Notes under the pieces: generated by a model | The model's input: only the letters and a program-made list of their open reading frames with translations | What the model was told of the DNA's origin: nothing | Database searches by the model: none | Position numbers and translations under genes: made by a program | Part shown: positions 1 through 64,000 of the stretch, in pieces | How positions within the stretch are numbered: position 1 is the first letter of the stretch | Layout: every line of letters begins with the position of its first letter | Assembly (NCBI GenBank): GCA_947466425.1 | Contig: CANIBZ010000009.1 | Location: forward strand, 1-64,000 | Direction of reading: 5' to 3' | Length of the DNA: 64,000 bases | DNA from: Flavobacteriales bacterium | Lineage (GTDB): Bacteria; Bacteroidota; Bacteroidia; Flavobacteriales_D; Sanyastnellaceae

Positions 1-72
1 AAGGGGATTCCGTCAGAAAACATTAACGCAAAAACGCGGACTTTTAACGTTGTAGTTATTATATTCGTGGCT

Positions 73-1491
73 ATGAAAAAAATAGCATTGTTCTTCTCTC
101 TTATTTGTGCCATTCAAATGAATGCACAAACATGGCAAGTTGGAAACACCACCCTTACAGAAAGTGACCTCGTTACGGGTTTAAGCCTTCCTTGGGAAAT
201 GGTTTGGGGCCCCGATGATTTCATCTGGTGTACCACCCGCGTAGGAAAGGTATTGCGCATTGATCCTTCAACAGGAACATATACTTCAATCCTAGATAAA
301 ACTTCTTTGATTCCATACAGCGGTGGAAGTGAGCCAGGAATGTTAGGTATGGCCTTGCATCCAGATTTTTTGAATACACCTAAAGTTTATGTGGTGTACA
401 ATTACACGCAAGGGAACAACGTGAAGGAACGCTTGTCTATGTTCGATTGGGATGGAACAGCTTTGGTGAATGAAGTTCAATTGATTGACGCGATAGGCGG
501 AAATTCAATTCACAACGGTTCACGTTTGGTAATTAGCCAAGATCAAAAAATAATCATGTCTACGGGTGACACCGGAGACGGCGGAGTTAGCTCCCAAGAT
601 TTGACTTCTCTGAATGGTAAAATTCTTCGCATCAATTTGGATGGTAGCATTCCTGCTGACAATCCAGATCCAAGCACATATGTTTATTCCTACGGTCACC
701 GCAACTGTCAAGGTTTGGCGGTTGGTCCTAACGGAATTATCTACGCTTCTGAGCACGGACAAAACAATAGCGATGAGTTCAACATCATTGAGGCAGGAAG
801 AAACTACGGTTGGCCAACTGTTCAAGGTGCATGTAACACCACCGCAGAAATTAACTACTGCACAGCGAACAATGTAAAAGAGCCGTTGATTGAATGGTCT
901 CCTTGTCGCGCCGTTAATGGAATTGAATACTACAACCACCCTTCAATTCCAGAATGGAACAACTGTATACTTATGGCGGTTTTAGGTGGATTGAATAGCT
1001 CTTACGAGCGCATGACTGTATTGCACTTGAGTGCAGACGGACAATCTTTAACAACAGCAGATGTGAGTGGTTCAAACACAAATGCAGATGCGTTTTTCCA
1101 AAGCTTCAACAAGCGTCTTCGCGACATTTGTGTGAATCCACATGACGGTTCTGTATACGTTGCTTTGAACGGAGCGCAATATCCAGGTGCTGGTCCGAAC
1201 ACCATAAAGAAATTCCAAAACTTAGTTTGGGCAGGAATTCAAAACGAAGGTGTTTCTCAAAACTTAAATGTTTATCCAAATCCAGCTTCAGAAAGAGTAA
1301 CAGTTGAATTCTCTTCGAATCAATTGGGCGGAAATTATTCAGTGTATTCTTTTTCAGGTGCTTTAATGGCTGAAGGAAAAATTTCAACGTTGAAAAACGA
1401 GTTGAATGTTTCTGAGTGGTCGAAAGGAAATTATTTCGTGGTTTCAGAATCTTCAATCGGAACAACTTCAAAGACGTTTATCGTTCAATAA
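73..1491 (+). CDS. Secreted PQQ-type sugar dehydrogenase (GSDH family) with T9SS sorting domain
   Basis: Residues 1-19 form a signal peptide ending in MNAQ. The body fits the six-bladed glucose/sorbosone dehydrogenase fold, with PWEMVWGPDD near residue 40, GMLGMALHPDF near 95, HNGSRL near 150 (the position of the catalytic His in soluble glucose dehydrogenases) and YSYGHRNCQGLAV near 215. The last 80 or so residues start with LNVYPNPASERV, a type A sorting domain for the type IX secretion system, so the enzyme is probably released or held at the cell surface. Family members oxidise aldoses with PQQ; the substrate is not readable here. I chose ATG 73 over GTG 67 because it gives MKK plus a clean signal peptide. 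An intrinsic terminator follows. Confidence 0.88.
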   Translation: MKKIALFFSLICAIQMNAQTWQVGNTTLTESDLVTGLSLPWEMVWGPDDFIWCTTRVGKVLRIDPSTGTYTSILDKTSLIPYSGGSEPGMLGMALHPDFLNTPKVYVVYNYTQGNNVKERLSMFDWDGTALVNEVQLIDAIGGNSIHNGSRLVISQDQKIIMSTGDTGDGGVSSQDLTSLNGKILRINLDGSIPADNPDPSTYVYSYGHRNCQGLAVGPNGIIYASEHGQNNSDEFNIIEAGRNYGWPTVQGACNTTAEINYCTANNVKEPLIEWSPCRAVNGIEYYNHPSIPEWNNCILMAVLGGLNSSYERMTVLHLSADGQSLTTADVSGSNTNADAFFQSFNKRLRDICVNPHDGSVYVALNGAQYPGAGPNTIKKFQNLVWAGIQNEGVSQNLNVYPNPASERVTVEFSSNQLGGNYSVYSFSGALMAEGKISTLKNELNVSEWSKGNYFVVSESSIGTTSKTFIVQ

Positions 1492-1494
1492 TAA

Positions 1495-3912
1495 ATGAAG
1501 AATATTTTTATGTTGAAGACAGCAAAGTGGATTTCACTTTGCTGTTTTTTTTTAGGGAGTAATGTTCTGTTTGCTCAAATTACTCAAGACAACAATCCCA
1601 TCATTAAAGGTTTGGAAGATTCTGTCTTGGTAACCATTGAGGTTTATGACAGTTACACGGGATATCCCATTCAGGCCTATGGGAAGAGAAGGACTTTAAG
1701 TTTTCAGTGCAATGAATTAGGAAGGGTTGCTGTCTACTGCAGGAGCCGTGAGTCCGTTGATTTTAAAGCGGATGGATTTTTTGATAGAGGATTTTATTTC
1801 GGTGAAGAGGAAATGGCGACGAAGAACAAAGTTTTTCGTTTAGACATGTACCCTGTTTCAAAACAGATGGAAGCTCTCACCGTCATTGGCTACAGCAACA
1901 AGCGAAGCAATTTGAGCACTCCCGCAAGTGTGGGTATAGCGAAAATTGCGCAGCACTATGGCGACGGTTCGTCACTTCAAAACGCATTCAACTCTGTAAG
2001 CGGCGTATCATACGATTCACGTGGTTATGGAGGAAGCACACGATTGAACATTCGCGGAAGTTTTTTCAGAGCGCCAACTACTATTCGAAATGTGAAGATG
2101 TATTGGAAGGGTATTGCATTGACGAGTGCAGACGGACAATCGCCTTTGGAGATTGTAGATCCTTCGAATGTGGCGAATGCGAATATTCTGAAAGGCCCGG
2201 GCAGCGGCGTTTGGGGAAATGGAACAGGTGGAGTTGTTTTATTTACTCCCTATTCATTGGATCGCTCGGTCTATGCAAAGGCACAATACGAGCATGGCGA
2301 ATTCGGCTACAGTAAATCTGTTTTTCAAGCGGGTGTGAGTAAGAACGGATTCGGATTAATGGTAAGTCAAGTGAATCAGGAAACCAACGGATACCGCGAT
2401 CAAGAGGCTAATAAGAAAGAACAAACCTTACTCGAATTTTCCGCCAGCACAAAACGCTGGAAGCACTATGTCATGGCCATGCGCTACAAAGGCTATTGGG
2501 AATTGCCTGGTGCTATTTCAGCAGCTCAGATTGCCGTGAATCCCCGCCAGGCCAATGCCTTCAGTATGGCCAATAACGCGCACGTAGATCGTTCAAGAGA
2601 TATGGTCGGGTACGCTGGCGAGTTTATTTCGAAGAAAAATTTTCTTCTTGAGCTTTCAGCGAATCTCTTTCAAACCGAAAAAATAAATCCTTACGGAACA
2701 TCGGCGGCTTCAAGCGGTTATAAAGACGAGTCTGCAGTTGGAAAAGGTCAGCGCACGGTGTTGTCGAAAGCTTTCGACCTAAATAAAAACGGAAATTTTC
2801 CAATCAAATTGAAATCTTCAATTGGAGAAGAAGTTCAATTCGAAAATTTCCAGTTGAATGAATTCGGGTTGTTGAATGGGGAGTCGAACGGTGTTTCGAA
2901 ATACAACTTCAACGTCGATTACATCACTTCGAATTACTTCTATCAAGTTGAAGCGGAAGTAGCGAAACGATTGTTCGCAACGGCTTCTGTGGGATTGAAT
3001 AATACCCAAGCCCGTATAACGGGAACTTCCAAAGATGCTGCCCAGCAATTGGTGGTGATAGAGGCTTACACCAACGCGAATCCGCAAGCAAGGCTTTATC
3101 CGAATGTTGGCGTAAGTTATTCCCTAAAGAAAAGTGAAAAATCAGGAAACTGGAATGTGTTCGGAAATTACAGCACCGGAAGCAGCGCGCCAACGGTGTT
3201 CGAGCAATACGATTATTCAAATCAACTTTTAAATACCCAGTTGAAAAATGAGTTTGCGCGTAACGTGGAATTCGGATTGAAGGGAGCAGGTAAATTGTGG
3301 TTCGTTGAAATGAGTTTGTATGATCAGCAAATTATAGATGCGATTGTTCCTAAGGCAGCCTTATTTAATGGCTATTACGCAACTTACATCAACGCAGGAA
3401 AGTTGGTTCAGCAAGGCTTGGAAGTAACGGCACGAAGGACTTGGAATTTTGAAAGGTCCACTTTAGATGCTTGGACCTGTGGTTCTTGGACAAACTATCA
3501 ATTGGAAGGTGAAAGCGGAACAGGTCGTATGCCGGGTATGCCCATGGCGCAGTGCAACGGGGGTATCAATTTCAAGATAGATAAGGGATTCGGAATAGGT
3601 GCAACCAATCAATGGACAGATAAAGCCCCTTTGAATTCTGCACAAACCGATTGGTCTGCCGCAAGGAATGTTGTGAATTCTGAATTCACCTATACACATT
3701 CATTTATTCGACGTGACGAAGTTGCCGGAGATTATGATCTAGTTACTCGAGTTCGTTCTTTAGGTTCAATTAACATCAATGCTGGAGTGAACAATGTCTT
3801 GAATACCAATTACACCACCTTCTATCAATTGAACGGTGTTGGTGGGAAGTTCTTCAACCCCATGGCGAGAAGAAATTTTTATTCAGGAATAACACTGCGA
3901 ATCTTCTTGTAA
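1495..3912 (+). CDS. TonB-dependent outer membrane receptor
   Basis: This is an 805-aa receptor. A signal peptide ends near residue 28 (NVLFAQ), a small beta-rich N-terminal domain spans about 35-115, the plug spans about 125-260 (LQNAFNSVSGVSYDSRG, LNIRGS, ILKGPGSGVWGNGTGG), and the rest is a 22-strand-type barrel ending in LRIFL. The plug resembles the FecA-like siderophore class, but no substrate can be assigned. The gene starts 3 nt after the dehydrogenase stop, and a perfect terminator overlaps its signal-peptide codons. Met6 (1510) is a second possible start. No later start keeps a signal peptide, which an outer membrane receptor needs. Confidence 0.88.
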   Translation: MKNIFMLKTAKWISLCCFFLGSNVLFAQITQDNNPIIKGLEDSVLVTIEVYDSYTGYPIQAYGKRRTLSFQCNELGRVAVYCRSRESVDFKADGFFDRGFYFGEEEMATKNKVFRLDMYPVSKQMEALTVIGYSNKRSNLSTPASVGIAKIAQHYGDGSSLQNAFNSVSGVSYDSRGYGGSTRLNIRGSFFRAPTTIRNVKMYWKGIALTSADGQSPLEIVDPSNVANANILKGPGSGVWGNGTGGVVLFTPYSLDRSVYAKAQYEHGEFGYSKSVFQAGVSKNGFGLMVSQVNQETNGYRDQEANKKEQTLLEFSASTKRWKHYVMAMRYKGYWELPGAISAAQIAVNPRQANAFSMANNAHVDRSRDMVGYAGEFISKKNFLLELSANLFQTEKINPYGTSAASSGYKDESAVGKGQRTVLSKAFDLNKNGNFPIKLKSSIGEEVQFENFQLNEFGLLNGESNGVSKYNFNVDYITSNYFYQVEAEVAKRLFATASVGLNNTQARITGTSKDAAQQLVVIEAYTNANPQARLYPNVGVSYSLKKSEKSGNWNVFGNYSTGSSAPTVFEQYDYSNQLLNTQLKNEFARNVEFGLKGAGKLWFVEMSLYDQQIIDAIVPKAALFNGYYATYINAGKLVQQGLEVTARRTWNFERSTLDAWTCGSWTNYQLEGESGTGRMPGMPMAQCNGGINFKIDKGFGIGATNQWTDKAPLNSAQTDWSAARNVVNSEFTYTHSFIRRDEVAGDYDLVTRVRSLGSININAGVNNVLNTNYTTFYQLNGVGGKFFNPMARRNFYSGITLRIFL
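1520..1553 (+). terminator. Perfect intrinsic terminator lying inside the next reading frame
   Basis: The arms CAGCAAAGTG (1520-1529) and CACTTTGCTG (1535-1544) form a perfect 10-bp stem with loop GATTT, followed by nine T (1545-1553). It sits 29 bases after the dehydrogenase stop, as a normal terminator would. It also overlaps codons 9-20 of the TonB receptor frame, which begins at 1495. Confidence 0.85.
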
Positions 3913-3917
3913 ATTTG
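3910..3917 (+). promoter_or_regulatory. Candidate -7 box TAAATTTG upstream of gldH
   Basis: TAAATTTG fits the Bacteroidota -7 consensus TAnnTTTG and ends 4 nt before the ATG of gldH. Its TAA is also the stop codon of the receptor gene. I see no clear TTG at -33, so this may be chance. Confidence 0.35.
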
Positions 3918-3921
3918 CGGC

Positions 3922-4398
3922 ATGTTCAAAAAGACATTTTTCTTCGTTTTACTTGTTGCATTTGGAATGGCGGGTTGTAAACCAACTCCCATTGCTGAAT
4001 CCAATTTCGAATTCGATGAAAGCCTTCAATGGAAGAAGAGCGAGCCCGTTTCGTTGAAATTGGATATTCGCGAAAACGCCGAGCCTTGCGAGTTGTATCT
4101 CGATGTTCGTTACACCACACTTTTTCCTTTCGATAAATTGCAATTGCACATCAAAGAAATCTCAGAGCAGGGTGTTGTTATTCCGCGCGATGTGACCATT
4201 GAGATCAAAAATCAAAATGGATTTTTAGGGGACATTAGCGGGGACATTGGAGATATTGAACGCGAGTTAGATTCGAATAAGCAATACGAAGATCACGGCG
4301 TTTATACCTATGAGATTTCGTTTAATCATCCTGTGGATGTGTTGTTGGGAATAATGGAGTTTCGTCTGCGAGCGGTTCCGAAGAAAAAGAAATCATGA
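3922..4398 (+). CDS. gldH: GldH-like gliding motility lipoprotein
   Basis: This 158-aa protein has a lipoprotein signal, FGMAGC, with Cys at about residue 19. The body matches the GldH pattern: F..D.SLQWKK, a central LYLDVRYTTLFPFDKLQLHI with the aromatic YPF-like patch, and then a dipeptide-rich GDISGDIGDIE segment where GldH usually has the D-T and G-W-G elements. GldH is a lipoprotein needed for gliding and T9SS-linked surface movement in Flavobacterium; its biochemical role is unknown. It overlaps mtaB by 4 nt (ATGA), so the two are probably co-transcribed. The family call rests on pattern and size, since GldH diverges strongly. Confidence 0.65.
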   Translation: MFKKTFFFVLLVAFGMAGCKPTPIAESNFEFDESLQWKKSEPVSLKLDIRENAEPCELYLDVRYTTLFPFDKLQLHIKEISEQGVVIPRDVTIEIKNQNGFLGDISGDIGDIERELDSNKQYEDHGVYTYEISFNHPVDVLLGIMEFRLRAVPKKKKS

Positions 4399-5648
4399 GA
4401 GACTTTAAGACATTTTCATTTCATACACTCGGATGTAAACTGAACTTCTCGGAATCGAGCACACTGGCGCGCGATTTTCAGGAGCAAGGTTACGGTAGGG
4501 TGGAGTTGGAGGAAGGTCCAGATGTCTTGGTCATCAACACCTGCAGCGTTACAGACGAAGCCGATCAGAAATGTCGGTATACCGTTCGAAGAGCGAAGCG
4601 TTCGAATCCGAATGTCTTTATTGCTGTGATCGGTTGCTACGCGCAATTGAAGCCTGAAGAGATTTCGAAGATTGAAGGCGTGAATGTGGTGTTGGGTGCG
4701 AATGAGAAATTCAATTTGATAGATCGCATAAAAGCCTACGACGAATCGGAAGGGAAAATATTTGCAGGTGAGATTAAAGATGTAAAGGAATTCATTCCAT
4801 CGTTTTCATCGGGAGATAGAACGCGAACCTTCTTGAAGGTTCAAGACGGATGTAATTATTTCTGCGCGTTCTGCACCATCCCTTTAGCGCGAGGGAGATC
4901 GCGCAGTGCCAATGTTGAAGCAACCTTGGAAGAAGCGAAGAAGGCCATAGCAAGCGGTGCGAAAGAAATTGTTTTAACGGGAGTGAACATTGGTGATTTT
5001 GGAACGGCTCACAACGAAACGTTGTTGGATTTGATTCAGAAGCTCGATGAGTTGGAAGGAATAGATCGCTATCGCATCAGCAGTATTGAGCCGAATTTAT
5101 TGACGAATGAAATCATTTCATTCGTATCCACTTCAAAACATTTCATGCCGCATTTTCATATTCCCTTGCAAAGTGGAAGCGATGAAATATTGAAGGGCAT
5201 GCGCCGACGATACAGAACAGATTTATATCGTGAAAGAATTGCATCAATTAAATCTGCTATGCCGCATGCATGCATTGGCGTAGATGTGATTGTTGGTTTT
5301 CCCGGAGAGACCAATGAGCACTTCAATGAAACAGTTGAATTTTTAAAGGACTTGGATGTTTCATATTTGCATGTGTTCACCTACAGCGAGCGTGCAAATA
5401 CCACCGCCTTGCGCATTGAGGATATTGTCCCAATGGAAGTTCGTAATGAACGAAATAAAATTCTACGATTGCTAAGCGCTAAGAAGCGCGTGGCGTTCGA
5501 TGGGTCATTTAAAGGTCAAACCATGCCTGTATTGTGGGAAAGCGTAGATGATGAAAACATGATTGCGGGTTTCACACCGAATTACATCAAAGTGCGAAAA
5601 CACGCAAATCAGTTTGTTTCCAATGAAACGAGTCTTATAGAATTATAG
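4395..5648 (+). CDS. mtaB: tRNA t6A37 methylthiotransferase MtaB
   Basis: This radical-SAM methylthiotransferase converts t6A to ms2t6A at position 37 of ANN-decoding tRNAs. Seen here: an N-terminal MTTase domain with cluster-binding cysteines in LGCKLNFSES, NTCSVT and IGCYAQ; the radical-SAM motif CNYFCAFC near residue 152; and a C-terminal TRAM-like part. The length of 417 aa fits the MtaB branch, and the LGCKLN start separates it from MiaB and RimO. Translation is coupled to gldH by a 4-nt overlap. Its stop overlaps the stop of the convergent minus-strand gene. Confidence 0.93.
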   Translation: MRDFKTFSFHTLGCKLNFSESSTLARDFQEQGYGRVELEEGPDVLVINTCSVTDEADQKCRYTVRRAKRSNPNVFIAVIGCYAQLKPEEISKIEGVNVVLGANEKFNLIDRIKAYDESEGKIFAGEIKDVKEFIPSFSSGDRTRTFLKVQDGCNYFCAFCTIPLARGRSRSANVEATLEEAKKAIASGAKEIVLTGVNIGDFGTAHNETLLDLIQKLDELEGIDRYRISSIEPNLLTNEIISFVSTSKHFMPHFHIPLQSGSDEILKGMRRRYRTDLYRERIASIKSAMPHACIGVDVIVGFPGETNEHFNETVEFLKDLDVSYLHVFTYSERANTTALRIEDIVPMEVRNERNKILRLLSAKKRVAFDGSFKGQTMPVLWESVDDENMIAGFTPNYIKVRKHANQFVSNETSLIEL

Positions 5649-6641
5649 TTTTCTGAACCAGGTGACGTAAGGCATTGGTATGGTTTGACCACTCAAATTA
5701 GCGCCTGCAACACACACTTGAAATGCCCTCCCATCGCCTTGATTAATTCGAAGTCCTGGCATAAATATAAAGAATGGATTCGATTGCTTTGTTTCAACTA
5801 CAACGGCCGTTGAAGTTTGCGAAGCCGAATTATATAACCAATTGCCTTCGGAGTTAGTAGTGTTCATTGATCCAAACATGGAGTCGAATATGAAACTTGT
5901 TTTCTCACTTAATCTGAGATTCATGCCAACAGATGCGATTACCCCTTTTGTTGCTGGTCGCTTGGTATACTGAATCGAAGGGTATGGATTTCCAGCTGTT
6001 GGATAGTAAGTTCCAGGGCGATAAATTTCTTGGTTGAAATCGAACACGCCGTATCCAACACCCAAGGTGAAGTTTCTGTCGCGGTCGCCGTAAGTAACAT
6101 TTCCAAAAGAGAGCGAAATCAGAGATTGTGGGTCAATGTAGCCTCCATTTCCAGCAATTTCTCCGATAGAAAAATTGAGTTTGGGATTCTTTGTTTGGAA
6201 GCTGTATTTGGCGGTTAGCGCAAATGGACTGCCTATCCAGGAAGTCATAATGCCCACGTTAAAATTGTCTGCAACAGCTAAATGAAATTCAGGCCCCCAA
6301 AGGTTGATCATATAATAGTTCTCTCTTTTCTTGATTGGAAGCGCGTTTGTTGTGAAAGAGTATCGTGTACTAAAAGGATTGCTCTTTACTTTTGTATCAT
6401 TGAGTATTACAAAGTCATCTTCTTTGAAATTTGTAATGGATTTAATATCTGTCTTTTTAATGTAAATCTTTCCCACAGTTTCAGTTTCAAAAAGCATCTC
6501 TCGGCCATCGTCGGAAATAATTGTTCCCGTATACTCATTGCCATTAGTGAGTAGAACAACCTTTTTATTGTTGTCGGTTTGAGCAAATGAAATAGACATA
6601 AAGGCAAACAACAACAGGAGTGTGCTAAATAAATGTTTCAT
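5643..6641 (-). CDS. Outer-membrane-type protein with N-terminal SH3-like strand cluster, function unknown
   Basis: A signal peptide spans residues 1-20 (SISFAQ). Residues 25-75 (VVLLTNGNEYTGTI, then GKIYIKKTDIKSI) look like a small Sm/SH3-like barrel often found ahead of Bacteroidota outer membrane proteins. Residues 95-332 alternate aromatic and polar residues (FSTRYSFTTNALP, FSIGEIAGNGGYI, FTLGVGYGVFDF), as in a transmembrane beta-barrel of 8-12 strands, and end in WFRKL. I do not recognise the family. It lies 30 nt downstream of the ATP-grasp-like gene and may be the last gene of that minus-strand run. Confidence 0.75.
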   Translation of the reverse strand: MKHLFSTLLLLFAFMSISFAQTDNNKKVVLLTNGNEYTGTIISDDGREMLFETETVGKIYIKKTDIKSITNFKEDDFVILNDTKVKSNPFSTRYSFTTNALPIKKRENYYMINLWGPEFHLAVADNFNVGIMTSWIGSPFALTAKYSFQTKNPKLNFSIGEIAGNGGYIDPQSLISLSFGNVTYGDRDRNFTLGVGYGVFDFNQEIYRPGTYYPTAGNPYPSIQYTKRPATKGVIASVGMNLRLSEKTSFIFDSMFGSMNTTNSEGNWLYNSASQTSTAVVVETKQSNPFFIFMPGLRINQGDGRAFQVCVAGANLSGQTIPMPYVTWFRKL

Positions 6642-6671
6642 AAGATAAGTTTTTGTTGATTCAAAGATAAG

Positions 6672-7535
6672 TTAAATCATTTGCATGAATGCATCTGATA
6701 ATTTCTTTTTGGCAATGGTCTTATCTTCTTTATTCAATGGATCAGGCGGGCCATATGGAGTTTTGTTTACATCAATGATGTAGATCTTCTGATTCCCTTT
6801 GTGACGAAGGACATCGAACTCACAAAAATCTACTTTCATTGCTGCAGCGTATTTTTCTATTTGATCAATCTCTTCCGCAGAAAATAGTTCTTCCGGTGTA
6901 TGGAGTGTGGCGCGATGCGCTTTATTGGTAAACCGGTATTTTTTTGTTTTGAATTTCAAATACACCAATGGTATTTTTCCAGCAATAACAGGAACACGGA
7001 TGTCTACATATTCACCCGCTTCGTTCGTGTTATCGAGTACCTTCTGATATACCGCATCTGTTTTCGGGAATGGCATTGGACAAACAACTTCTTGACCATC
7101 GTGCACGGCATTCTCGTCGCTTTTTTCCACAGCAACTCCGATGTACGTCTTTGGATTTAGATTCATGGAATAGCCGAGTGCTTCCAAATGAACCACGTGC
7201 ACGCGCTCTTTGGAAATGTCTGGACAGTTCACGTTTATAATTCTTGCATTGGGATATTTTTTTCGCAATGCGCTGGCGCTGCCGTAGGTAGCGTTTTCAA
7301 AATAAATAATAACATCTGGATTGGCTACGAACTTATTGGTTAGCCGAACCTTATTCATTTTAGCAATTTTCGAAAGCGTTGTTTTCTTACTTGGATAGGT
7401 AGGAGCCGCTACCCAAACAGGTAGTTTTCCGCCATTTTGAATGAAGTAAATTCCTTCTCGAATAAGACAAGCGACATCTTTAACAATGACCTCGAAAAAG
7501 GGCATTCCTTGCCTGTAATGATTTCTTAATCCCAT
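6672..7535 (-). CDS. ATP-grasp-like protein of unknown substrate
   Basis: The C-terminal half has features of the ATP-grasp fold: VDFCEFDVLRHKG near residue 237 and IYIIDVNKTPYGPP near 252, where the D and N would bind magnesium as in the RimK, YheC and DdlB families. The N-terminal 150 residues look Rossmann-like (NPDVIIYFENATYGSA, ARIINVNCPDIS). Such proteins ligate a carboxylate to an amine, but nothing here identifies the substrates. It overlaps nth by 10 nt and is probably translated from the same mRNA. Cytoplasmic, as there is no signal peptide. Confidence 0.6.
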   Translation of the reverse strand: MGLRNHYRQGMPFFEVIVKDVACLIREGIYFIQNGGKLPVWVAAPTYPSKKTTLSKIAKMNKVRLTNKFVANPDVIIYFENATYGSASALRKKYPNARIINVNCPDISKERVHVVHLEALGYSMNLNPKTYIGVAVEKSDENAVHDGQEVVCPMPFPKTDAVYQKVLDNTNEAGEYVDIRVPVIAGKIPLVYLKFKTKKYRFTNKAHRATLHTPEELFSAEEIDQIEKYAAAMKVDFCEFDVLRHKGNQKIYIIDVNKTPYGPPDPLNKEDKTIAKKKLSDAFMQMI

Positions 7536-8164
7536 GATTGATATAATTTAGGATTTAATGTCTGTGTTATGAAATCGTTTTGAAGATTTCCTCGCGCTGG
7601 AGAATATTCCCTACCGTAAAAAATAATTTGAAGATGAAGTTTGTTCCAACTTTCTTCAGGAAATAATTTCTTCGCGTCACGCTCGGTTTGCTCAACGGAC
7701 TTTCCATTCGTTAATTTCCAACGTGTCATAAGTCTGTGTATGTGTGTATCAACTGGAAAGGCGGGTACGCCAAATGCTTGAGCCATAACAACGCTTGCGG
7801 TCTTGTGTCCCACTCCTGGCAATGCTTCTAACGATTCGAACGAAGCGGGCACTTCTCCGTTGTGTTCGTTAATGAGAATTTGAGAAAGGTTGAAGATTGC
7901 TTTGCTTTTCGCCGGAGACAATCCGCAAGGTTTAATGATTTCGCGAATTTCTTCAATGCTCAACTTAATCATGTCGAACGGATTGTTTGCTTGTTTGAAC
8001 AAATGCGGAGTAATCGTGTTCACCCGAGCGTCTGTGCATTGCGCGGAAAGAAGCACCGCAATTAACAAAGTGAATGCGTCTGCATGATCGAGAGGTATGG
8101 GAGTTTCAGGGTATAGTTTTTCCAATTCAATTCTCACATAATCCGCCGCCTCTTTCTTTTTCAT
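7526..8164 (-). CDS. nth: Endonuclease III, iron-sulfur cluster residues absent
   Basis: This DNA glycosylase/AP lyase removes oxidised pyrimidines in base excision repair. Seen: LLSAQCTDARVN near residue 38, the helix-hairpin-helix LPGVGHKTA near 112 with the catalytic Lys, and VDTHIHRL near 130 with the catalytic Asp. At 212 aa the length is normal. The usual C-terminal C-X6-C-X2-C-X5-C cluster is missing: the region reads FYGREYSPARG followed by no cysteine at all. It overlaps the DUF6702 gene by 1 nt upstream and the ATP-grasp-like gene by 10 nt downstream. Confidence 0.93.
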   Translation of the reverse strand: MKKKEAADYVRIELEKLYPETPIPLDHADAFTLLIAVLLSAQCTDARVNTITPHLFKQANNPFDMIKLSIEEIREIIKPCGLSPAKSKAIFNLSQILINEHNGEVPASFESLEALPGVGHKTASVVMAQAFGVPAFPVDTHIHRLMTRWKLTNGKSVEQTERDAKKLFPEESWNKLHLQIIFYGREYSPARGNLQNDFITQTLNPKLYQSWD

Positions 8165-8661
8165 TACGGAATGAATTGAAATTGAGTTTTGTCTTTTGTG
8201 AAATATTCACGCTTCGATTGACCGTTCCATCTAACCTCTACAATGTTCTGCTGGTCGGAATACCATTCCAATAGAATCGTATTGTTCACAATCACTTGAT
8301 TTGGATCGAAGTAATTTCCTTCAATAAATAAAGTAGTCATGTCATTGTCTACGCTGTATCCAATAAAATTTAATACGACATTTCTGCCTCCAGCTTGAAG
8401 ACTTAATTTTTCACCGATGTATTTTTTTACGAGTTCATATACCTCAGGGGTTTGCGGATAGAGTGAATGGTATTTGTAGCATTGGGCCTCAATGGCGTGC
8501 TCTAAATCGTCGGTAAATATTTTCGAAGTAATTTCAATAGCTCTGGTCTGAGCATTGAATTCAATGCTGGTATTGCTCAAGTAGAATTTATGAGGCAAAG
8601 GTGCAGATGCCTGAAGGCAAAAAGCCAATAGCGCGAAGCAGAACAATAGAACCGATTTCAT
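8164..8661 (-). CDS. DUF6702 family exported protein
   Basis: Residues 1-20 are a signal peptide. The mature part starts PLPHKFYLSNTSIEFN and continues with IEITSKIFTDDLEHAI, the hallmark of DUF6702, a Bacteroidota periplasmic family of about 165 aa with no known role. The C-terminus (LLEWYSDQQNIVEVRW, FTKDKTQFQF) is also typical. The gene heads a minus-strand run (this gene, nth, ATP-grasp-like, barrel protein) with 1-10 nt overlaps between the first three. Confidence 0.8.
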   Translation of the reverse strand: MKSVLLFCFALLAFCLQASAPLPHKFYLSNTSIEFNAQTRAIEITSKIFTDDLEHAIEAQCYKYHSLYPQTPEVYELVKKYIGEKLSLQAGGRNVVLNFIGYSVDNDMTTLFIEGNYFDPNQVIVNNTILLEWYSDQQNIVEVRWNGQSKREYFTKDKTQFQFIP

Positions 8662-8695
8662 TTCGCCAAATTACAACGAATTATAGTTTAGCCCT

Positions 8696-8703
8696 TACCT
8701 TTG
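8696..8703 (+). promoter_or_regulatory. -7 box TACCTTTG just ahead of the nrnA-like ATG
   Basis: TACCTTTG matches TAnnTTTG exactly and ends 4 nt before ATG 8708, which would place transcription start at or next to the start codon. No good TTG lies at the -33 position (TTA at 8671 is the nearest). Confidence 0.5.
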
Positions 8704-8707
8704 AACC

Positions 8708-9733
8708 ATGTTAAAATGCACATTGAATAATGATGAGCTCGCAAAGGCAAAAGCAATTGTAGACGGTTCTCAGAAAATAGTTATTTCAACCCACATCTCA
8801 CCCGATGGTGATGCTATTGGTTCTTCATGCGCCATGGCTCAGATGTTAGTTAAAATGGGGAAGGAAGTGACAATTGTTCTTCCAGACCATGCTCCTGCTT
8901 ATCTGAGTTGGTTGAGTGGAAATGAGTACGTAGTTGTTTGCAAAGATCAAGGCGAAGAGACCGCTAAGCGAATAGAAGAAGCCGATGCGATATTCATATT
9001 AGATTACAATCATCTGGGAAGAATTGGTGAATCAGTAAAGAAATTGCTAGAAGCGCAAATGGGTGTGAAGCCATTTATTCTTATAGACCATCACGAGCAA
9101 CCCGCCACCTTTCCTGAAATCGTTTATTCAGATACGAGTATATGCAGCACATGTGAAATGGTATTTCATTTTGCAGGTGCAATGAATTGGTTAGAGCTTA
9201 TTGATGTTCCAACCGCTCAAGCTATTTACTGCGGAATTATGACCGACACCATGTCGTTCCGTTTTCCAAGTGTTAGTCCAGAAACGCACGAGATAGCAGC
9301 GTGGCTCATGCGCAAAGGTTTGAAGCCGCATGTGGTTCATGAAAATGTATTGGACTCTCAGCGAGTAGAACGCTTGCGTTTGATGGGGTATGCACTTTCA
9401 GAGTGCATGACTGTGCTTCCCGAATACAAGGCTGCGTACATTGCAATAACAAAAGAGAACATCGATCGCTTTCAACCACAATCAGGCGACACAGAAGGAT
9501 TAGTGAATATGGCATTAAGTGTTGAGGGCACAACCATTGCCGCCTTCTTCCGTGAAGACGAGGATTGCGTACGAATTAGCTTTCGAAGCAAAGGTACACG
9601 CGATGTAAATCATATGGCTCGCGCACACTTCAACGGTGGCGGACACAAGAATGCTGCGGGTGCGCGATTGCATGAGTCGCTTGAACACACCATAGGGAAG
9701 TTTTTAGAGTTACTACAAAAAGGAGAGATATAA
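8708..9733 (+). CDS. nrnA: DHH-family phosphoesterase (NrnA-like oligoribonuclease / pAp phosphatase)
   Basis: DHH phosphoesterases of this class degrade short oligoribonucleotides and dephosphorylate pAp. Seen: motif I HISPDGDAIGSS near residue 30, motif II LDYNHLGRIGE near 97, motif III DHHEQP near 124, and the DHHA1 substrate-binding motif GGGHKNAAGARL near 312. The length of 341 aa is normal, and two metal ions are expected at the DHH residues. The stop TAA shares a base with the start of gldI, so the two genes are translationally coupled. Confidence 0.88.
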   Translation: MLKCTLNNDELAKAKAIVDGSQKIVISTHISPDGDAIGSSCAMAQMLVKMGKEVTIVLPDHAPAYLSWLSGNEYVVVCKDQGEETAKRIEEADAIFILDYNHLGRIGESVKKLLEAQMGVKPFILIDHHEQPATFPEIVYSDTSICSTCEMVFHFAGAMNWLELIDVPTAQAIYCGIMTDTMSFRFPSVSPETHEIAAWLMRKGLKPHVVHENVLDSQRVERLRLMGYALSECMTVLPEYKAAYIAITKENIDRFQPQSGDTEGLVNMALSVEGTTIAAFFREDEDCVRISFRSKGTRDVNHMARAHFNGGGHKNAAGARLHESLEHTIGKFLELLQKGEI

Positions 9734-10257
9734 TGAAATTGATCTATTTGGTTTTGGCATTCATCACAATTCTCATGAGTTGCGATAGTTGCACTAACGA
9801 TAAAAAGGCTGTTCAGCAAATGACTCAGGCGCAGATAGATTCTATGCTCATTGCTCAGAATAGAAGTTTCCATTTGCAAGAAAAGGAACGGATACAAAAA
9901 TTTGTCTCTGAAAAGCAATGGCCAACAACCATCACCGGAACTGGAATTCATTATTGGATATACGAAAACGGTGCGGGCGAAACAGTAAAGTCTGAGCAGG
10001 TCGCGATGGTTGAATACGAAGTGTCGTTGCTAGATGGCACTGTTATATACAAAAGCCAACCCGGAGAAAATGTGCCTGTGAAAATTGGACACGACAATGT
10101 TGAAAGTGGCTTGCACGAAGCGATTCAGCTTTTGCGTAAAGGAGACCGAGCGAAATTTGTGCTGCCTTCTTATAGAGCTTATGGTTTAACAGGAGAGGGT
10201 AAAATTCCAATGAATGCGGCTGTGGTTTACGACATTCGTTTGGTTGAAATTCACTAA
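9733..10257 (+). CDS. gldI: GldI-like FKBP-type peptidyl-prolyl isomerase lipoprotein
   Basis: The start carries a lipobox near residue 17 (ILMSC). After a helical N-terminal part (QAQIDSMLIAQNRSFHLQ) comes an FKBP domain of about 100 residues: VAMVEYEVSLLDGTVIYKS, GLHEAIQLLRKGDRAKFVLP, AYGLTGEGKIPMNAAVVYDI. This matches GldI, a periplasm-facing lipoprotein isomerase required for gliding and believed to fold secretion or motility proteins. It overlaps the nrnA-like stop by 1 nt; AGGAG lies upstream within that gene but may be incidental. A plain lipoprotein FKBP without a gliding role is the alternative. Confidence 0.78.
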   Translation: MKLIYLVLAFITILMSCDSCTNDKKAVQQMTQAQIDSMLIAQNRSFHLQEKERIQKFVSEKQWPTTITGTGIHYWIYENGAGETVKSEQVAMVEYEVSLLDGTVIYKSQPGENVPVKIGHDNVESGLHEAIQLLRKGDRAKFVLPSYRAYGLTGEGKIPMNAAVVYDIRLVEIH

Positions 10258-11652
10258 CTAAATAATTCTTCTTAAAAGTTTAGCTAGCCATTCTTTGCGC
10301 GCATAGGGTGGGTGGACTAGTGAGGTTGAATTGAAAAATTGACTCACATGCACTTCGGATTTTAAGTGACAGAATTCAAGGAATCCATGATAGCCATGTG
10401 AGTAGCCCATTCCAGAGAAATTACTTCCTCCAAAGGGCATGCGCACATCGCTAAGGTGAAGGAACACATCGTTAATGGTTACTCCACCAGCCCAGGTATT
10501 TCGAGTGATAAACTTTCGTTCGTTTCTGTTGTGTGAAAAAACATAAAGTGCCAAGGGTTTGTCTTTGCTGCGAATGAAGTCGACCGCTTCTTCCATGGAT
10601 TCGTATTCGAAGATGGGAAGTATAGGTCCGAAAATTTCTTCCTGGTATACTTTCGTTTCTTTCGAAACATTTCCAACAACTGTTAAACCGAATAAACGTT
10701 CGTTAGGCTTGTGTTTTCCTTCGAAGAGAATGGCTCCGTCTGTATTTCGAACTTCTTCAACCATGCTAGTTAGTCGCGCATAGTGTTTTTCAGAAACGAT
10801 GCAAACGACTTCATCTGAATTTAATTCGCCATCTATGGTGTAATTTGAATGGTAGTATTTCTGAAGATGTTCAACAAACTCGGTTGTTTTTCCTTTCGGT
10901 AATAAAACGTAATCGGTGGCTATGCAGGTTTGCCCGGCATTGGTATATTTCCCCCAAAGAATTTTCTTCGCAGCATCTTTAAGGTCGTAATCTTTTCCAA
11001 TCACAACCGGAGATTTTCCACCAAGCTCTAGGGTAATGCTCGTTAGGTTTTTAGCAGCAGCAGCCATCACCAATTTTCCAACAGCTGGAGAACCGGTAAA
11101 GAAAATATGATTGAAGGGGAGCTCAGTTAGCTTCGATGCAACGGAGCCATCACCCAGCATGACAGACACTTCTTTCGGAAGGAAGGTGTCTTCAACAAAT
11201 GCCTTTAATGCTTGGCTAACAGTTGGGGTGTATTCAGAAGGTTTTATTATAGCGGTGTTCCCTGCTGCAAGACAAGAAATAAGTGGAGTGAGAGTTAATT
11301 GAACGGGATAGTTCCAAGGAGAGAGAATGAGACAGACACCTTTCGATTCAACGTGTATTTTATTGCGCGCAAATGGATTTGCGAAACTCATTCCAGGATA
11401 GCCAATAGCCATCCATTCGCGTAACTCTCTTCTAACCGCTTTTAATTCCGCGAAAATGAGAGAGAACTCCATTATGGAAGATTCGAAGGCGTGCTTGTTC
11501 AAGTCGGTTTTTAAAGCTTGCGTTAATGCAGCCTCGTGTTTATGCAATCCCTTTTCAAATCTGTTTAGCACTCCTACACGCTCGGAAAGTGTGCTGTTTT
11601 TATAAAGCAAAGCGTGCTTTTTTTGCAGCTCGAAAGTTTCCATATTCAACAT
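10258..11652 (-). CDS. Aldehyde dehydrogenase, class 3-like
   Basis: This NAD(P)-dependent enzyme oxidises aldehydes to acids. Seen: the substrate loop SPWNYP near residue 108, the cofactor-binding FFTGSPAVGKLVM near 183, the general base in LELGGKSP near 209, and the catalytic Cys in NAGQTCIA near 242. The length of 464 aa and the N-terminus without a long extension match the fatty/aromatic aldehyde dehydrogenase class. It is the last gene of a minus-strand run with comB and the zinc phospholipase-like gene (gaps of 9 and 10 nt). Met4 is an alternative start. Confidence 0.9.
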   Translation of the reverse strand: MLNMETFELQKKHALLYKNSTLSERVGVLNRFEKGLHKHEAALTQALKTDLNKHAFESSIMEFSLIFAELKAVRRELREWMAIGYPGMSFANPFARNKIHVESKGVCLILSPWNYPVQLTLTPLISCLAAGNTAIIKPSEYTPTVSQALKAFVEDTFLPKEVSVMLGDGSVASKLTELPFNHIFFTGSPAVGKLVMAAAAKNLTSITLELGGKSPVVIGKDYDLKDAAKKILWGKYTNAGQTCIATDYVLLPKGKTTEFVEHLQKYYHSNYTIDGELNSDEVVCIVSEKHYARLTSMVEEVRNTDGAILFEGKHKPNERLFGLTVVGNVSKETKVYQEEIFGPILPIFEYESMEEAVDFIRSKDKPLALYVFSHNRNERKFITRNTWAGGVTINDVFLHLSDVRMPFGGSNFSGMGYSHGYHGFLEFCHLKSEVHVSQFFNSTSLVHPPYARKEWLAKLLRRII

Positions 11653-11661
11653 AATTGTGTG

Positions 11662-12642
11662 CTATTCGTGTTCGCCAATTTTTTTCGTTTCGTGTTCTGT
11701 TGGTTCATCTGTGATTTCCTCTTCCTTCAAATACCAATCTTTTAAATTAGGCTGCCCCGCGTCTGCCCATGCACTTAACCAAAGACTTCCAAGAGAATAA
11801 ACAGCTGAACGCATTCTTCGTTCAATCTGTCCATTTAAAAGTTTGCTATAGGCCTCTGAGAATTCTCTCGAATACGTTCTCACTTCAATGTTGTTTCGCA
11901 GTTCAAATGAATATTTTTTGTCGGAAGGAAATTTTTCGGTTAATTGTAATTCAAACTTCAACACTGAATCTACTGCGGCGTAACTTTCTTTGAGTCGTTC
12001 CCAAATGAAATGCTGCGGGGCGGAAATGTATTCGGCTTGTCCAACAAAGAAATCGTATTGCGGAAATTGAATTTCAGGAACGCGACTTTCCCAAAAACCG
12101 TGAATGCCTTTTTGATTGGTCTTTTGTCCGTTGTAGTTGGAAGTGGAATGAAGAGGTACATGCACATCTCCAACGTAATGGCCTATTTCGGCTGATAGTC
12201 GAAGAACACGATTCACATCTTTTTCTTTGAAGGCAATCACCAATTTGGAATAAACGAGATACAAATTCCAAGGAACAATGCCATGTGCACGAAGGCTATC
12301 TTCTCCGTATTTTGTTACCGCATCGTTCCAACGCTCGGGTAAATTTTCAAAAGGAGAAGAGTTTGGTGAAGTCACATAACGATCAACATCTAGGAAGTGA
12401 CACTCGGCTTCCCCTTTCACACTGTATCTTCTTTTATCAGGATCTACACTGTGATCTATTAAATAGTTCATGTTGTACTTATAGAATCCGAAAAGTTCTG
12501 GGGGAAGAGTATAGATAGCGAGTTCGTTAATTTTCTTATGTCCGAAGAATCCCCAGTCTAAACAGATGGGTGGTTCAGGTTCAATAGAAAAAGCATGTAA
12601 AGGAATACAAAGCACCAATAAGATTAGGGTCTTTGTTTTCAT
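11662..12642 (-). CDS. Exported zinc phospholipase C / S1-P1 nuclease-fold protein
   Basis: A signal peptide covers residues 1-19. The mature N-terminus has the Trp and His that bind zinc in this fold (LDWGFFGHKKINELA), then HSVDPDKR, ECHFLDVDRY, and IGHYVGDVHVPLH near residue 152. These are the ordered zinc ligands of the phospholipase C / S1-P1 nuclease superfamily. I cannot decide between phosphodiesterase and nuclease activity, and many Bacteroidota members are uncharacterised. The protein is expected in the periplasm or outside the cell. It sits between comB and the aldehyde dehydrogenase. Confidence 0.72.
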   Translation of the reverse strand: MKTKTLILLVLCIPLHAFSIEPEPPICLDWGFFGHKKINELAIYTLPPELFGFYKYNMNYLIDHSVDPDKRRYSVKGEAECHFLDVDRYVTSPNSSPFENLPERWNDAVTKYGEDSLRAHGIVPWNLYLVYSKLVIAFKEKDVNRVLRLSAEIGHYVGDVHVPLHSTSNYNGQKTNQKGIHGFWESRVPEIQFPQYDFFVGQAEYISAPQHFIWERLKESYAAVDSVLKFELQLTEKFPSDKKYSFELRNNIEVRTYSREFSEAYSKLLNGQIERRMRSAVYSLGSLWLSAWADAGQPNLKDWYLKEEEITDEPTEHETKKIGEHE

Positions 12643-12652
12643 GTTGAAGGTA

Positions 12653-13396
12653 TTACGCGTTGTCTATTTCTAGTTTCACCAACCTTCCATCACGGAGAAT
12701 GGGAATGCATGGCACAGTATCTAACGTCAGACAATACTTCACATCTTTTTGAATTTTCAACTTCATCAAGCGCTTGCGATGCGAACTTGCGCGAAGGAAG
12801 CTGTAAAAATTATCGCGCGCTGAGCGGTATAAAAATTTAGCTGAGATGGTGCTGTCTTCGTTCGAAACGAATTTGCGAGTTTCTAAGAGAATGTCTGCAA
12901 TGGCTCCCGCGCAGATGGTATCTTCGAGATTCATTTTTTCTTTCCATCCTGAAGCGAGAATCAACACGTTTTTATTTTGAGCAATGAGCCAGTTGCTGAG
13001 GTAGGTGAGGTTGTTCAAACAACCAATCACAACGGTGCTTTTATCTTTGGCCACTTCTATGGCGTTTGTTCCATTTGTTGTGGTAAGGACAACTGTTTTT
13101 CCAACTAAATCTGGATTCATGAACGCGTAAGGAGAATTTCCAAAGTCGAAACCTTCCACCACTTGTCCGTCTCTTTCGGCGGCAGTGATGTATCCCTTCG
13201 ATTTATAATCAACCGCTTTTTCAACCGAATTAATGGGAATGATCTCTTTTATTCCGCAGTGAAGGCCTGTGGTAATGGCGCTTGTAGCGCGAAGCACATC
13301 AATAACAACCACAATGTCAAATCCATTGTCGTACAACGGGAAGTGACTTGGTGCGTAACAAACTTCAACAATCTTTCTTTCGCTTAGTGCTGGCAT
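12653..13396 (-). CDS. comB: 2-phosphosulfolactate phosphatase-like protein ComB
   Basis: ComB dephosphorylates 2-phosphosulfolactate to sulfolactate in coenzyme M and related sulfonate synthesis. Seen: VVIDVLRATSAI near residue 31 (the family signature), AAERDGQVVEGFDFGNSP near 72, VLTTTNGTNAI near 102, and GAIADIL near 163. At 247 aa it is family-typical. No other coenzyme M gene is in the window, so its pathway here is unknown; sulfonolipid precursor supply is a possibility in gliding Bacteroidota. It appears to be first in a three-gene minus-strand run. Confidence 0.85.
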   Translation of the reverse strand: MPALSERKIVEVCYAPSHFPLYDNGFDIVVVIDVLRATSAITTGLHCGIKEIIPINSVEKAVDYKSKGYITAAERDGQVVEGFDFGNSPYAFMNPDLVGKTVVLTTTNGTNAIEVAKDKSTVVIGCLNNLTYLSNWLIAQNKNVLILASGWKEKMNLEDTICAGAIADILLETRKFVSNEDSTISAKFLYRSARDNFYSFLRASSHRKRLMKLKIQKDVKYCLTLDTVPCIPILRDGRLVKLEIDNA

Positions 13397-13489
13397 AGGG
13401 TAGGTTCTAAAAAGCTAAAATTAACAAAAGAAAAGGAAAGCGGCGAATTTGTTTATGCCATAACTAACTTCGCAACCTAATTAGAACCC

Positions 13490-14440
13490 ATGCGTGTAAA
13501 CAAATTCATAAGTGAATCGGGACTTTGTAGCCGAAGAGAAGCCGACAAGTTTATTGAACGCGGTCTTGTTACAATTAATGGAAAGAAGATTGGACTAGGC
13601 GCCGAAGTTGGACCAAGGGATGTGGTGAAAGTGAACGGTCGCGGTCTAAATAGAGAAGAGAAGCAAGATTTGGTTTTGGCTTTCAACAAGCCTATGGGCG
13701 TTGTTTCTACTACAGATAAAGTAGAGAAGAACAACATCATAGATTACATAAGCTACAGCGAGCGGATTTTTCCGATTGGAAGATTAGACAAGGATTCCCA
13801 AGGACTTATTCTTTTGACAAATAATGGTGACTTGGTGAACAAAATTCTTCGCGCAGGAAACAAGAACGAAAAGGAATACATTGTAAGTGTGGATCGTCCG
13901 TTGTTCGCAGACTTCGCAGAGAAGATGAGTCAAGGTGTTCCTATACTTGGTGTTCAAACTAGAAGATGCAAAGTAGTTGTTGAAACTCCGTTTGTATTTC
14001 GAATTACACTTATACAAGGACTGAACAGACAGATTCGAAGAATGTGTGAGCACTTTGGATATACAGTCACGAAGTTAGAACGATGCCGTATCATGCACAT
14101 TGGCATACAAGGGCTTCAGGTCGGTGAATTCCGACCGCTGGAAGAAGATGAGATGAGACTGTTGAATAAGTATCTGGAAAAATCGAAATCGGAAGCGCCA
14201 GAAAAGAAAGCATCTAGCGAATCAGACAAGCCTAAACCGAAACCAAAACCAAGACCTAAGCCAAGACCAAGTGCTTCGGCCGCTTCACCTTCTTCGTCGA
14301 AACCAAGGTTTAAAGCGGGAAGTAAGTCTCACGCCAAACCTGGTGAACGAACCTTTCGAAACGGACCGAGCAAGGGAAGTAGCAGTCGCGGAAATTCAGG
14401 TAAGAGCAGCAGAGGTGGAGCGAAAAGAACGGGAAGATAG
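13490..14440 (+). CDS. rluF: RluF-type rRNA pseudouridine synthase with basic low-complexity tail
   Basis: Residues 1-55 form an S4 RNA-binding domain ([19 protein letters not shown]). The catalytic Asp lies in [11 protein letters not shown] near residue 101, and [15 protein letters not shown] near 180 is the RluF/RsuA-branch signature. Members modify U2604 or nearby uridines of 23S rRNA. From about residue 230 on there is an unusual tail of roughly 85 residues: a Pro-Lys/Pro-Arg alternation followed by Ser/Gly/Arg-rich sequence, highly basic and probably disordered. The start at 13490 fits the conserved N-terminus. Confidence 0.9.
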
Positions 14441-14441
14441 A

Positions 14442-15790
<1,349 letters not shown>

Positions 15791-15810
15791 ATTTTTTTCG
15801 AGATATTTTG

Positions 15811-15836
15811 AAAGGAGGACTTCGGTCCTCTTTTTT
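15811..15836 (+). terminator. Intrinsic terminator of eno
   Basis: GAGGAC (15815-15820), loop TTCG and GTCCTC (15825-15830) form a C(UUCG)G-capped stem extended by A-T and G-T pairs, followed by a run of six T. It sits 20 nt past the eno stop. Confidence 0.9.
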
Positions 15837-15864
15837 ATTTTGAACGAAATGAACAATTTGATGT

Positions 15865-15890
15865 GTGTTACTAAAGTGGTTTAGTAACAC
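15865..15890. repeat. Perfect 11-bp inverted repeat downstream of eno
   Basis: GTGTTACTAAA (15865-15875) and TTTAGTAACAC (15880-15890) pair perfectly across a 4-nt GTGG loop. No T tract follows. It lies between the enolase terminator and the glycosyltransferase and could be an operator or an RNA hairpin in the leader of the latter. Confidence 0.65.
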
Positions 15891-15958
15891 TACCCTGTTT
15901 GTATATCGCGGTTTCATTTTCGTAACATTTTTTGATTGCCTCAATATTTGTAAAGAAC

Positions 15959-16048
15959 ATGAAGCCGTCAAAACTCATATTAATTGGAATCCTATTTTCA
16001 GGTTCTACTTTTTTGTCATTTTTGAATTCTTTCGCTTTTTTATTTTAG
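15959..16048 (+). other. Small 29-codon hydrophobic ORF ahead of the glycosyltransferase
   Basis: ATG 15959 opens a frame starting MKPSKLILIGIL and rich in Phe and Leu, ending at TAG 16048, 5 nt before ATG 16054 of the glycosyltransferase. An AATATTTG box lies just upstream. It could be a small membrane peptide. It could also be the true N-terminus of the glycosyltransferase, separated by a one-base frame difference: the other frame over the same bases reads NWNPIFRFYFFVIFEFF and runs straight into the enzyme. Confidence 0.35.
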
Positions 16049-16053
16049 AGTTA

Positions 16054-17244
16054 ATGGTTTTGCTTTATTGGTTGGGTGCTAGGCGGGCTAGACGAGGTGC
16101 AATGGCTGAAGCCCATTTAGAATTAATGGCAAGAAGGCCTTTAGTTTCTGTCGTTATTCCGGGAAAAAATGAAGGGAAACATCTTTTTAAATTAGTAGAG
16201 TCACTTCGAAAGCAGACCTATACGAATTTACAAATTATTATTGTTGATGACGGAAGTGACGACGATACACCAATTATTGGGAGAAATTTAGAGAGACGTG
16301 GTTACATTGATTTGTTCTTAAGGAATGATGTCAGAGGAGGGAAAGCGTCCGCTGCAAATCTGGCCTTGCGCTATTCTCGTGGAGAGTTCATTGTTGCGCT
16401 AGATGCAGACTGCAATTATCTTCCCGATGCGATTGAAAAAGTGTTAATTCCATTTTATTACGATAAGGATATTGGGGGAGTGGGAGGAAATGTTCAAGTA
16501 TACAACTATAGCGAATCTGTTGCCACTGCTTTGCAGGCAATAGAGTACTACGATACAATTTCTGTAGGAAGAATTGTAAGCAGTGAGTTGGGGCTTTACC
16601 GTGTAATTAGCGGAGCTTTTGGAGCTTTTAGGAAGGATGCGATTGAGAAAGTCGGAGGATGGGATGTTGGGCCGGGGATGGATGGTGATATTTCCGTGAA
16701 GTTGAAGAAAATGGGATATAAAATAAAGTTTGAGCCGGCTGCGGTGTGCCGAACGAATGTCCCAAACACCTTTAAAAAATTAGCGAAACAACGTTTGCGT
16801 TGGGATAAATCGTTAATACGTTTTAGACTAAGAAAACACATAGATGTTTTCTTTCCTACTCGAGTGTTTATGTGGGTTAACTTTTTTTCATTCTTGGAAA
16901 ATGTTCTGTACAATGTTTTACTCAATTTTAAATGGTATTTCTATATCGGCGACATGCTAATGAATTTCATCTCGTATTTGCCATTTATTTTTGTCACAAA
17001 TATTATCATGTATGCTTTTTATAATATTATTAAATATTTAATCTTTGGGTTGTTCCGAATGAAGCGATTGGAAGCCATTATTTACTTGCTTCCATATTCG
17101 CCTTTAATGGTGTTTTACTCGGGGTATTTTCTTAGAATTGTCAGAACTCGAGCTTATGTGAATGAATTTTTGTTCAAGGCTTCATACAATGACAACTGGA
17201 ACCCTGCAAAGAGTTCTAGAGCAGCCAAAGCGCTCAAGATTTAA
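16054..17244 (+). CDS. Membrane glycosyltransferase family 2 (processive type)
   Basis: This enzyme is probably a polysaccharide synthase at the inner membrane. Seen in order from ATG 16054: VSVVIPGKNEG, IIIVDDGSDDDTP (nucleotide-sugar binding), ALDADCNY (DxD), GPGMDGDISVKLKK, and QRLRWDKS, the QxxRW motif of processive synthases, followed by about three membrane segments. The open frame continues upstream to 15865 and encodes a credible membrane helix (FYFFVIFEFFRFFILELMV), so the true start may be earlier or a frameshift may exist (see the small ORF at 15959). It ends 5 nt before the convergent 1487-aa gene. Confidence 0.85.
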   Translation: MVLLYWLGARRARRGAMAEAHLELMARRPLVSVVIPGKNEGKHLFKLVESLRKQTYTNLQIIIVDDGSDDDTPIIGRNLERRGYIDLFLRNDVRGGKASAANLALRYSRGEFIVALDADCNYLPDAIEKVLIPFYYDKDIGGVGGNVQVYNYSESVATALQAIEYYDTISVGRIVSSELGLYRVISGAFGAFRKDAIEKVGGWDVGPGMDGDISVKLKKMGYKIKFEPAAVCRTNVPNTFKKLAKQRLRWDKSLIRFRLRKHIDVFFPTRVFMWVNFFSFLENVLYNVLLNFKWYFYIGDMLMNFISYLPFIFVTNIIMYAFYNIIKYLIFGLFRMKRLEAIIYLLPYSPLMVFYSGYFLRIVRTRAYVNEFLFKASYNDNWNPAKSSRAAKALKI

Positions 17245-17249
17245 TAGCT

Positions 17250-20200
17250 CTATTGATTCAATTCTGGATAACGGCGTATCAGCGCATCTTTTTGCTTTTT
17301 CTGCGTGTTTACGGAATAAGAGAATCGTTTTTTGCCGTCTTCAAAACGTTTGTTCTCGTCCTTTACATTCTTTATTATTTCAGCGAAAACCTCATCAGAA
17401 GTGCTAATGGTCATAATGTTTAACTTGTATTCGAACAAGTACCACGTGGCACCGTCGATTTGTATGTAAAGTCTGAAAATATCAGCCGAGCGTTTTTTCT
17501 CTATTTCAATTAACCCTTTGGTGTATTTAAAAATTTGTTTTTTGCCCATAGAGGCAATTCCTATAGGACCAATTGTAGTGAAAGTCTCGAGTGTATCGTG
17601 CCAGATCCATTTCAAATCACCAAAATAGAAAAGTTGTTGCAACTCTTCAGGCAGTTTTTTTAATTCACCGTCCAAAGCCATGTCGGCAATAACTTTATCG
17701 GATTTTTCTTCGCCTAAAAATTCAATTAAGCTCTTTTCAAATTGAGTTTTGCTTAAATCAATTGGATCCAAGTTCGCATTTACTAGTTTTTCGGCTAAGT
17801 GCTTTTGTGCTCCGTCATCAAATGGGAAATTTAACAAGGTAGTACTTTGAGCATTTAGAAGGGAATCAGCGGTTTTAAACTGAACCGTGCCAACAGACTT
17901 CATGGACATCATACCTAGGTCTATATTGAAATCCATAATTCCATCGCCTGTTAGTTCGCAGCTTGTGGTGTTTAGACCTAAGAGTTGTCCTGGTAATTTT
18001 GGTTGCCGAATTTTTTCCTTTGACCCAATAAAATAAGTCTTTTTAGTTTTGTCGAAATACAAGTATCCGGTAGACTCAATCAAACCCCTGTCATTTTTAT
18101 ACGATTTGGCACTTAAAAAACCGGGGTAAATTTTCATCGGTTGTTCATCTTTGATAATAACGCCAACACCTAGTTTAGACATAGACATGTCTCTTAATGT
18201 GCTGTCAATGGGGATGTAAATTTCTAACGGATTTATTTCAGATTTGAATTTGTAGAACGTGCGTGAAATACTGTTACAGTTGTGTAAAACACGCACCCCT
18301 CCGTTGAATGTAAGATTCGGATTGCTTGCATGTAATTCGAATCTGCCATAGTATTCGAAGGCAGGGGATAAGAAAAATTGGTCTTTCTCTGCTATTTCAC
18401 CGTAAGCAATCGTTTGGTAAGCCGAGTCTAAACGGAAATTACTTATGTGTATTTTCTGTTCCTTTTTATTTTCGTCTTTGTATATCAAATCACCGCTTCC
18501 TTCATATCTTTTTCTCCCGTCAATTTTTAAGGTGGCATTGAAAATTTTATGGTGTTGTGTTACGAAGTTGCTGATGACTTGAGCGCGCTCAAGCTTGCGC
18601 ATGTTGGCCCATTTCTCAATCACTACATAATTGCTATCGGGCTGAACTTTAGAGTCGGCCACAATGATATATTCTATCTTACGACAAGTAAGTAGTGTGT
18701 TTTTTAAGTCATACTTTGCGAACGGGGAAAGAAAGTTTAAACTATCCTGATTGGGATCAATGGAGTAAAAGTTGCTGCGTTTTTTTTCAGCATCGGTATC
18801 TATGACTAAATCGCTTGATGCTTTTCTGTTTGAAGATAATTCCATTTCAGATTTATCCATGAACCAAGTGAATTGATCCATATAGCAGATGTAGAAATTC
18901 GAGGGGAATTCAATTTTTGTTTCACCGCTGTTGCTCTTAAACATTCCTTTTCTCGCATCGAAATCAACGTCAGCGTTTACGTTGTCAGTTTTAAATGCAA
19001 GTGCTACGTCATCAGCGTTTGACTTTAGTTGAAACTGCGCTGTATCCGCTAGTATTTTTCTATTCTTGAATTTGAAGTTTTTAGACGAGAGCTTCGCACC
19101 AACGAAATCAGCATCACCGCTAGCAGTCATGCCTGTTGGTTCTAATCTCATCAATCCTTTGAATAAAGCCTCTTTAGAGAAACACTCAATTGATATTTCT
19201 TTGGTCGTAACTTCTAATTTATCTTTCTTTGGAGTGAAAGACAATTCTATTTTGCTTGAAGTAGCGTCTGGAACATTGGCTTTCTTATTGCCTTCGTTAG
19301 TGAAAGTAGACGCAGTGCCAAATACTTCATTCGGAACATACGTAAAAGCATCTGAGGTTGATGTAGAGGTTAAATAGTCCAACTTTCCTTTTCCAATAAA
19401 TCCTGAATTGTTCAGTGTTAAATCGCCAACAGTAGTTGCTTTTCCATCATAAGTGGGGTAACCGGAATCACCAGTTTTGACACGAAATCCCAAACTGAAA
19501 TCATCCATCAAGACAAGAGGCTCTTTTATATCAGGGAAAATGCCACCGCTGACAAGTGTTCCTATGAATTTTAAGTTTTTATTTTTAAAGTTGTCCAAAG
19601 AGTCCAACGTGAAGGGATCTACCTCATAATAAAAATCATTTTTTTTGTAAGCCCCTTTTTGAATGCTGTATTTATCCCAAAAAACACTGGAACTTTTGGT
19701 GCAAGTGAGGATTGGATAAGAAGGGTAATCCTTGCTGTGATATCCACTTTTATTTGTGGGATGATCAACTTGCAGTGTTCCAGAGAGTCCGGTAAGAACG
19801 TTTTTAATTCTTATCTTAGGATAATTTCCGTAATTATCTGGGGTACCTTCTAAATCATCAACATAGATTATGCACGAGTCAACTTCGGTCATTTCAAATT
19901 TGAATTGGTCATAAATGAAGTTGTATTTAGCACCCATTAATTCGAAGTTTCCTGTATTTAACCTGCCGCTAAAGCTGAAGTCTCTGTCTTTGTGTAATAA
20001 AATTTCTCCGTCAGTCGGGTATAAAAACACTTTCTGTGAATCACTTAAAAGAACAGAATTTACGCCTTTGATTAAAATATCTCGATCTAAGAGACTGAGC
20101 CTTGCGTTTTCGGCACGGCCAACCTCAGATAAAAATTGAATTGCATCGTAGTCTGCTTTTCCTTTTATGTTTTGAACGTGCTTGAATAATTTGTCAAGAA

Positions 20201-21713
20201 GGACAATATTCCGAGTTGTGAGATCGTATTCGATGTATCCTTTGTTGGTAAGATCTATTAAAATTGGAATCCACTGCTCAACACCCGTGTGAGCCTGTTG
20301 GGCAAAATCAATAGCGTTGAAGAAATTAGATTGCTTAGCAATTCCGGTTCGTTGCAGAATATAAACAGGATGGTCTGATGATATACCTGCCAATGTGGAA
20401 AACCTCTTTTGCTTGAAATAATCTATAGACTCAAAATCAGCAAACCCTCCAGGAGTTACTCCGAACGACCCGAAACTCATAAAAGGCGCGTCAATGTTCC
20501 ATTTTAATGTTTCAAAATACATTTCAACTTCATGGTAGGTGTTCTGAAACGGAGAAGGGGAAATTCCTTCCTCGGTTCTCGAAAGCTCCAAATCCCTTGT
20601 TTTTTTTACGAATAGAAAAAATAAATCAGGGTGGCATATACTGTCTGAATCTAAACGGATTTTTATTGAGGCATTGGTACTCTTAATTCTATCCGGACGA
20701 ATTTCAAATCGTCTACTTTCTGCAATTAATAAAGGTTTTTTTTCGCGGTAAAATGTTAATCTAGCAGGCTCTTCTGCTGTGCCTGTGCCCTCCAACTTTT
20801 TCCCCGCCATTTTAAATCCCCCTTCGTAATCCACATTTGGTACAATGTTTTTTATTTCAAGACGCTTGTAATAAGATTCAAACATCGGGTAGTCGGTGTT
20901 ATCCTCATTCCTATTTGAAAGAATTTTTTCAGTTAACCTCCCTGTTAAGGGTTGGTCAAAGAATTCATTGTAGAATAACACACTGTCCATGGCGAAACTA
21001 CTTTCTTTGATACGCAGATCGTATTTGCCTATTAGGGCATATGTTTTATTGCTGTCGTATCCGGCCTTAGTCCAAGTGACCTTGCCATGATTGCCAATGA
21101 ATTTTTCTAACGTAGGGAAATAATTGCCTGAGGTTTCGTAAATAGCTGTACTATCGCCTCGACTGAAACATCTCAAATTCAAGCTGGGGAATTCAATTCT
21201 AGGCAATGAATCAAAAGCAAAAGCGTAATTAACATTGTCGGTTGTCCATGCGATCGCCTCTGCTTTATAAAACGTGAAATTCTTGAACAATCCAATACTA
21301 GACTCTACAAACTCACTTCCGAATTTCTTTATTTTTTTATCGCTATAGATTCGAATGACGATATCATTCCAAGCGAGTAATTCGTTCTCAGTCTTTTGAG
21401 ATGCAGGGAAAAGTATAAAAGCGTTAATGTAGTTTTCAAAGTCAGGAAAAATTTTGCACTTTGTGTCAATAAACAAAGTTAATGTTTCTCTAAATTTTGC
21501 TTTTTGATTTGTAGAGTATACATTGCCCTCAAGCCACATAGGAGCAAGGGTTTTTTGAATAAGGTCCTTACCACTATCTTTTTTTAAGTCTTCGAAGAGT
21601 TTCGTAACAAAGGAAAGCATTTTCTCGTCATTTTCGGGGAGTTTTTCGTTTTTTTGAGCGATTATGCCAAGACTGAATATGATGCTAAAAAACAGGAGCG
21701 ATAGTTTCTTCAT
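17250..21713 (-). CDS. Very large exported protein of unknown function (1487 aa)
   Basis: A signal peptide ends near residue 19 (LGIIAQ). Residues 20-250 are mixed helix and strand. From about 300 to 1270 the chain looks almost entirely beta, with recurring short blocks such as YEGGFKMAGKKLEGTGT, RDFSFSGRLNTGNFELMGA, GFIGKGKLDYLTS, FKGLMRLEPTGMTASGDAD and YEGSGDLIYKDENKK. These glycine-turn strand pairs are reminiscent of layered or grooved periplasmic proteins such as OstA/LptD-N, AsmA or TamB. The C-terminal 200 residues are helical and charged. No transmembrane helix apart from the signal is seen. I do not recognise the family. It stands alone, facing away from the thiolase gene. Confidence 0.85.
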   Translation of the reverse strand: MKKLSLLFFSIIFSLGIIAQKNEKLPENDEKMLSFVTKLFEDLKKDSGKDLIQKTLAPMWLEGNVYSTNQKAKFRETLTLFIDTKCKIFPDFENYINAFILFPASQKTENELLAWNDIVIRIYSDKKIKKFGSEFVESSIGLFKNFTFYKAEAIAWTTDNVNYAFAFDSLPRIEFPSLNLRCFSRGDSTAIYETSGNYFPTLEKFIGNHGKVTWTKAGYDSNKTYALIGKYDLRIKESSFAMDSVLFYNEFFDQPLTGRLTEKILSNRNEDNTDYPMFESYYKRLEIKNIVPNVDYEGGFKMAGKKLEGTGTAEEPARLTFYREKKPLLIAESRRFEIRPDRIKSTNASIKIRLDSDSICHPDLFFLFVKKTRDLELSRTEEGISPSPFQNTYHEVEMYFETLKWNIDAPFMSFGSFGVTPGGFADFESIDYFKQKRFSTLAGISSDHPVYILQRTGIAKQSNFFNAIDFAQQAHTGVEQWIPILIDLTNKGYIEYDLTTRNIVLLDKLFKHVQNIKGKADYDAIQFLSEVGRAENARLSLLDRDILIKGVNSVLLSDSQKVFLYPTDGEILLHKDRDFSFSGRLNTGNFELMGAKYNFIYDQFKFEMTEVDSCIIYVDDLEGTPDNYGNYPKIRIKNVLTGLSGTLQVDHPTNKSGYHSKDYPSYPILTCTKSSSVFWDKYSIQKGAYKKNDFYYEVDPFTLDSLDNFKNKNLKFIGTLVSGGIFPDIKEPLVLMDDFSLGFRVKTGDSGYPTYDGKATTVGDLTLNNSGFIGKGKLDYLTSTSTSDAFTYVPNEVFGTASTFTNEGNKKANVPDATSSKIELSFTPKKDKLEVTTKEISIECFSKEALFKGLMRLEPTGMTASGDADFVGAKLSSKNFKFKNRKILADTAQFQLKSNADDVALAFKTDNVNADVDFDARKGMFKSNSGETKIEFPSNFYICYMDQFTWFMDKSEMELSSNRKASSDLVIDTDAEKKRSNFYSIDPNQDSLNFLSPFAKYDLKNTLLTCRKIEYIIVADSKVQPDSNYVVIEKWANMRKLERAQVISNFVTQHHKIFNATLKIDGRKRYEGSGDLIYKDENKKEQKIHISNFRLDSAYQTIAYGEIAEKDQFFLSPAFEYYGRFELHASNPNLTFNGGVRVLHNCNSISRTFYKFKSEINPLEIYIPIDSTLRDMSMSKLGVGVIIKDEQPMKIYPGFLSAKSYKNDRGLIESTGYLYFDKTKKTYFIGSKEKIRQPKLPGQLLGLNTTSCELTGDGIMDFNIDLGMMSMKSVGTVQFKTADSLLNAQSTTLLNFPFDDGAQKHLAEKLVNANLDPIDLSKTQFEKSLIEFLGEEKSDKVIADMALDGELKKLPEELQQLFYFGDLKWIWHDTLETFTTIGPIGIASMGKKQIFKYTKGLIEIEKKRSADIFRLYIQIDGATWYLFEYKLNIMTISTSDEVFAEIIKNVKDENKRFEDGKKRFSYSVNTQKKQKDALIRRYPELNQ

Positions 21714-21871
21714 AATTAATGAGCTTGTTCAATTACAAGGTTAACGCATTTTCTCGACGAATCATTTTCTGAGAGGGTCGAAAAAGGCGCATATTTTCAA
21801 CAACCGGCATCCTGATTATCGTGCCAAATTCGTAGCAGACTTCGTACCTTCGCACCCTAATCACTTTTGCA

Positions 21872-23053
21872 ATGAACAAAGAGGTATTTATCGTTTCAGC
21901 CGTGCGCACTCCTATGGGAAGTTTCGGCGGATCACTGGCTAGCGTTTCAGCTACACAATTGGGTGCTACTGCTATTAAAGGGGCACTAAATAAAATTAAC
22001 TTGAATCCGGAAGAAGTTCAAGAAGTAATCATGGGTTCGGTTCTTCAAGCCAACCTGGGTCAAGCACCTGCTCGTCAGGCTGCCAAATTCGCAGGACTTT
22101 CAGACAGCGTGCAATGCACCACTGTGAATAAAGTATGCGCTTCAGGAATGAAGGCGATCATGATGGCTGCGCAAAGCATTCAATGCGGAGATGCAGATGT
22201 GGTGGTTGCTGGAGGCATGGAAAGTATGAGCCGCGTTCCTTTCTACTCAGAGAATTTACGTTGGGGAAATAAATACGGAAACGTGACCATGGTCGACGGT
22301 TTGGCGAAAGACGGACTCACCGACGTGTATCACAATTATCCAATGGGAAATGCTGCTGAGCTTTGCGCGAAAGAGTGCAACATCTCTCGCGAAGCGCAAG
22401 ACGAATTCGCAATAGAATCATATAAGCGTTCTGCTGCTGCTTGGGCATCTGGACAGTACGCAAATGAAATTGTTCCGGTTGAAGTAGTTGGAAGAAAAGG
22501 TGATGTCGTTCTTTTCGTTGAAGACGAAGAATATAAAAATGTAAGTTTCGATAAAATTCCAGGACTTCGTCCGGTATTCGCGAAAGACGGTACTGTCACC
22601 GCTGCGAATGCTTCAACCATGAACGATGGTGCTGCTGCTTTGATTTTAATGAGCAGAGAGAAAATGGAAGCACTTGGATTAACGCCATTGGCAAAGCTTA
22701 CAGGCTACGCAGATGCAGAGCAAGCGCCAGAGTGGTTTACCACAACACCGTCATTGGCTTTACCAAAAGCTGCTGCAAAAGCAGGCGTGAAGTTGGAAGA
22801 CCTAGACTTAATTGAATTGAACGAAGCGTTCAGCGTAGTGGGTATTGTGAATACTCAAAAAATGAACTTAGATCCAGCAAAGGTGAACGTGAACGGCGGT
22901 GCTGTTTCATTGGGACACCCACTCGGATGTAGCGGTGCACGTATTGTGGTTTCGTTGGTTCACGCGTTGAAAAATCGCAATCAGAAATTGGGCGGTGCCG
23001 GAATATGTAACGGCGGCGGTGGCGCAAGCGCTGTTGTTGTTGAAGCGGTATAA
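21872..23053 (+). CDS. atoB: Acetyl-CoA C-acetyltransferase (thiolase)
   Basis: Thiolase condenses or cleaves acetyl-CoA and acetoacetyl-CoA (or longer 3-ketoacyl-CoA). Seen: SAVRTPMGSFGG near the N-terminus, the acylated Cys in VNKVCASGMKAIM near residue 88, GGMESMS near 112, NGGAVSLGHPLGCSGAR with the active-site His near 350, and the second Cys in GICNGGGGASA near 379. The length of 393 aa is standard. TACCTTCG at 21845-21852 is a near-consensus -7 box. It precedes a nucleotide-sugar epimerase gene by 9 nt, with no obvious functional link. The exact chain-length preference cannot be read. Confidence 0.93.
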   Translation: MNKEVFIVSAVRTPMGSFGGSLASVSATQLGATAIKGALNKINLNPEEVQEVIMGSVLQANLGQAPARQAAKFAGLSDSVQCTTVNKVCASGMKAIMMAAQSIQCGDADVVVAGGMESMSRVPFYSENLRWGNKYGNVTMVDGLAKDGLTDVYHNYPMGNAAELCAKECNISREAQDEFAIESYKRSAAAWASGQYANEIVPVEVVGRKGDVVLFVEDEEYKNVSFDKIPGLRPVFAKDGTVTAANASTMNDGAAALILMSREKMEALGLTPLAKLTGYADAEQAPEWFTTTPSLALPKAAAKAGVKLEDLDLIELNEAFSVVGIVNTQKMNLDPAKVNVNGGAVSLGHPLGCSGARIVVSLVHALKNRNQKLGGAGICNGGGGASAVVVEAV

Positions 23054-23062
23054 TTCATACAA

Positions 23063-24928
23063 ATGAAATTAGTTTTTCCAAAGCAGATCACACCGCGCTG
23101 GCTTATCTTCTCGATAGACCTTGCGTTTTGTGCTTTTGCTTTTCTTGGTGCTTATCTGATTCGTTTTGAATTTGCTATTCCGAAAAATGAATTGGAGTTA
23201 ATGGTGCTTTTCGCACCGATATATTTTGTGGTAAGAGCTGTTTCTTTCTTTGTTGGAAAATCTTATTCTGGAATCATTCGTTTCACAAGCACCCAAGATG
23301 CTATACGTCTGGGGTTTGTGCTTTTGTTGGGTAGCTTGTCCTTTGTGCTTTTGAACTTCTTGCGCAGGGGAACAAACGGAGCTTATTTAGTTCCTTTGTC
23401 AATTGTAATATTGGAGTTCCTATTGAGCGGAGCCCTTTTAGTTTTCTTCCGTCTATCAATAAAATTCCTATACATGGAATTAAAAAGTTCGAAAGGAAGT
23501 AGAACGAAAGTAGTGGTGTTCGGCGCAGGAGAAGGCGGGTTGTTGTTGAAAAGAACACTCGATCGCGATCGAAATTCAGCTTTGGAAGTTGTGGCTTTCT
23601 TCGACGACAATCAACAAAAAGTTGGAAAGAAGTTGGAAGGCGTAGAAATTTTAAGTTCGAAAAAACTCGATGACTTCTTGGCTTCCAATCCCATTGAAGA
23701 ACTTATTATTTCCGTTCCTGAAATAGCCATTGCTCGCAAGCGCCAATTGGTTGATTTAGCATTGAAATACAAGGTTGCCTTGAAGCACCTTCCGCATGCG
23801 AACAACTGGATAAACGGAGAACTGAGCGCAAAGCAATTGCGTGAAGTGAAGTTTGAAGATCTTCTTGGAAGAGACGTGATTCAAATGAGTTCGAACGAGG
23901 TGAAAGACATTATTCAAAACAAAGTCGTTCTCGTAACAGGCGCTGCCGGAAGCATTGGTAGCGAATTGGTTCGTCAATGTTTGTTGCTGAATCCCGCGAA
24001 AGTTATTGCATGCGATGTAGCAGAAACCCCCATGTTTTTATTGGGAAATGAATTGTCGAAATACATCGATGAAGGAAAATTGGAAATGGTTATTGGCGAC
24101 GTGCGCAACGAATTGCGCATGCGACGAATGTTCGAAGCCTTCCAACCAAAAATAGTTTTTCACGCTGCTGCATACAAGCACGTTCCGCTTATGGAAGACA
24201 ATCCTGCTGAGGCCGTTGCAACGAATGTGTTCGGTTCAATGAAGGTGTTAGAGATAGCAGCAGAGTTTAATGCTGAACGTTTCGTAATGATAAGCACCGA
24301 CAAGGCTGTGAATCCAACGAATGTGATGGGCGCAAGCAAGCGCATTGCCGAAATGATTGTTCAATCGAAAGACACTTCGCTTATATGCGTAACTACGCGT
24401 TTTGGAAATGTATTGGGAAGTAATGGTTCTGTAATTCCAGTTTTCAGAAAACAAATTGAAGAGGGCGGACCGGTGACTGTAACTCACAGAGATATCAATC
24501 GATTCTTCATGACAATTCCTGAAGCGGTTCAGTTGGTTTTAGAAGCAGGCGCTATGGGGAAAGGAAACGACATCTTCGCTTTTGATATGGGGCAACAGGT
24601 GCGTATTTCTGATTTAGCGGAGCAGATGATTCGCTTAAGCGGACTAGAGCCTGGAAAGGATATCGAAATTCAATACACAGGCCTTCGTCCTGGAGAGAAA
24701 TTATACGAAGAAGTTCTTGCAACCGAAGAAAACACGGTTCCTACGCACAACGAGAAAATTCTTTCGGCGAAAGTGCGCAACGTTGAAGCTTCCGAATTGA
24801 AAGAGAAGTTATCTCGCTTGGAAGAGCAAATGAATCTTCAAAACAACCAAGAAATGGTTCGTGTCATGAAAGAGATTGTTCCTGAATTCAAAAGCAACAA
24901 TTCGGAATTTTCGTTGCTCGACAATTAA
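23063..24928 (+). CDS. Membrane-bound nucleotide-sugar dehydratase/epimerase (CapD/WbpM/PglF class)
   Basis: Residues 1-135 carry four membrane segments (WLIFSIDLAFCAFAFLGAYL and following). Residues 145-270 form a Rossmann-like domain (VVVFGAGEGGLLLKR). Residues 285-590 are the short-chain catalytic domain with VLVTGAAGSIGSELVRQ, GDVRNELRM, HAAAYKHVPLMED, STDKAVNPTNVMGASKR and LRPGEKLYEE. The S-T-D-K / M-G-A-S-K arrangement in place of a YxxxK motif marks the 4,6-dehydratase branch, which makes 4-keto-6-deoxy sugars, usually from UDP-GlcNAc, for capsule, LPS or glycoprotein glycans. It is full length at 621 aa. Confidence 0.9.
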   Translation: MKLVFPKQITPRWLIFSIDLAFCAFAFLGAYLIRFEFAIPKNELELMVLFAPIYFVVRAVSFFVGKSYSGIIRFTSTQDAIRLGFVLLLGSLSFVLLNFLRRGTNGAYLVPLSIVILEFLLSGALLVFFRLSIKFLYMELKSSKGSRTKVVVFGAGEGGLLLKRTLDRDRNSALEVVAFFDDNQQKVGKKLEGVEILSSKKLDDFLASNPIEELIISVPEIAIARKRQLVDLALKYKVALKHLPHANNWINGELSAKQLREVKFEDLLGRDVIQMSSNEVKDIIQNKVVLVTGAAGSIGSELVRQCLLLNPAKVIACDVAETPMFLLGNELSKYIDEGKLEMVIGDVRNELRMRRMFEAFQPKIVFHAAAYKHVPLMEDNPAEAVATNVFGSMKVLEIAAEFNAERFVMISTDKAVNPTNVMGASKRIAEMIVQSKDTSLICVTTRFGNVLGSNGSVIPVFRKQIEEGGPVTVTHRDINRFFMTIPEAVQLVLEAGAMGKGNDIFAFDMGQQVRISDLAEQMIRLSGLEPGKDIEIQYTGLRPGEKLYEEVLATEENTVPTHNEKILSAKVRNVEASELKEKLSRLEEQMNLQNNQEMVRVMKEIVPEFKSNNSEFSLLDN

Positions 24929-24933
24929 TTGTC

Positions 24934-25536
24934 ATGGCAAGTTATAGAACCATTTTAACGGAGTCCGATTCGCTTTACAAAGTAAGCGGAAGCAAACACA
25001 TTGGAAAAACTTTTCGCATTCATTCAGAAAAGCAAGCCAAACAAATCATTCAAAATCTTTGGGAAGAACATCCGCAAGCCACGCACATTTGCTTCGCTTA
25101 TGTCTTAACTGTTTATGAAAAGTTGGAACGAAGTTCCGACGACGGAGAGCCCGGTGGTACTGCCGGAAAGCCAATCTTAAATCAAATTAAATCAGCCAAA
25201 CTAACAGAAGTCTTGGTTGCAGTTATTCGCTATTACGGCGGAACGAAGTTGGGAGTGTCTGGATTGATAGATGCTTATAAAAACGCTGCGAAGCTTGCCA
25301 TAGAAGCAAGTGGAGTAGAGGAATGTGAAGTGGAAGTTCAATACGCGCTAACTGTGAGTCACGAAGAAACGCCTTCGCTCATGAACGCATTGAATAGACT
25401 TTCATTTCGAAAATTGAATACGCGTGTTGAATTGGATTTCACCATTGAAATTTCCATCAAAGAAGAATCGGAAATTCAATTTTTAAATGTGCTGAAAGAT
25501 CTTCGTTTAACTTCTTTAGAGGAAACGAAAATCTAA
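24934..25536 (+). CDS. yigZ: YigZ/IMPACT family protein
   Basis: This 200-aa protein has the IMPACT/UPF0029 signature HICFAYVL, SSDDGEPGGTAGKPIL near residue 68 and RYYGGTKLGVSGLIDAY near 100, followed by a C-terminal ferredoxin-like half. The family occurs in most bacteria; eukaryotic IMPACT modulates translation control through Gcn1, while the bacterial role is not established. It starts 5 nt after the epimerase gene. Its 3' end overlaps the convergent SpoIID-like gene by 4 nt. Confidence 0.88.
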   Translation: MASYRTILTESDSLYKVSGSKHIGKTFRIHSEKQAKQIIQNLWEEHPQATHICFAYVLTVYEKLERSSDDGEPGGTAGKPILNQIKSAKLTEVLVAVIRYYGGTKLGVSGLIDAYKNAAKLAIEASGVEECEVEVQYALTVSHEETPSLMNALNRLSFRKLNTRVELDFTIEISIKEESEIQFLNVLKDLRLTSLEETKI

Positions 25537-26714
25537 GGTGTTTGATTGTCGAACGGCACAATGTGCACTCCGCTGAAATAAAAATGAAGAATGTCTTCTG
25601 CCGTTTTACCTTTCTTCGCCATATTCATAGCACCTTCTTGACAAAGTCCAACGCCATGTCCGAAGCCTCTTCCGTGAAGAATAATTTCGTTGTCTAATTC
25701 TTCAATATGGAAATAGGCCGATTTTAATTTTAAGTCTGTGCGCATGTCCTTGGTTGGAAGAGATGTGTTTTTTTGAACATAGTAAAAAGGACGTTTGTTG
25801 GCGCTGCAATTCATATTTCCAGCAATGCATTCGTCTGAATCGTTGAGTGAAATGTTTTTCGTGGTTAAGTAGTTTTTCCAATCAGCGGAAGAAATTCGTT
25901 TTTCCCACGTGCTGTTTGGCATTCCCATGCAATAGGGATCTTTCTTTCCAACACAGTAGGAAAGATTCGATTTCCAAACGTCTTGGGCACTGCAGGTTTG
26001 TCCGCCACAATTGCTATGAAAAAAAGCAGTGATTAACTGAGTAGAACTGTCTACAATAACTAAGTTTTCTGTGGCCTTTACGGCTGTGAAAATGTCGATG
26101 TCCTTTTTAGAAATGCCATGGTAAACCTGGCAATGCGTTCCGTCGCAAACATCATATCCAACGTGTCTTTCATGATTGCGCAGAGCGTAGGTTCGACTCA
26201 GAATGGCTTGCACTTTATAATATTCTAAAGGCTTATTCGCTCCGCCTTCGGCTTCAACCACACCGGCAACATATTCTTCAACGGGGAGTGTATTGATTAC
26301 TTGAATTTTTTTCGTCGAAGGTTGAAGGGAAAACTCACCTTCGTATTTGAAAATAAAGGTTTTTGAGTTTTGCATCAAAGCGAAAAGCGCATTGTTTTTC
26401 ATCGAAGAAAAACTAGCTTTCGAAGTTTGAATGGTTTTGTTAGGATCCGTTTTTACTTGAATAGTTTTTCCATTCAACATAAACACAACGGTATGCTTGC
26501 TAGGTATATGAATATTAATGGTGTCGCACTGAATATGGAAACTATCTGTGCATTGCACATAGAGGTAGGTCCATTGTTTTTGAGAAAGCAATTCCAAGCG
26601 AACAACTTGTCCGTGCAGGTGCATAGACAGAAGTATTGTGCAGAAGAATAGGATGCTCGTTTTCACAAGCGCTAAACTACGTTCAGAAGAATTAGGCTTT
26701 TGATTGACCTTCAA
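25533..26714 (-). CDS. Exported SpoIID/LytB-domain protein
   Basis: A signal peptide ends near HLHGQ (residue 36 from ATG 26714). The SpoIID/LytB domain is clear: LPVEEYVAGVVEAEGG near residue 143, KVQAILSRTYALRN near 165, and HGRGFGHGVGLCQEGAMNMA near 350. In Firmicutes SpoIID cuts denuded peptidoglycan glycan strands; the Bacteroidota homologue's role is unknown but is probably in the cell wall. The ATG at 26714 overlaps lpxB by 23 nt. A GTG at 26666 would give a shorter, cleaner signal peptide and remove the overlap, so the start is uncertain. Confidence 0.85.
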   Translation of the reverse strand: MKVNQKPNSSERSLALVKTSILFFCTILLSMHLHGQVVRLELLSQKQWTYLYVQCTDSFHIQCDTINIHIPSKHTVVFMLNGKTIQVKTDPNKTIQTSKASFSSMKNNALFALMQNSKTFIFKYEGEFSLQPSTKKIQVINTLPVEEYVAGVVEAEGGANKPLEYYKVQAILSRTYALRNHERHVGYDVCDGTHCQVYHGISKKDIDIFTAVKATENLVIVDSSTQLITAFFHSNCGGQTCSAQDVWKSNLSYCVGKKDPYCMGMPNSTWEKRISSADWKNYLTTKNISLNDSDECIAGNMNCSANKRPFYYVQKNTSLPTKDMRTDLKLKSAYFHIEELDNEIILHGRGFGHGVGLCQEGAMNMAKKGKTAEDILHFYFSGVHIVPFDNQTP

Positions 26715-27831
26715 TATTTTTCAACAGCAAGCTCGCCGTTAACTCCGATGCTCCGCCGTTTCCAAGAGACGTTTTTAATTCAGCGTAAGATTTCAAAACA
26801 GATTCGCGTTTGCTTCCACCAACGAGAACAGCGCGTAATTCTTCTTCAGCTTGAGAAACATTCCATTCGTCTTGAATAAGCTCGCGAACAGCTTCACGAT
26901 TCAATAATAAATTCACCAAGGAGATGAATTTTATTTTCACCAAGCGCTTCGCAATAGCGAAAGAAATGGCGTTCGCTTTGTAGCAAACTACTTGAGGAGT
27001 CCCTAGTAAAGCTGTTTCAAGTGTCGCTGTTCCGCTGGTAACCAAGGCCGCTTCGCTGGCTTCCAATAAATCATAGGTGACGTTGTAAAACAAACTCACT
27101 TTGTGCTTTCCAATAATTTCCTTGTAAAGATTTTCTGGAAGGGAAGGAGCACCTGCGATGATAAACTGATGTTCTGGAAATTTGTATTTCATTTCCAACA
27201 TAACATTTAACATGCGCGTAATCTCTTGTTTGCGGCTTCCAGGAAGCAATGCAATGATCGGACGGTTGTCTAAGAAATATCTCTTGCGAAATTCTTCCGG
27301 AGAAACGCGTTTGCGTTTGTTCACTTCATCGAGAAGCGGATGACCCACAAACTGAACATCCATTCCTTTCCTCGCATAAAAATCTTTTTCGAAAGGAAGC
27401 ACGGCGTAGAGTTCGGTAACGTCTCGTTTAATCTTGTGAACGCGATTTTCTTTCCAGGCCCAAATTTGCGGAGCAATGTAATAATACACCGGAATGCCTT
27501 GCTGTTTGGCCCATGCAGCAATGCGTAAGTTGAAACCGGGGTAGTCAATTAAAATGAGTGCATCTGGACGCTCGCTTAGAATTTCATCTTTGCAGCGTTG
27601 TATGTTTTTGAAAATGGTGCGAATGTTTTTCAGCACTTCCCAAAAACCCATGAAGGCTAAATCTTTGAAGTGTGTTGAAATTTTCACGCCTTCGCGTTGC
27701 ATTAAATCTCCGCCCCAACCCACAAGATGAAGTGAGGGGTCTTGCTTCAGCAAGGCCATGGCCAAATTACTTGCATGCAAATCGCCCGAGGCTTCCCCGG
27801 CAATGAAAAAGAATTTCTTTCCCTCTGGCAT
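26692..27831 (-). CDS. lpxB: Lipid-A-disaccharide synthase
   Basis: LpxB joins UDP-2,3-diacylglucosamine and lipid X in lipid A synthesis at the inner face of the inner membrane. Seen: FFIAGEASGDLHASNLA at the N-terminus, GWGGDLMQREG, FMGFWEVL, LIDYPGFNLRIA, YYIAPQIWAWKENR near residue 117, FVGHPLLDEV, LLPGSRKQEI, and SGTATLETALLGTPQVVCYK near 264. At 379 aa it is full length. It overlaps the small membrane protein gene by 1 nt and lies downstream of surE in the same run. Confidence 0.97.
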   Translation of the reverse strand: MPEGKKFFFIAGEASGDLHASNLAMALLKQDPSLHLVGWGGDLMQREGVKISTHFKDLAFMGFWEVLKNIRTIFKNIQRCKDEILSERPDALILIDYPGFNLRIAAWAKQQGIPVYYYIAPQIWAWKENRVHKIKRDVTELYAVLPFEKDFYARKGMDVQFVGHPLLDEVNKRKRVSPEEFRKRYFLDNRPIIALLPGSRKQEITRMLNVMLEMKYKFPEHQFIIAGAPSLPENLYKEIIGKHKVSLFYNVTYDLLEASEAALVTSGTATLETALLGTPQVVCYKANAISFAIAKRLVKIKFISLVNLLLNREAVRELIQDEWNVSQAEEELRAVLVGGSKRESVLKSYAELKTSLGNGGASELTASLLLKNIEGQSKA

Positions 27832-28139
27832 CAGTACAAATAGATGGCAACAGGAACACTCACGATAACAACGGCTAATAAGCCTTTGCAGAAGTTATAA
27901 TACTCTTGGCGAATCATAACGAAGAACAAAATCACATCGAATAATATACTTACGGTAACAAGTTTGTCATGGAAAATATCGCTTCCTTGAACCAATGTTT
28001 GAAAGAACCTGCCGAAGGTTTGACCATTGATCTGTGCAATTAAAAATCCGAATACAACGAATCCAACAGCTGCTCCAAGAATTCCCGCAGCTAGTCCGAA
28101 TGCGAACGTGTCTAACTTCCCTTTTTTTACTGTGGCCAT
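27831..28139 (-). CDS. Small three-helix membrane protein between surE and lpxB, function unknown
   Basis: This 102-aa protein starts MATVKKGKLD and has three hydrophobic segments: about residues 11-34 (FGLAAGILGAAVGFVVFGFL), 60-77 (VSILFDVILFFVMI) and 85-101 (LLAVVIVSVPVAIYLY). It overlaps surE by 13 nt and lpxB by 1 nt, so it is tightly tied to lipid A gene expression. I do not recognise a named family. The tight conserved-looking placement suggests a membrane or envelope role, but this is inference. Confidence 0.8.
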   Translation of the reverse strand: MATVKKGKLDTFAFGLAAGILGAAVGFVVFGFLIAQINGQTFGRFFQTLVQGSDIFHDKLVTVSILFDVILFFVMIRQEYYNFCKGLLAVVIVSVPVAIYLY

Positions 28140-28900
28140 TGTTGCAAATGTTTAAGTGTGTGATAAGCAGTTAAATCGTATTGAACCGGAACAGCAGAGA
28201 CATACATGTTGGCTAATGCGTATTCGTCGGTGTCTTCTCCTTTGTCGTGATTGTGGAAGGTTCCAGTTAACCAGTAATATTCTTTTCCACTCGGATCTTT
28301 TCTTTGTTCGAACCAATCGTCATAGAAAGCTTCGGCTTGACGACCGAAACGAATGCCCTTAATGTCTTCAATATTTCCTTTCGGAATGTTAACATTCAAA
28401 CAGAAATTTTCAGGAAGGTGTTCGTCGTTCAAAACATTGCGAACGATAATTTCAGCGTAGTGCATAGATGCGGTGAAGTCCGCGTCTTCAGCGTAGTCTA
28501 GAAGAGAGAATCCAAGCGAAGTAATTCCCTCCATAGCACCTTCCAATGCCGCAGACATGGTTCCGCTATATAGAACGTTGGTGGCAGAGTTGTTCCCGTG
28601 ATTCACGCCACTTAAAATTAGATCGGGCTTTTTCTTAATGATTTGAGAAATGCCGAACTTCACGCAATCGGCCGGAGTGCCCGAGCATGAATAGGCCTGA
28701 ACGCCTTCACCAAAGATGTTTTGTTTTTGTGCGCGAATGATACCATTAATGGTAACAGCGTGTCCCATTCCGCTTTGTGCTTTGTCTGGAGCAACCACCA
28801 CAACTTGTCCGAATTTCTTCGCAACTTCCACCAACGAACGAATACCTTTCGCGGTAATGCCATCGTCGTTCACAACTAAAATCGTACGTTCTGAATTCAT
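28127..28900 (-). CDS. surE: 5'/3'-nucleotidase SurE
   Basis: SurE hydrolyses nucleoside monophosphates and other phosphates during stationary-phase survival. Seen: LVVNDDGITAKGIRSL with the metal-binding Asp pair near residue 10, APDKAQSGMGHAVT near 38, the metal-binding Asn in LSGVNHGNNSATNVLYSGT near 98, and NVNIPKG near 170. The length of 257 aa is normal. It is first in the surE, small membrane protein, lpxB, SpoIID run and diverges from the PaaJ-type thiolase gene. Confidence 0.95.
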   Translation of the reverse strand: MNSERTILVVNDDGITAKGIRSLVEVAKKFGQVVVVAPDKAQSGMGHAVTINGIIRAQKQNIFGEGVQAYSCSGTPADCVKFGISQIIKKKPDLILSGVNHGNNSATNVLYSGTMSAALEGAMEGITSLGFSLLDYAEDADFTASMHYAEIIVRNVLNDEHLPENFCLNVNIPKGNIEDIKGIRFGRQAEAFYDDWFEQRKDPSGKEYYWLTGTFHNHDKGEDTDEYALANMYVSAVPVQYDLTAYHTLKHLQQWPQ

Positions 28901-28984
28901 ACTGCAAACATAAGCTTGAAAAGTAGCATCACTTGCCTCAGGTTCATGAATATTTCTTCATCTTTGCCCAAGATTTATAAACAT

Positions 28985-30181
28985 ATGAATGCATTCGTAG
29001 TAGGTGGTGTTCGCACCGCAATTGGAAGTTTTGGTGGAACGCTTGGTCCGGTAAGAGCCGATGATTTAGCAGCAGTTGCTTTATCTGAACTCATGAAGAA
29101 ATTTCCGAACCTTGATCCGGCTGTAATATCTGACGTGTTCATGGGTTGCGCGAATCAGGCGGGTGAAGACAATCGCAACGTTGCGCGTATGGCAGTGTTG
29201 CTAGCCGGACTTCCGCATACCGTTCCAGCTGAAACCTTGAATCGCTTGTGTGCTTCGGGTATGAGTGCGGTTGCTACTGCTGCTCGGGCTGCCCATGCCA
29301 ACGAAGGCGATGTGTTTATAGCAGGTGGAGTAGAGCACATGACGCGCGGACCGTGGGTGATTTCGAAAACCAGTTCGGCTTTCGGAAGAGATGCGCAAAT
29401 GTTCGACTCTTCTTTCGGATGGCGTTTTGTGAATCCGAAAATGAAGGAAATGTATGGCGTAGATGCCATGGGTGAAACAGCAGAGAACTTAGCCGAGATG
29501 TTCAATATTTCACGCGACGATCAAGACGCCTTCGCGCTTTGGTCTCAGCAAAAGGCAGCAGCTTCCATTGATTTGTTGAAGGAAGAAATTGTTGCGGTGA
29601 ACATTCCAATGAAAAAAGGAGATCCAATTGTTTTCAATACAGATGAATTTGCGAAGGCAGGAACCACTCTGGAAGGTCTTGCAAAATTGCGCGCTTCATT
29701 TAGAAACGGAGGAACTGTTACCGCAGGAAATGCATCTGGATTAAACGACGGTGCAGCAGCCTTGTTAATGGCGAGTGAGAATGGATTGAATGCACATGGA
29801 TTAACGCCGTTGACGCGTGTGGTTTCTTCTGCTGTAAGCGGAGTAGAGCCCCGTATTATGGGCATTGGTCCGGTTGAAGCGTCTAAGTTGGCGTTGAAGC
29901 GCGCGGGATTGACGTTAGATCAAATGGATATTTTAGAATTGAATGAAGCCTTCGCAGCGCAAGTTTTGGCGTGTACGCGTCAGCTTGGATTGGAAGACAA
30001 CGACGCGCGTATCAATCCGCAAGGAGGCGCCATTGCGTTGGGGCATCCACTCGGAATGAGCGGTGCGCGTTTGGTTCAGACGGCCTCTATGCAGTTGGCT
30101 CGTTCGAATAAAAAATACGCGTTGTGCACCATGTGTATTGGCGTAGGGCAGGGGTATGCAGTGGTTTTAGAACGCGTATAA
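28985..30181 (+). CDS. paaJ: 3-oxoadipyl-CoA/3-oxo-5,6-dehydrosuberyl-CoA-type thiolase
   Basis: This 398-aa thiolase belongs to the PcaF/PaaJ branch rather than AtoB. Marks of that branch are VRADDLAAVAL, GCANQAGEDNRNVARMAVLL, LNRLCASGM (acylated Cys), GGVEHMTRGP, GWRFVNPKMKEMYGVDAMGETAEN, and CMCIGVGQGYAV at the end. These enzymes perform the last cleavage in the beta-ketoadipate or phenylacetate pathways. ATG 28985 was chosen over two upstream Met codons because MNAFVVGGVRTAIG is the usual N-terminus. A PaaY-type gene follows after 2 nt, which favours the phenylacetate reading. Confidence 0.85.
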   Translation: MNAFVVGGVRTAIGSFGGTLGPVRADDLAAVALSELMKKFPNLDPAVISDVFMGCANQAGEDNRNVARMAVLLAGLPHTVPAETLNRLCASGMSAVATAARAAHANEGDVFIAGGVEHMTRGPWVISKTSSAFGRDAQMFDSSFGWRFVNPKMKEMYGVDAMGETAENLAEMFNISRDDQDAFALWSQQKAAASIDLLKEEIVAVNIPMKKGDPIVFNTDEFAKAGTTLEGLAKLRASFRNGGTVTAGNASGLNDGAAALLMASENGLNAHGLTPLTRVVSSAVSGVEPRIMGIGPVEASKLALKRAGLTLDQMDILELNEAFAAQVLACTRQLGLEDNDARINPQGGAIALGHPLGMSGARLVQTASMQLARSNKKYALCTMCIGVGQGYAVVLERV

Positions 30182-30183
30182 AC

Positions 30184-30786
30184 ATGGCGAATATTTTTGA
30201 ATTCAACGGATACATTCCAGTCATTCACGAGTCGGCGTTCATTCATCCGAATGCAACCGTAACGGGCAATGTGATCATTGGAAAGAACGTATACATTGGT
30301 CCGGGCGCGGCTATTCGCGGCGACTGGGGACAGATCATTATTTCAGACGGATGCAATGTTCAAGAGAATTGCACCATTCATATGTTTCCCGGAACCACTG
30401 TTGTCTTGGGTGAAAACGCGCACATTGGCCATGGAGCTATTGTGCACGGCGCGCAGATAGGCGCGAACACGTTGGTTGGAATGAATGCGGTGTTAATGGA
30501 CGATGTTGTTGTGGAAGAGGAATGCATCATTGGCGCGTTGTGTTTTGTGCCTGCGAAAACGGTTGTGGAAAGAAGAAGTGTGATGGTTGGAAATCCGGCC
30601 AAGAAGGTGAAAGAGGTGAGCGATCAAATGTTGGAATGGAAGACGGAAGGAACAGGGTGGTATCAGCGTTTGCCGGAAGAGTGTCGAAATACCTTGCGCG
30701 CTGTTGAACCGCTTCGTGAAATTCCTGCAGACCGAAAGGTTCAAGACACTAAGGGCTACGAAGCCTGGCACGAGCGGAAGTCATGA
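30184..30786 (+). CDS. paaY: PaaY-type hexapeptide-repeat protein (gamma-carbonic-anhydrase fold)
   Basis: This 200-aa left-handed beta-helix protein shows hexapeptide repeats (AFIHPNATVTGNVIIGKNV and following), with the metal-binding histidines in CTIHMFPG, HIGHGAIVHGA. The C-terminal helical extension (WYQRLPEECRNTLRAVEPL, KGYEAWHERKS) is typical of PaaY, a thioesterase acting in phenylacetate degradation, and separates it from shorter gamma-carbonic anhydrases. ATG 30184 follows the thiolase stop by 2 nt; the earlier in-frame start lies inside the thiolase. It overlaps the next gene by 4 nt. Confidence 0.82.
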   Translation: MANIFEFNGYIPVIHESAFIHPNATVTGNVIIGKNVYIGPGAAIRGDWGQIIISDGCNVQENCTIHMFPGTTVVLGENAHIGHGAIVHGAQIGANTLVGMNAVLMDDVVVEEECIIGALCFVPAKTVVERRSVMVGNPAKKVKEVSDQMLEWKTEGTGWYQRLPEECRNTLRAVEPLREIPADRKVQDTKGYEAWHERKS

Positions 30787-31460
30787 GTTTTCAGTTCAAG
30801 CAATTTTCTGTATCGCATGAATCGTCTTCCATGAAAGTGGGCACCGACGCGGTGTTGTTGGGTGCATTCATTCAAACAGAAAAACAAGAAAAAATTTTAG
30901 AAGTAGGAACGGGGTGTGGCGTTGTTGCGCTCATGTTGGCTCAAAAAGGAAATCGCGTTTTAGCCATTGACATTCATGCGCCATCTGTTGACGAAGCCCA
31001 GCAGAATTTTAGCAACTCCGTTTTCGCACCGTTGTTGATTGCCGATGAGATAGATTTTTTCAAGCTTCAGGCACCGGTGAAATTTGATCGCATTGTATCG
31101 AATCCTCCCTTTTTTCAGAACAGTTTGCAAGCACCTGATGAAGCGCGCAATGCCGCGCGTCACGCCATGAACGATTGGGTGAAACGCTTTTGGGAACGCG
31201 CACAGAAGTTAACCGGAAGGGTGAACGTAATTATCCCTGTTGAAGTCTTCGACGAATGGAAACGCGAAAGTGAATTGTCGAATTTTTTCTTGGTGAAGAA
31301 ATGCGAAGTCTTTTCTCGCTCCGACAAACCCGCTATTCGTTTCATCTTAGAATTTTATCGAATTGAACAACCGTTGGAGGAAACGTCTCTTGTTCTTATG
31401 AATGAAGAGGGGACGCGGACGAAGGAGTATGCGGAGTTTGCGGGGGAATACTATCTGTAA
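30783..31460 (+). CDS. trmN6: tRNA1(Val) adenine-37 N6-methyltransferase
   Basis: This 225-aa class I SAM-dependent methyltransferase has motif I LEVGTGCGVVALMLAQ near residue 38, the acidic AIDIHAPSV near 58, and the catalytic NPPFF near 104, which marks N6-adenine or related amino methylation. The N-terminus (FQFKQFSVSHESSSMKVGTDAVLLG) matches the YfiC/TrmN6 family. It overlaps the PaaY-type gene by 4 nt. The stop codon lies within a 7-bp hairpin that opens the repeat island. Confidence 0.85.
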   Translation: MSFQFKQFSVSHESSSMKVGTDAVLLGAFIQTEKQEKILEVGTGCGVVALMLAQKGNRVLAIDIHAPSVDEAQQNFSNSVFAPLLIADEIDFFKLQAPVKFDRIVSNPPFFQNSLQAPDEARNAARHAMNDWVKRFWERAQKLTGRVNVIIPVEVFDEWKRESELSNFFLVKKCEVFSRSDKPAIRFILEFYRIEQPLEETSLVLMNEEGTRTKEYAEFAGEYYL

Positions 31461-31541
31461 GTCTACAGATCAATCTGACTTCGTCAGATCAATTGCTTAA
31501 TGGAAGTGCGAGCTCGCTCTGCGAGCGGCATCCGAAATGCC
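31453..31541. repeat. Cluster of four perfect small hairpins after trmN6
   Basis: Four perfect inverted repeats occur in 89 bp: ATCTGTA/TACAGAT with loop AGTC (31453-31470, spanning the trmN6 stop); ATCTGAC/GTCAGAT with loop TTC (31473-31489); GCTCGC/GCGAGC with loop TCT (31512-31526); and GGCAT/ATGCC with loop CCGAA (31527-31541), directly abutting the previous one. No coding gene or RNA family is recognised. Confidence 0.85.
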
Positions 31542-31546
31542 CCCTA

Positions 31547-31633
31547 GGAACTTCGTTGTTAGAACTTCGTTGTTCCTACTGCGTAATTCCTACTTCGTAA
31601 TTGGAACTTTGTTGGTTCTTTTAACTTCAGGTT
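31547..31633. repeat. Degenerate mini-hairpin units with 3-bp stems
   Basis: The stretch holds successive 9-nt units with complementary ends: AAC-TTC-GTT (31549-31557 and 31563-31571), TAC-TGC-GTA (31577-31585), TAC-TTC-GTA (31591-31599) and AAC-TTT-GTT (31605-31613), partly separated by ATTCC or ATTGG. GGAAC at 31547 and GTTCC at 31572 also enclose the first two. Short stems alone would be weak evidence; the regular succession is what stands out. Confidence 0.6.
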
Positions 31634-31656
31634 GTCTTCTTATCTAGGCTTTTTAT

Positions 31657-31700
31657 CCCCCAGCTCTGCTGGGGGCAGTTCGGATGTCGCCCTAAGGGGC
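31657..31700. repeat. GC-rich hairpins in the repeat island
   Basis: CCCCCAGC (31657-31664), loop TCT and GCTGGGGG (31668-31675) form a perfect 8-bp GC-rich stem. Fourteen bases later GCCC-TAAG-GGGC (31689-31700) forms a 4-bp stem. There is no T tract after either, so they are not classical terminators. Confidence 0.75.
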
Positions 31701-31704
31701 TGAG

Positions 31705-31832
31705 GAACTACGTTGTTTGAACTTCGTTACTTGAACTTCGTTGTTTGAACTTACGTTGTTTGAACTTACGTTGTTTGAACTACGTTGTTTGAACTTCGTT
31801 ACTTGAACTTCGTTGTTTGAACTTACGTTGTT
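31705..31832. repeat. Tandem array of nine 14/15-bp units with higher-order structure
   Basis: Units in order: A GAACTACGTTGTTT, B GAACTTCGTTACTT, C GAACTTCGTTGTTT, D GAACTTACGTTGTTT, D again, then A, B, C and a final D lacking its last T. The order ABCD-D-ABCD shows duplication of a four-unit block. Each unit contains AAC...GTT around a 3- or 4-nt loop. A minus-strand reading frame across it (31692-31880) encodes only the repeat (NNVSSNNEVQVTKFKQRSS) and I do not consider it a gene. Confidence 0.9.
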
Positions 31833-31840
31833 AAATAACA

Positions 31841-31899
31841 GTCGAAGACATTCGTTGCTTCGCAACATTCGTGCTTGCACATTCGCCCGAAGGGCATTC
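31841..31899. repeat. Four consecutive [hairpin]-ATTC units
   Basis: In strict succession: GTC-GAA-GAC ATTC (31841-31853, with one A shared), GTTGC-TTC-GCAAC ATTC (31854-31870), GTGC-TT-GCAC ATTC (31871-31884), GCCC-GAA-GGGC ATTC (31885-31899). All stems are perfect and all differ in sequence, while the ATTC spacer is invariant. GTTA-AA-TAAC at 31830-31839 directly precedes them. The last unit ends 15 nt before the stop of the convergent SirB1-type gene. Confidence 0.88.
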
Positions 31900-31914
31900 T
31901 TTCTTAGAAAAAGA

Positions 31915-32796
31915 TCACTCCTCTATCTCAAGAAGCACACTCAACAACACCTGCAACTCCCTCACCTTATCGGCATTGTTCTGAGAAATATAATGGTGAC
32001 TTAGCGCATTTATGTTGCGAGTAACAACATCGGAGTTGGAACATGGATCGAAGAAACGCTGATCCAAAGGCAAGTGCTGACTGGAAATAAATTGCTCTAT
32101 TTCTTCTCGGTCGAGGATAGAACCGCCTGCAGCCGGGTTGATATAAAATAAAATTTCGTCCGTGTCGGTTTCGCCTTCTGGCAACAACCACTCTGGCATT
32201 TGTTCAACATAACACAACAAGAAATGCCCTGGTAAATTCACGCCGTAAATAGGCAAGTCTAAACTGCGAGCCAATAATAAATAAAGCGTACCCATGCTTA
32301 ATGAAGTACCCGTCTTCGAATTCAATACTTCGAACAACGAATGAGGAGCGTTCTGAATTTCTCCAGACACACTCGTATATCCACAAAGCTTGAATAAGAT
32401 ATGATTCAAAACATTTACCGTTTCCAAAGCGGTTAAACGGTCGTTTAACTCTAACCAAATATCCTGACGAAGACGTGAGAATAAATACGTAATCTCTTCA
32501 CTCGGAACATTGCGCTGATAATACTTATTCAAAATCAACATTCCTTCTAACAACTCTTGCTCACCCTTCTGCCATTCTTTTATAGCGGTGTATGTCGTCT
32601 TGTACTGAATATTCGCAATAATCTCAGACAAGCGCTGAAGCGCTAGTGGGTCTCCGCTTCCAATAATGAAGTGGTCTTCCAATGTGTGCAAGACTTCTTC
32701 GCCTTTCTCGGTAATGGCCTCACGAACCGTGTTGAAGATTACTTCATCCGGATCATCGAGCAATTGTATCAAAGCGTGAATATCAGTTCGACTCAT
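31915..32796 (-). CDS. SirB1/transglutaminase-like protein
   Basis: This 293-aa cytoplasmic protein starts with helical, HEAT-like sequence (DIHALIQLLDDPDEVIFNTV) to about residue 90. It continues with the SirB1 N-terminal domain: LNHILFKLCGYTSVSGEIQNAPHS near residue 129, LNSKTGTSLSMGTLYLLLARSLDLPIYG near 158, and LPGHFLLCYVE near 187. The active-site Cys of true transglutaminases is not evident, so it may be non-enzymatic. The function is unknown; SirB1 was once linked to virulence gene expression. It is transcribed toward the repeat island, away from the rhomboid gene. Confidence 0.78.
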   Translation of the reverse strand: MSRTDIHALIQLLDDPDEVIFNTVREAITEKGEEVLHTLEDHFIIGSGDPLALQRLSEIIANIQYKTTYTAIKEWQKGEQELLEGMLILNKYYQRNVPSEEITYLFSRLRQDIWLELNDRLTALETVNVLNHILFKLCGYTSVSGEIQNAPHSLFEVLNSKTGTSLSMGTLYLLLARSLDLPIYGVNLPGHFLLCYVEQMPEWLLPEGETDTDEILFYINPAAGGSILDREEIEQFISSQHLPLDQRFFDPCSNSDVVTRNINALSHHYISQNNADKVRELQVLLSVLLEIEE

Positions 32797-32964
32797 TCTG
32801 GGTGTTTAATTAACAGGGCCAAATCTATTTTATGCTTTACACTTTTACACGGCGGTTTTAAGTCTTTATTCACACCGAATTTTTAGTAAGTGGAAAAGAG
32901 ACTGACAGCTTGTCTCTATTATTCATGAATCTTCGTTGTGGAATAGCTGTTGTTAACCTAGCGT

Positions 32965-33648
32965 ATGATTTTACCTCAAGACAGACAAAAACTTCTAGAC
33001 TCATTCTTGTGGTCTTCCATCTTTATTCTTCTATTTATCATCTCGTTCTACGGTTCGCGGTATATGAATGTGTCGCTCTCCAATTTTGGCGTAGAACCGC
33101 GAACCTGGCAAGGGCTCCTTCAAATGCCAACGATGCTCTTCGTGCACGCTTCACCCGAACACCTCTGGAACAATGTCTTAGCCTTCTTCATTCTAACAAC
33201 CACACTCTTTTTTTTCTATTACGAAATCGCTATTCCCGTTTTCTTAATCATGTGGGTTTTCTCTCCAATTCTTCTTTTTGTAATTGGAAGAGACAACGTC
33301 CACGTTGGAGCAAGCGTGCTCATCTACGCCGAATTCGCTTTTCTATTCTTTAGCGGAATATTTCGAAAGAACCTAAACACGAAACGAATCTCCATGGCAG
33401 TCGGATTTGTTTACGGATATACCGTCTGGTATATGTTTCCCATTGAACAACAAGTTTCGTGGGAAGGACACATTAGCGGATTCCTATGCGGAATTATGCT
33501 AGCTTGGTATTTTCGAAAGCAAGGCCCGCCGGAGCCTGTGTATAGACACGAAGTAGAGCCAGAGCTCAGCGACGAAGATCCTTTCTGGTTGGAAACAATT
33601 CAAGAAAAAGATCAAAACCCTACCTTATCAGATACGAATAGTGAATAA
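32965..33648 (+). CDS. Rhomboid-family intramembrane serine protease
   Basis: Six or so membrane segments lie between residues 12 and 192. Rhomboid landmarks: FVHASPEHLWNNVLAF near residue 59 (H-x-x-x-x-H-x-x-N), the catalytic Ser in HVGASVLIYAEF near 116 (GxSx), and the catalytic His in WEGHISGFLCG near 172. The C-terminal 35 residues are acidic and soluble. Such proteases cut transmembrane segments of other proteins; the substrate is unknown. The Ser-site is GASV rather than the common GASG. The gene lies upstream of dnaN with its own 76-nt gap. Confidence 0.85.
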   Translation: MILPQDRQKLLDSFLWSSIFILLFIISFYGSRYMNVSLSNFGVEPRTWQGLLQMPTMLFVHASPEHLWNNVLAFFILTTTLFFFYYEIAIPVFLIMWVFSPILLFVIGRDNVHVGASVLIYAEFAFLFFSGIFRKNLNTKRISMAVGFVYGYTVWYMFPIEQQVSWEGHISGFLCGIMLAWYFRKQGPPEPVYRHEVEPELSDEDPFWLETIQEKDQNPTLSDTNSE

Positions 33649-33689
33649 GTTCATATTTAACCCCTAATTTATTTCGAAACGGACTGCTT

Positions 33690-33697
33690 TATATTTG
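33690..33697 (+). promoter_or_regulatory. -7 box TATATTTG of dnaN
   Basis: This is an exact TAnnTTTG match 27 nt upstream of the dnaN ATG. The -33 TTG is not evident at the usual spacing. Confidence 0.5.
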
Positions 33698-33724
33698 TCC
33701 CGTAAACTAGATTAAAGACAACAC

Positions 33725-34843
33725 ATGAAATTCATTGTCAACTCCCTCGGCCTTTTAAAACAATTACAATTGTTAAACGGCGTATTGAACTCTAACAATA
33801 CCCTTCCAATCCTCGATAACTTCTTGTTCGAAATGAAACAAGATGAGCTGACGCTTTCCGCATCTGACTTGGAAACAAGCATGAATACACGCATGGCTAT
33901 TCAATGCAAAGAGGAAGGAATGATTGCAGTTCCAGCAAAATTGTTATTAGACATCTTAAAGAGTCTTCCAGATCAACCGTTAACATTCGATGTAGACGGA
34001 AAGACCTTTGGAATAGAAATCACCAGCGATAACGGTAAGTACAAACTAACAGGACAAAATGGCGACGAGTTTCCAAAGGCCCCAGCAATGGGAGCTTCAA
34101 AAGCGTTGTTAATTGGTGCAGATGTGTTGAACAGAGCCATCTCTAAAACCATTTTCGCTGCAGGTAACGACGATATGCGTCCTATCATGTCTGGTGTGTT
34201 CTTCGAGATCGAACCCGAAAGCGTTCGCTTCGTTGCAACAGATGCACACAAGTTAGTGCGCATGACGCGTTCAGACATTGGCGGAGAGTCTGCAGCATTC
34301 ATTGTTCCGCGCAAGCCGTTGAACTTATTGAAAGGCGCTCTTTCTTCTTTGAAGTCTGAAGTGAACATGCAGTACACAGAGAACAACGCCATGTTCACCT
34401 TCGAAAACGTAACACTCATGTGTCGTTTAATTGAAGGGAAATATCCAAACTACGAAGCGGTTATTCCGAAAGAGAATCCATTCAAATTAACCATCGATCG
34501 TTTAGACTTCTTGAATTCCATTAAGCGTGTGAGCATCTTCGCAAACCGCTCTACGAATCAAGTGCGTTTGAAATTAACTGGAAGTGAAATTCAATTGTCT
34601 GCGGAAGACTTAGACTTCGCTAACGAAGCGCACGAGCAATTGGCTTGTACGTTCGTTGGAGATAATATGGAGATAGGTTTCAACTCACGCTTTTTGCAAG
34701 ACATGTTGAACAACCTAGATGCGAATAATGTGCATGTTGAAATGAGCGCTCCAAACAGAGCAGGTATCATTACCGAAGTGGAGAAGTCATTCGAAAACGA
34801 AGACATTTTAATGCTTGTTATGCCAGTTATGTTGAACGGGTAA
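33725..34843 (+). CDS. dnaN: DNA polymerase III sliding clamp (beta subunit)
   Basis: The beta clamp encircles DNA as a dimer and tethers polymerase III. The 372 residues fit three clamp domains: KFIVNSLGLLKQLQLLNGVLNSNNTLPILDN opening as in DnaN, then FAAGNDDMRPIMSGVFFE near residue 141, FVATDAHKLVRM near 169, YPNYEAVIPKENP near 241, and the C-terminal LMLVMPVML that closes clamps in this phylum. A perfect terminator follows at 34865. dnaA is not beside it in this window, consistent with a scattered origin region in Bacteroidota. Confidence 0.97.
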   Translation: MKFIVNSLGLLKQLQLLNGVLNSNNTLPILDNFLFEMKQDELTLSASDLETSMNTRMAIQCKEEGMIAVPAKLLLDILKSLPDQPLTFDVDGKTFGIEITSDNGKYKLTGQNGDEFPKAPAMGASKALLIGADVLNRAISKTIFAAGNDDMRPIMSGVFFEIEPESVRFVATDAHKLVRMTRSDIGGESAAFIVPRKPLNLLKGALSSLKSEVNMQYTENNAMFTFENVTLMCRLIEGKYPNYEAVIPKENPFKLTIDRLDFLNSIKRVSIFANRSTNQVRLKLTGSEIQLSAEDLDFANEAHEQLACTFVGDNMEIGFNSRFLQDMLNNLDANNVHVEMSAPNRAGIITEVEKSFENEDILMLVMPVMLNG

Positions 34844-34864
34844 TTCCATTCAAATAAAAATAAT

Positions 34865-34889
34865 CAAACGCCCGTTCATCGGGCGTTTG
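34865..34889 (+). terminator. Terminator of dnaN
   Basis: CAAACGCCCG (34865-34874), loop TTCAT and CGGGCGTTTG (34880-34889) make a perfect 10-bp stem, followed by the T-rich TTGTCT. It sits 22 nt past the dnaN stop. Confidence 0.8.
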
Positions 34890-34924
34890 TTGTCTATGCA
34901 CGTTTTTAATCTACCTTTAATTCA

Positions 34925-35695
34925 ATGGTTACAAAAGAAGAAATAGTAAAAGACTGGTTGCCGCGATATACGGGAACACCACTCGACGGATTTGGAGAGT
35001 ACATCATTCTCGTAAACTTTCATAAGTACCTCGATATTTTTTCGAAAGAAAATAACGCCCCGGTTATTGGTGAAGACAAGCCCATGCAAACCGTTACTGC
35101 CAATAACATTACCATCATCAACTTCGGAATGGGAAGCGCCATGTGCGCCACCATCATGGATTTACTTTCTGCCATTCATCCGAAGGCTGTTTTGTTTTTG
35201 GGTAAATGTGGTGGATTGAAGAAGACGCGCATTGGCGATCTAATTCTTCCCATTGCCGCCATTCGCGGAGAAGGAACCAGCAATGAATATATGCCTCCTG
35301 AAGTGCCTGCGCTTCCTTCTTTCCGATTGCAAATGGCAGTTTCGGCAGCCATTCGCGCACACGCATGCGACTATTGGACAGGCTCTGTGTACAGCACGAA
35401 CCGCAGAGTTTGGGAGCACGATGAGAAATTCAAACAGTATCTAACAGACATTAAGTCTACGGCCATTGATATGGAAACAGCTACGCTGTTCACGGTAGGT
35501 TTCGCCAATAAAATTCCGCGTGGAGCCTTGCTTTTGGTTTCAGATAATCCCATGGTTCCAGAAGGAGTGAAGACTTCAAAAAGTGATGAAAACGTTACTG
35601 TGAATTACGTGGCGCTTCAACTCTCCATTGGCATTCAAGCGTTGAATGAATTGCGCGATTCTGGAGATTCGGTGAAGCACATGCGCTTCGAATAA
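34925..35695 (+). CDS. amn: AMP nucleosidase, short Bacteroidota form
   Basis: This 256-aa protein has the nucleoside phosphorylase/MTAN fold: INFGMGSAMCATIMD near residue 66, LFLGKCGGLKKTRIGDLILP near 91, RGEGTSNEYMPPEVPALPS near 114, and STAIDMETATLFTVGF near 179 carrying the Glu that binds ribose. Bacteroidota annotate this type as AMP nucleosidase (AMP to adenine and ribose-5-phosphate), though it is about half the size of E. coli Amn. That activity is known for the family only by homology. The gene stands alone, 2 nt before the convergent transporter gene. Confidence 0.85.
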   Translation: MVTKEEIVKDWLPRYTGTPLDGFGEYIILVNFHKYLDIFSKENNAPVIGEDKPMQTVTANNITIINFGMGSAMCATIMDLLSAIHPKAVLFLGKCGGLKKTRIGDLILPIAAIRGEGTSNEYMPPEVPALPSFRLQMAVSAAIRAHACDYWTGSVYSTNRRVWEHDEKFKQYLTDIKSTAIDMETATLFTVGFANKIPRGALLLVSDNPMVPEGVKTSKSDENVTVNYVALQLSIGIQALNELRDSGDSVKHMRFE

Positions 35696-35697
35696 AC

Positions 35698-36471
35698 TTA
35701 AACCAATCCTGTAATCATGAGTGTTCCCATTAAGAAAAGGAACACCATAACTGTTTTTCGAATCCATTCGATACTTGTTTTCTTCAGGAATTTATTTCCA
35801 ATCAAAGCACCGCTCATTCCACCCAAAAGTGCTAAGGCCATGGGTAGATATATTTCATGTTGAAGGAATAATTGGAAGGAAGCCGCGTAGGTGAATATTC
35901 GCACCGCGTCTACAATGAATGCCAATGCTGCACGCGTTCCAATAAACGCTTGCTTGTCTTCGAAATGATTCATGAGGAACGCGCTGCGAATGGCTCCTTG
36001 CTGTCCGCTTAGTCCACCGAAGAATCCACTGAAGATCCCGCCGAGCCAGAGTATACGAGGAGCCTTATTCACTCGAACCAAGGCATTCGAATATTCCATG
36101 GCAGCAAGAAGAATGAGCACAAAGCCCATGACAACCCCAATCAAGGTGGTTTCAACATCAGTATGCCAAAATTGAAGGTGCACAGGTTGCTGCGCTTGCG
36201 CAAGAGTATTCAGCGCTTCAGCGCCAAGGAATGCACCAACCGCCGAAGGAATTCCAAATTGAATCACGGTTTTCCAATGCGCATATTTTCCAACTAATGT
36301 CAGCTTGAAAACATTGTTCAAGAAGTGCACGATGGCCGTTGCGAACACCGCCGTTTGTAAATCGAAGAACACCGCCATCACCGGAAGCAGCATGGTTCCA
36401 AATCCGAATCCGCTGAAAAAACTAATTCCAGAACCGAGCAACGCAACAACAAGAATGAAGACGTATTCCAT
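35698..36471 (-). CDS. TauE/SafE-family membrane transporter
   Basis: The protein has about eight membrane segments in two homologous halves: FILVVALLGSGISFFSGFGFG and AVFATAIVHFLNNVFKLTLV in the first; LWLGGIFSGFFGGLSGQQGAIRS and LPMALALLGGMSGALIGNKF in the second. The GxGFG and GxxGxxG repeats fit the sulfite/sulfoacetate exporter family TauE/SafE. The substrate is not readable. I chose ATG 36471 (MEYVFILVVALLG); the longer frame would add a charged leader and overlap the divergent meaB start. Confidence 0.85.
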   Translation of the reverse strand: MEYVFILVVALLGSGISFFSGFGFGTMLLPVMAVFFDLQTAVFATAIVHFLNNVFKLTLVGKYAHWKTVIQFGIPSAVGAFLGAEALNTLAQAQQPVHLQFWHTDVETTLIGVVMGFVLILLAAMEYSNALVRVNKAPRILWLGGIFSGFFGGLSGQQGAIRSAFLMNHFEDKQAFIGTRAALAFIVDAVRIFTYAASFQLFLQHEIYLPMALALLGGMSGALIGNKFLKKTSIEWIRKTVMVFLFLMGTLMITGLV

Positions 36472-36525
36472 TCCACAAAAATAATCTTCTTCGTCTGCTA
36501 ATTTTTTCTTTTCTTTGAAGTGCTC

Positions 36526-37566
36526 ATGAATGCCAAGAACAACGCACAACTTCAATATAAAAATCGATTAAGAGATCGTCAAGCTTCTTTTCAATCGGAG
36601 GAGTTGGTTCGCGGAATATTAGCACACGACCGTTTGGCGTTGGCATCTGCCTTAACGCTTTTAGAAAGCAACAGGGCAGAGCACATGTTGCTCATGGACG
36701 AAGTCATTGAAAAGATTCTTCCCTTCTCAGGAAACTCTTTGCGCATTGGAATTACCGGAGTTCCGGGAGTAGGAAAGTCGACCTTCATTGAAGCGCTAGC
36801 GCGCGAAGTTTTTCAAAATGAAGAAAATAAATTAGCCGTCCTCTCCATTGACCCTTCGAGTCCCATTTCCAAAGGAAGCATTCTCGGCGACAAAACCCGC
36901 ATGAACGAATTGTCGTTACATCCGAATGCTTATGTTCGTCCCTCACCTTCAAGTTCACACCTCGGCGGCGTGAACAGAAGCACACGTGAGAGTATCTTAC
37001 TTTGCGAAGCTGCAGGATATAACATTGTGTTGGTTGAAACGGTAGGAGTGGGGCAAAGCGAAACTGCCGTGCATGCCATGACCGATTTCTTTTTGTTGCT
37101 CATGTTGGCTGGCGCTGGAGATCAGCTGCAAGGGATCAAGCGCGGCATTATGGAATTGACAGACGCCATGGTTATTACCAAGGCCGATGGTGGAAATGAA
37201 CTGAAAGCTGAACGGGCAAAAGGAGAATACACTTCGGCTTTGCATTTATTTCCGCAACGCGAAAACAATTGGATGCCGCAAGTCTTTACAACGTCCTCTT
37301 TAGAAGCAAAGGGTATTGATGTCGTGTGGAAGGAAATAGATAAATTCAATCGTTGGAGTATTTCAAACGGATGGAAGGAAGAGAATCGGAAACGTCAATT
37401 GATAAGCAGTTTCGAGGAGCAAATACAGAATGTCCTTTTGCATCAGCTTCAGAACAAACCGAACTTCAAAGAGAAATATGAATCGACCTTGAATCGCGTG
37501 GTTTTGAAAGAATTGTCTGCGCATCGTGCAGCTGAAAGTTTTATTGCTTTGTTCTTCACGGCATGA
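36526..37566 (+). CDS. meaB: Methylmalonyl-CoA mutase-associated GTPase MeaB
   Basis: MeaB is a G3E GTPase that protects and reloads adenosylcobalamin in methylmalonyl-CoA mutase. Seen: P-loop GITGVPGVGKST near residue 73, SIDPSSPISKGSILGDKTRM near 105, RPSPSSSHLGGV near 138, ETVGVGQSE near 168, and the base-recognition VITKADG near 207. The C-terminal helical part fits the dimerisation arm. ATG 36526 was preferred to GTG 36520. The mutase itself is not in the window. A small membrane protein gene follows after 13 nt. Confidence 0.94.
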   Translation: MNAKNNAQLQYKNRLRDRQASFQSEELVRGILAHDRLALASALTLLESNRAEHMLLMDEVIEKILPFSGNSLRIGITGVPGVGKSTFIEALAREVFQNEENKLAVLSIDPSSPISKGSILGDKTRMNELSLHPNAYVRPSPSSSHLGGVNRSTRESILLCEAAGYNIVLVETVGVGQSETAVHAMTDFFLLLMLAGAGDQLQGIKRGIMELTDAMVITKADGGNELKAERAKGEYTSALHLFPQRENNWMPQVFTTSSLEAKGIDVVWKEIDKFNRWSISNGWKEENRKRQLISSFEEQIQNVLLHQLQNKPNFKEKYESTLNRVVLKELSAHRAAESFIALFFTA

Positions 37567-37579
37567 TTAATTTAGCCGC

Positions 37580-37912
37580 ATGAACGATATTCCTGGTAAA
37601 GTATTAATTCCATTTGCATTTCTCGCTTGCACGTTGTTCAATGTGTACTTTTATTTATCGAAATTTCTGAGTGAATCAAACACATTTTGGTTAAATGCAT
37701 ACGCTGAAATACGCGCGCATTGGGCGTTATTTATGTTCTTGAATTTCTTGGGCGTAGCCTCAGTGGCCGTGGATCACATTGTGAAATACGACAAAATCAA
37801 GAAGCCAAAGCGTACCATTCTTAGTTTATACGTAGTGGTTTTGTTGGTGGCTTTCTTCACCCAGATTTTATGGGGAATGTTGGAAATCTACATCACCGGA
37901 GAAATAAACTAA
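37580..37912 (+). CDS. Small membrane protein, function unknown
   Basis: The 110-aa product has three likely membrane helices: residues 8-26 (VLIPFAFLACTLFNVYFYL), 48-65 (WALFMFLNFLGVASVAV) and 82-104 (LSLYVVVLLVAFFTQILWG). The loop KYDKIKKPKR is strongly basic and so probably cytoplasmic. I do not recognise the family. It lies 13 nt after meaB and its end overlaps the convergent 104-aa gene by 4 nt. Confidence 0.7.
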   Translation: MNDIPGKVLIPFAFLACTLFNVYFYLSKFLSESNTFWLNAYAEIRAHWALFMFLNFLGVASVAVDHIVKYDKIKKPKRTILSLYVVVLLVAFFTQILWGMLEIYITGEIN

Positions 37913-38223
37913 CTGTATTTCTTTCGCAAGTCTATTTTTAGTTGCATCCGCTCAAGAGCAAGTTCGAGTAATTGCGCTGCGGCTTCCGCAGGAACATGCG
38001 ATGTTACTTTATTTGCAATGGTGCTTTCAGTAATGTCAGCGGTGTAGAGAAATCTTCTCAAATTCGTGGGAGCAGATTTCAATTGGACTTGAAAAAAGTT
38101 GAAGAGATAATCATATCCAATTTCAAATCCTGGAGCGTCATTCATCTGAAATCCCGCCAGCGTCAAGTCTTTCAGCATCTGCCGAAAAACATCTTCAGTT
38201 ATTTGTTTCGAAGGAAGATTCAC
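37909..38223 (-). CDS. Conserved-looking small protein, function unknown
   Basis: This 104-aa soluble protein has no signal or membrane segment. The sequence alternates helices and strands (EDVFRQMLKDLTLAGFQMND, FEIGYDYLFNFFQVQLKSA, AAAQLLELALERMQL). It overlaps the prenyl synthase gene by 4 nt, so it is translated in the same operon. I do not recognise a family. Confidence 0.65.
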   Translation of the reverse strand: MNLPSKQITEDVFRQMLKDLTLAGFQMNDAPGFEIGYDYLFNFFQVQLKSAPTNLRRFLYTADITESTIANKVTSHVPAEAAAQLLELALERMQLKIDLRKKYS

Positions 38224-39188
38224 GATTCGCGCTCAAGCAGGAAAGAAGCGAGATTGCGCAAGGCCATTTTCTTGTCATCGGAAACAGAGATAGCGTTAAG
38301 ATGATCAAGTGCACTCTCGTAAAACGCTTCGCTCTTTGCTAAGGTCATTGCGTCTGCCTTTGACTTAGAAAATAAGTGAAGGGTAGAAGTGATTTTCGCA
38401 TTGGGGTCATCTGAATTTCCGTGAAGCGATTTCAATTCTGCTGGAATGCTTTCGTCTTCATGATTGGCAGTGTGCAAATACAAATACGTTTTCTTGTCGG
38501 ATATAATATCTCCGCCTACCTGCTTTCCAAATTTTTCTGGATCTCCGTATGCATCCAAATAATCGTCGCGAAGTTGGAACGAAAGTCCAAGGTGCTCTCC
38601 GAACAATCGTAAATGTTCTTGATCTTCTTTCGAAGCGTTAGCCGCAATGGCGCCTAGACGAAGGGCACAACCCAACAATACAGCGGTCTTCAATCGAATC
38701 ATTTCAAGATATTCATCTAAACTAACATCTTCACGCTTTTCAAAGTCCATGTCCATCTGCTGTCCAACACAAACTTCCCAAGCCGTCTGATTGAAGCAAC
38801 GAAACAATTCAACAAATTTATCTTCCTGATTCTTCAGTAATAAATCGTACGATAAGATCATCATCCCGTCTCCGCTTAACACAGCTGCATTGACATTCCA
38901 TTTTTCATGAACCGTTTGCTTTCCTCGTCGAAGCGGGGCATTGTCCATAATATCGTCGTGCATGAGCGAGAAGTTGTGAAAGACTTCCACAGCAAGGGCC
39001 TGCGATATGACTTGTTCAGGATTTCCATTAAACAATTCATGTCCCAAAAGGGTAAGAACCGGACGAATGCGTTTTCCACCTAAAGACAATAAATAGCGAA
39101 TGGGTTCAACCAGGTTTTTAGACTCTTGAGGAATCTCCCAATTTGCTAGTGATTTTTCAATGGATTGAATGTGATGTTCGAAGTTCAT
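38220..39188 (-). CDS. Polyprenyl diphosphate synthase
   Basis: This trans-prenyltransferase builds linear isoprenoid diphosphates from IPP. Seen: GGKRIRPVLTLLG near residue 36, the first Asp-rich motif LMHDDIMDNAPLRRG near 75, GQQMDMDFE near 141, and the second motif LRDDYLDAYGD near 202, followed by GGDIISDKKTYLYL. The chain-length-setting residues before the first motif (FHNFSL) suggest a medium-length product such as GGPP, but this is weak. It is 322 aa and cytoplasmic. A short uncharacterised gene overlaps downstream. Confidence 0.9.
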   Translation of the reverse strand: MNFEHHIQSIEKSLANWEIPQESKNLVEPIRYLLSLGGKRIRPVLTLLGHELFNGNPEQVISQALAVEVFHNFSLMHDDIMDNAPLRRGKQTVHEKWNVNAAVLSGDGMMILSYDLLLKNQEDKFVELFRCFNQTAWEVCVGQQMDMDFEKREDVSLDEYLEMIRLKTAVLLGCALRLGAIAANASKEDQEHLRLFGEHLGLSFQLRDDYLDAYGDPEKFGKQVGGDIISDKKTYLYLHTANHEDESIPAELKSLHGNSDDPNAKITSTLHLFSKSKADAMTLAKSEAFYESALDHLNAISVSDDKKMALRNLASFLLERES

Positions 39189-39307
39189 AGTGCAAAAGAC
39201 AATTGTTGTCCTGTTTTGTTTAAAATGGCTTAGAGTTCAAAGATAAGCCTACTATTTTTTTGTTGGTTGGTATGCTTCTTAATTATCTTGTCGAAAATTT
39301 TTATTGC

Positions 39308-42300
39308 ATGAGGAAACTATACACTACGTTGTTTTTATTTTCAGCATTCCTTGGATTGAATGCGCAACAAAAACAGCAAACGATTCTGTTGAATCCAGAT
39401 ATTATTCAAGTTGAATATTTGGGAGAAACTGTTGCGCTTCGCGACTTTGTTGCTGATCCGAACTTTCCAAATGAGGTAACAAAAATTGCTAAGCCAGGCT
39501 ATAACCCAAGAAAAAATTGGAAGCTCTATCCAGAGATTAATCCAGATGCTTTACCGAAAGGAATGGACCCAGCGTTGCAAACGGAATATCCACATCCGGC
39601 AACAGACGATCGTGGTTTAACACAAAGCTTCAACGGGATAGGTAACACAAACGTTGACCCTGCCGATCCAACGATAGATGTAGGACCGAACCACGTGATT
39701 CAAATGATCAACGGATCTTCTGGATCTTATTTCAAAATTTGGAATAAGTCTGGAGTTCAACTTCAGGCACAACAGTATTTCGATACCTTCTTTGGTCAGC
39801 CTGCTGGAGCTGGAGACCCGATTGTGGTATACGACGGATTGGCCAATCGTTGGTTAATGAGTGAGTTCACCACCACGGGAAACAAATTTTCAATTGCTGT
39901 TTCTTCAACAGCAGATCCAATGGGCACGTGGTACAAATACACATTTACTGCGCCTCAGTTCCCTGACTATCCTAAATATTCAGTTTGGAACAATGCCTAT
40001 ATTATTACTTCGAACGAAAGCAGTCCTGCTATTTATGCAATCGATCGCATCACCATGCTTGCAGGTGGTACATCAACAACAGCGCAACGCTTCACGTTAT
40101 CTTCTTTTGGTACCATTGGTTTTCAAGCGGCAACTCCTGTTAATTGCGATGGTAATACAGCCCCTCCAACAGGAACTCCGGCATATGTAATGCGCATGCG
40201 CGATGACTCTTGGGGTGCAACCTCAGATGCGCTTGAAATGTGGGCATTCAACATTAACTGGACAACTCCAGCAAGCACATCACTTACTCAAGTTGCGACA
40301 TTGCCTATTGCAGCATACAATTCTTCTTTGTGCGGATATACCGCATTTGCCTGTATTCCTCAGCAAGGTTCTACAACCACGTTGGATCCTCTTCGCGAAG
40401 TGTTAATGAACCGCATTCACTACCGTAATTTCGGCACCTATGAAAGTATTGTTTGTTGTCACTCTGCCGACGTAGACGGAAACGACAAAGCGGGTATTCG
40501 TTGGTATGAATTGCGCAGAACCGGCGGAACAGCGGGCACATGGTCTATCTATCAACAAGCAACTTATTCACCGGATGCAAATCACCGCTGGATGCCATCT
40601 ATTGGAATCTCTGCTACAGGAAACATAGGTTTAGCTTATAACGTTTCAAGTTCTTCGATGTACCCATCTTTGCGCTACACCGGACGTCGCTCTTGCGATC
40701 CTTTGAATACCATGACCGAACCGGAAACTGTGATTGTAGCAGGTACTGCTGCTAACGCGAGCAATCGTTACGGTGACTATAGCGCCATGGGAACGGATCC
40801 CACAGATGGAGAAACTTTTTGGTTCACAGGAATGTACAATCCTGCTGCTGCTTGGTCTACACGTGTTGCTGCATTTTCAATTCCGGGTTGTGCTGCAACA
40901 GTTCAATTCGCAAGCAATACCTCTTCGGTAAACGAAAGCAGTGCAAACGTGAATAATAACTGTTTAGATTATGTTGTTGTAAATATTCCAATATCAATTG
41001 GAGTTGCTCCAACGCAAACGACAACAGCAACTGTAAACATAACCGGAGGAACTGCTACCAATAACGTTGACTATGTTGTGGTAACTCCGTTGGTAACTTT
41101 CAACTCAACAACGACAACAGGTAACATCGTAATTAATGTATACAATGATGATTATGTTGAAGGAAACGAGACAATCACTTTAGGCTACACATTAAATGCA
41201 AACGGAGGAAACGCACAGGCAGGAACATTGAATCAAACAGTTACTGTTACAATCAATGACGATGACGTAGCGCCTTCAGGAGTAACCGTTCCAACAACGG
41301 TATTCACGCAAAACTTCAACGCAGGTTTAGCTCCTTTCACAACTGTAAATCCATCTGGAAACACGCCTTGGCAAGTTGGATTAGCTGCTGCTGCAACGAC
41401 AACGGCCTACACCGTTCCAACAACGAATACAACACAGTTCGCTTGGATTAACGACGATGCTTGTAACTGCACGCAAGCAAACGTTGATTTGAAATCGGCA
41501 GTATTCAGCTTAGTTGGATACACCGGGGCTTCATTGACCTTCGATGCCTTTTTCTTAGGAAATACCTATCAAACATTTACAGAATCTGCAAAGGTTAAAA
41601 TCTCTACTAACGGAGGAACCACCTTTACAAATATTTACACCATTCCAGGTAATACGGCTTGGGCTCCTTACACAGTAGATCTAACGCCATACATAGGAAA
41701 TGCAAACTTGATGCTTGCGTTTAACTACGCCGATGGCGGTGGATGGTTGTACGGATGTTCAATTGACAACGTAGTTGTAACCGGACAAGCGGCAGCAGGA
41801 ATTCAAACGGCAGTGAATACTGCAGCTCCAGATCAGGCATACCTTGGTCCAAACGGAACGGTTTATTTTTCTGATCCAACATCTTCGAAGATAATGATGA
41901 AGATTCAAAACAATTCTTCATTCGATTACGGTTGTGTAGATGTCATGGTAGATCGTCAGGGAACTACTCCAACAACAGCCGCCTTCACAACGAACAATGC
42001 ACCGGACTTCTTAATGTCGAAGACATTCAAAGTTGTTCCGACAAACAATTCACCAACTGGAAACTATACGATTACCCTTTACTACAAAGAGAATGAAGTT
42101 GCTGCTTGGGAAACCGCAACAGGTAACAGTCGCAATAACATTGAAATGATTAAGGTAAACGGAAACACAAGTGCAATCTCAGCTGTGACTCCGGCTAACT
42201 TCGGAACATTCACTATTGTTGATATGCCAGTAACACTTGGAGCCTTCGGGACCGATGTGACCTTTACTTCAACCTACACAACAGGATTCTCTGGATTCGG

Positions 42301-43606
42301 TATGGGGATTTACAATTCTGCGCCAGTTGCACCAGTTGCGAGCTTTACCGCTCCGACTTCAGCTTGTGTGAACACAACGGTAACATTCACCAACACTTCC
42401 ACAGGAACTCCAACTACTTACTTGTGGAACTTCGGTGATGGTCAAACTTCAACACTTGCAAATCCTACCCACACATATTACGGACCTCCAGGAGTATACA
42501 TTGTAACACTTACGGTGACCAATGCAGCGGGAACTAATACCACAACTTCAGGCATATCGGTACTACCTTCTGTTACGTACTATGCAGATGCAGATGGAGA
42601 TGGGTATGGAAGTGCGAGTCCAACACAAGTTGGATGCACACCTCCTACAGGATATGTTGCAAACAATACAGATTGTAATGATGCTGTTGCAGCGATTAAT
42701 CCAGCAGCTGTTGAAGTTTGTAACGCGGCCGATGAAAACTGTAATGGACTAATCGATGAAGGAATTGCTGTAACCACTTATTACGCAGATGTAGACGGAG
42801 ATGGATTTGGAAATCCGAATGCTTCTTTAAGCAACTGTGCACAGCCGGTGGGATATATAACAAACAACACAGACTGCGCGGACAACGCAGCTGCTGTGAA
42901 TCCGAATGCGATTGAATTGTGTAACAACAACATCGATGATAACTGTAATGGTCTTGTAGACGATGCGAATGCAGTAACCAGCCAACAAAACATTTCGTTG
43001 TGTCAAGGTGAATTTATTACGGTTGGAAACAACACGTACAATACCGCAGGTGTATTCACAGATGTATTGGCTTCGGCGAATGGATGTGACAGCACTGTGA
43101 CTACCATAATTAATGTCATTCAATATCCAATTGTTTCGTTAACCTCTTCAGCAGATACGCTTTGTTCGAACTTCTTAGATATTGGACAATTAACAGGAAC
43201 ACCAGCAGGTGGTGTGTTCGGAGCACCTGCAACTTCAACAGGGGCAGTTAATGCTGCAACCGTTGGAAATGGTGTTTACGATATCACCTACACCTATGAC
43301 GTAAACGGTTGCGCAACAACCTCTACGGTTACTGTGGTTGTAGATATTTGCGGTGGAGTAGAAGAGAATGCTTTGTCTATGGTTGTGGCGTATCCTTCTC
43401 CCGCAAACGAAAACATCTCGTTCAAAGGACTTGAGCTAGGTGCCCCTATTCAGTTGTTCGACGCTACAGGAAAACTCGTTTACAGTTCGAAAGTAAACAG
43501 AGAGGTGGTAACGCTTAACGTGAAAAATTACGCGGAAGGCGTTTACACATTGAAATCTGAGAAGGCTGGAAAAGTTGGAAGCATAAGCTTCTTAGTGAAA
43601 CACTAA
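39308..43606 (+). CDS. Giant T9SS-secreted protein with adhesin, PKD and MopE-like repeats
   Basis: From ATG 39308 (signal peptide MRKLYTTLFLFSAFLGLNAQ) the chain has about 1432 aa. Approximate order: residues 90-530 a beta-propeller-like domain; 535-650 a Calx-beta-like domain (TINDDD near its end); 655-855 a cleaved-adhesin-type jelly roll; about 1005-1085 a PKD domain (LWNFGDGQTS); about 1090-1220 two MopE-type calcium/metal-motif repeats (YYADADGDGYG, DENCNGLIDEG; YYADVDGDGFG, DDNCNGLVDDA); a short Ig-like unit; and a type A sorting domain (VVAYPSPANENISF). It is probably a surface adhesin. The earlier start at 39260 gives no signal peptide. Confidence 0.88.
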   Translation: MRKLYTTLFLFSAFLGLNAQQKQQTILLNPDIIQVEYLGETVALRDFVADPNFPNEVTKIAKPGYNPRKNWKLYPEINPDALPKGMDPALQTEYPHPATDDRGLTQSFNGIGNTNVDPADPTIDVGPNHVIQMINGSSGSYFKIWNKSGVQLQAQQYFDTFFGQPAGAGDPIVVYDGLANRWLMSEFTTTGNKFSIAVSSTADPMGTWYKYTFTAPQFPDYPKYSVWNNAYIITSNESSPAIYAIDRITMLAGGTSTTAQRFTLSSFGTIGFQAATPVNCDGNTAPPTGTPAYVMRMRDDSWGATSDALEMWAFNINWTTPASTSLTQVATLPIAAYNSSLCGYTAFACIPQQGSTTTLDPLREVLMNRIHYRNFGTYESIVCCHSADVDGNDKAGIRWYELRRTGGTAGTWSIYQQATYSPDANHRWMPSIGISATGNIGLAYNVSSSSMYPSLRYTGRRSCDPLNTMTEPETVIVAGTAANASNRYGDYSAMGTDPTDGETFWFTGMYNPAAAWSTRVAAFSIPGCAATVQFASNTSSVNESSANVNNNCLDYVVVNIPISIGVAPTQTTTATVNITGGTATNNVDYVVVTPLVTFNSTTTTGNIVINVYNDDYVEGNETITLGYTLNANGGNAQAGTLNQTVTVTINDDDVAPSGVTVPTTVFTQNFNAGLAPFTTVNPSGNTPWQVGLAAAATTTAYTVPTTNTTQFAWINDDACNCTQANVDLKSAVFSLVGYTGASLTFDAFFLGNTYQTFTESAKVKISTNGGTTFTNIYTIPGNTAWAPYTVDLTPYIGNANLMLAFNYADGGGWLYGCSIDNVVVTGQAAAGIQTAVNTAAPDQAYLGPNGTVYFSDPTSSKIMMKIQNNSSFDYGCVDVMVDRQGTTPTTAAFTTNNAPDFLMSKTFKVVPTNNSPTGNYTITLYYKENEVAAWETATGNSRNNIEMIKVNGNTSAISAVTPANFGTFTIVDMPVTLGAFGTDVTFTSTYTTGFSGFGMGIYNSAPVAPVASFTAPTSACVNTTVTFTNTSTGTPTTYLWNFGDGQTSTLANPTHTYYGPPGVYIVTLTVTNAAGTNTTTSGISVLPSVTYYADADGDGYGSASPTQVGCTPPTGYVANNTDCNDAVAAINPAAVEVCNAADENCNGLIDEGIAVTTYYADVDGDGFGNPNASLSNCAQPVGYITNNTDCADNAAAVNPNAIELCNNNIDDNCNGLVDDANAVTSQQNISLCQGEFITVGNNTYNTAGVFTDVLASANGCDSTVTTIINVIQYPIVSLTSSADTLCSNFLDIGQLTGTPAGGVFGAPATSTGAVNAATVGNGVYDITYTYDVNGCATTSTVTVVVDICGGVEENALSMVVAYPSPANENISFKGLELGAPIQLFDATGKLVYSSKVNREVVTLNVKNYAEGVYTLKSEKAGKVGSISFLVKH

Positions 43607-43612
43607 TATCGT

Positions 43613-44518
43613 TTATTGCCCCAGAGCAATAACAAGAGTTTGCAAATGCGTTGCAGTGGTCTGAATAGATTGTTGCAAGGCATTTGCTTCTTTCTGCTGA
43701 GCGTTAACTGCGGTTTCAGCATCGCTAACAATCTTCCAATCGCTGCTGCACGAATAAATTTTCGTCTTTCCTTGTGTACCTGTTTTAAATGCTGATACAG
43801 CCATTTGAAGATTCATTTTAATGCGACTGATTTGCGTGACATCGGTATTGATCTTTTGAAGATCATTGCTTAATTCTTTGCATAGCGCGGGTTTAGTCGT
43901 TGAGTATTTCGCAATCAATTCTGCAACTTGTTTTTGATATTGCGTTAGTTGATTTCCAACTTCCTTTTGATTTACGGTTAAATCTGAAATGGCTTTTTCG
44001 AATTGCGCTGTGTATTGGGCGACATCGCAAAGTTGAATCGCCGGAACAATACTCTTCGTTACAAACGCATTAAAAGCAGTTGCATTTTCTACAACAGCGT
44101 TTCCATCGTTTTGAATATTCTCAAGGGTAGATTTCAATGCGTCTTTAGCGTCTTTCACCTTCTCCCATTCAGGAGTGCCTGATTGAATTTTATCTTTTCC
44201 TTTTGTGTATTCTGTAAATTCATAGTAAATCACATTCACAGACTTTCGCTTTTCATCGATTGCTTTAATTTCTGTCACAATTGCTGATAGCATCTGATCT
44301 GCTTGAATAAATTCCGGCGATTTTTGATCACAATGAATTTCATGATATTCATTTACCATGGTCGATACTTGCTCATCAAGTTTTTTTGTTGCAATGTTTA
44401 CTTGTAACACTGTTGAATGCAGGCTTGAATCAACTTCTGAAGTAGTGTAGTATACAGAGCAGCTGGTAAGGGAAAGCGCAATGAGACTTGATGAAATAAG
44501 AGTCGATTTGAAATCCAT
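43613..44518 (-). CDS. Coiled-coil lipoprotein, function unknown
   Basis: Residues 1-20 form a lipoprotein signal ending in the lipobox ALSLTSC. The mature part is almost wholly helical with heptad-like Gln/Lys/Glu/Ala patterns (VSTMVNEYHEI, ISDLTVNQKEVGNQLTQYQK, ALQQSIQTTATHLQ), typical of a rod-like periplasmic or surface protein. It holds a few conserved-looking cysteines (HCDQ, QLCDV, ALCKE, YSCSS) that could make disulfides. I recognise no family. It is convergent with the giant secreted protein (6-nt gap) and divergent from the acyltransferase operon. Confidence 0.75.
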   Translation of the reverse strand: MDFKSTLISSSLIALSLTSCSVYYTTSEVDSSLHSTVLQVNIATKKLDEQVSTMVNEYHEIHCDQKSPEFIQADQMLSAIVTEIKAIDEKRKSVNVIYYEFTEYTKGKDKIQSGTPEWEKVKDAKDALKSTLENIQNDGNAVVENATAFNAFVTKSIVPAIQLCDVAQYTAQFEKAISDLTVNQKEVGNQLTQYQKQVAELIAKYSTTKPALCKELSNDLQKINTDVTQISRIKMNLQMAVSAFKTGTQGKTKIYSCSSDWKIVSDAETAVNAQQKEANALQQSIQTTATHLQTLVIALGQ

Positions 44519-44548
44519 GATGAGAAATTTATTTGGTGAAAGTATGAA

Positions 44549-44580
44549 AAAAGCATATGCTTTTGGGGTGCAAATGCTTT
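44549..44580. promoter_or_regulatory. 16-bp perfect palindrome plus repeated half-site, operator candidate
   Basis: AAAAGCATATGCTTTT (44549-44564) is a perfect palindrome, and its half-site ATGCTTT recurs at 44574-44580, 17 bp on. It lies in the 109-bp gap between the divergent lipoprotein and acyltransferase genes, so it may bind a dimeric repressor. Confidence 0.4.
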
Positions 44581-44627
44581 AAATATCCTTACTTTTATTA
44601 ATATTCAAAATCTAGGCATTACCTCCT

Positions 44628-45374
44628 ATGTTAAAAAAAGTATTCAATGTATTCAAGGTTGTAATTGCCTTTATATTCATTATCTTATTCGGAACAATAG
44701 GATCGGCTTTAAGGATAGCATCATTTGGATTACTCACGAATTTCAATCGTTCTTTGTTAATTCCGGTATTTTGTAAGCTAACGCTTGGTGTAATGGGAAT
44801 CAAAGTGGATAATCGCGTTCAACAGCCGAAACTAGCTCAACCGTATTTCTTTACATTCAACCACAATTCGTATTTAGATGGATTTGTTTTAATGAGTTTA
44901 GGTCTAAAGAATTTGAGAATTATAATGAGCGAAAAGATGCTGGTTTTTCTCCCTGTTGTATTAATTACATTTTCTATTGGATTGCTCTATATCCCTCAAA
45001 AGAAAAACAATCGTCGTCGCATGAATTCTTTTTTCAATTTTGAAAAAAGAATTAAAGAAGAACGCGTAAGTGTTATGGGCTCCTCTGAAGGAGTGCATCA
45101 ATACGGAGAGCGTATAGCCCCATTCAATCGAGGAGTTTATCACATGGCTTTAAATTGTGAAATACCCGTTTTTGCGTTATTCATATACACTCCCGTCGAG
45201 TCAAATCCTTACGCGAATTTCCGTCCGTTTAAAAGAGGAACTGTAGTCATTGAGACGTTGGGAATTATTCCAACAAAGGATTGGAAGTTAGAGAACCTCG
45301 ACAATCATATCGACGATGTGCGCAAACTTTATGTGAAGCGCTTCAACGAATATTACAACATGAACACGATTTAA
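44628..45374 (+). CDS. PlsC-like membrane acyltransferase
   Basis: One membrane helix lies at residues 8-30. The acyltransferase motif HX4D is present as FNHNSYLDGFV near residue 82, followed by an equivalent of the GxEG block in MGSSEGVHQYG near 150 and PVFALFIYTPVESNPY near 178. PlsC-type enzymes move acyl chains from acyl-CoA or acyl-ACP to glycerol-3-phosphate-type or other lipid acceptors. The second block is atypical (SSEG for FPEG), so the acceptor may differ. It is first in a tight group with a class III aminotransferase and an SDR (9-nt gap, then 4-nt overlap). Confidence 0.82.
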   Translation: MLKKVFNVFKVVIAFIFIILFGTIGSALRIASFGLLTNFNRSLLIPVFCKLTLGVMGIKVDNRVQQPKLAQPYFFTFNHNSYLDGFVLMSLGLKNLRIIMSEKMLVFLPVVLITFSIGLLYIPQKKNNRRRMNSFFNFEKRIKEERVSVMGSSEGVHQYGERIAPFNRGVYHMALNCEIPVFALFIYTPVESNPYANFRPFKRGTVVIETLGIIPTKDWKLENLDNHIDDVRKLYVKRFNEYYNMNTI

Positions 45375-45383
45375 TTTTATTGA

Positions 45384-46793
45384 ATGAAAACGAGTGAAAT
45401 CTTTTCAAGAGCTAACGCCATTGCCGCTAAGCCGTTGAAGGAATTGGATAATCAAAAGTTGAACGAAGTCTTTGCCGATTTGAAAAGAAGAACACCAAAA
45501 TCTTTTCTGTTATCGGAAAGAGCTAAGGGCGTTTTGCCGAACGGTTCGCAACACACGCTGCCCCTTTCGAATCCTTATCCGTTCTTCATGAACAAAGGAA
45601 CAGGTAGTCGTTTAACAGATGTAGATGGAAATGAATACGTCGATTATATCTTAAGTGGTGGAGCAATTATTCTTGGTCACAACGACGAAGGTTTGACCAA
45701 AACCATTCAAGACTTACTTCAGAATAAAACAAATTTTCACGGTCATTTCGATGAACTTGAATTAGAGGCAGCGGAGAAGGTGATTGACTTTTTTCCTTCC
45801 ATAGAAAAAGTGAGATTTACTTCCAGCGGAAGTGAAGCGAATTCAGGAGCCATTAAAATTGCGCGTGCCGTAACAGGTAAGAAGAAGCTCATTAAATTTT
45901 TGGGACACTATCACGGATGGGCAAGCGAATACCTCATGGACGTTGAGGTTCCGGGGTCTGGTAAATTCGTCACAAATGGAATTCCAGATGAACACATGGA
46001 TCAAACCGTTTTGGTTCCACCAAACGATTTGAACGCATTGGAAGAAGCCTTCAAGGCGAATGAACATTCTGGAGGAATAGCCGCTGTGATTTGCGAACCC
46101 TATGGAGCAGAATCGGGATTGGTGCCTATTGATGAAGACTTCAATGCGCAAGCCATAGCATTAACCCATAAGTACGGAGCTTTGTACATTTTCGATGAAG
46201 TGGTAACTGGATTCCGTTTAGGAAAGGGCGGTGCGCAACAACGTTTGAATGTCACTCCAGATTTAACAACTTTGGGAAAAGGCCTCATGAACGGATTTCC
46301 TTCTTGCGGGGCTATTGGTGGAAGAAAGGAACTGATGGACGCGGCGAACATTAGCATTCCATACGCTCATCCATATACCTACATAGCTGGAACGCTCTCA
46401 GGAAACACCTTGTCAATGGCCGCTTGTAATTATGTCGTGAACAGGTTAGCGACAACCAATCTTCTAGAGCAAGCAGAAGCAACAGCGAGTGATCTAACTA
46501 CGAAGTTGAATGCGTTATTTCATGCATACGATTCAGACTTCTTCGCCTACTACTACGGAAACATTCTTCGTGTGGAATTAACGGCGCCGCATGCCGTTCC
46601 GCTAACTTCTGCTGAAGCCTTGAACGAAGTGGTTCAACGAAGAAAAATATTGTCGAGTTATTCTGCAGTGGTTTCTTCAGCCGGAGTGCTTTCGCGCAAC
46701 GGTCGAGATTTTGTGAGTTGCGCGCAAACCATAGAAGACAACGATAAGTATGTTTTGGCTTACGAAAAACTATTGAATTCATTTGTGAAATGA
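45384..46793 (+). CDS. PLP-dependent class III aminotransferase (glutamate-1-semialdehyde aminomutase-like)
   Basis: The 469-aa fold-type I enzyme resembles HemL but is longer. Seen: GGAIILGHNDEGL near residue 92, FTSSGSEANSGAIKIARA near 145 (phosphate binding), YHGWASEYLMD near 175, EPYGAESGLVP near 237, IFDEVVTGFRLG near 271 with the ring-binding Asp, and the Lys that carries PLP in TLGKGLMNGFPSCGA near 299. HemL-like proteins outside haem synthesis often act in secondary or lipid metabolism. Its place between an acyltransferase and an SDR suggests an amino-lipid or amino-sugar product; this is inference. Confidence 0.85.
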   Translation: MKTSEIFSRANAIAAKPLKELDNQKLNEVFADLKRRTPKSFLLSERAKGVLPNGSQHTLPLSNPYPFFMNKGTGSRLTDVDGNEYVDYILSGGAIILGHNDEGLTKTIQDLLQNKTNFHGHFDELELEAAEKVIDFFPSIEKVRFTSSGSEANSGAIKIARAVTGKKKLIKFLGHYHGWASEYLMDVEVPGSGKFVTNGIPDEHMDQTVLVPPNDLNALEEAFKANEHSGGIAAVICEPYGAESGLVPIDEDFNAQAIALTHKYGALYIFDEVVTGFRLGKGGAQQRLNVTPDLTTLGKGLMNGFPSCGAIGGRKELMDAANISIPYAHPYTYIAGTLSGNTLSMAACNYVVNRLATTNLLEQAEATASDLTTKLNALFHAYDSDFFAYYYGNILRVELTAPHAVPLTSAEALNEVVQRRKILSSYSAVVSSAGVLSRNGRDFVSCAQTIEDNDKYVLAYEKLLNSFVK

Positions 46794-47581
46794 AACAGCG
46801 GATATTCATCACCGGTATTTCAAAGGGAATAGGCAGAGCCATTGCTGAAGACCTGAATAGGAAAGGATTTGAAGTATATGGAACTTCAAGAAGTCCTGAG
46901 AAAATTCAGAACAAAATAGAAGGAGTTCATTACTTTGAATTGGATTTGAGTAGCGAAAATTCAATAATGAAATGCGTTGAATCTCTTCCCGAAATTGATT
47001 TGCTTGTCAATAATGCAGGACAAAGTCAAATGGGGCCGGCAGAGAATATTTCGAACGAAAAGGTTCGAGAGATATTCGAAGTGAATTTCTTTGGAACAAT
47101 ACTTTTAACAAAGATGTTCGCGCAGCGAATGCGCGAAAGAGGAGCGGGGAAAATCATAAACATCGGAACGCTTTCAGGCTCTTTCGCCATGCCTTTTCAA
47201 TCTACTTATGGGTCTTCTAAAATAGCCTTGACAACCTGGTCACTTTGTTTGCGCAAAGAGATGAAGCCCTTCGGTGTGCACATTACCATGATTGAACCGT
47301 TTTACATCAACAGCGGAATTCAACTCGAATACATTTGTCCGGAAGATTCCGCGTATAAAGCAAGTGCAGATCATGTCTATCGAATAAGAAACGAAAAGTT
47401 AGATTCTGCAGTGAGTCCGGCAGAATTGGTTCACACCATCAATGAAATTATAAATACTAAGAATCCGAAAGGGATTTATGTTTCGGAAAGAAAAGGAAGA
47501 GTGTTTCGATTTATCAAACGCCTTCTTCCAGATTCAACAGTAGAAAAATTAACCTTGAAATCATTGGGGTTGAAGTATTAG
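46790..47581 (+). CDS. Short-chain dehydrogenase/reductase
   Basis: This 263-aa classical SDR has the cofactor loop ITGISKGIGRAIAED near residue 6, NNAGQSQMGP near 75, and the catalytic Ser and Tyr-x-x-x-Lys in GTLSGSFAMP and STYGSSKIALT near 140-150. The Arg in GTSRSPEKI after the second strand favours NADP. The substrate is unknown. It overlaps the aminotransferase by 4 nt, so the two are co-expressed and may work on the same compound. Confidence 0.88.
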   Translation: MKQRIFITGISKGIGRAIAEDLNRKGFEVYGTSRSPEKIQNKIEGVHYFELDLSSENSIMKCVESLPEIDLLVNNAGQSQMGPAENISNEKVREIFEVNFFGTILLTKMFAQRMRERGAGKIINIGTLSGSFAMPFQSTYGSSKIALTTWSLCLRKEMKPFGVHITMIEPFYINSGIQLEYICPEDSAYKASADHVYRIRNEKLDSAVSPAELVHTINEIINTKNPKGIYVSERKGRVFRFIKRLLPDSTVEKLTLKSLGLKY

Positions 47582-47652
47582 AATTTCACTAGAATTAAGA
47601 ATTTTCCTTACTTTTAATCGCCTTCAACCAAAACTAATTCATACCTAGTCGA

Positions 47653-49050
47653 ATGAAATCTTTTACTCTATCGTCATTCAATATCATTAGAACACTTGTC
47701 TTGTTTGTCCTATTTGCAAGCGTTTCATTGCATGCGTCTTCGCAAACAATAAAAACCAAAACGCCCAAACGCCCGAAAGGACAGCAAGATGTCATTCGTC
47801 TCGCTTGCCCTGCTATTCCAAAAGTGCGTGTTGCTTTTATTGGACTAGGCATGCGAGGTTCGGAAGCGGTGAGTCGCATGACTTACATAGACGGAGTTGA
47901 AATCATTGCGTTGTGCGATATGGTTGAAAAAAATGCGAAGGAGTGCAACCAGACGTTGAAAGAGCGAGGCTTTCCTGCAGCGCAAGAATTTATTGGAGAA
48001 GATGCGTGGAAGAAAGTAACAGCTTTGCCGAACGTAGATTTGATCTACATCTGCACAGATTGGCTGAACCACGCCAAGATGAGTGTTCAAGCCATGAAAG
48101 ACGGAAAGCATGTGGTGGTGGAAGTTCCTGGAGCTTTAACCATGAATGAGATTTGGGAGTTGATCAACACTTCTGAGCAAACGCGGAAACATTGCATGAT
48201 GCTCGAGAACTGTGTATACGACTTCTTCGAATTAACATCGTTGAACATGGCGCAGCAAGGACTCTTCGGAGAAATTCTTCACGCTGAAGGTTCCTACATT
48301 CATAATCTTGAGCCATTCTGGAAATACTATTGGAACAACTGGCGATTGGATTACAACCAGCACCACAGAGGAGACATTTATCCAACACACGGAATGGGGC
48401 CCGCTTGCTTCGCGCTAAATATTCATCGCGGTGATAAAATGAATTACCTCGTTTCCATGGACACGAAAGTGGTAAACATTCCTGCTCACATTAAGCAAAC
48501 AACAAACACAGAACTGATAGAATTCAAGAACGGAGATCACACCACGACCATGATTCGCACCGAGATGGGGAAGACCATCGAGATTCAGCACAACGTCGCA
48601 ACGCCACGTCCATACACGCGCATGTATCAGCTCACCGGAACAAAAGGATTCGCGAATAAATATCCGGTTGAAGGATACGCACTCGATTCAAAACTTTTGA
48701 GCGATGAATTGAATCCGAGTCATTTGAAATTCACTGCGCACGATTATGTTTCAGAAGGAATGAGAGATTCAATTATGTTGAAATACAAGCATCCGATTGT
48801 CATTGACATTGAAAAGAAAGCGAAAGAAGTTGGCGGTCACGGCGGAATGGACTACATCATGGATTACAGATTAATTTATTGTCTTCACAACGGATTGCCT
48901 TTGGACATGGACGTTTACGATTTGGCAGAATGGTCATGCTTAGGTCCACTCACTGAAATTTCATTGAACAACAATTCAGCTCCTGTTGAAATTCCGGACT
49001 TCACCAGAGGCAGTTGGAACAAACTCAAGAAGGTCGAGTTCGCGAAGTAG
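47653..49050 (+). CDS. Exported Gfo/Idh/MocA-fold protein, GH109 glycosidase type
   Basis: A signal peptide is followed by a Rossmann domain, VRVAFIGLGMRGSEAVSRM near residue 57, ICTDWLNHAKMSVQAM near 135, and KHVVVEVPGA near 154. The stretch YPTHGMGPACFALNIHRGDK near 240 and YLVSMDT match family GH109, which uses tightly bound NAD to cleave terminal alpha-N-acetylgalactosamine and related sugars. With 465 aa and a signal peptide it fits these periplasmic or secreted enzymes. The exact sugar is unknown. It follows the SDR gene by 71 nt and may be a separate unit. Confidence 0.85.
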   Translation: MKSFTLSSFNIIRTLVLFVLFASVSLHASSQTIKTKTPKRPKGQQDVIRLACPAIPKVRVAFIGLGMRGSEAVSRMTYIDGVEIIALCDMVEKNAKECNQTLKERGFPAAQEFIGEDAWKKVTALPNVDLIYICTDWLNHAKMSVQAMKDGKHVVVEVPGALTMNEIWELINTSEQTRKHCMMLENCVYDFFELTSLNMAQQGLFGEILHAEGSYIHNLEPFWKYYWNNWRLDYNQHHRGDIYPTHGMGPACFALNIHRGDKMNYLVSMDTKVVNIPAHIKQTTNTELIEFKNGDHTTTMIRTEMGKTIEIQHNVATPRPYTRMYQLTGTKGFANKYPVEGYALDSKLLSDELNPSHLKFTAHDYVSEGMRDSIMLKYKHPIVIDIEKKAKEVGGHGGMDYIMDYRLIYCLHNGLPLDMDVYDLAEWSCLGPLTEISLNNNSAPVEIPDFTRGSWNKLKKVEFAK

Positions 49051-49170
49051 TTATTTCTGCTTTCTATTTGAAAATTCTTCATGTAAAAAAAAATATACAT
49101 GACGACCTTGTCAAGTAAAGAAAATGGTATTATTTTTACATAACAATTCAAATTTGATTGGAGGGAAATA

Positions 49171-50274
49171 TTGAAAAAGCGTGGCGTTGATAATATTGAT
49201 AACAGTGTGGCCTATAACAATTTACCATTGTTGCCGCCTAAGCTTGCGATTTTGGAGTCGAATAAGATTTTAAAGCAATTGGTAAATTCCTCAGTTGTTT
49301 TGGCCGAATTGAAGGGGATGGTGAATATTCTTCCTAACCCAAATATTTTACTCAACGCTGCAATACTGAAGGAGGCAAGTGCAAGCTCTGAAATCGAGAA
49401 CGTAATAACTACTCAAGATAAACTATACACAGCATTGTCGGCCAATGGGGTTCAAATAGATAGTGCTACAAAAGAAGTACTGCGCTACAGAGAAGCACTG
49501 CTTTACGGAATGACGTTTATTAAGAAAAATGGATTTTTGACAACTAATGCAATAATTGAAATACAGAGAAGGCTTGAAGACAATAACGCCGGATTAAGAA
49601 AGCTGCCCGGCACCGCATTGAGAAGTTCAAAAACAGGAAAAGTGGTTTACACGCCTCCAGATAACATAGATGATATTCGTCGTTTGCTTGGGAATTTCGA
49701 AAAGTATATAAACGAAAGAGATGAAGTTCCCTACCTGATAAAAATGGCTGTGCAGCATTATCAATTTGAGAGTATTCATCCTTTTTATGACGGAAATGGA
49801 AGAACCGGCAGAATAATAAATATTCTTTATCTTATTATGTCAGGACTAATTGAAAAGCCTGTAGTGTATTTAAGTGGTTATGTAATTGAAAACAAGCCCG
49901 AATATTACAAGCTTCTTCAAGAAGTGAGGACAAAGAATAATTGGGAAGGTTGGGTGTTGTATGTCCTGAAAGGTGTGGAGTTTGCATCGAGGATTGCGCT
50001 AAGACAGGTAACATCGATTAACAAATTACTAGAGAAAACGAAAGACAAAGTTCAAAAGCGGTTGCCTAAGATATATAGCATAGAGCTGGTAGAATTATTG
50101 TTTGAGCAGCCCTATTGTAAAAGTGAATTTTTGGAAAACCGCCTTTCTGTTTCAAGGATTACCGCTGCGAAGTATTTGAAGGAGCTTGAAAAAATTAAGG
50201 TGCTCAAATCTCAGAAAGCTTGGAAAGAAACACTCTATGTAAACACAGAACTTTTTGAATTACTTCGGAAGTAG
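49171..50274 (+). CDS. fic: Fic-family protein (AMP-transferase type)
   Basis: The Fic core motif is intact: HPFYDGNGRTGRI near residue 206. An inhibitory (S/T)xxxE(G/N) motif lies upstream as SSEIEN near 70, the arrangement of class II Fic enzymes, which are self-inhibited. The C-terminal 70 residues form a winged helix (SRITAAKYLKELEKIKVL). Members usually AMPylate target proteins. The start is TTG 49171, preceded by GGAGGG at 49160-49165, a strong Shine-Dalgarno that is rare in this phylum; the first in-frame ATG would remove part of the fold. The gene ends 38 nt before the tmRNA 3' end. Confidence 0.92.
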   Translation: MKKRGVDNIDNSVAYNNLPLLPPKLAILESNKILKQLVNSSVVLAELKGMVNILPNPNILLNAAILKEASASSEIENVITTQDKLYTALSANGVQIDSATKEVLRYREALLYGMTFIKKNGFLTTNAIIEIQRRLEDNNAGLRKLPGTALRSSKTGKVVYTPPDNIDDIRRLLGNFEKYINERDEVPYLIKMAVQHYQFESIHPFYDGNGRTGRIINILYLIMSGLIEKPVVYLSGYVIENKPEYYKLLQEVRTKNNWEGWVLYVLKGVEFASRIALRQVTSINKLLEKTKDKVQKRLPKIYSIELVELLFEQPYCKSEFLENRLSVSRITAAKYLKELEKIKVLKSQKAWKETLYVNTELFELLRK

Positions 50275-50284
50275 CTGAAATAAA

Positions 50285-50308
50285 AAAGCCTCGATCTCTC
50301 GAGGCTTT
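50285..50308. terminator. Bidirectional terminator between fic and tmRNA
   Basis: AAAGCCTCGA (50285-50294), loop TCTC and TCGAGGCTTT (50299-50308) form a perfect 10-bp stem. T-rich sequence follows on the plus strand, and six A precede it (T on the minus strand), so it can serve both the fic gene and the minus-strand tmRNA. Confidence 0.88.
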
Positions 50309-50311
50309 CTT

Positions 50312-50706
50312 TGTGGACCCGGCGGGGTTCGAACCCGCGTCCAAACAAGGAATCAAAAGGGTTTCTACATGCTTAGTTATTTAGTGGTTTTCGACAAGAC
50401 GCAGGTTAATAACATCCAAAATCTTGCTTATCCTGTGTTTTTAACCTCCGACTACAGAATTTGTCTTTGGCGATCTCCCTTCGGCGAAGCCTCATTACCA
50501 ACTACCAGGAGCGGGGTCGTTGGCGAGACTTACTTGTCTAACTCCTTGAGCTAGATTAAGCGTAATCACATACAGTGATTAGGCAGCAAGTGCGTATGAA
50601 TTGTTGTCAGTTATGACTGATACCCCGAGATTTAAGAGCGAGAATACCAAGCGCTCTGCATGCTTACAAATTGCTTCTTCTTGCTGTCAAATCCAAGGTC
50701 GGGCCC
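50312..50706 (-). ncRNA. ssrA: Transfer-messenger RNA
   Basis: tmRNA rescues stalled ribosomes and tags incomplete proteins for proteolysis. On the minus strand the 5' end GGGCCCG pairs with 3' CGGGTCC to make the acceptor stem. The T-arm reads GCGGGTTCGAACCCCGC, and the conserved CTAAGCATGTAGA lies before the 3' domain. The tag reading frame ends in NNSYALAA and stops at TAA (tag region 50579-50614); the resume codon is uncertain, ATA if spacing from the AGTC motif is as in E. coli. The CCA end is not encoded (ACA follows). One-piece form, about 395 nt. Confidence 0.95.
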
Positions 50707-50731
50707 TAAACAGTAGCACAGAATTGCACTG

Positions 50732-50783
50732 CAAAATTAGTCTATTTCAAAGGCGATTGCAAGGAACTTGCAACTTATCTTCG
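50732..50783. promoter_or_regulatory. Divergent promoters of tmRNA and the AlaDH-like gene around a palindrome
   Basis: Minus strand: TTG (50762-50760), 20 nt, TAATTTTG (50739-50732) fits the Bacteroidota -33/-7 promoter and points at tmRNA. Plus strand: TATCTTCG (50776-50783) is a near-consensus -7 box for the gene at 50803. Between them TTGCAAG (50757-50763), loop GAA and CTTGCAA (50767-50773) form a perfect 7-bp palindrome that contains the TTG of the tmRNA promoter. Confidence 0.6.
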
Positions 50784-50802
50784 CAAACCCATTTTCAACT
50801 CT

Positions 50803-52017
50803 ATGACGAAAATTAAAATCGGTATTATTCAAGAGCGGAAATCACCACCCGATTTCAGAGTGCCACTGACCCCAGCGCAATGCAAGCAGGTCATGGGACA
50901 ATTTCCGCAACTAGAAATAACCGTTGAAACAAGCCCGCACCGCTGCTTCGCAGATTCAGAATATATTCAAAATAATATTTCAGTTTCGGAAGACGTTTCT
51001 GATTGTGATTTTTTATTCGGGGTGAAGGAAGTGCCCGCAGCTTCGTTAATTCCAAATAAAAAATATTTCTTCTTTTCGCACACACTGAAAAAACAACCCT
51101 ACAACGCGAAGCTTCTTGCAACCATTCTTGAAAAGAAAATTTCACTAGTCGACTACGAAGCGCTTAAAGGGGCCGACGGAAAACGAATCATCGGTTTCGG
51201 CCGATACGCAGGAATAGTTGGCGTTTACGAAGGGGTAAGAACGTTTGGTTTGAAACACAACCGCTTCAACATTCCTTCTCCAATTACTTTAAGTGGAAGG
51301 GAAGAGTTCGATGCCATTTTGAAAAGTGCCGATCTTACAAGTGTCCGAGCGGTTCTTACGGGTTGGGGTAGAGTAGGGAACGGCGCGCAAGAGATGATGG
51401 ACTTGATAAATCTGAAACGCGTTTCGCCGGAAGAGTTTTTAGAGAATCCTACAGAAGGCGGAGTGTACACGCACATAGACACGCCCGAGATGTACAAGCG
51501 CATTGATGGAACACCCTTCAATAAATCTGATTTCTACGCGAATCCGAACTTGTACACAAGTGCTCTTGGCGAATACGTAAAGCATGCAGATATCTATTTC
51601 GCTTGCCATTTATGGAATTCAAAAAATCCAGTTTTACTTGATCACTCCTTCTTCCAACAACATTCACGTTGCAAAGTAGTAGCCGATATTTCATGCGATT
51701 TGAACGGTCCAATTGCCTGCACCATAAAAGCGAGCAAAGTGAGCGATTCTGTTTTTGGTTACGACCCATTGACAGGAACGGAAGTTGATTTTCGGAATGA
51801 AAATGCAGTGGCGGTGATGTCCATAGACAATCTTCCCTGCGAACTTCCAAAAGATGCAAGTGAAGATTTCGGAAATGAAATCATGAAGAGCATTGTACCT
51901 GCTTTGCTGAACAACGATGCTGATGGAATTTTGTGGAAGGGAACCGAAACAACTTTTGAGGGAACGTTAACTCCGCATTTCGAATACCTCGCAGACTACT
52001 TGGCTACTGTGCGCTAA
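50803..52017 (+). CDS. NAD(P)-dependent dehydrogenase of the alanine/saccharopine dehydrogenase family
   Basis: The 404-aa protein begins GIIQERKSPPDFRVPLTP, the AlaDH/PNT/Lys1 N-terminal signature, with YFFFSHTLKKQ near residue 87 and DYEALKGADGKRIIGFGRYA near 116. The Rossmann motif near 190 is VLTGWGRVGNGA. ADISCDLNGP near 300 and FGYDPLTG near 325 are closer to lysine-forming saccharopine dehydrogenase (Lys1) than to alanine dehydrogenase. The physiological substrate cannot be fixed. It diverges from tmRNA, and its 3' end overlaps the convergent TonB-like gene by 14 nt. Confidence 0.8.
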   Translation: MTKIKIGIIQERKSPPDFRVPLTPAQCKQVMGQFPQLEITVETSPHRCFADSEYIQNNISVSEDVSDCDFLFGVKEVPAASLIPNKKYFFFSHTLKKQPYNAKLLATILEKKISLVDYEALKGADGKRIIGFGRYAGIVGVYEGVRTFGLKHNRFNIPSPITLSGREEFDAILKSADLTSVRAVLTGWGRVGNGAQEMMDLINLKRVSPEEFLENPTEGGVYTHIDTPEMYKRIDGTPFNKSDFYANPNLYTSALGEYVKHADIYFACHLWNSKNPVLLDHSFFQQHSRCKVVADISCDLNGPIACTIKASKVSDSVFGYDPLTGTEVDFRNENAVAVMSIDNLPCELPKDASEDFGNEIMKSIVPALLNNDADGILWKGTETTFEGTLTPHFEYLADYLATVR

Positions 52018-52759
52018 AAGTGAAAGAGATTGTTCCTGCTTGCGCCTTGCTTGATGCTCCGCTGAAAAGCCAACGTTGCGCATAAGCAACAGATTCAGAA
52101 GATAAACAACCGTCCTTTGAAGAACGTGCTTCGTCAATCTTAGCGCTCACAACTTTTCCCCATTCATCGACCGTGATGTTTATGACAACCGTTCCTGACC
52201 CTTTGCATTTATAGGTCGGCTTAGGGGCCTGCTTAATACTTCTTCCAGTTAATGTAAATGTTGCGGTAACGGGACCTGAATAACTGGTGTTTCCTCCTTG
52301 CTCGGTTGCTTTGTTGTTATTGTTGGAAGAGGAACGGTCAGGGCTAGTCGCTACTCCTGCAGAATGATCGGTATGATTGGTCATTAACTGATCACGCATT
52401 TGCTTCTCGTAGTTCGCTGCGCTCTGAGCACCTTGTTCACCAGCATTGCCCGTTTTGTTTTCATCCCCTGTATAATTCACCTCTTCATTCACACGTGCAG
52501 ATTCTGTTGAAGCAATAAGGTTCCGAACCGCTTCACTCATCATCGAATTTTCGTCAACATCGTTTCCGCCTTGTTCAGCCGGTGCTTCTTCCAACTCAAC
52601 TTCCATCTCTTGAACCACAGGAACAATGGGCTTCACAATAAGTCTGTCGGGAGCGGAGCTAATGAAGTAACCAAACAACATAACAAAAGCATAGCCCAAC
52701 ACGCCTATGATTATAGACGAGGTCCAGGTGTTCGATTGTTTGGGGTGAAGCTTTATCAT
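52004..52759 (-). CDS. TonB-like energy-transducer protein
   Basis: From ATG 52759 the protein has a short N-terminus, one membrane helix at about residues 12-33 (SSIIIGVLGYAFVMLFGYFI), an acidic then Asn/Gly/Ser-rich periplasmic linker, and a C-terminal domain (GTVVINITVDEWGKVVSAKI, QRWLFSG) matching the TonB/energy-transducer C-terminal fold. The Pro-rich linker of classical TonB is replaced by a Gly/Asn-rich one (DRSSSNNNNKATEQGGNTS). It would link the inner membrane to an outer membrane receptor. No ExbB/ExbD lie beside it. I chose 52759 because the longer start adds no function. Confidence 0.75.
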   Translation of the reverse strand: MIKLHPKQSNTWTSSIIIGVLGYAFVMLFGYFISSAPDRLIVKPIVPVVQEMEVELEEAPAEQGGNDVDENSMMSEAVRNLIASTESARVNEEVNYTGDENKTGNAGEQGAQSAANYEKQMRDQLMTNHTDHSAGVATSPDRSSSNNNNKATEQGGNTSYSGPVTATFTLTGRSIKQAPKPTYKCKGSGTVVINITVDEWGKVVSAKIDEARSSKDGCLSSESVAYAQRWLFSGASSKAQAGTISFTFSAQ

Positions 52760-52797
52760 ATTTCCTGCAACGAAAATAAGACTTTTATTATTTTCTA

Positions 52798-52827
52798 TTG
52801 CGTTAAAACATGCCTTCACTATATTTG
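52798..52827 (+). promoter_or_regulatory. Consensus Bacteroidota promoter of the Cys-Cys repeat gene
   Basis: TTG (52798-52800), 19 nt and TATATTTG (52820-52827) fit the -33/-7 consensus of the phylum exactly. It lies 18 nt upstream of ATG 52846, which suggests a strong promoter. Confidence 0.75.
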
Positions 52828-52845
52828 ATTCAAATTACAAGCAAA

Positions 52846-53202
52846 ATGAAAAAATTAATTGCGTTCGCAGCTATGTCTATCTTCTTCGTAGGAGTAGCAT
52901 CTGCACAGGTTGAAACGACCACTAAAACTCCAGAGAAGAAAACAGAATGCACCAAATCAAAAGAGTGTTGCAGCAAGTCTGCCGCTACTCAAAGCGCTGA
53001 AAAGAAAGAGTGTTCTGCAACGAAGACTGAAGGTAAATCAGAATGTTGCAGCAAAAGCGCAGCAGCTGACGCTAAAAAAGGAAAGAAAGGAAAAAAGAAC
53101 AAAGAATGTTGTTCTAAAGATGCAGCCACTAAAGGCGAGCACAAAGAGGGATGCAAAGAAGGTGAGAAGAAAGATTGCTGCAAAAAAGCAGGAGAGAAAT
53201 AA
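52846..53202 (+). CDS. Small exported Lys/Cys-rich protein with Cys-Cys repeats
   Basis: A signal peptide (MKKLIAFAAMSIFFVGVASA) is followed by a mature part of about 98 residues with 11 cysteines. The repeat KECCSKSAA, SECCSKSAA, KECCSKDAA and KDCCKKAGE recurs roughly every 20-25 residues, with single Cys between (KTECTKS, KKECSAT, KEGCKEG) and long Lys/Gly runs. The pattern suggests metal binding or disulfide chemistry in the periplasm or outside. No family is recognised. The gene has the best promoter in the window and its own terminator at 53227, so it may be well expressed. Confidence 0.8.
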   Translation: MKKLIAFAAMSIFFVGVASAQVETTTKTPEKKTECTKSKECCSKSAATQSAEKKECSATKTEGKSECCSKSAAADAKKGKKGKKNKECCSKDAATKGEHKEGCKEGEKKDCCKKAGEK

Positions 53203-53226
53203 TTCCTTGTTTATTGAAGATTTTTT

Positions 53227-53256
53227 AAACCTCGGCTAGTTCCGAGGTTTATTTTT
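53227..53256 (+). terminator. Terminator of the Cys-Cys repeat gene
   Basis: AAACCTCGG (53227-53235), loop CTAGTT and CCGAGGTTT (53242-53250) form a perfect 9-bp stem followed by ATTTTT. The same T run gives TATTTTTG (53250-53257), an exact TAnnTTTG -7 box 18 nt ahead of the next gene, so terminator and promoter may overlap. Confidence 0.85.
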
Positions 53257-53275
53257 GCAACCAAAATAAAGAGCC

Positions 53276-54496
53276 GTGAAGAATTCATTCGATGTGATTA
53301 TTGTTGGAGGAGGAATTGTTGGTGCAGCTACGATGTATAAAATACAAATGGCTTATCCTCACAAGAAAATATTGTTGTTGGAAAAGGAAAGCGGCTTGGC
53401 CGATCACCAAACAGGAAACAACAGCGGTGTTATTCATTCCGGAATTTATTACAAACCCGGTTCGAAGAAAGCCATCAACTGCGTGAACGGCAGAAGAGAG
53501 CTCGTGGCCTTCGCGAAGGAGCATAACATAAGTCACGATGTTTGCGGAAAGCTTATCGTAGCCGTTGACGAATCTGAACTTCCATTTCTAAACAAAATTG
53601 AACAGCACGGCGTAGACAACGGTATTGAAGACATGCGCCGCGTTACCCCCGAGGAAATTCGACAAATAGAACCACATTGCACAGGCATAGACGGTCTATT
53701 CATTGGTTGTACGGGTATCATAGACTTTCGCGGCACAACAAATAAATTGGCAGAATTGTCTTTAATGACCAACGCTCTTTCTGAAGTGCATACCTCCGAA
53801 GAGGCTCTTAAATTTGAGCACCAAGAAAATAGTACTGTTGTCATTACCAATAAGGATAAATACGAAGCCGCTCACCTCATTGTTTGCGGTGGGCTTCAAG
53901 CTGACCGATTGGCGCGCAAAGACGGAATAGATTTGAAAGAACAAGTCGTTGGTTTCCGAGGCGATTATTACGAATTGACAGAGAACGCCAAGCATAAAGT
54001 AAAGAACTTAATCTATCCAGTACCTAATCCAGACTTCCCCTTTCTAGGCGTACACTTTACGCGTATGGTAGACGGCTCTGTAGAGTGCGGACCCAATGCG
54101 GTCTTCACATTCAAACGTGAAGGATATGGTAAAACCGATTTCAGTTTCCGCGATACTTGGGATGCGCTAACATACATGGGCACCTGGAAGCTATTCTTTT
54201 CCAACATGAAATTTGGAATCGATGAATACAGAAGAGCTTTCAGTAAGAAATTATTCTTGAAAACCCTTCAACGTTTACTTCCGTCATTAACTATGGAAGA
54301 CATTGAACCGGGAAGAGCTGGTGTGCGCGCATTGTTGCTACGTGAAGACGGAGACACGCGCGATGACTTCAGAATAGAATATACAAAAAGGAGCATTCAT
54401 GTGCTGAATGCCCCTTCTCCTGCGGCAACCGCATGTTTGGCTATTGGTGGAGATATTCTACAAATGGCCGAAGAACATTTCGGTTGGAAAAAATAA
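53276..54496 (+). CDS. lhgO: L-2-hydroxyglutarate oxidase
   Basis: This FAD-dependent oxidase (LhgO/YgaF, DAO family) oxidises L-2-hydroxyglutarate to 2-oxoglutarate. Seen: the dinucleotide motif VIIVGGGIVGAATMYKI near residue 7, LLEKESGLADHQTGNNSGVIHSGIYY near 33 (the His and Gly of the family), VGFRGDYYEL near 223, HFTRMVDGSVECGPNAV near 260, GRAGVRALLL near 348, and NAPSPAATACLAIG near 385. At 406 aa it is full length. The start is GTG 53276, the only upstream choice that keeps the FAD motif at its usual position. Confidence 0.93.
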   Translation: MKNSFDVIIVGGGIVGAATMYKIQMAYPHKKILLLEKESGLADHQTGNNSGVIHSGIYYKPGSKKAINCVNGRRELVAFAKEHNISHDVCGKLIVAVDESELPFLNKIEQHGVDNGIEDMRRVTPEEIRQIEPHCTGIDGLFIGCTGIIDFRGTTNKLAELSLMTNALSEVHTSEEALKFEHQENSTVVITNKDKYEAAHLIVCGGLQADRLARKDGIDLKEQVVGFRGDYYELTENAKHKVKNLIYPVPNPDFPFLGVHFTRMVDGSVECGPNAVFTFKREGYGKTDFSFRDTWDALTYMGTWKLFFSNMKFGIDEYRRAFSKKLFLKTLQRLLPSLTMEDIEPGRAGVRALLLREDGDTRDDFRIEYTKRSIHVLNAPSPAATACLAIGGDILQMAEEHFGWKK

Positions 54497-54502
54497 TTTT
54501 CC

Positions 54503-55390
54503 TTATTCTGAAATAGCTCCACTGCTCAAAGGCAGATCGCGACTTACTTTTCTGAACAATCCTTGCAATACTTTGCCAGGACCCACTTCAACAACCTCGC
54601 TGCATCCGTCTGCTATCATGGCATTCATGGTTTGCGTCCATCTTACAGGTGCGGTCAACTGAACAATCAAATTCTTTTTAATCTCTTCCGGGTCTGAAAC
54701 CGCTGATGCTGTTACGTTCTGATAAACCGGACAAATAGGCGTGTGGAACGGAGTAGCAGCAATAGCAGCTTCCAATTCAACACGAGCGGGCTCCATTAGC
54801 GGGCTGTGAAATGCACCTCCAACAGGAAGTTTCAATGCACGCTTCGCACCTGCCGCCAACAAAGCTTCACAAGCTTTATCTATGGCTTCGTTTTCTCCAG
54901 ATATAACCAATTGGCCTGGACAATTGTAATTCGCAGCAACAACAACCCCCTCGGTTTCTGCGCAAACTTTTTCAACCACATCATCTTCCAAATTTAAAAT
55001 AGCCGCCATGGTTGAAGGATTCGCTTCGCAAGCCTTTTGCATGGCCATTGCACGGGCATAAACCAACTTCAAAGCATCTGCAAACTCAAGAGTTCCATTG
55101 GCCACCAATGCACTGAATTCACCCAAGCTATGTCCTGCAACCATAGATGGTTGAAAGGAATCTCCCATGGCTTTAGCCATTGCAACGCTGTGCAAGAAAA
55201 TAGCGGGTTGTGTAATGTTGGTTTGCTTCAACTCGTCTTCTGTTCCGTTAAACATGACATCTGTCAGTCGAAATCCCAAAATGGAATTTGCAGATTCCAT
55301 CAACTCTTTTGCTACTGAGGAACTCTCATAAAGGTCTTTGCCCATGCCGGGAAATTGAGAACCTTGTCCAGGAAAAACGTATGCTTTCAT
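54503..55390 (-). CDS. fabD: Malonyl-CoA:ACP transacylase
   Basis: FabD loads malonyl groups onto acyl carrier protein for fatty-acid synthesis. Seen: KAYVFPGQGSQFPGMGKDLY at the N-terminus, the active-site Ser in MVAGHSLGEFSALVANG near residue 90, ARAMAMQKACE near 113, and the catalytic His in VGGAFHSPLMEPA near 197. From ATG 55390 the length is 295 aa. The upstream start was rejected because it precedes the conserved FPGQGSQ motif by an unrelated leader. It is convergent with lhgO (6-nt gap) and divergent from the sensor kinase. Confidence 0.95.
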   Translation of the reverse strand: MKAYVFPGQGSQFPGMGKDLYESSSVAKELMESANSILGFRLTDVMFNGTEDELKQTNITQPAIFLHSVAMAKAMGDSFQPSMVAGHSLGEFSALVANGTLEFADALKLVYARAMAMQKACEANPSTMAAILNLEDDVVEKVCAETEGVVVAANYNCPGQLVISGENEAIDKACEALLAAGAKRALKLPVGGAFHSPLMEPARVELEAAIAATPFHTPICPVYQNVTASAVSDPEEIKKNLIVQLTAPVRWTQTMNAMIADGCSEVVEVGPGKVLQGLFRKVSRDLPLSSGAISE

Positions 55391-55472
55391 TATTGTAGTA
55401 AATTTGATACGAAAGTAACCAAATCTCCTTCCAACCAAAATTAATAATGAGGGCAATTATGCTCAAATAAGT

Positions 55473-56435
55473 ATGGATAAATCGTTATACACCTACCATA
55501 AAGTAAAAGTGATATGCTTGCTTTCTTTGGCGTTTGTGTTACTCTTTTTAGCCTATTTATTTTCAGGGGCTTGGTTTGTTATGTCCTATGTTTTTCCCAA
55601 TTTGAGTTATGTTGAAGCCATATCAGAAGTGGCTAGTGCAAGTGAATTTTGGATGTTTTTTGTTATTCAGTTATTGATTTATACGACGGTTGTTTTCGTT
55701 ATCTTAAGTACGTTTTATAATGAACGTAGAATGACACTTATGCAGCAAGACTTCGTAAACAATGTCACCCATGAAATTAAAACACCGCTCTCAACAATCC
55801 TCATGGCTGCTGAGGTTTTGGTTGAAGAGAATATTCAGACCAAACCGTTTCGTAGAGATCAGTACATTTCTATTATTCGAAATGAAGGAGAGAAACTTCG
55901 TGAAGAATTAGATCGTGTCTTGGAAGTAGCCCGGATGTCAAAAGCAGGGGTATATCTTAATAAAGAGGTGTTTAATCCGGAAGAGATGGTTAGCGCCATT
56001 TTGGAACGCATGCAATTGCAATTTACAAATTACGGTGGAAGTGCGGATTTGATTTGGGAAGCGGGAAATGAAGAAATAAATTTCGATCGGAAGTCGTTCG
56101 AGTTAATCATAATTAACATCATTGATAATGCACTGAAGTACAACATTCAAAATCCGAATGTAATTATTCGAAGCAAGTTGTCGGACGGTCAAATAATTAT
56201 TCAAATTGAAGACAACGGTATTGGAATTAACAAAATGTACCATGCCGAACTATTCCACCGCTTCTTTCGTGTGCCCATTGGAGAGACGCATCACATCAAA
56301 GGATTTGGTTTAGGACTGTATCTCGTGAAGCAGTTGATGGATGCACATAATTCAACTATATTCGTAACGAGTATAGAAAATGAAGGAACTACTGTAACGT
56401 TAAAAATCCCAGTGGCATTAAAAAACGATGAGTAA
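55473..56435 (+). CDS. Membrane sensor histidine kinase
   Basis: The 320-aa kinase has two membrane helices, residues 12-34 and 62-81, with only about 27 residues between them on the periplasmic side, so it probably senses the membrane or a partner rather than a large ligand. The H-box is NVTHEIKTPLSTI near residue 99. The ATP-binding N-box NIIDNALKYN lies near 212, followed by IEDNGIGINKMY near 248 and the G-box GFGLGLYLVKQL near 275. It overlaps the response regulator by 8 nt, making a cognate pair. Confidence 0.93.
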   Translation: MDKSLYTYHKVKVICLLSLAFVLLFLAYLFSGAWFVMSYVFPNLSYVEAISEVASASEFWMFFVIQLLIYTTVVFVILSTFYNERRMTLMQQDFVNNVTHEIKTPLSTILMAAEVLVEENIQTKPFRRDQYISIIRNEGEKLREELDRVLEVARMSKAGVYLNKEVFNPEEMVSAILERMQLQFTNYGGSADLIWEAGNEEINFDRKSFELIIINIIDNALKYNIQNPNVIIRSKLSDGQIIIQIEDNGIGINKMYHAELFHRFFRVPIGETHHIKGFGLGLYLVKQLMDAHNSTIFVTSIENEGTTVTLKIPVALKNDE

Positions 56436-57117
56436 AATTTTGTTGGTTGAAGACGATGAGAACTTGGGTTTCGTAATCCAAGACCAATTGACCGGTTTAG
56501 GTCATGAGGTTATTCGTTGTAAATCGGCAAGAGAAGGATTATTAGCGCTTGGAAAGGAAATGGTCGACATCTGTTTGCTCGATGTTATGATGCCGGTTAG
56601 AAGTGGATTCGCCTTAGCGGAAGACATAAAAAAGCTCTTTCCCGAAATGCCATTTGTTTTTCTTACAGCGAAGCAGCAATTGTCTGATCGATTGAAAGGA
56701 TTGTCAATAGGTGCCGATGACTACATAACCAAGCCATTTGCTATTCAAGAGTTGAACCTTAGAATTCAAAATATCATTCGCAGAACGGGGCCAGAAAGTG
56801 AGAATGTGGTTACTGAGTTATACAACATTGGCCATTACTCCTTTGATAACATAAACAATTACCTCATTTGGCCAAGTGGAATGCGTCAGCATTTGACCAA
56901 CAAAGAAGCGAGTCTGTTAAAGGCATTTTGTGAAGGAAAGGGCAAAGTAATGACACGTGAAAATTTGGCCAACTTAGTTTGGGGAGAAGAGTCTTACTTT
57001 GTTGCTCGAACCATGGACGTTTATATTGCCAAGCTTCGTAAATTTTTCGCAGAAGATAGTCGCATTCAAATAATAAATCTGCATGGAGTGGGTTTCCAAT
57101 TTGTTGTGGAAGAATAA
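56428..57117 (+). CDS. OmpR/PhoB-type response regulator
   Basis: The receiver domain (residues 1-120) has the acidic pair in LLVEDDENLGF, the phosphorylated Asp in CLLDVMMPVRSG near residue 53, the switch Thr in VFLTAKQ near 80 and the Lys in DDYITKPFAIQEL near 100. The C-terminal winged-helix DNA-binding domain includes LTNKEASLLKAFCEGKGKV near 152, VWGEESYFVARTMDVYIAKLRK near 183 and the closing HGVGFQFVVEE. At 229 aa it resembles RprY-like regulators of this phylum. It overlaps the kinase gene by 8 nt. Confidence 0.94.
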   Translation: MSKILLVEDDENLGFVIQDQLTGLGHEVIRCKSAREGLLALGKEMVDICLLDVMMPVRSGFALAEDIKKLFPEMPFVFLTAKQQLSDRLKGLSIGADDYITKPFAIQELNLRIQNIIRRTGPESENVVTELYNIGHYSFDNINNYLIWPSGMRQHLTNKEASLLKAFCEGKGKVMTRENLANLVWGEESYFVARTMDVYIAKLRKFFAEDSRIQIINLHGVGFQFVVEE

Positions 57118-57134
57118 GTCTTAATAAAAGTTAT

Positions 57135-57842
57135 ATGGAAAAAGATGATCGTGTTATGCGGAAGTTTACCCCGCGTTCTTGGAACGAGTTAAAGTCGAAC
57201 GATAGTTGGAGTATTTTTAAAATACTATCAGAATTTGTTGAAGGGTATGAGCGCATGGCAGCCATTGGTCCTTGCGTTTCTATTTTTGGTTCAGCTCGCA
57301 CCAAGCCCGATAATAAGTACTATTCAACAGCGAAGGAAATTGCATTCATGCTAACGCAAAAAGGTTATGGTGTTATTACAGGTGGCGGCCCAGGTATCAT
57401 GGAAGCCGGAAACATTGGCGCTAAAGACGGACAAGGCGCAAGTGTTGGTCTAAACATAAAGCTGCCTTTCGAACAATATCCGAATCCATACATTGATTAC
57501 GACAAGAGCATCAACTTCGATTACTTCTTTGTTCGGAAAGTAATGTTCGTGAAGTACAGCCAAGGGTTTGTTGTAATGCCCGGTGGATTTGGAACTCTCG
57601 ATGAATTTTTCGAAGCGTTAACGCTTATTCAAACTTACAAGATCGGTCGTTTTCCCATTATTCTAGTTGGAAAATCTTTCTGGGAAGGATTGGTCGATTG
57701 GATTCGGAAGACAATCTTAGAGGAAGAGAACAACATCAATGAGGAAGATATGATGCTTTTCTCAGTGGTAGACACAGCTGAAGAAGCGGTGGAAGAGATT
57801 GATAAATTCTATTCGCAGTATTTGCTAAAACCAAACTTCTAA
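57135..57842 (+). CDS. LOG-family protein (nucleotide 5'-monophosphate phosphoribohydrolase type)
   Basis: The 235-aa Rossmann protein carries SIFGSARTKPDNKYY near residue 48, VITGGGPGIMEAGNIGA near 79, and the LOG motif VMPGGFGTLDEFFEALTLIQ near 152. LOG proteins hydrolyse nucleotide monophosphates such as cytokinin ribosides or AMP. Bacterial members are widespread and their roles are mostly unproven. The N-terminal extension (KFTPRSWNELKSNDSWSIFK) is common in Bacteroidota. Its stop shares a base with the yaaA start. Confidence 0.88.
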   Translation: MEKDDRVMRKFTPRSWNELKSNDSWSIFKILSEFVEGYERMAAIGPCVSIFGSARTKPDNKYYSTAKEIAFMLTQKGYGVITGGGPGIMEAGNIGAKDGQGASVGLNIKLPFEQYPNPYIDYDKSINFDYFFVRKVMFVKYSQGFVVMPGGFGTLDEFFEALTLIQTYKIGRFPIILVGKSFWEGLVDWIRKTILEEENNINEEDMMLFSVVDTAEEAVEEIDKFYSQYLLKPNF

Positions 57843-58609
57843 TGTCTTCGTTTTTTCTAGCCATTCTCTCTCCTTCGAAACTCATGAATGAATCGTTTCA
57901 AGGGTTCAACGGTGAAGCCACTTCTCCTCAATTCATTTCTGAAACAGAAGCCTTGTGTTCTGAATTGAAAAAAGTGACTGCTGCTGAATGGAAGCAAAAA
58001 ATGAATATTACAGATGAACTCGCATTGAATACGCAATCGCGTTTTCAAAAATGGAATAAAAAAGATTTGTCGAAGGGTATTCCTGCAGCGATGCTATTCA
58101 GCGGTGAGGCTTTCAAATCGCTCGAAGCTAAATCGTTTTCAAAAACAAGTTGGAAAAAAGCGCAATCATCGCTTCGCATACTCAGCGGCTTTTATGGAGT
58201 TTTGAAGCCAACAGATATTGTTCTTCCATACCGACTCATGGTTGGAACACCATACAAAACGAAATCAGGAAAGACACTTTATTCATATTGGAGTGAAGCC
58301 GTTTCAATGAATCTAGAGAACGAAATAGCACCAAAGGGGTATTTGTTGAATTTGGCTTCAGATGAGTATTTCAAACTCATTGACACGAAAAATTTCAACC
58401 GGGAAATTCTTTATTTCAAATTCTTTCAAGCGAAAGGAAAAGAATTGAAGAGCATCCCAACATTTTCAAAACAAGCAAGAGGAAGCATGGCGCGTTTCGT
58501 AATCGAATCGAACGCCAAGTCAATAGCAGATCTTCAGAAATTCAAGGAAGAAGGCTATTCGTTCAATGAAAAATTAAGCAATGCGAATACCTTAGTCTTC
58601 GTTCGTTAA
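57842..58609 (+). CDS. yaaA: YaaA-type peroxide stress protein
   Basis: This 255-aa protein matches the YaaA/DUF328 family: AILSPSKLMNE at the start, PAAMLFSGEAFKSLEAKSF near residue 81, LRILSGFYGVLKPTDIVLPYRLMVG near 112, NLASDEYFKLI near 173, and KQARGSMARFVIE near 208. In E. coli YaaA lowers free intracellular iron under hydrogen peroxide stress. It is coupled to the LOG gene by a 1-nt overlap, and its end lies 4 nt before the convergent kinase gene. Confidence 0.92.
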   Translation: MSSFFLAILSPSKLMNESFQGFNGEATSPQFISETEALCSELKKVTAAEWKQKMNITDELALNTQSRFQKWNKKDLSKGIPAAMLFSGEAFKSLEAKSFSKTSWKKAQSSLRILSGFYGVLKPTDIVLPYRLMVGTPYKTKSGKTLYSYWSEAVSMNLENEIAPKGYLLNLASDEYFKLIDTKNFNREILYFKFFQAKGKELKSIPTFSKQARGSMARFVIESNAKSIADLQKFKEEGYSFNEKLSNANTLVFVR

Positions 58610-58613
58610 TTAG

Positions 58614-59228
58614 TTAGAACAACCCGTTCAACTGCGCTTCAATGCCGCTAATGATGGTGCCTAAGTCTTCAGGATTCTCATGGAAGCGATTGTTATCGAT
58701 GTCAATGATTAACAACTTCCCCTTGGTATAAGTTGTAACCCAAGCTTCGTAACGCTCATTCAAACGCGTTAAATAATCTAAGCGAATGGCTTCTTCGTAC
58801 TCACGTCCGCGTTTTTGAATGTTCGTTACCAACGATGGAACTGAAGCACGCAAATAAATTAACAAATCTGGCGGAGTAATGAATTCATCCATTACACCAA
58901 ATAAATCTGTGTAGTTTTCGAAATCACGGGTGGTCATTAATCCCATCGCATGCAAGTTCGGAGCAAAGATGTAGGCGTCTTCGTATATGGTGCGGTCTTG
59001 CACAATTTTCTTCGACTTCTTCTTAATATCAATCAACTGTCTGAAACGACTTCTTAAGAAAAACACTTGCAAGTTGAAAGACCAGCGTTGCATGTCTTTG
59101 TAAAAATCACTTAAATACGGATTGTTATCTACTTCTTCAAAATGAGCGGTGTATTTGTAGTGCTTCGCGATTAAAGTCGTGAGCGTAGTCTTTCCTGAAC
59201 CGATGTTCCCGGCAATGGCTATATGCAT
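58614..59228 (-). CDS. Deoxynucleoside kinase
   Basis: The 204-aa kinase of the dCK/dGK family phosphorylates deoxynucleosides in salvage. Seen: P-loop IAGNIGSGKTTL near residue 6, EEVDNNPYLSDFYKD near 31, VQDRTIYEDAYIFA near 75 (in place of DRS), and a lid Arg region RGREYEEAIRLDYLTRLNERYE near 140. It is cytoplasmic, with no signal. The base specificity cannot be read. A 59-nt gap separates it from the upstream minus-strand gene. Confidence 0.9.
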   Translation of the reverse strand: MHIAIAGNIGSGKTTLTTLIAKHYKYTAHFEEVDNNPYLSDFYKDMQRWSFNLQVFFLRSRFRQLIDIKKKSKKIVQDRTIYEDAYIFAPNLHAMGLMTTRDFENYTDLFGVMDEFITPPDLLIYLRASVPSLVTNIQKRGREYEEAIRLDYLTRLNERYEAWVTTYTKGKLLIIDIDNNRFHENPEDLGTIISGIEAQLNGLF

Positions 59229-59287
59229 AATTCGTTTAGGTAATAATGAGGTTCGAAAGTAGAGAAAAAATATGGATTTTCGAAGGG

Positions 59288-60085
59288 TTATTTCTCTAAG
59301 TTTTCAAGATTAGGTATTTCTCGTTTAATGCCCGATTCTAGCGATGTATAGAAGAGTTGGTCGTCACAAATGATCCAAGTATTTTTATCGTTCAATTCGT
59401 TCAATTCGAAATAACTCAAAATACGTGGATTCGCATCAGTGTTTTTCCATTCATACAACGCGTTTTCCATTCGGAAATAAATGCAGTCGTTCCAGCGATA
59501 AACTGGGTCAGGGGTTAAATAGGCATTGCCTTGGATTTCCAAATTTCCAAAAAGGGAAAATAGTAGAATTCCTTTTTCAGAATCAATCAAATAGACACGC
59601 TGACCACTTTCAATAATCTGTTTGGGTTGAAGTGTCGTCTTTAAGAGATACGATAGATTCGGAGATTTACTTAGAACCTCGAATTGTCTGTTCGTGCGAA
59701 TAAGGGTACTTGAATTCGCGTCGTATAACCAGAGGGCATCTCCCTTCGATCCTGCGGCACATGTTATTTGGCCTTGAAACTTTTCATTCAAGAATATAGG
59801 ATCTTCTAAGACATTTAGATTGTTGTCGAAGAATATCAATGAACTCTGATCCTGAAAAAACAAAAACGGAACCAATGGATTCGTTAAGTCTAATTGCGCA
59901 GAAGTGCCGTATTGCAAGGTGCTCAGTCTGTAATCTATGTTGAAGTTGGAACTGTGTTTCGTAATATGATCGGTGCAAACATCGTAGGTATTTCCAAGCG
60001 CATCGCATTGCACACGATGTTGCGCTTGTATGCGGAATACAAGCGCAAAGAAGCAGACACTTAAGACGCTGAGAAACTTTATCAT
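59288..60085 (-). CDS. Exported beta-propeller-like protein, function unknown
   Basis: A signal peptide ends near residue 21 (FRIQAQ). The rest is built of strand repeats each with an aromatic or charged turn (YRLSTLQYG, SLIFFDNNLNVLED, ALWLYDANSSTLIRTNRQF, RVYLIDSEKGILLFSLFG, CIYFRMENALYEWK), like a four- to six-bladed propeller. I do not recognise a named family, though such proteins are found beside GH3 genes in Bacteroidota as far as I recall. It overlaps the GH3 gene by 4 nt. Confidence 0.72.
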   Translation of the reverse strand: MIKFLSVLSVCFFALVFRIQAQHRVQCDALGNTYDVCTDHITKHSSNFNIDYRLSTLQYGTSAQLDLTNPLVPFLFFQDQSSLIFFDNNLNVLEDPIFLNEKFQGQITCAAGSKGDALWLYDANSSTLIRTNRQFEVLSKSPNLSYLLKTTLQPKQIIESGQRVYLIDSEKGILLFSLFGNLEIQGNAYLTPDPVYRWNDCIYFRMENALYEWKNTDANPRILSYFELNELNDKNTWIICDDQLFYTSLESGIKREIPNLENLEK

Positions 60086-61587
60086 TTGTTCAATTCAATT
60101 AATTCGTCTAGCCACACACGATCCGTCGCTAATCTAGGGATTTTATGCTGTCCGCCTAATTTGTTTCGTGACTTCAACCAAGTGTAGAACACATCTTTCT
60201 TTCCTTTATGAATAATTGGAAATCCTAAATTCAAATTCGTGTTTCGCTTCGCATCATAATCGGAATTTTCATCGCGTAAATTTTCATCCAACAAAAAACA
60301 AAAACGATCAAAATCAAAATCATTGTTTTCAAATTCAATGAACCACTCATGCGCAGCAGTTTCATTTTCATTCGGGAAGAAAGGCGCTACGGTGTATTCC
60401 ACCACATGAATGTTCATGTGCGTGCAGGTCTTGCGCAATGCGGCTTCCGCATTTTCCACCATAAGTTCTTCACCGGTTAAATTAATGAACTGCTTCGTCC
60501 TTCCAACTATTCGAAAACGGAAAGGGTAGAGGTGGGTGAAGCGAATGGTGTCACCTATTAGGTATCTCCAAAGACCTGTATTGGTCGTAATAACTAGCGC
60601 ATAGATTTTATTCAATTCTACTACTTCTAGGCCGATGGCTTTTGGATGTTCGTTTTCCAATTCATCCAATGGAATGAATTCATAATAAACGCCATAGTCC
60701 AACATCAACAACATTTCATTTGAATTCAATTGGTCTTGTATGCCGAAAAATCCTTCACTCGCATTGTACGTTTCGAAATAATCTGTCGTGCCATTCGGAA
60801 GTATGGCATTGAACTGTTCGCGATAAGGCGCGAAGCTTATTCCTCCATGCATATACATCTGAAGGTTTGGCCAAACTTCATGAATGTGATTGGCCTTTTT
60901 CAACTCTAAAATTCTTCGAAGCAGGAGTAGAGTCCAACTTGGTACTCCTGAAAGCACACGCACATCTTCATTCATGGTATTGAGCGCCATAGCATCGAGT
61001 TTCTCTTCCCAATTATCCATGAGCGAAATCTCTCGCTGCGGAACGCGTTTCATTTCCACCCAAAACGGTAAATTCGAAATAATAATTCCACTTAAATCGC
61101 CAATCGTGTTTTCCTCTTCTTCACTCATCTTCGTGCTTCCGCCAACGATCAGTGTTTTTCCAGAAAATAGATCGGCATTTTCACGAAGGTTGTAAAAGAT
61201 AGCCAGTAAATCTTTTCCTCCTTTGTAGTGTCCTTCTTCTAAATTCTCATTCGAGATGGGAATGAATTTGCTTCGACTATTTGTGGTGCCCGAACTCTTC
61301 GCGAACCACTTCGTTTTGCCGGGCCACAGAACGTTTCCTTCACCCTGAATCATTCTTTCTATATAGGGGAAATGTTCTTCGTATGTTCGAAGAGGTATGG
61401 CCTTGCGGAAGTCTTCAAGCGAATGAATGTGCTTGAATTTATGCTCCTTTCCGAATGCAGTGAGCGCTGCCTCATCGATAAGTTTTTGACGAATTTCTTC
61501 TTGTACTTCCAAGGGGTATTGCTTGAACAACTCCATTTGGTGAAGCCGCTTTTTAATTACCCATCCGAAAACTGTGTTGGCCGCCAT
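60082..61587 (-). CDS. GH3-family acyl-adenylate-forming enzyme
   Basis: This 501-aa protein of the GH3 family (plant auxin-conjugating relatives) belongs to the ANL adenylating superfamily. Seen: AKSSGTTNSRSKFIPIS near residue 95 (ATP-binding loop), VGGSTKMSEEE near 148, YNASEGFFGIQD near 305, and TNTGLWRYLIGDTIRF near 350. The C-terminal lobe is intact (NKLGGQHKIPRL near 482). Bacterial substrates are unknown. ATG 61587 (MAANTVFGWVIKKRLHQMELF) matches the usual family start; an in-frame Met six codons earlier is possible. It is coupled to the propeller-like gene. Confidence 0.85.
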   Translation of the reverse strand: MAANTVFGWVIKKRLHQMELFKQYPLEVQEEIRQKLIDEAALTAFGKEHKFKHIHSLEDFRKAIPLRTYEEHFPYIERMIQGEGNVLWPGKTKWFAKSSGTTNSRSKFIPISNENLEEGHYKGGKDLLAIFYNLRENADLFSGKTLIVGGSTKMSEEEENTIGDLSGIIISNLPFWVEMKRVPQREISLMDNWEEKLDAMALNTMNEDVRVLSGVPSWTLLLLRRILELKKANHIHEVWPNLQMYMHGGISFAPYREQFNAILPNGTTDYFETYNASEGFFGIQDQLNSNEMLLMLDYGVYYEFIPLDELENEHPKAIGLEVVELNKIYALVITTNTGLWRYLIGDTIRFTHLYPFRFRIVGRTKQFINLTGEELMVENAEAALRKTCTHMNIHVVEYTVAPFFPNENETAAHEWFIEFENNDFDFDRFCFLLDENLRDENSDYDAKRNTNLNLGFPIIHKGKKDVFYTWLKSRNKLGGQHKIPRLATDRVWLDELIELNK

Positions 61588-61605
61588 AATCTTAATTTGC
61601 TTCAA

Positions 61606-61641
61606 ACAAAAATGCCCTCTAAGATAATCCTAGAGGGCATT
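61606..61641 (-). terminator. Terminator of the secreted type B protein gene
   Basis: On the minus strand AATGCCCTCTA (61641-61631), a 9-nt loop and TAGAGGGCATT (61621-61611) form a perfect 11-bp stem followed by TTTTTG. It lies 19 nt beyond the stop at 61660. Confidence 0.88.
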
Positions 61642-61659
61642 GCTGAAAAAAGATTTTTG

Positions 61660-64000
61660 TTAGCGAATCAAATTCAAGTGTCCTTGAATCTCATACCGTT
61701 CTCCAGTTGTTTTTGAAATCACAACTGCATTCCAGTTATAAACTCCCTCTGGACAATAGTATGCACCGTTATAGGTATTACCGGTCCACGCCGTTGTAGG
61801 ATTTGTTGTGCTGAACACAATGTCTCCCCAACGATTGAAAACCTCTAGTTTGAATTTGTTTTCATCAATGTCACTTCCAACCATCATAACCACGTCGTTC
61901 AATCCGTCGTTGTTCGGTGTGAATGTATTTGGAAGATAATATTGGAAGATATTTCGAATGATGATTTCACCTTCAACAAAATCGGTACAACCGTTTGCGT
62001 CTGTTACTGTTAATCGAATCGGATATTCTCCTCCTGTGCCTTGCGGAAAGGCGAAGGTCGGATTCTGAGCAGAAGAAGTTCCAAGTGGTGCTGGTATATT
62101 GAAGATCCAGTCGTAGGTTACAATGTTACCTAATGATTGATCTGTGAAATTAATAACTGTATTGTTCGCGTCTGTAGGTTGCGGATCTGCAATGTATCCA
62201 GCTTGCGGTGGATCGAAAGAAGTTAAGAAATTCGAAATAGTTGTGCTGTAGGTGCAACCAATACTGGTAACAACTGATAAAGTCACATCGTAGGTGCCAG
62301 GAGCAGCGAAGTTCAAATCAAGTTGATTCTGATTGATAACATGTTGGCCATTACTAATGTCCCAAGCCATATTCTGGTAGGTAGTTGGATCGGTAGTATT
62401 TACCAACGTTAAAGTTTCTGGCCAACATGTAGATGGGTCGGGAGAAGTGAAGGTTACTGCGACATCAGGAGCAACAGCTACGTTGAAGCATTGTGTAATT
62501 GTGTATCCGCAATCATCAACTACGGTTAAGCAAGCCTGTCCGCTAACAGTAGGATTATAAGCAGCATCAGCAGTATTCGCAACAACGCTTCCGTTGTAGG
62601 TCCATTCGTAGGTGAAAGGTGCTTGTCCCGAAGCTTGTGTCAATTGATCCAAGTTCAAATCGCCCATGTAACAAATCGCAGTATCGTTGGCTATGGTCAT
62701 GGTTGTAGGACCAGCAAAGGCAATGTTCAATGTTGAGAACAGTGAGCATGTTCCAAGTGTCACGGTATATGTGTATGCACCTGACGGCATAGTTAACGGA
62801 TCGAATATTCCGAAGGGAACGGTCGCGTTGCTCGGATTGGTCCATACACCTGTGCTTACCGGAGTACCTCCCAGTTGCGGAAGCATGGCAAAGGCTGGGT
62901 CAGTGGAACAGATGTTTATTGAATTGTCTATGCCAGGATCTCCAACAGGGTCAATGGTAACAATGCACTGATCTGATGTATTACAATCGGGATGTCCAAC
63001 AGGATACCCCACCAATGTATAGGTAGTTTGCTGCGCCAAAGAACTCATGGTTGGCTGAGGAACATTCGGGTTGTTGAGGTTGCCAGCAGGGGTCCATTCC
63101 CAAGTGTACTGAGGGCCGCCATTGGTGCAGTTCACGTCATAGCTCCAAGGTTGGTAGGACCCACTAGCACAAGAAACAGAACCGTCCGAAGTAAACGTTA
63201 CAGTGATACATCCTGTCGGATTGGTAGCTGTCCAAGATTGGCCCGTGGCATCCCCAGTAGTCCAGTTGCCAATTTGGGGGTAAGTTGCATCAGGTCCGTC
63301 ATAAACATTGAATACCTCAAAGAAACCTTCCATCTGTCCGGCTATGAAATCAAATGTCATGAATGAAACACCATCGTTCTGAACGTCAGGACAAAAGGTC
63401 CAGGTAAAACTTTCACTGTTGTTGTAGCAATAACTGAAGACACCACCGTCTTGCGCACAACTCGGGGTAGGGATTCCTTGGAACCCTCCTTGAAGGGTTA
63501 AATCGCCGCAAGAATAGATTTGATCAGGACCAGCGGTAATTTGAAGATTGTCGTTAATGGTTACGCTTATGGTTGTGTCGAAGGTGCATCCGAAGTTGTT
63601 TTCAACTGTATAGATGTAATCATACGTTCCTGGCGCAGGCTCGGTAACCACTATTACATCACCATTTGCAGAGGTTGAAGTAATGTTTGGACCTGACCAA
63701 AAAGAGCTATCAGCACCAGCACCAATTATTGGAGTGAATGTGGTTACTCCAGGGTATAAATTCGGATTGAAGTTAACCCCCCATTCGAAAATATAGCCGT
63801 TATCAGCACCTAAGTTATCCGTTACTGAAAATGTCCAGCCGCCGTTTAATGGACAACCAACGAGTGCACACAAATTATCTTGAGATGCATATGTGCCAGG
63901 TGTCAATGAGTTTCCGGCGGTAGGAGTCGTTACTGGCGTTGTAATTCCCGCGGTTGAAGATTGTCCCCATGTACCGTTGGTCGCTGTTGGAGACCAATAG
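61660..64000 (-). CDS. Large secreted protein with P-domain, CUB, PKD and type B sorting domain (5' end outside window)
   Basis: The frame is open to the window edge, so the N-terminus is missing; the TTG at 63906 is not a real start. Visible order: a P/proprotein-convertase-like domain (LNGGWTFSVTDNLGADNGYI), a CUB-like domain of about 110 residues (GFFEVFNVYDGPDATYP, SCASGSYQPWSYDV), several Ig/PKD-type repeats (TYEWTYNGS, TYDWIFNIPAP), and a gliding-associated C-terminal domain (YYLPNTFTPNNDGLNDVV, FNRWGDIVF, GVYNWNAVV, YEIQGHLNLIR). The C-terminus directs T9SS export and surface attachment without the type A cleavage pattern. It may be a protease or adhesin; the catalytic part would lie beyond the window. 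Confidence 0.85.
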   Translation of the reverse strand, partial: YWSPTATNGTWGQSSTAGITTPVTTPTAGNSLTPGTYASQDNLCALVGCPLNGGWTFSVTDNLGADNGYIFEWGVNFNPNLYPGVTTFTPIIGAGADSSFWSGPNITSTSANGDVIVVTEPAPGTYDYIYTVENNFGCTFDTTISVTINDNLQITAGPDQIYSCGDLTLQGGFQGIPTPSCAQDGGVFSYCYNNSESFTWTFCPDVQNDGVSFMTFDFIAGQMEGFFEVFNVYDGPDATYPQIGNWTTGDATGQSWTATNPTGCITVTFTSDGSVSCASGSYQPWSYDVNCTNGGPQYTWEWTPAGNLNNPNVPQPTMSSLAQQTTYTLVGYPVGHPDCNTSDQCIVTIDPVGDPGIDNSINICSTDPAFAMLPQLGGTPVSTGVWTNPSNATVPFGIFDPLTMPSGAYTYTVTLGTCSLFSTLNIAFAGPTTMTIANDTAICYMGDLNLDQLTQASGQAPFTYEWTYNGSVVANTADAAYNPTVSGQACLTVVDDCGYTITQCFNVAVAPDVAVTFTSPDPSTCWPETLTLVNTTDPTTYQNMAWDISNGQHVINQNQLDLNFAAPGTYDVTLSVVTSIGCTYSTTISNFLTSFDPPQAGYIADPQPTDANNTVINFTDQSLGNIVTYDWIFNIPAPLGTSSAQNPTFAFPQGTGGEYPIRLTVTDANGCTDFVEGEIIIRNIFQYYLPNTFTPNNDGLNDVVMMVGSDIDENKFKLEVFNRWGDIVFSTTNPTTAWTGNTYNGAYYCPEGVYNWNAVVISKTTGERYEIQGHLNLIR

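Follow-up and report, generated by a model that had tools for sequence, protein, structure and literature searches.

Clusters of short hairpins less than 15 nt apart have been described as intrinsic terminators that require no U-tract (Gupta and Pal 2021; PMC8355165), and they are the closest described analogue of the hairpin arrays reported here. The arrays likewise consist of short hairpins less than 15 nt apart, near a stop codon and on the sense strand, and they match the described clusters in distances, in cluster size and in beginning at most tens of bases beyond the stop codon; however, those clusters were computed from arbitrary sequence, whereas the arrays are built from perfect, modular hairpins joined by a constant linker and close with a conserved terminal unit. 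REP elements are defined as highly similar copies with a shared consensus motif (PMC12306157), and the GTAG and CGTC families, as well as BIMEs, attach a fixed unpaired tag to short palindromes, in many copies that lie mostly behind genes (PMC3733652). The arrays, too, are short palindromes in many copies per genome and mostly extragenic, but the known families have a consensus that includes the stem, whereas here one tag serves dozens of stems placed head-to-tail (72 distinct stems over four classes), no fewer than four tag classes occur together, and the arrays are oriented with the gene. In RAYT/REPtron systems, Y1 transposase genes are also found near palindromes, and the RAYT gene lies between two inverted repeat copies; the arrays, in contrast, do not stand on both sides of a transposase gene, the flanking palindromes belong to another family, and genomes with arrays may be without a Y1 gene.

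CRISPR, integron attC and TIGR arrays resemble the arrays in being arrayed structured repeats. Here, however, there is no constant repeat with unique spacers, no associated gene set was seen, and the units are 9–14 nt long; unlike in CRISPR, what stays constant is 4 nt long and what varies is palindromic, and by inspection we found neither R/L boxes nor an attC hairpin beside cassettes. Nor do the arrays have the GC-rich stem of at least 5 pairs followed by a T-tract of a canonical intrinsic terminator. The preliminary description had recognized no CRISPR, attC or terminator layout in the sequence, and the lack of any Rfam match and of a canonical U-tract terminator bears this out. The double-hairpin elements of fungal mitochondria are likewise tiny hairpins with changing stems that are scattered intergenically, but they consist of two hairpins each, are organellar and have no constant linker. 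No description of a matching array was found in the literature searched, a search for which subscription journals and preprints were mostly out of reach.

The focal array lies in a 454-bp gap separating two convergent genes, called as long ORFs, in the window, that is, the whole 64-kb stretch of Flavobacteriales DNA that was analysed. The gene on the plus strand (30783..31460) encodes a TrmN-like small-domain methyltransferase, and the gene on the minus strand (31915..32796), upstream of the array, encodes a Transglut_core2/SirB1-like (transglutaminase-like) protein. Exactly as first described, 31841–31899 on the plus strand holds four perfect hairpins that are each followed by ATTC, namely GTC-GAA-GAC (31841–31849), GTTGC-TTC-GCAAC (31854–31866), GTGC-TT-GCAC (31871–31880) and GCCC-GAA-GGGC (31885–31895). 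After the last ATTC stands a fifth perfect hairpin, TTTCTTAGAAA (TTTC-TTA-GAAA, 31900–31910), 4 bp from the minus-strand gene's stop codon. The array, which we assign to the GAAT class (ATTC on the plus strand), is in sense on the minus strand and reads out of the gene at 31915–32796 as GCCCTTCGGGC-GAAT-GTGCAAGCAC-GAAT-GTTGCGAAGCAAC-GAAT-GTCTTCGAC, with the units at 31885..31895, 31871..31880, 31854..31866 and 31841..31849, respectively. Read in sense from the stop codon, with the probable fifth, gene-proximal unit TTTCTAAGAAA (31900..31910, minus strand) included, the order becomes TTTCTAAGAAA, GAAT, GCCCTTCGGGC, GAAT, GTGCAAGCAC, GAAT, GTTGCGAAGCAAC, GAAT, GTCTTCGAC.

Among these units, GTTGCGAAGCAAC occurs genus-wide and GTCTTCGAC, with a 3-bp stem and a GAA/TTC loop, forms a distal end that hardly varies within the class; GTCGAAGAC is the terminal unit in nearly all GAAT-class arrays, and in the 46 flanks compared the tail past the terminal unit is only weakly T-rich. 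The stems had been called unrelated, and they do differ among units, but they are not unique to the locus, being drawn from a recurring repertoire that includes GTC, GCC, GTGC, GTTGC, GCCC and GTCC.

The gap contains further hairpins. A TCAA/CA-class array at 31453..31501 on the plus strand, ATCTGTAAGTCTACAGAT-CA-ATCTGACTTCGTCAGAT-CA-ATTGCTTAAT, is in sense to the methyltransferase gene, whose stop codon TAA (31458–31460) falls within its first hairpin. Next to the focal array, 31705..31832 is occupied by an array, without an assigned strand, of AAC-NNN(N)-GTT hairpins separated by CAAAC and similar spacers (TRF 14-bp repeat GAACTTCGTTGTTT); the 14-bp units between the two gap arrays are also hairpins (AACTTCGTT plus GTTTG), and some repeats near the focal array are near-homogeneous 14-bp tandems. 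No canonical U-tract terminator was found in the gap. Also between the two gap arrays, at 31657–31700, lies a REP-like double palindrome, CCCCCAGCTCTGCTGGGGG...GATGTCGCCCTAAGGGGC, of which a 21-nt core is also found next to an IS200-like transposase gene, in L107 and in G003 (L051). A palindromic stretch at 31507–31532, GCGAGCTCGCTCTGCGAGCGGC, resembles GAGCTCGC..GCGAG sequences on both sides of a Y1 transposase gene in G005 (L112). Elsewhere in the window, a tmRNA gene is located at 50311–50706 on the minus strand.

The arrays are not random. In the comparison with shuffled sequence that the preliminary description had proposed, chains in which the same 4-nt spacer joins at least three hairpins occurred 0 times in 100 dinucleotide shuffles of the window, and a search for CATTCGTTGCTTCGCAACATTC with at most three mismatches gave 49 matches in the 2.6-Mb genome and none for the reversed control. 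When clusters were picked by tag spacing alone, with no pairing required, the ATTC/GAAT tag yielded 44 clusters in the stretches read, and 150 of 168 inter-tag segments formed perfect hairpins. The same selection gave perfect hairpins in 42/46 segments for ATGA, 30/46 for TCAA and 10/13 for CCTC, and almost none for other tags. Besides the GAAT class, the genomes of the genus carry TCAA/CA, ATGA, AGR and CCTC classes, each with its own spacer. Many of the stretches read had been picked around known matches, and array density was taken from a separate unselected set, in which it was 3.75 per 100 kb in the own genome and 6.5 in the genus, compared with about 0.2 in shuffles.

Within this Flavobacteriales genus the array family was identified in eight of nine genomes, and in other genera in 0 of 51; G007 has no arrays in 120 kb, and a sample of 373 kb, drawn from 20 genomes outside the genus, contains no heterogeneous array and only one homogeneous tandem. 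A scan of 85,000 species genomes (257 Gb) returned only lake Flavobacteriales MAGs, the species labels of some of which are clearly unreliable, and eight scattered single matches, close to the 7–8 expected by chance for 18 fixed bases by our own arithmetic. The organisms that bear arrays are uncultured freshwater or lake MAGs. The longest array seen is an 18-unit ATGA-class array of CC..GG units (L183:19252–19501). In another genus, homogeneous CTAGTCNNTAGTCA tandems stand at both contig ends (L162 of G019, 51–292 and 19525–19731). At L001:1160–1419, a 48-bp unit is present in six copies, comprising the hairpins AAAACC-TTC-GGTTTT, TAC-TTC-GTA and AAC-TTC-GTT with ATTCC/ATTGG linkers.

The stems vary while their pairing is kept, as had been claimed from the four focal units. 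The 22 distinct 13-nt units pair in 98.2% of cells, and of the cells that changed, 14 did so on both sides and 0 on one side only; the 24 distinct 11-nt units pair in 99.0% of cells, the corresponding counts being 24 and 2. As a control, sliding the partner by 1–3 columns lowers pairing to 0–68%. The earlier proposal to compare orthologous loci was followed at three orthologous arrays (L092_5590, L101_10766 and L092_208), where the stems are unchanged and the loops variable (0/106 stem sites and 10/43 loop sites vary by hand count; Fisher p 1.8e-6), and whole units have been gained or lost between species. Loops are also biased in composition. Among distinct units with a 3-nt loop, 85% are closed by C-G (20% of background hairpins), 62% have a GNA or TNC loop (15%), and the combination C-(GNA or TNC)-G is found in 49% vs 3.9% of background hairpins. 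G-U wobble is almost absent from the stems, which fits selection on RNA only because stems of 3–5 bp cannot afford wobble; mismatches are few, with G-U and A-C counts of 3 vs 3 in one set and 3 vs 1 in another. The preliminary description had seen here the signature either of selection on structure or of a mechanism that writes hairpins; preservation of pairing despite stem change upholds that signature, which either process may have left.

The arrays begin 0–40 bp past stop codons and run in the direction of the gene. Of the GAAT-class arrays within 40 bp of a stop codon, 28 are on the sense side and 4 on the opposite side; for TCAA/CA-class arrays the counts are 13 and 0. Where a convergent gap holds both senses, the arrangement in which each array has the sense of its own gene was counted 10 times, from 9 distinct loci with one locus counted from both strands, and the other order once. 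Both orientations occur within 100–350 bp, and each array has the sense of the gene it stands behind, which excludes replication direction as the cause. Canonical U-tract terminators are scarce at these gene ends, being present within 100 nt of the stop codon at 1/45 array ends and 40/267 other ends (p 0.016), and within 220 nt at 5/53 and 62/280 (p 0.039), although arrays physically fill the space that a terminator would take and orthologous arrays inflate some counts.

Comparison among species shows that one class can stand in place of another. All nine species possess the focal gap (G002 has its second gene on another contig), and in eight of them it holds hairpin arrays of differing classes: GAAT, AAC and TCAA arrays in G000, TCAA-class arrays in G001, G002, G003, G004 and G006, and TAC/AAC-class arrays in G005 and G008. 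In G007, where the protein is 67% identical, the gap is 7 bp. Behind another stop codon, the array is of the GAAT class in G000, G004 and G006 and of the TCAA class in G005. Given that different classes are found behind the same stop codon, the array classes behave as interchangeable. Arrays also enter coding sequence. AGR-class arrays of 12-nt units lie in frame within a gene (KQDSSKDVSQDALQ in G000, DSLKGVIQDSSKGSSKDFSKGVSQ in G003; L100:13950–14080, L124, L125), the number of units varies between species, and the gene is a probable acetyltransferase, its flanks judged by eye.

Sense orientation, proximity to the stop codon, interchangeability and the low number of canonical terminators point to a function at the transcript 3' end. 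We tentatively favor, at somewhat below an even chance, the reading that the arrays are interchangeable hairpin-cluster 3'-end modules acting in termination and/or protection of the mRNA end, and they look like a modular means by which genes are marked or ended, one not described before. Such a module would have arisen within this genus, the focal array being one of many gene-oriented modules, and consists of 3–8 tiny perfect hairpins placed head-to-tail with a fixed 2–4-nt linker, starting at the stop codon or just past it. Transcribed into the 3' UTR, the hairpin cluster may pause or release RNA polymerase and/or block 3'–5' exonucleases, and in this way may substitute for a single-hairpin U-tract terminator. 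If pairing alone matters, and not stem sequence, the stems would drift by matched changes and the loops freely, a whole array of one linker class could be replaced by another behind the same stop codon, and units would probably be gained or lost through slippage or recombination between identical linkers, for example CGAATG. Several observations count against this 3'-end reading. As RNA, the focal array is no more stably folded than its shuffled versions (z +0.26), and over 50 arrays the minimum-energy fold contains 28–46% of the designed pairs with RNA and 53–74% with DNA parameters; the preferred loop, C-(GNA or TNC)-G, is a DNA mini-hairpin motif, the tail is only weakly T-rich, and the AGR arrays lie in coding sequence. 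A broader and more doubtful reading is that of a sequence-free, lineage-specific module, in which linker-plus-hairpin classes coexist and replace one another at the same stop codon, only perfect mini-hairpins and gene orientation would be inherited, a putative writer would spread the arrays, and coding sequence may be entered in frame.

Ordinary RNA stability, the preference for DNA folding and the scarcity of wobble led us to retain two alternatives to 3'-end modules. The first, which we consider unlikely, is selfish REP-like DNA, whereby a single-strand transposase (HUH/Y1, IS200/IS605-type) would recognize the short tag and hairpin structure, and not the stem sequence, and copy tag-plus-hairpin units into tolerated sites behind genes. 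The tag-plus-palindrome layout resembles that of GTAG/CGTC-tagged REPs (PMC3733652), the enriched loops include GNA, which gives extraordinarily stable DNA mini-hairpins (PMC4686876), perfect Watson–Crick pairing agrees with the better folding as DNA, and this genome has two Y1 transposase genes at no more than about 350 bp from a GAAT-class and a CA-class array. However, transposition does not predict opposite gene-sense orientations within one convergent gap of 100–200 bp. A resident RAYT appeared a promising writer from this proximity, but other observations speak against it: the Y1 genes are flanked by palindromes of another family and not by arrays on both sides, their proteins score as IS200/IS605 and not as REP-associated transposase (22.6 bits vs a cut-off of 80 for REP_Tyr_transpos), and G003, which is 96% complete and has 27 matches, is without Y1_Tnp.

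To the second alternative we give a still lower probability. It is purely mutational: template switching at short palindromes would keep the arms matched, slippage between spacers would multiply the units, and gaps behind genes would tolerate both. The excess of both-side over one-side changes is what template switching predicts (PMC8794818), and the duplication and loss of units at identical linkers, the in-frame arrays in a coding gene and the fact that a reverse transcriptase is neither needed nor found agree with it. Yet reverse-complement loops on one stem, the strongest mark of inter-strand template switching, are not enriched (9 cases vs 8.2 expected, P 0.44), and sense orientation, stop proximity and depletion of canonical terminators are left unexplained. 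Known template-switch hotspots, moreover, have arms longer than 3–5 bp. A reverse transcriptase, retron or DGR as the writer was rejected, RVT_1 being absent from all nine genomes of the genus. Chance or an ordinary low-complexity tandem repeat, finally, is refuted with near certainty by the shuffles, the tag-spaced hairpins and the genus-wide covariation.

These arrays preserve structure while their stem sequence changes, which makes them a natural experiment that recurs dozens of times in each genome and in different species, controlled by orientation and by position relative to the stop codon. Should they terminate or protect transcripts, rows of 3–5 bp hairpins would suffice for this; should a DNA process write them, it would be an undescribed hairpin-copying activity. 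In either case, the arrays bear on how perfect hairpins originate and remain perfect, and on how Bacteroidota end their genes.
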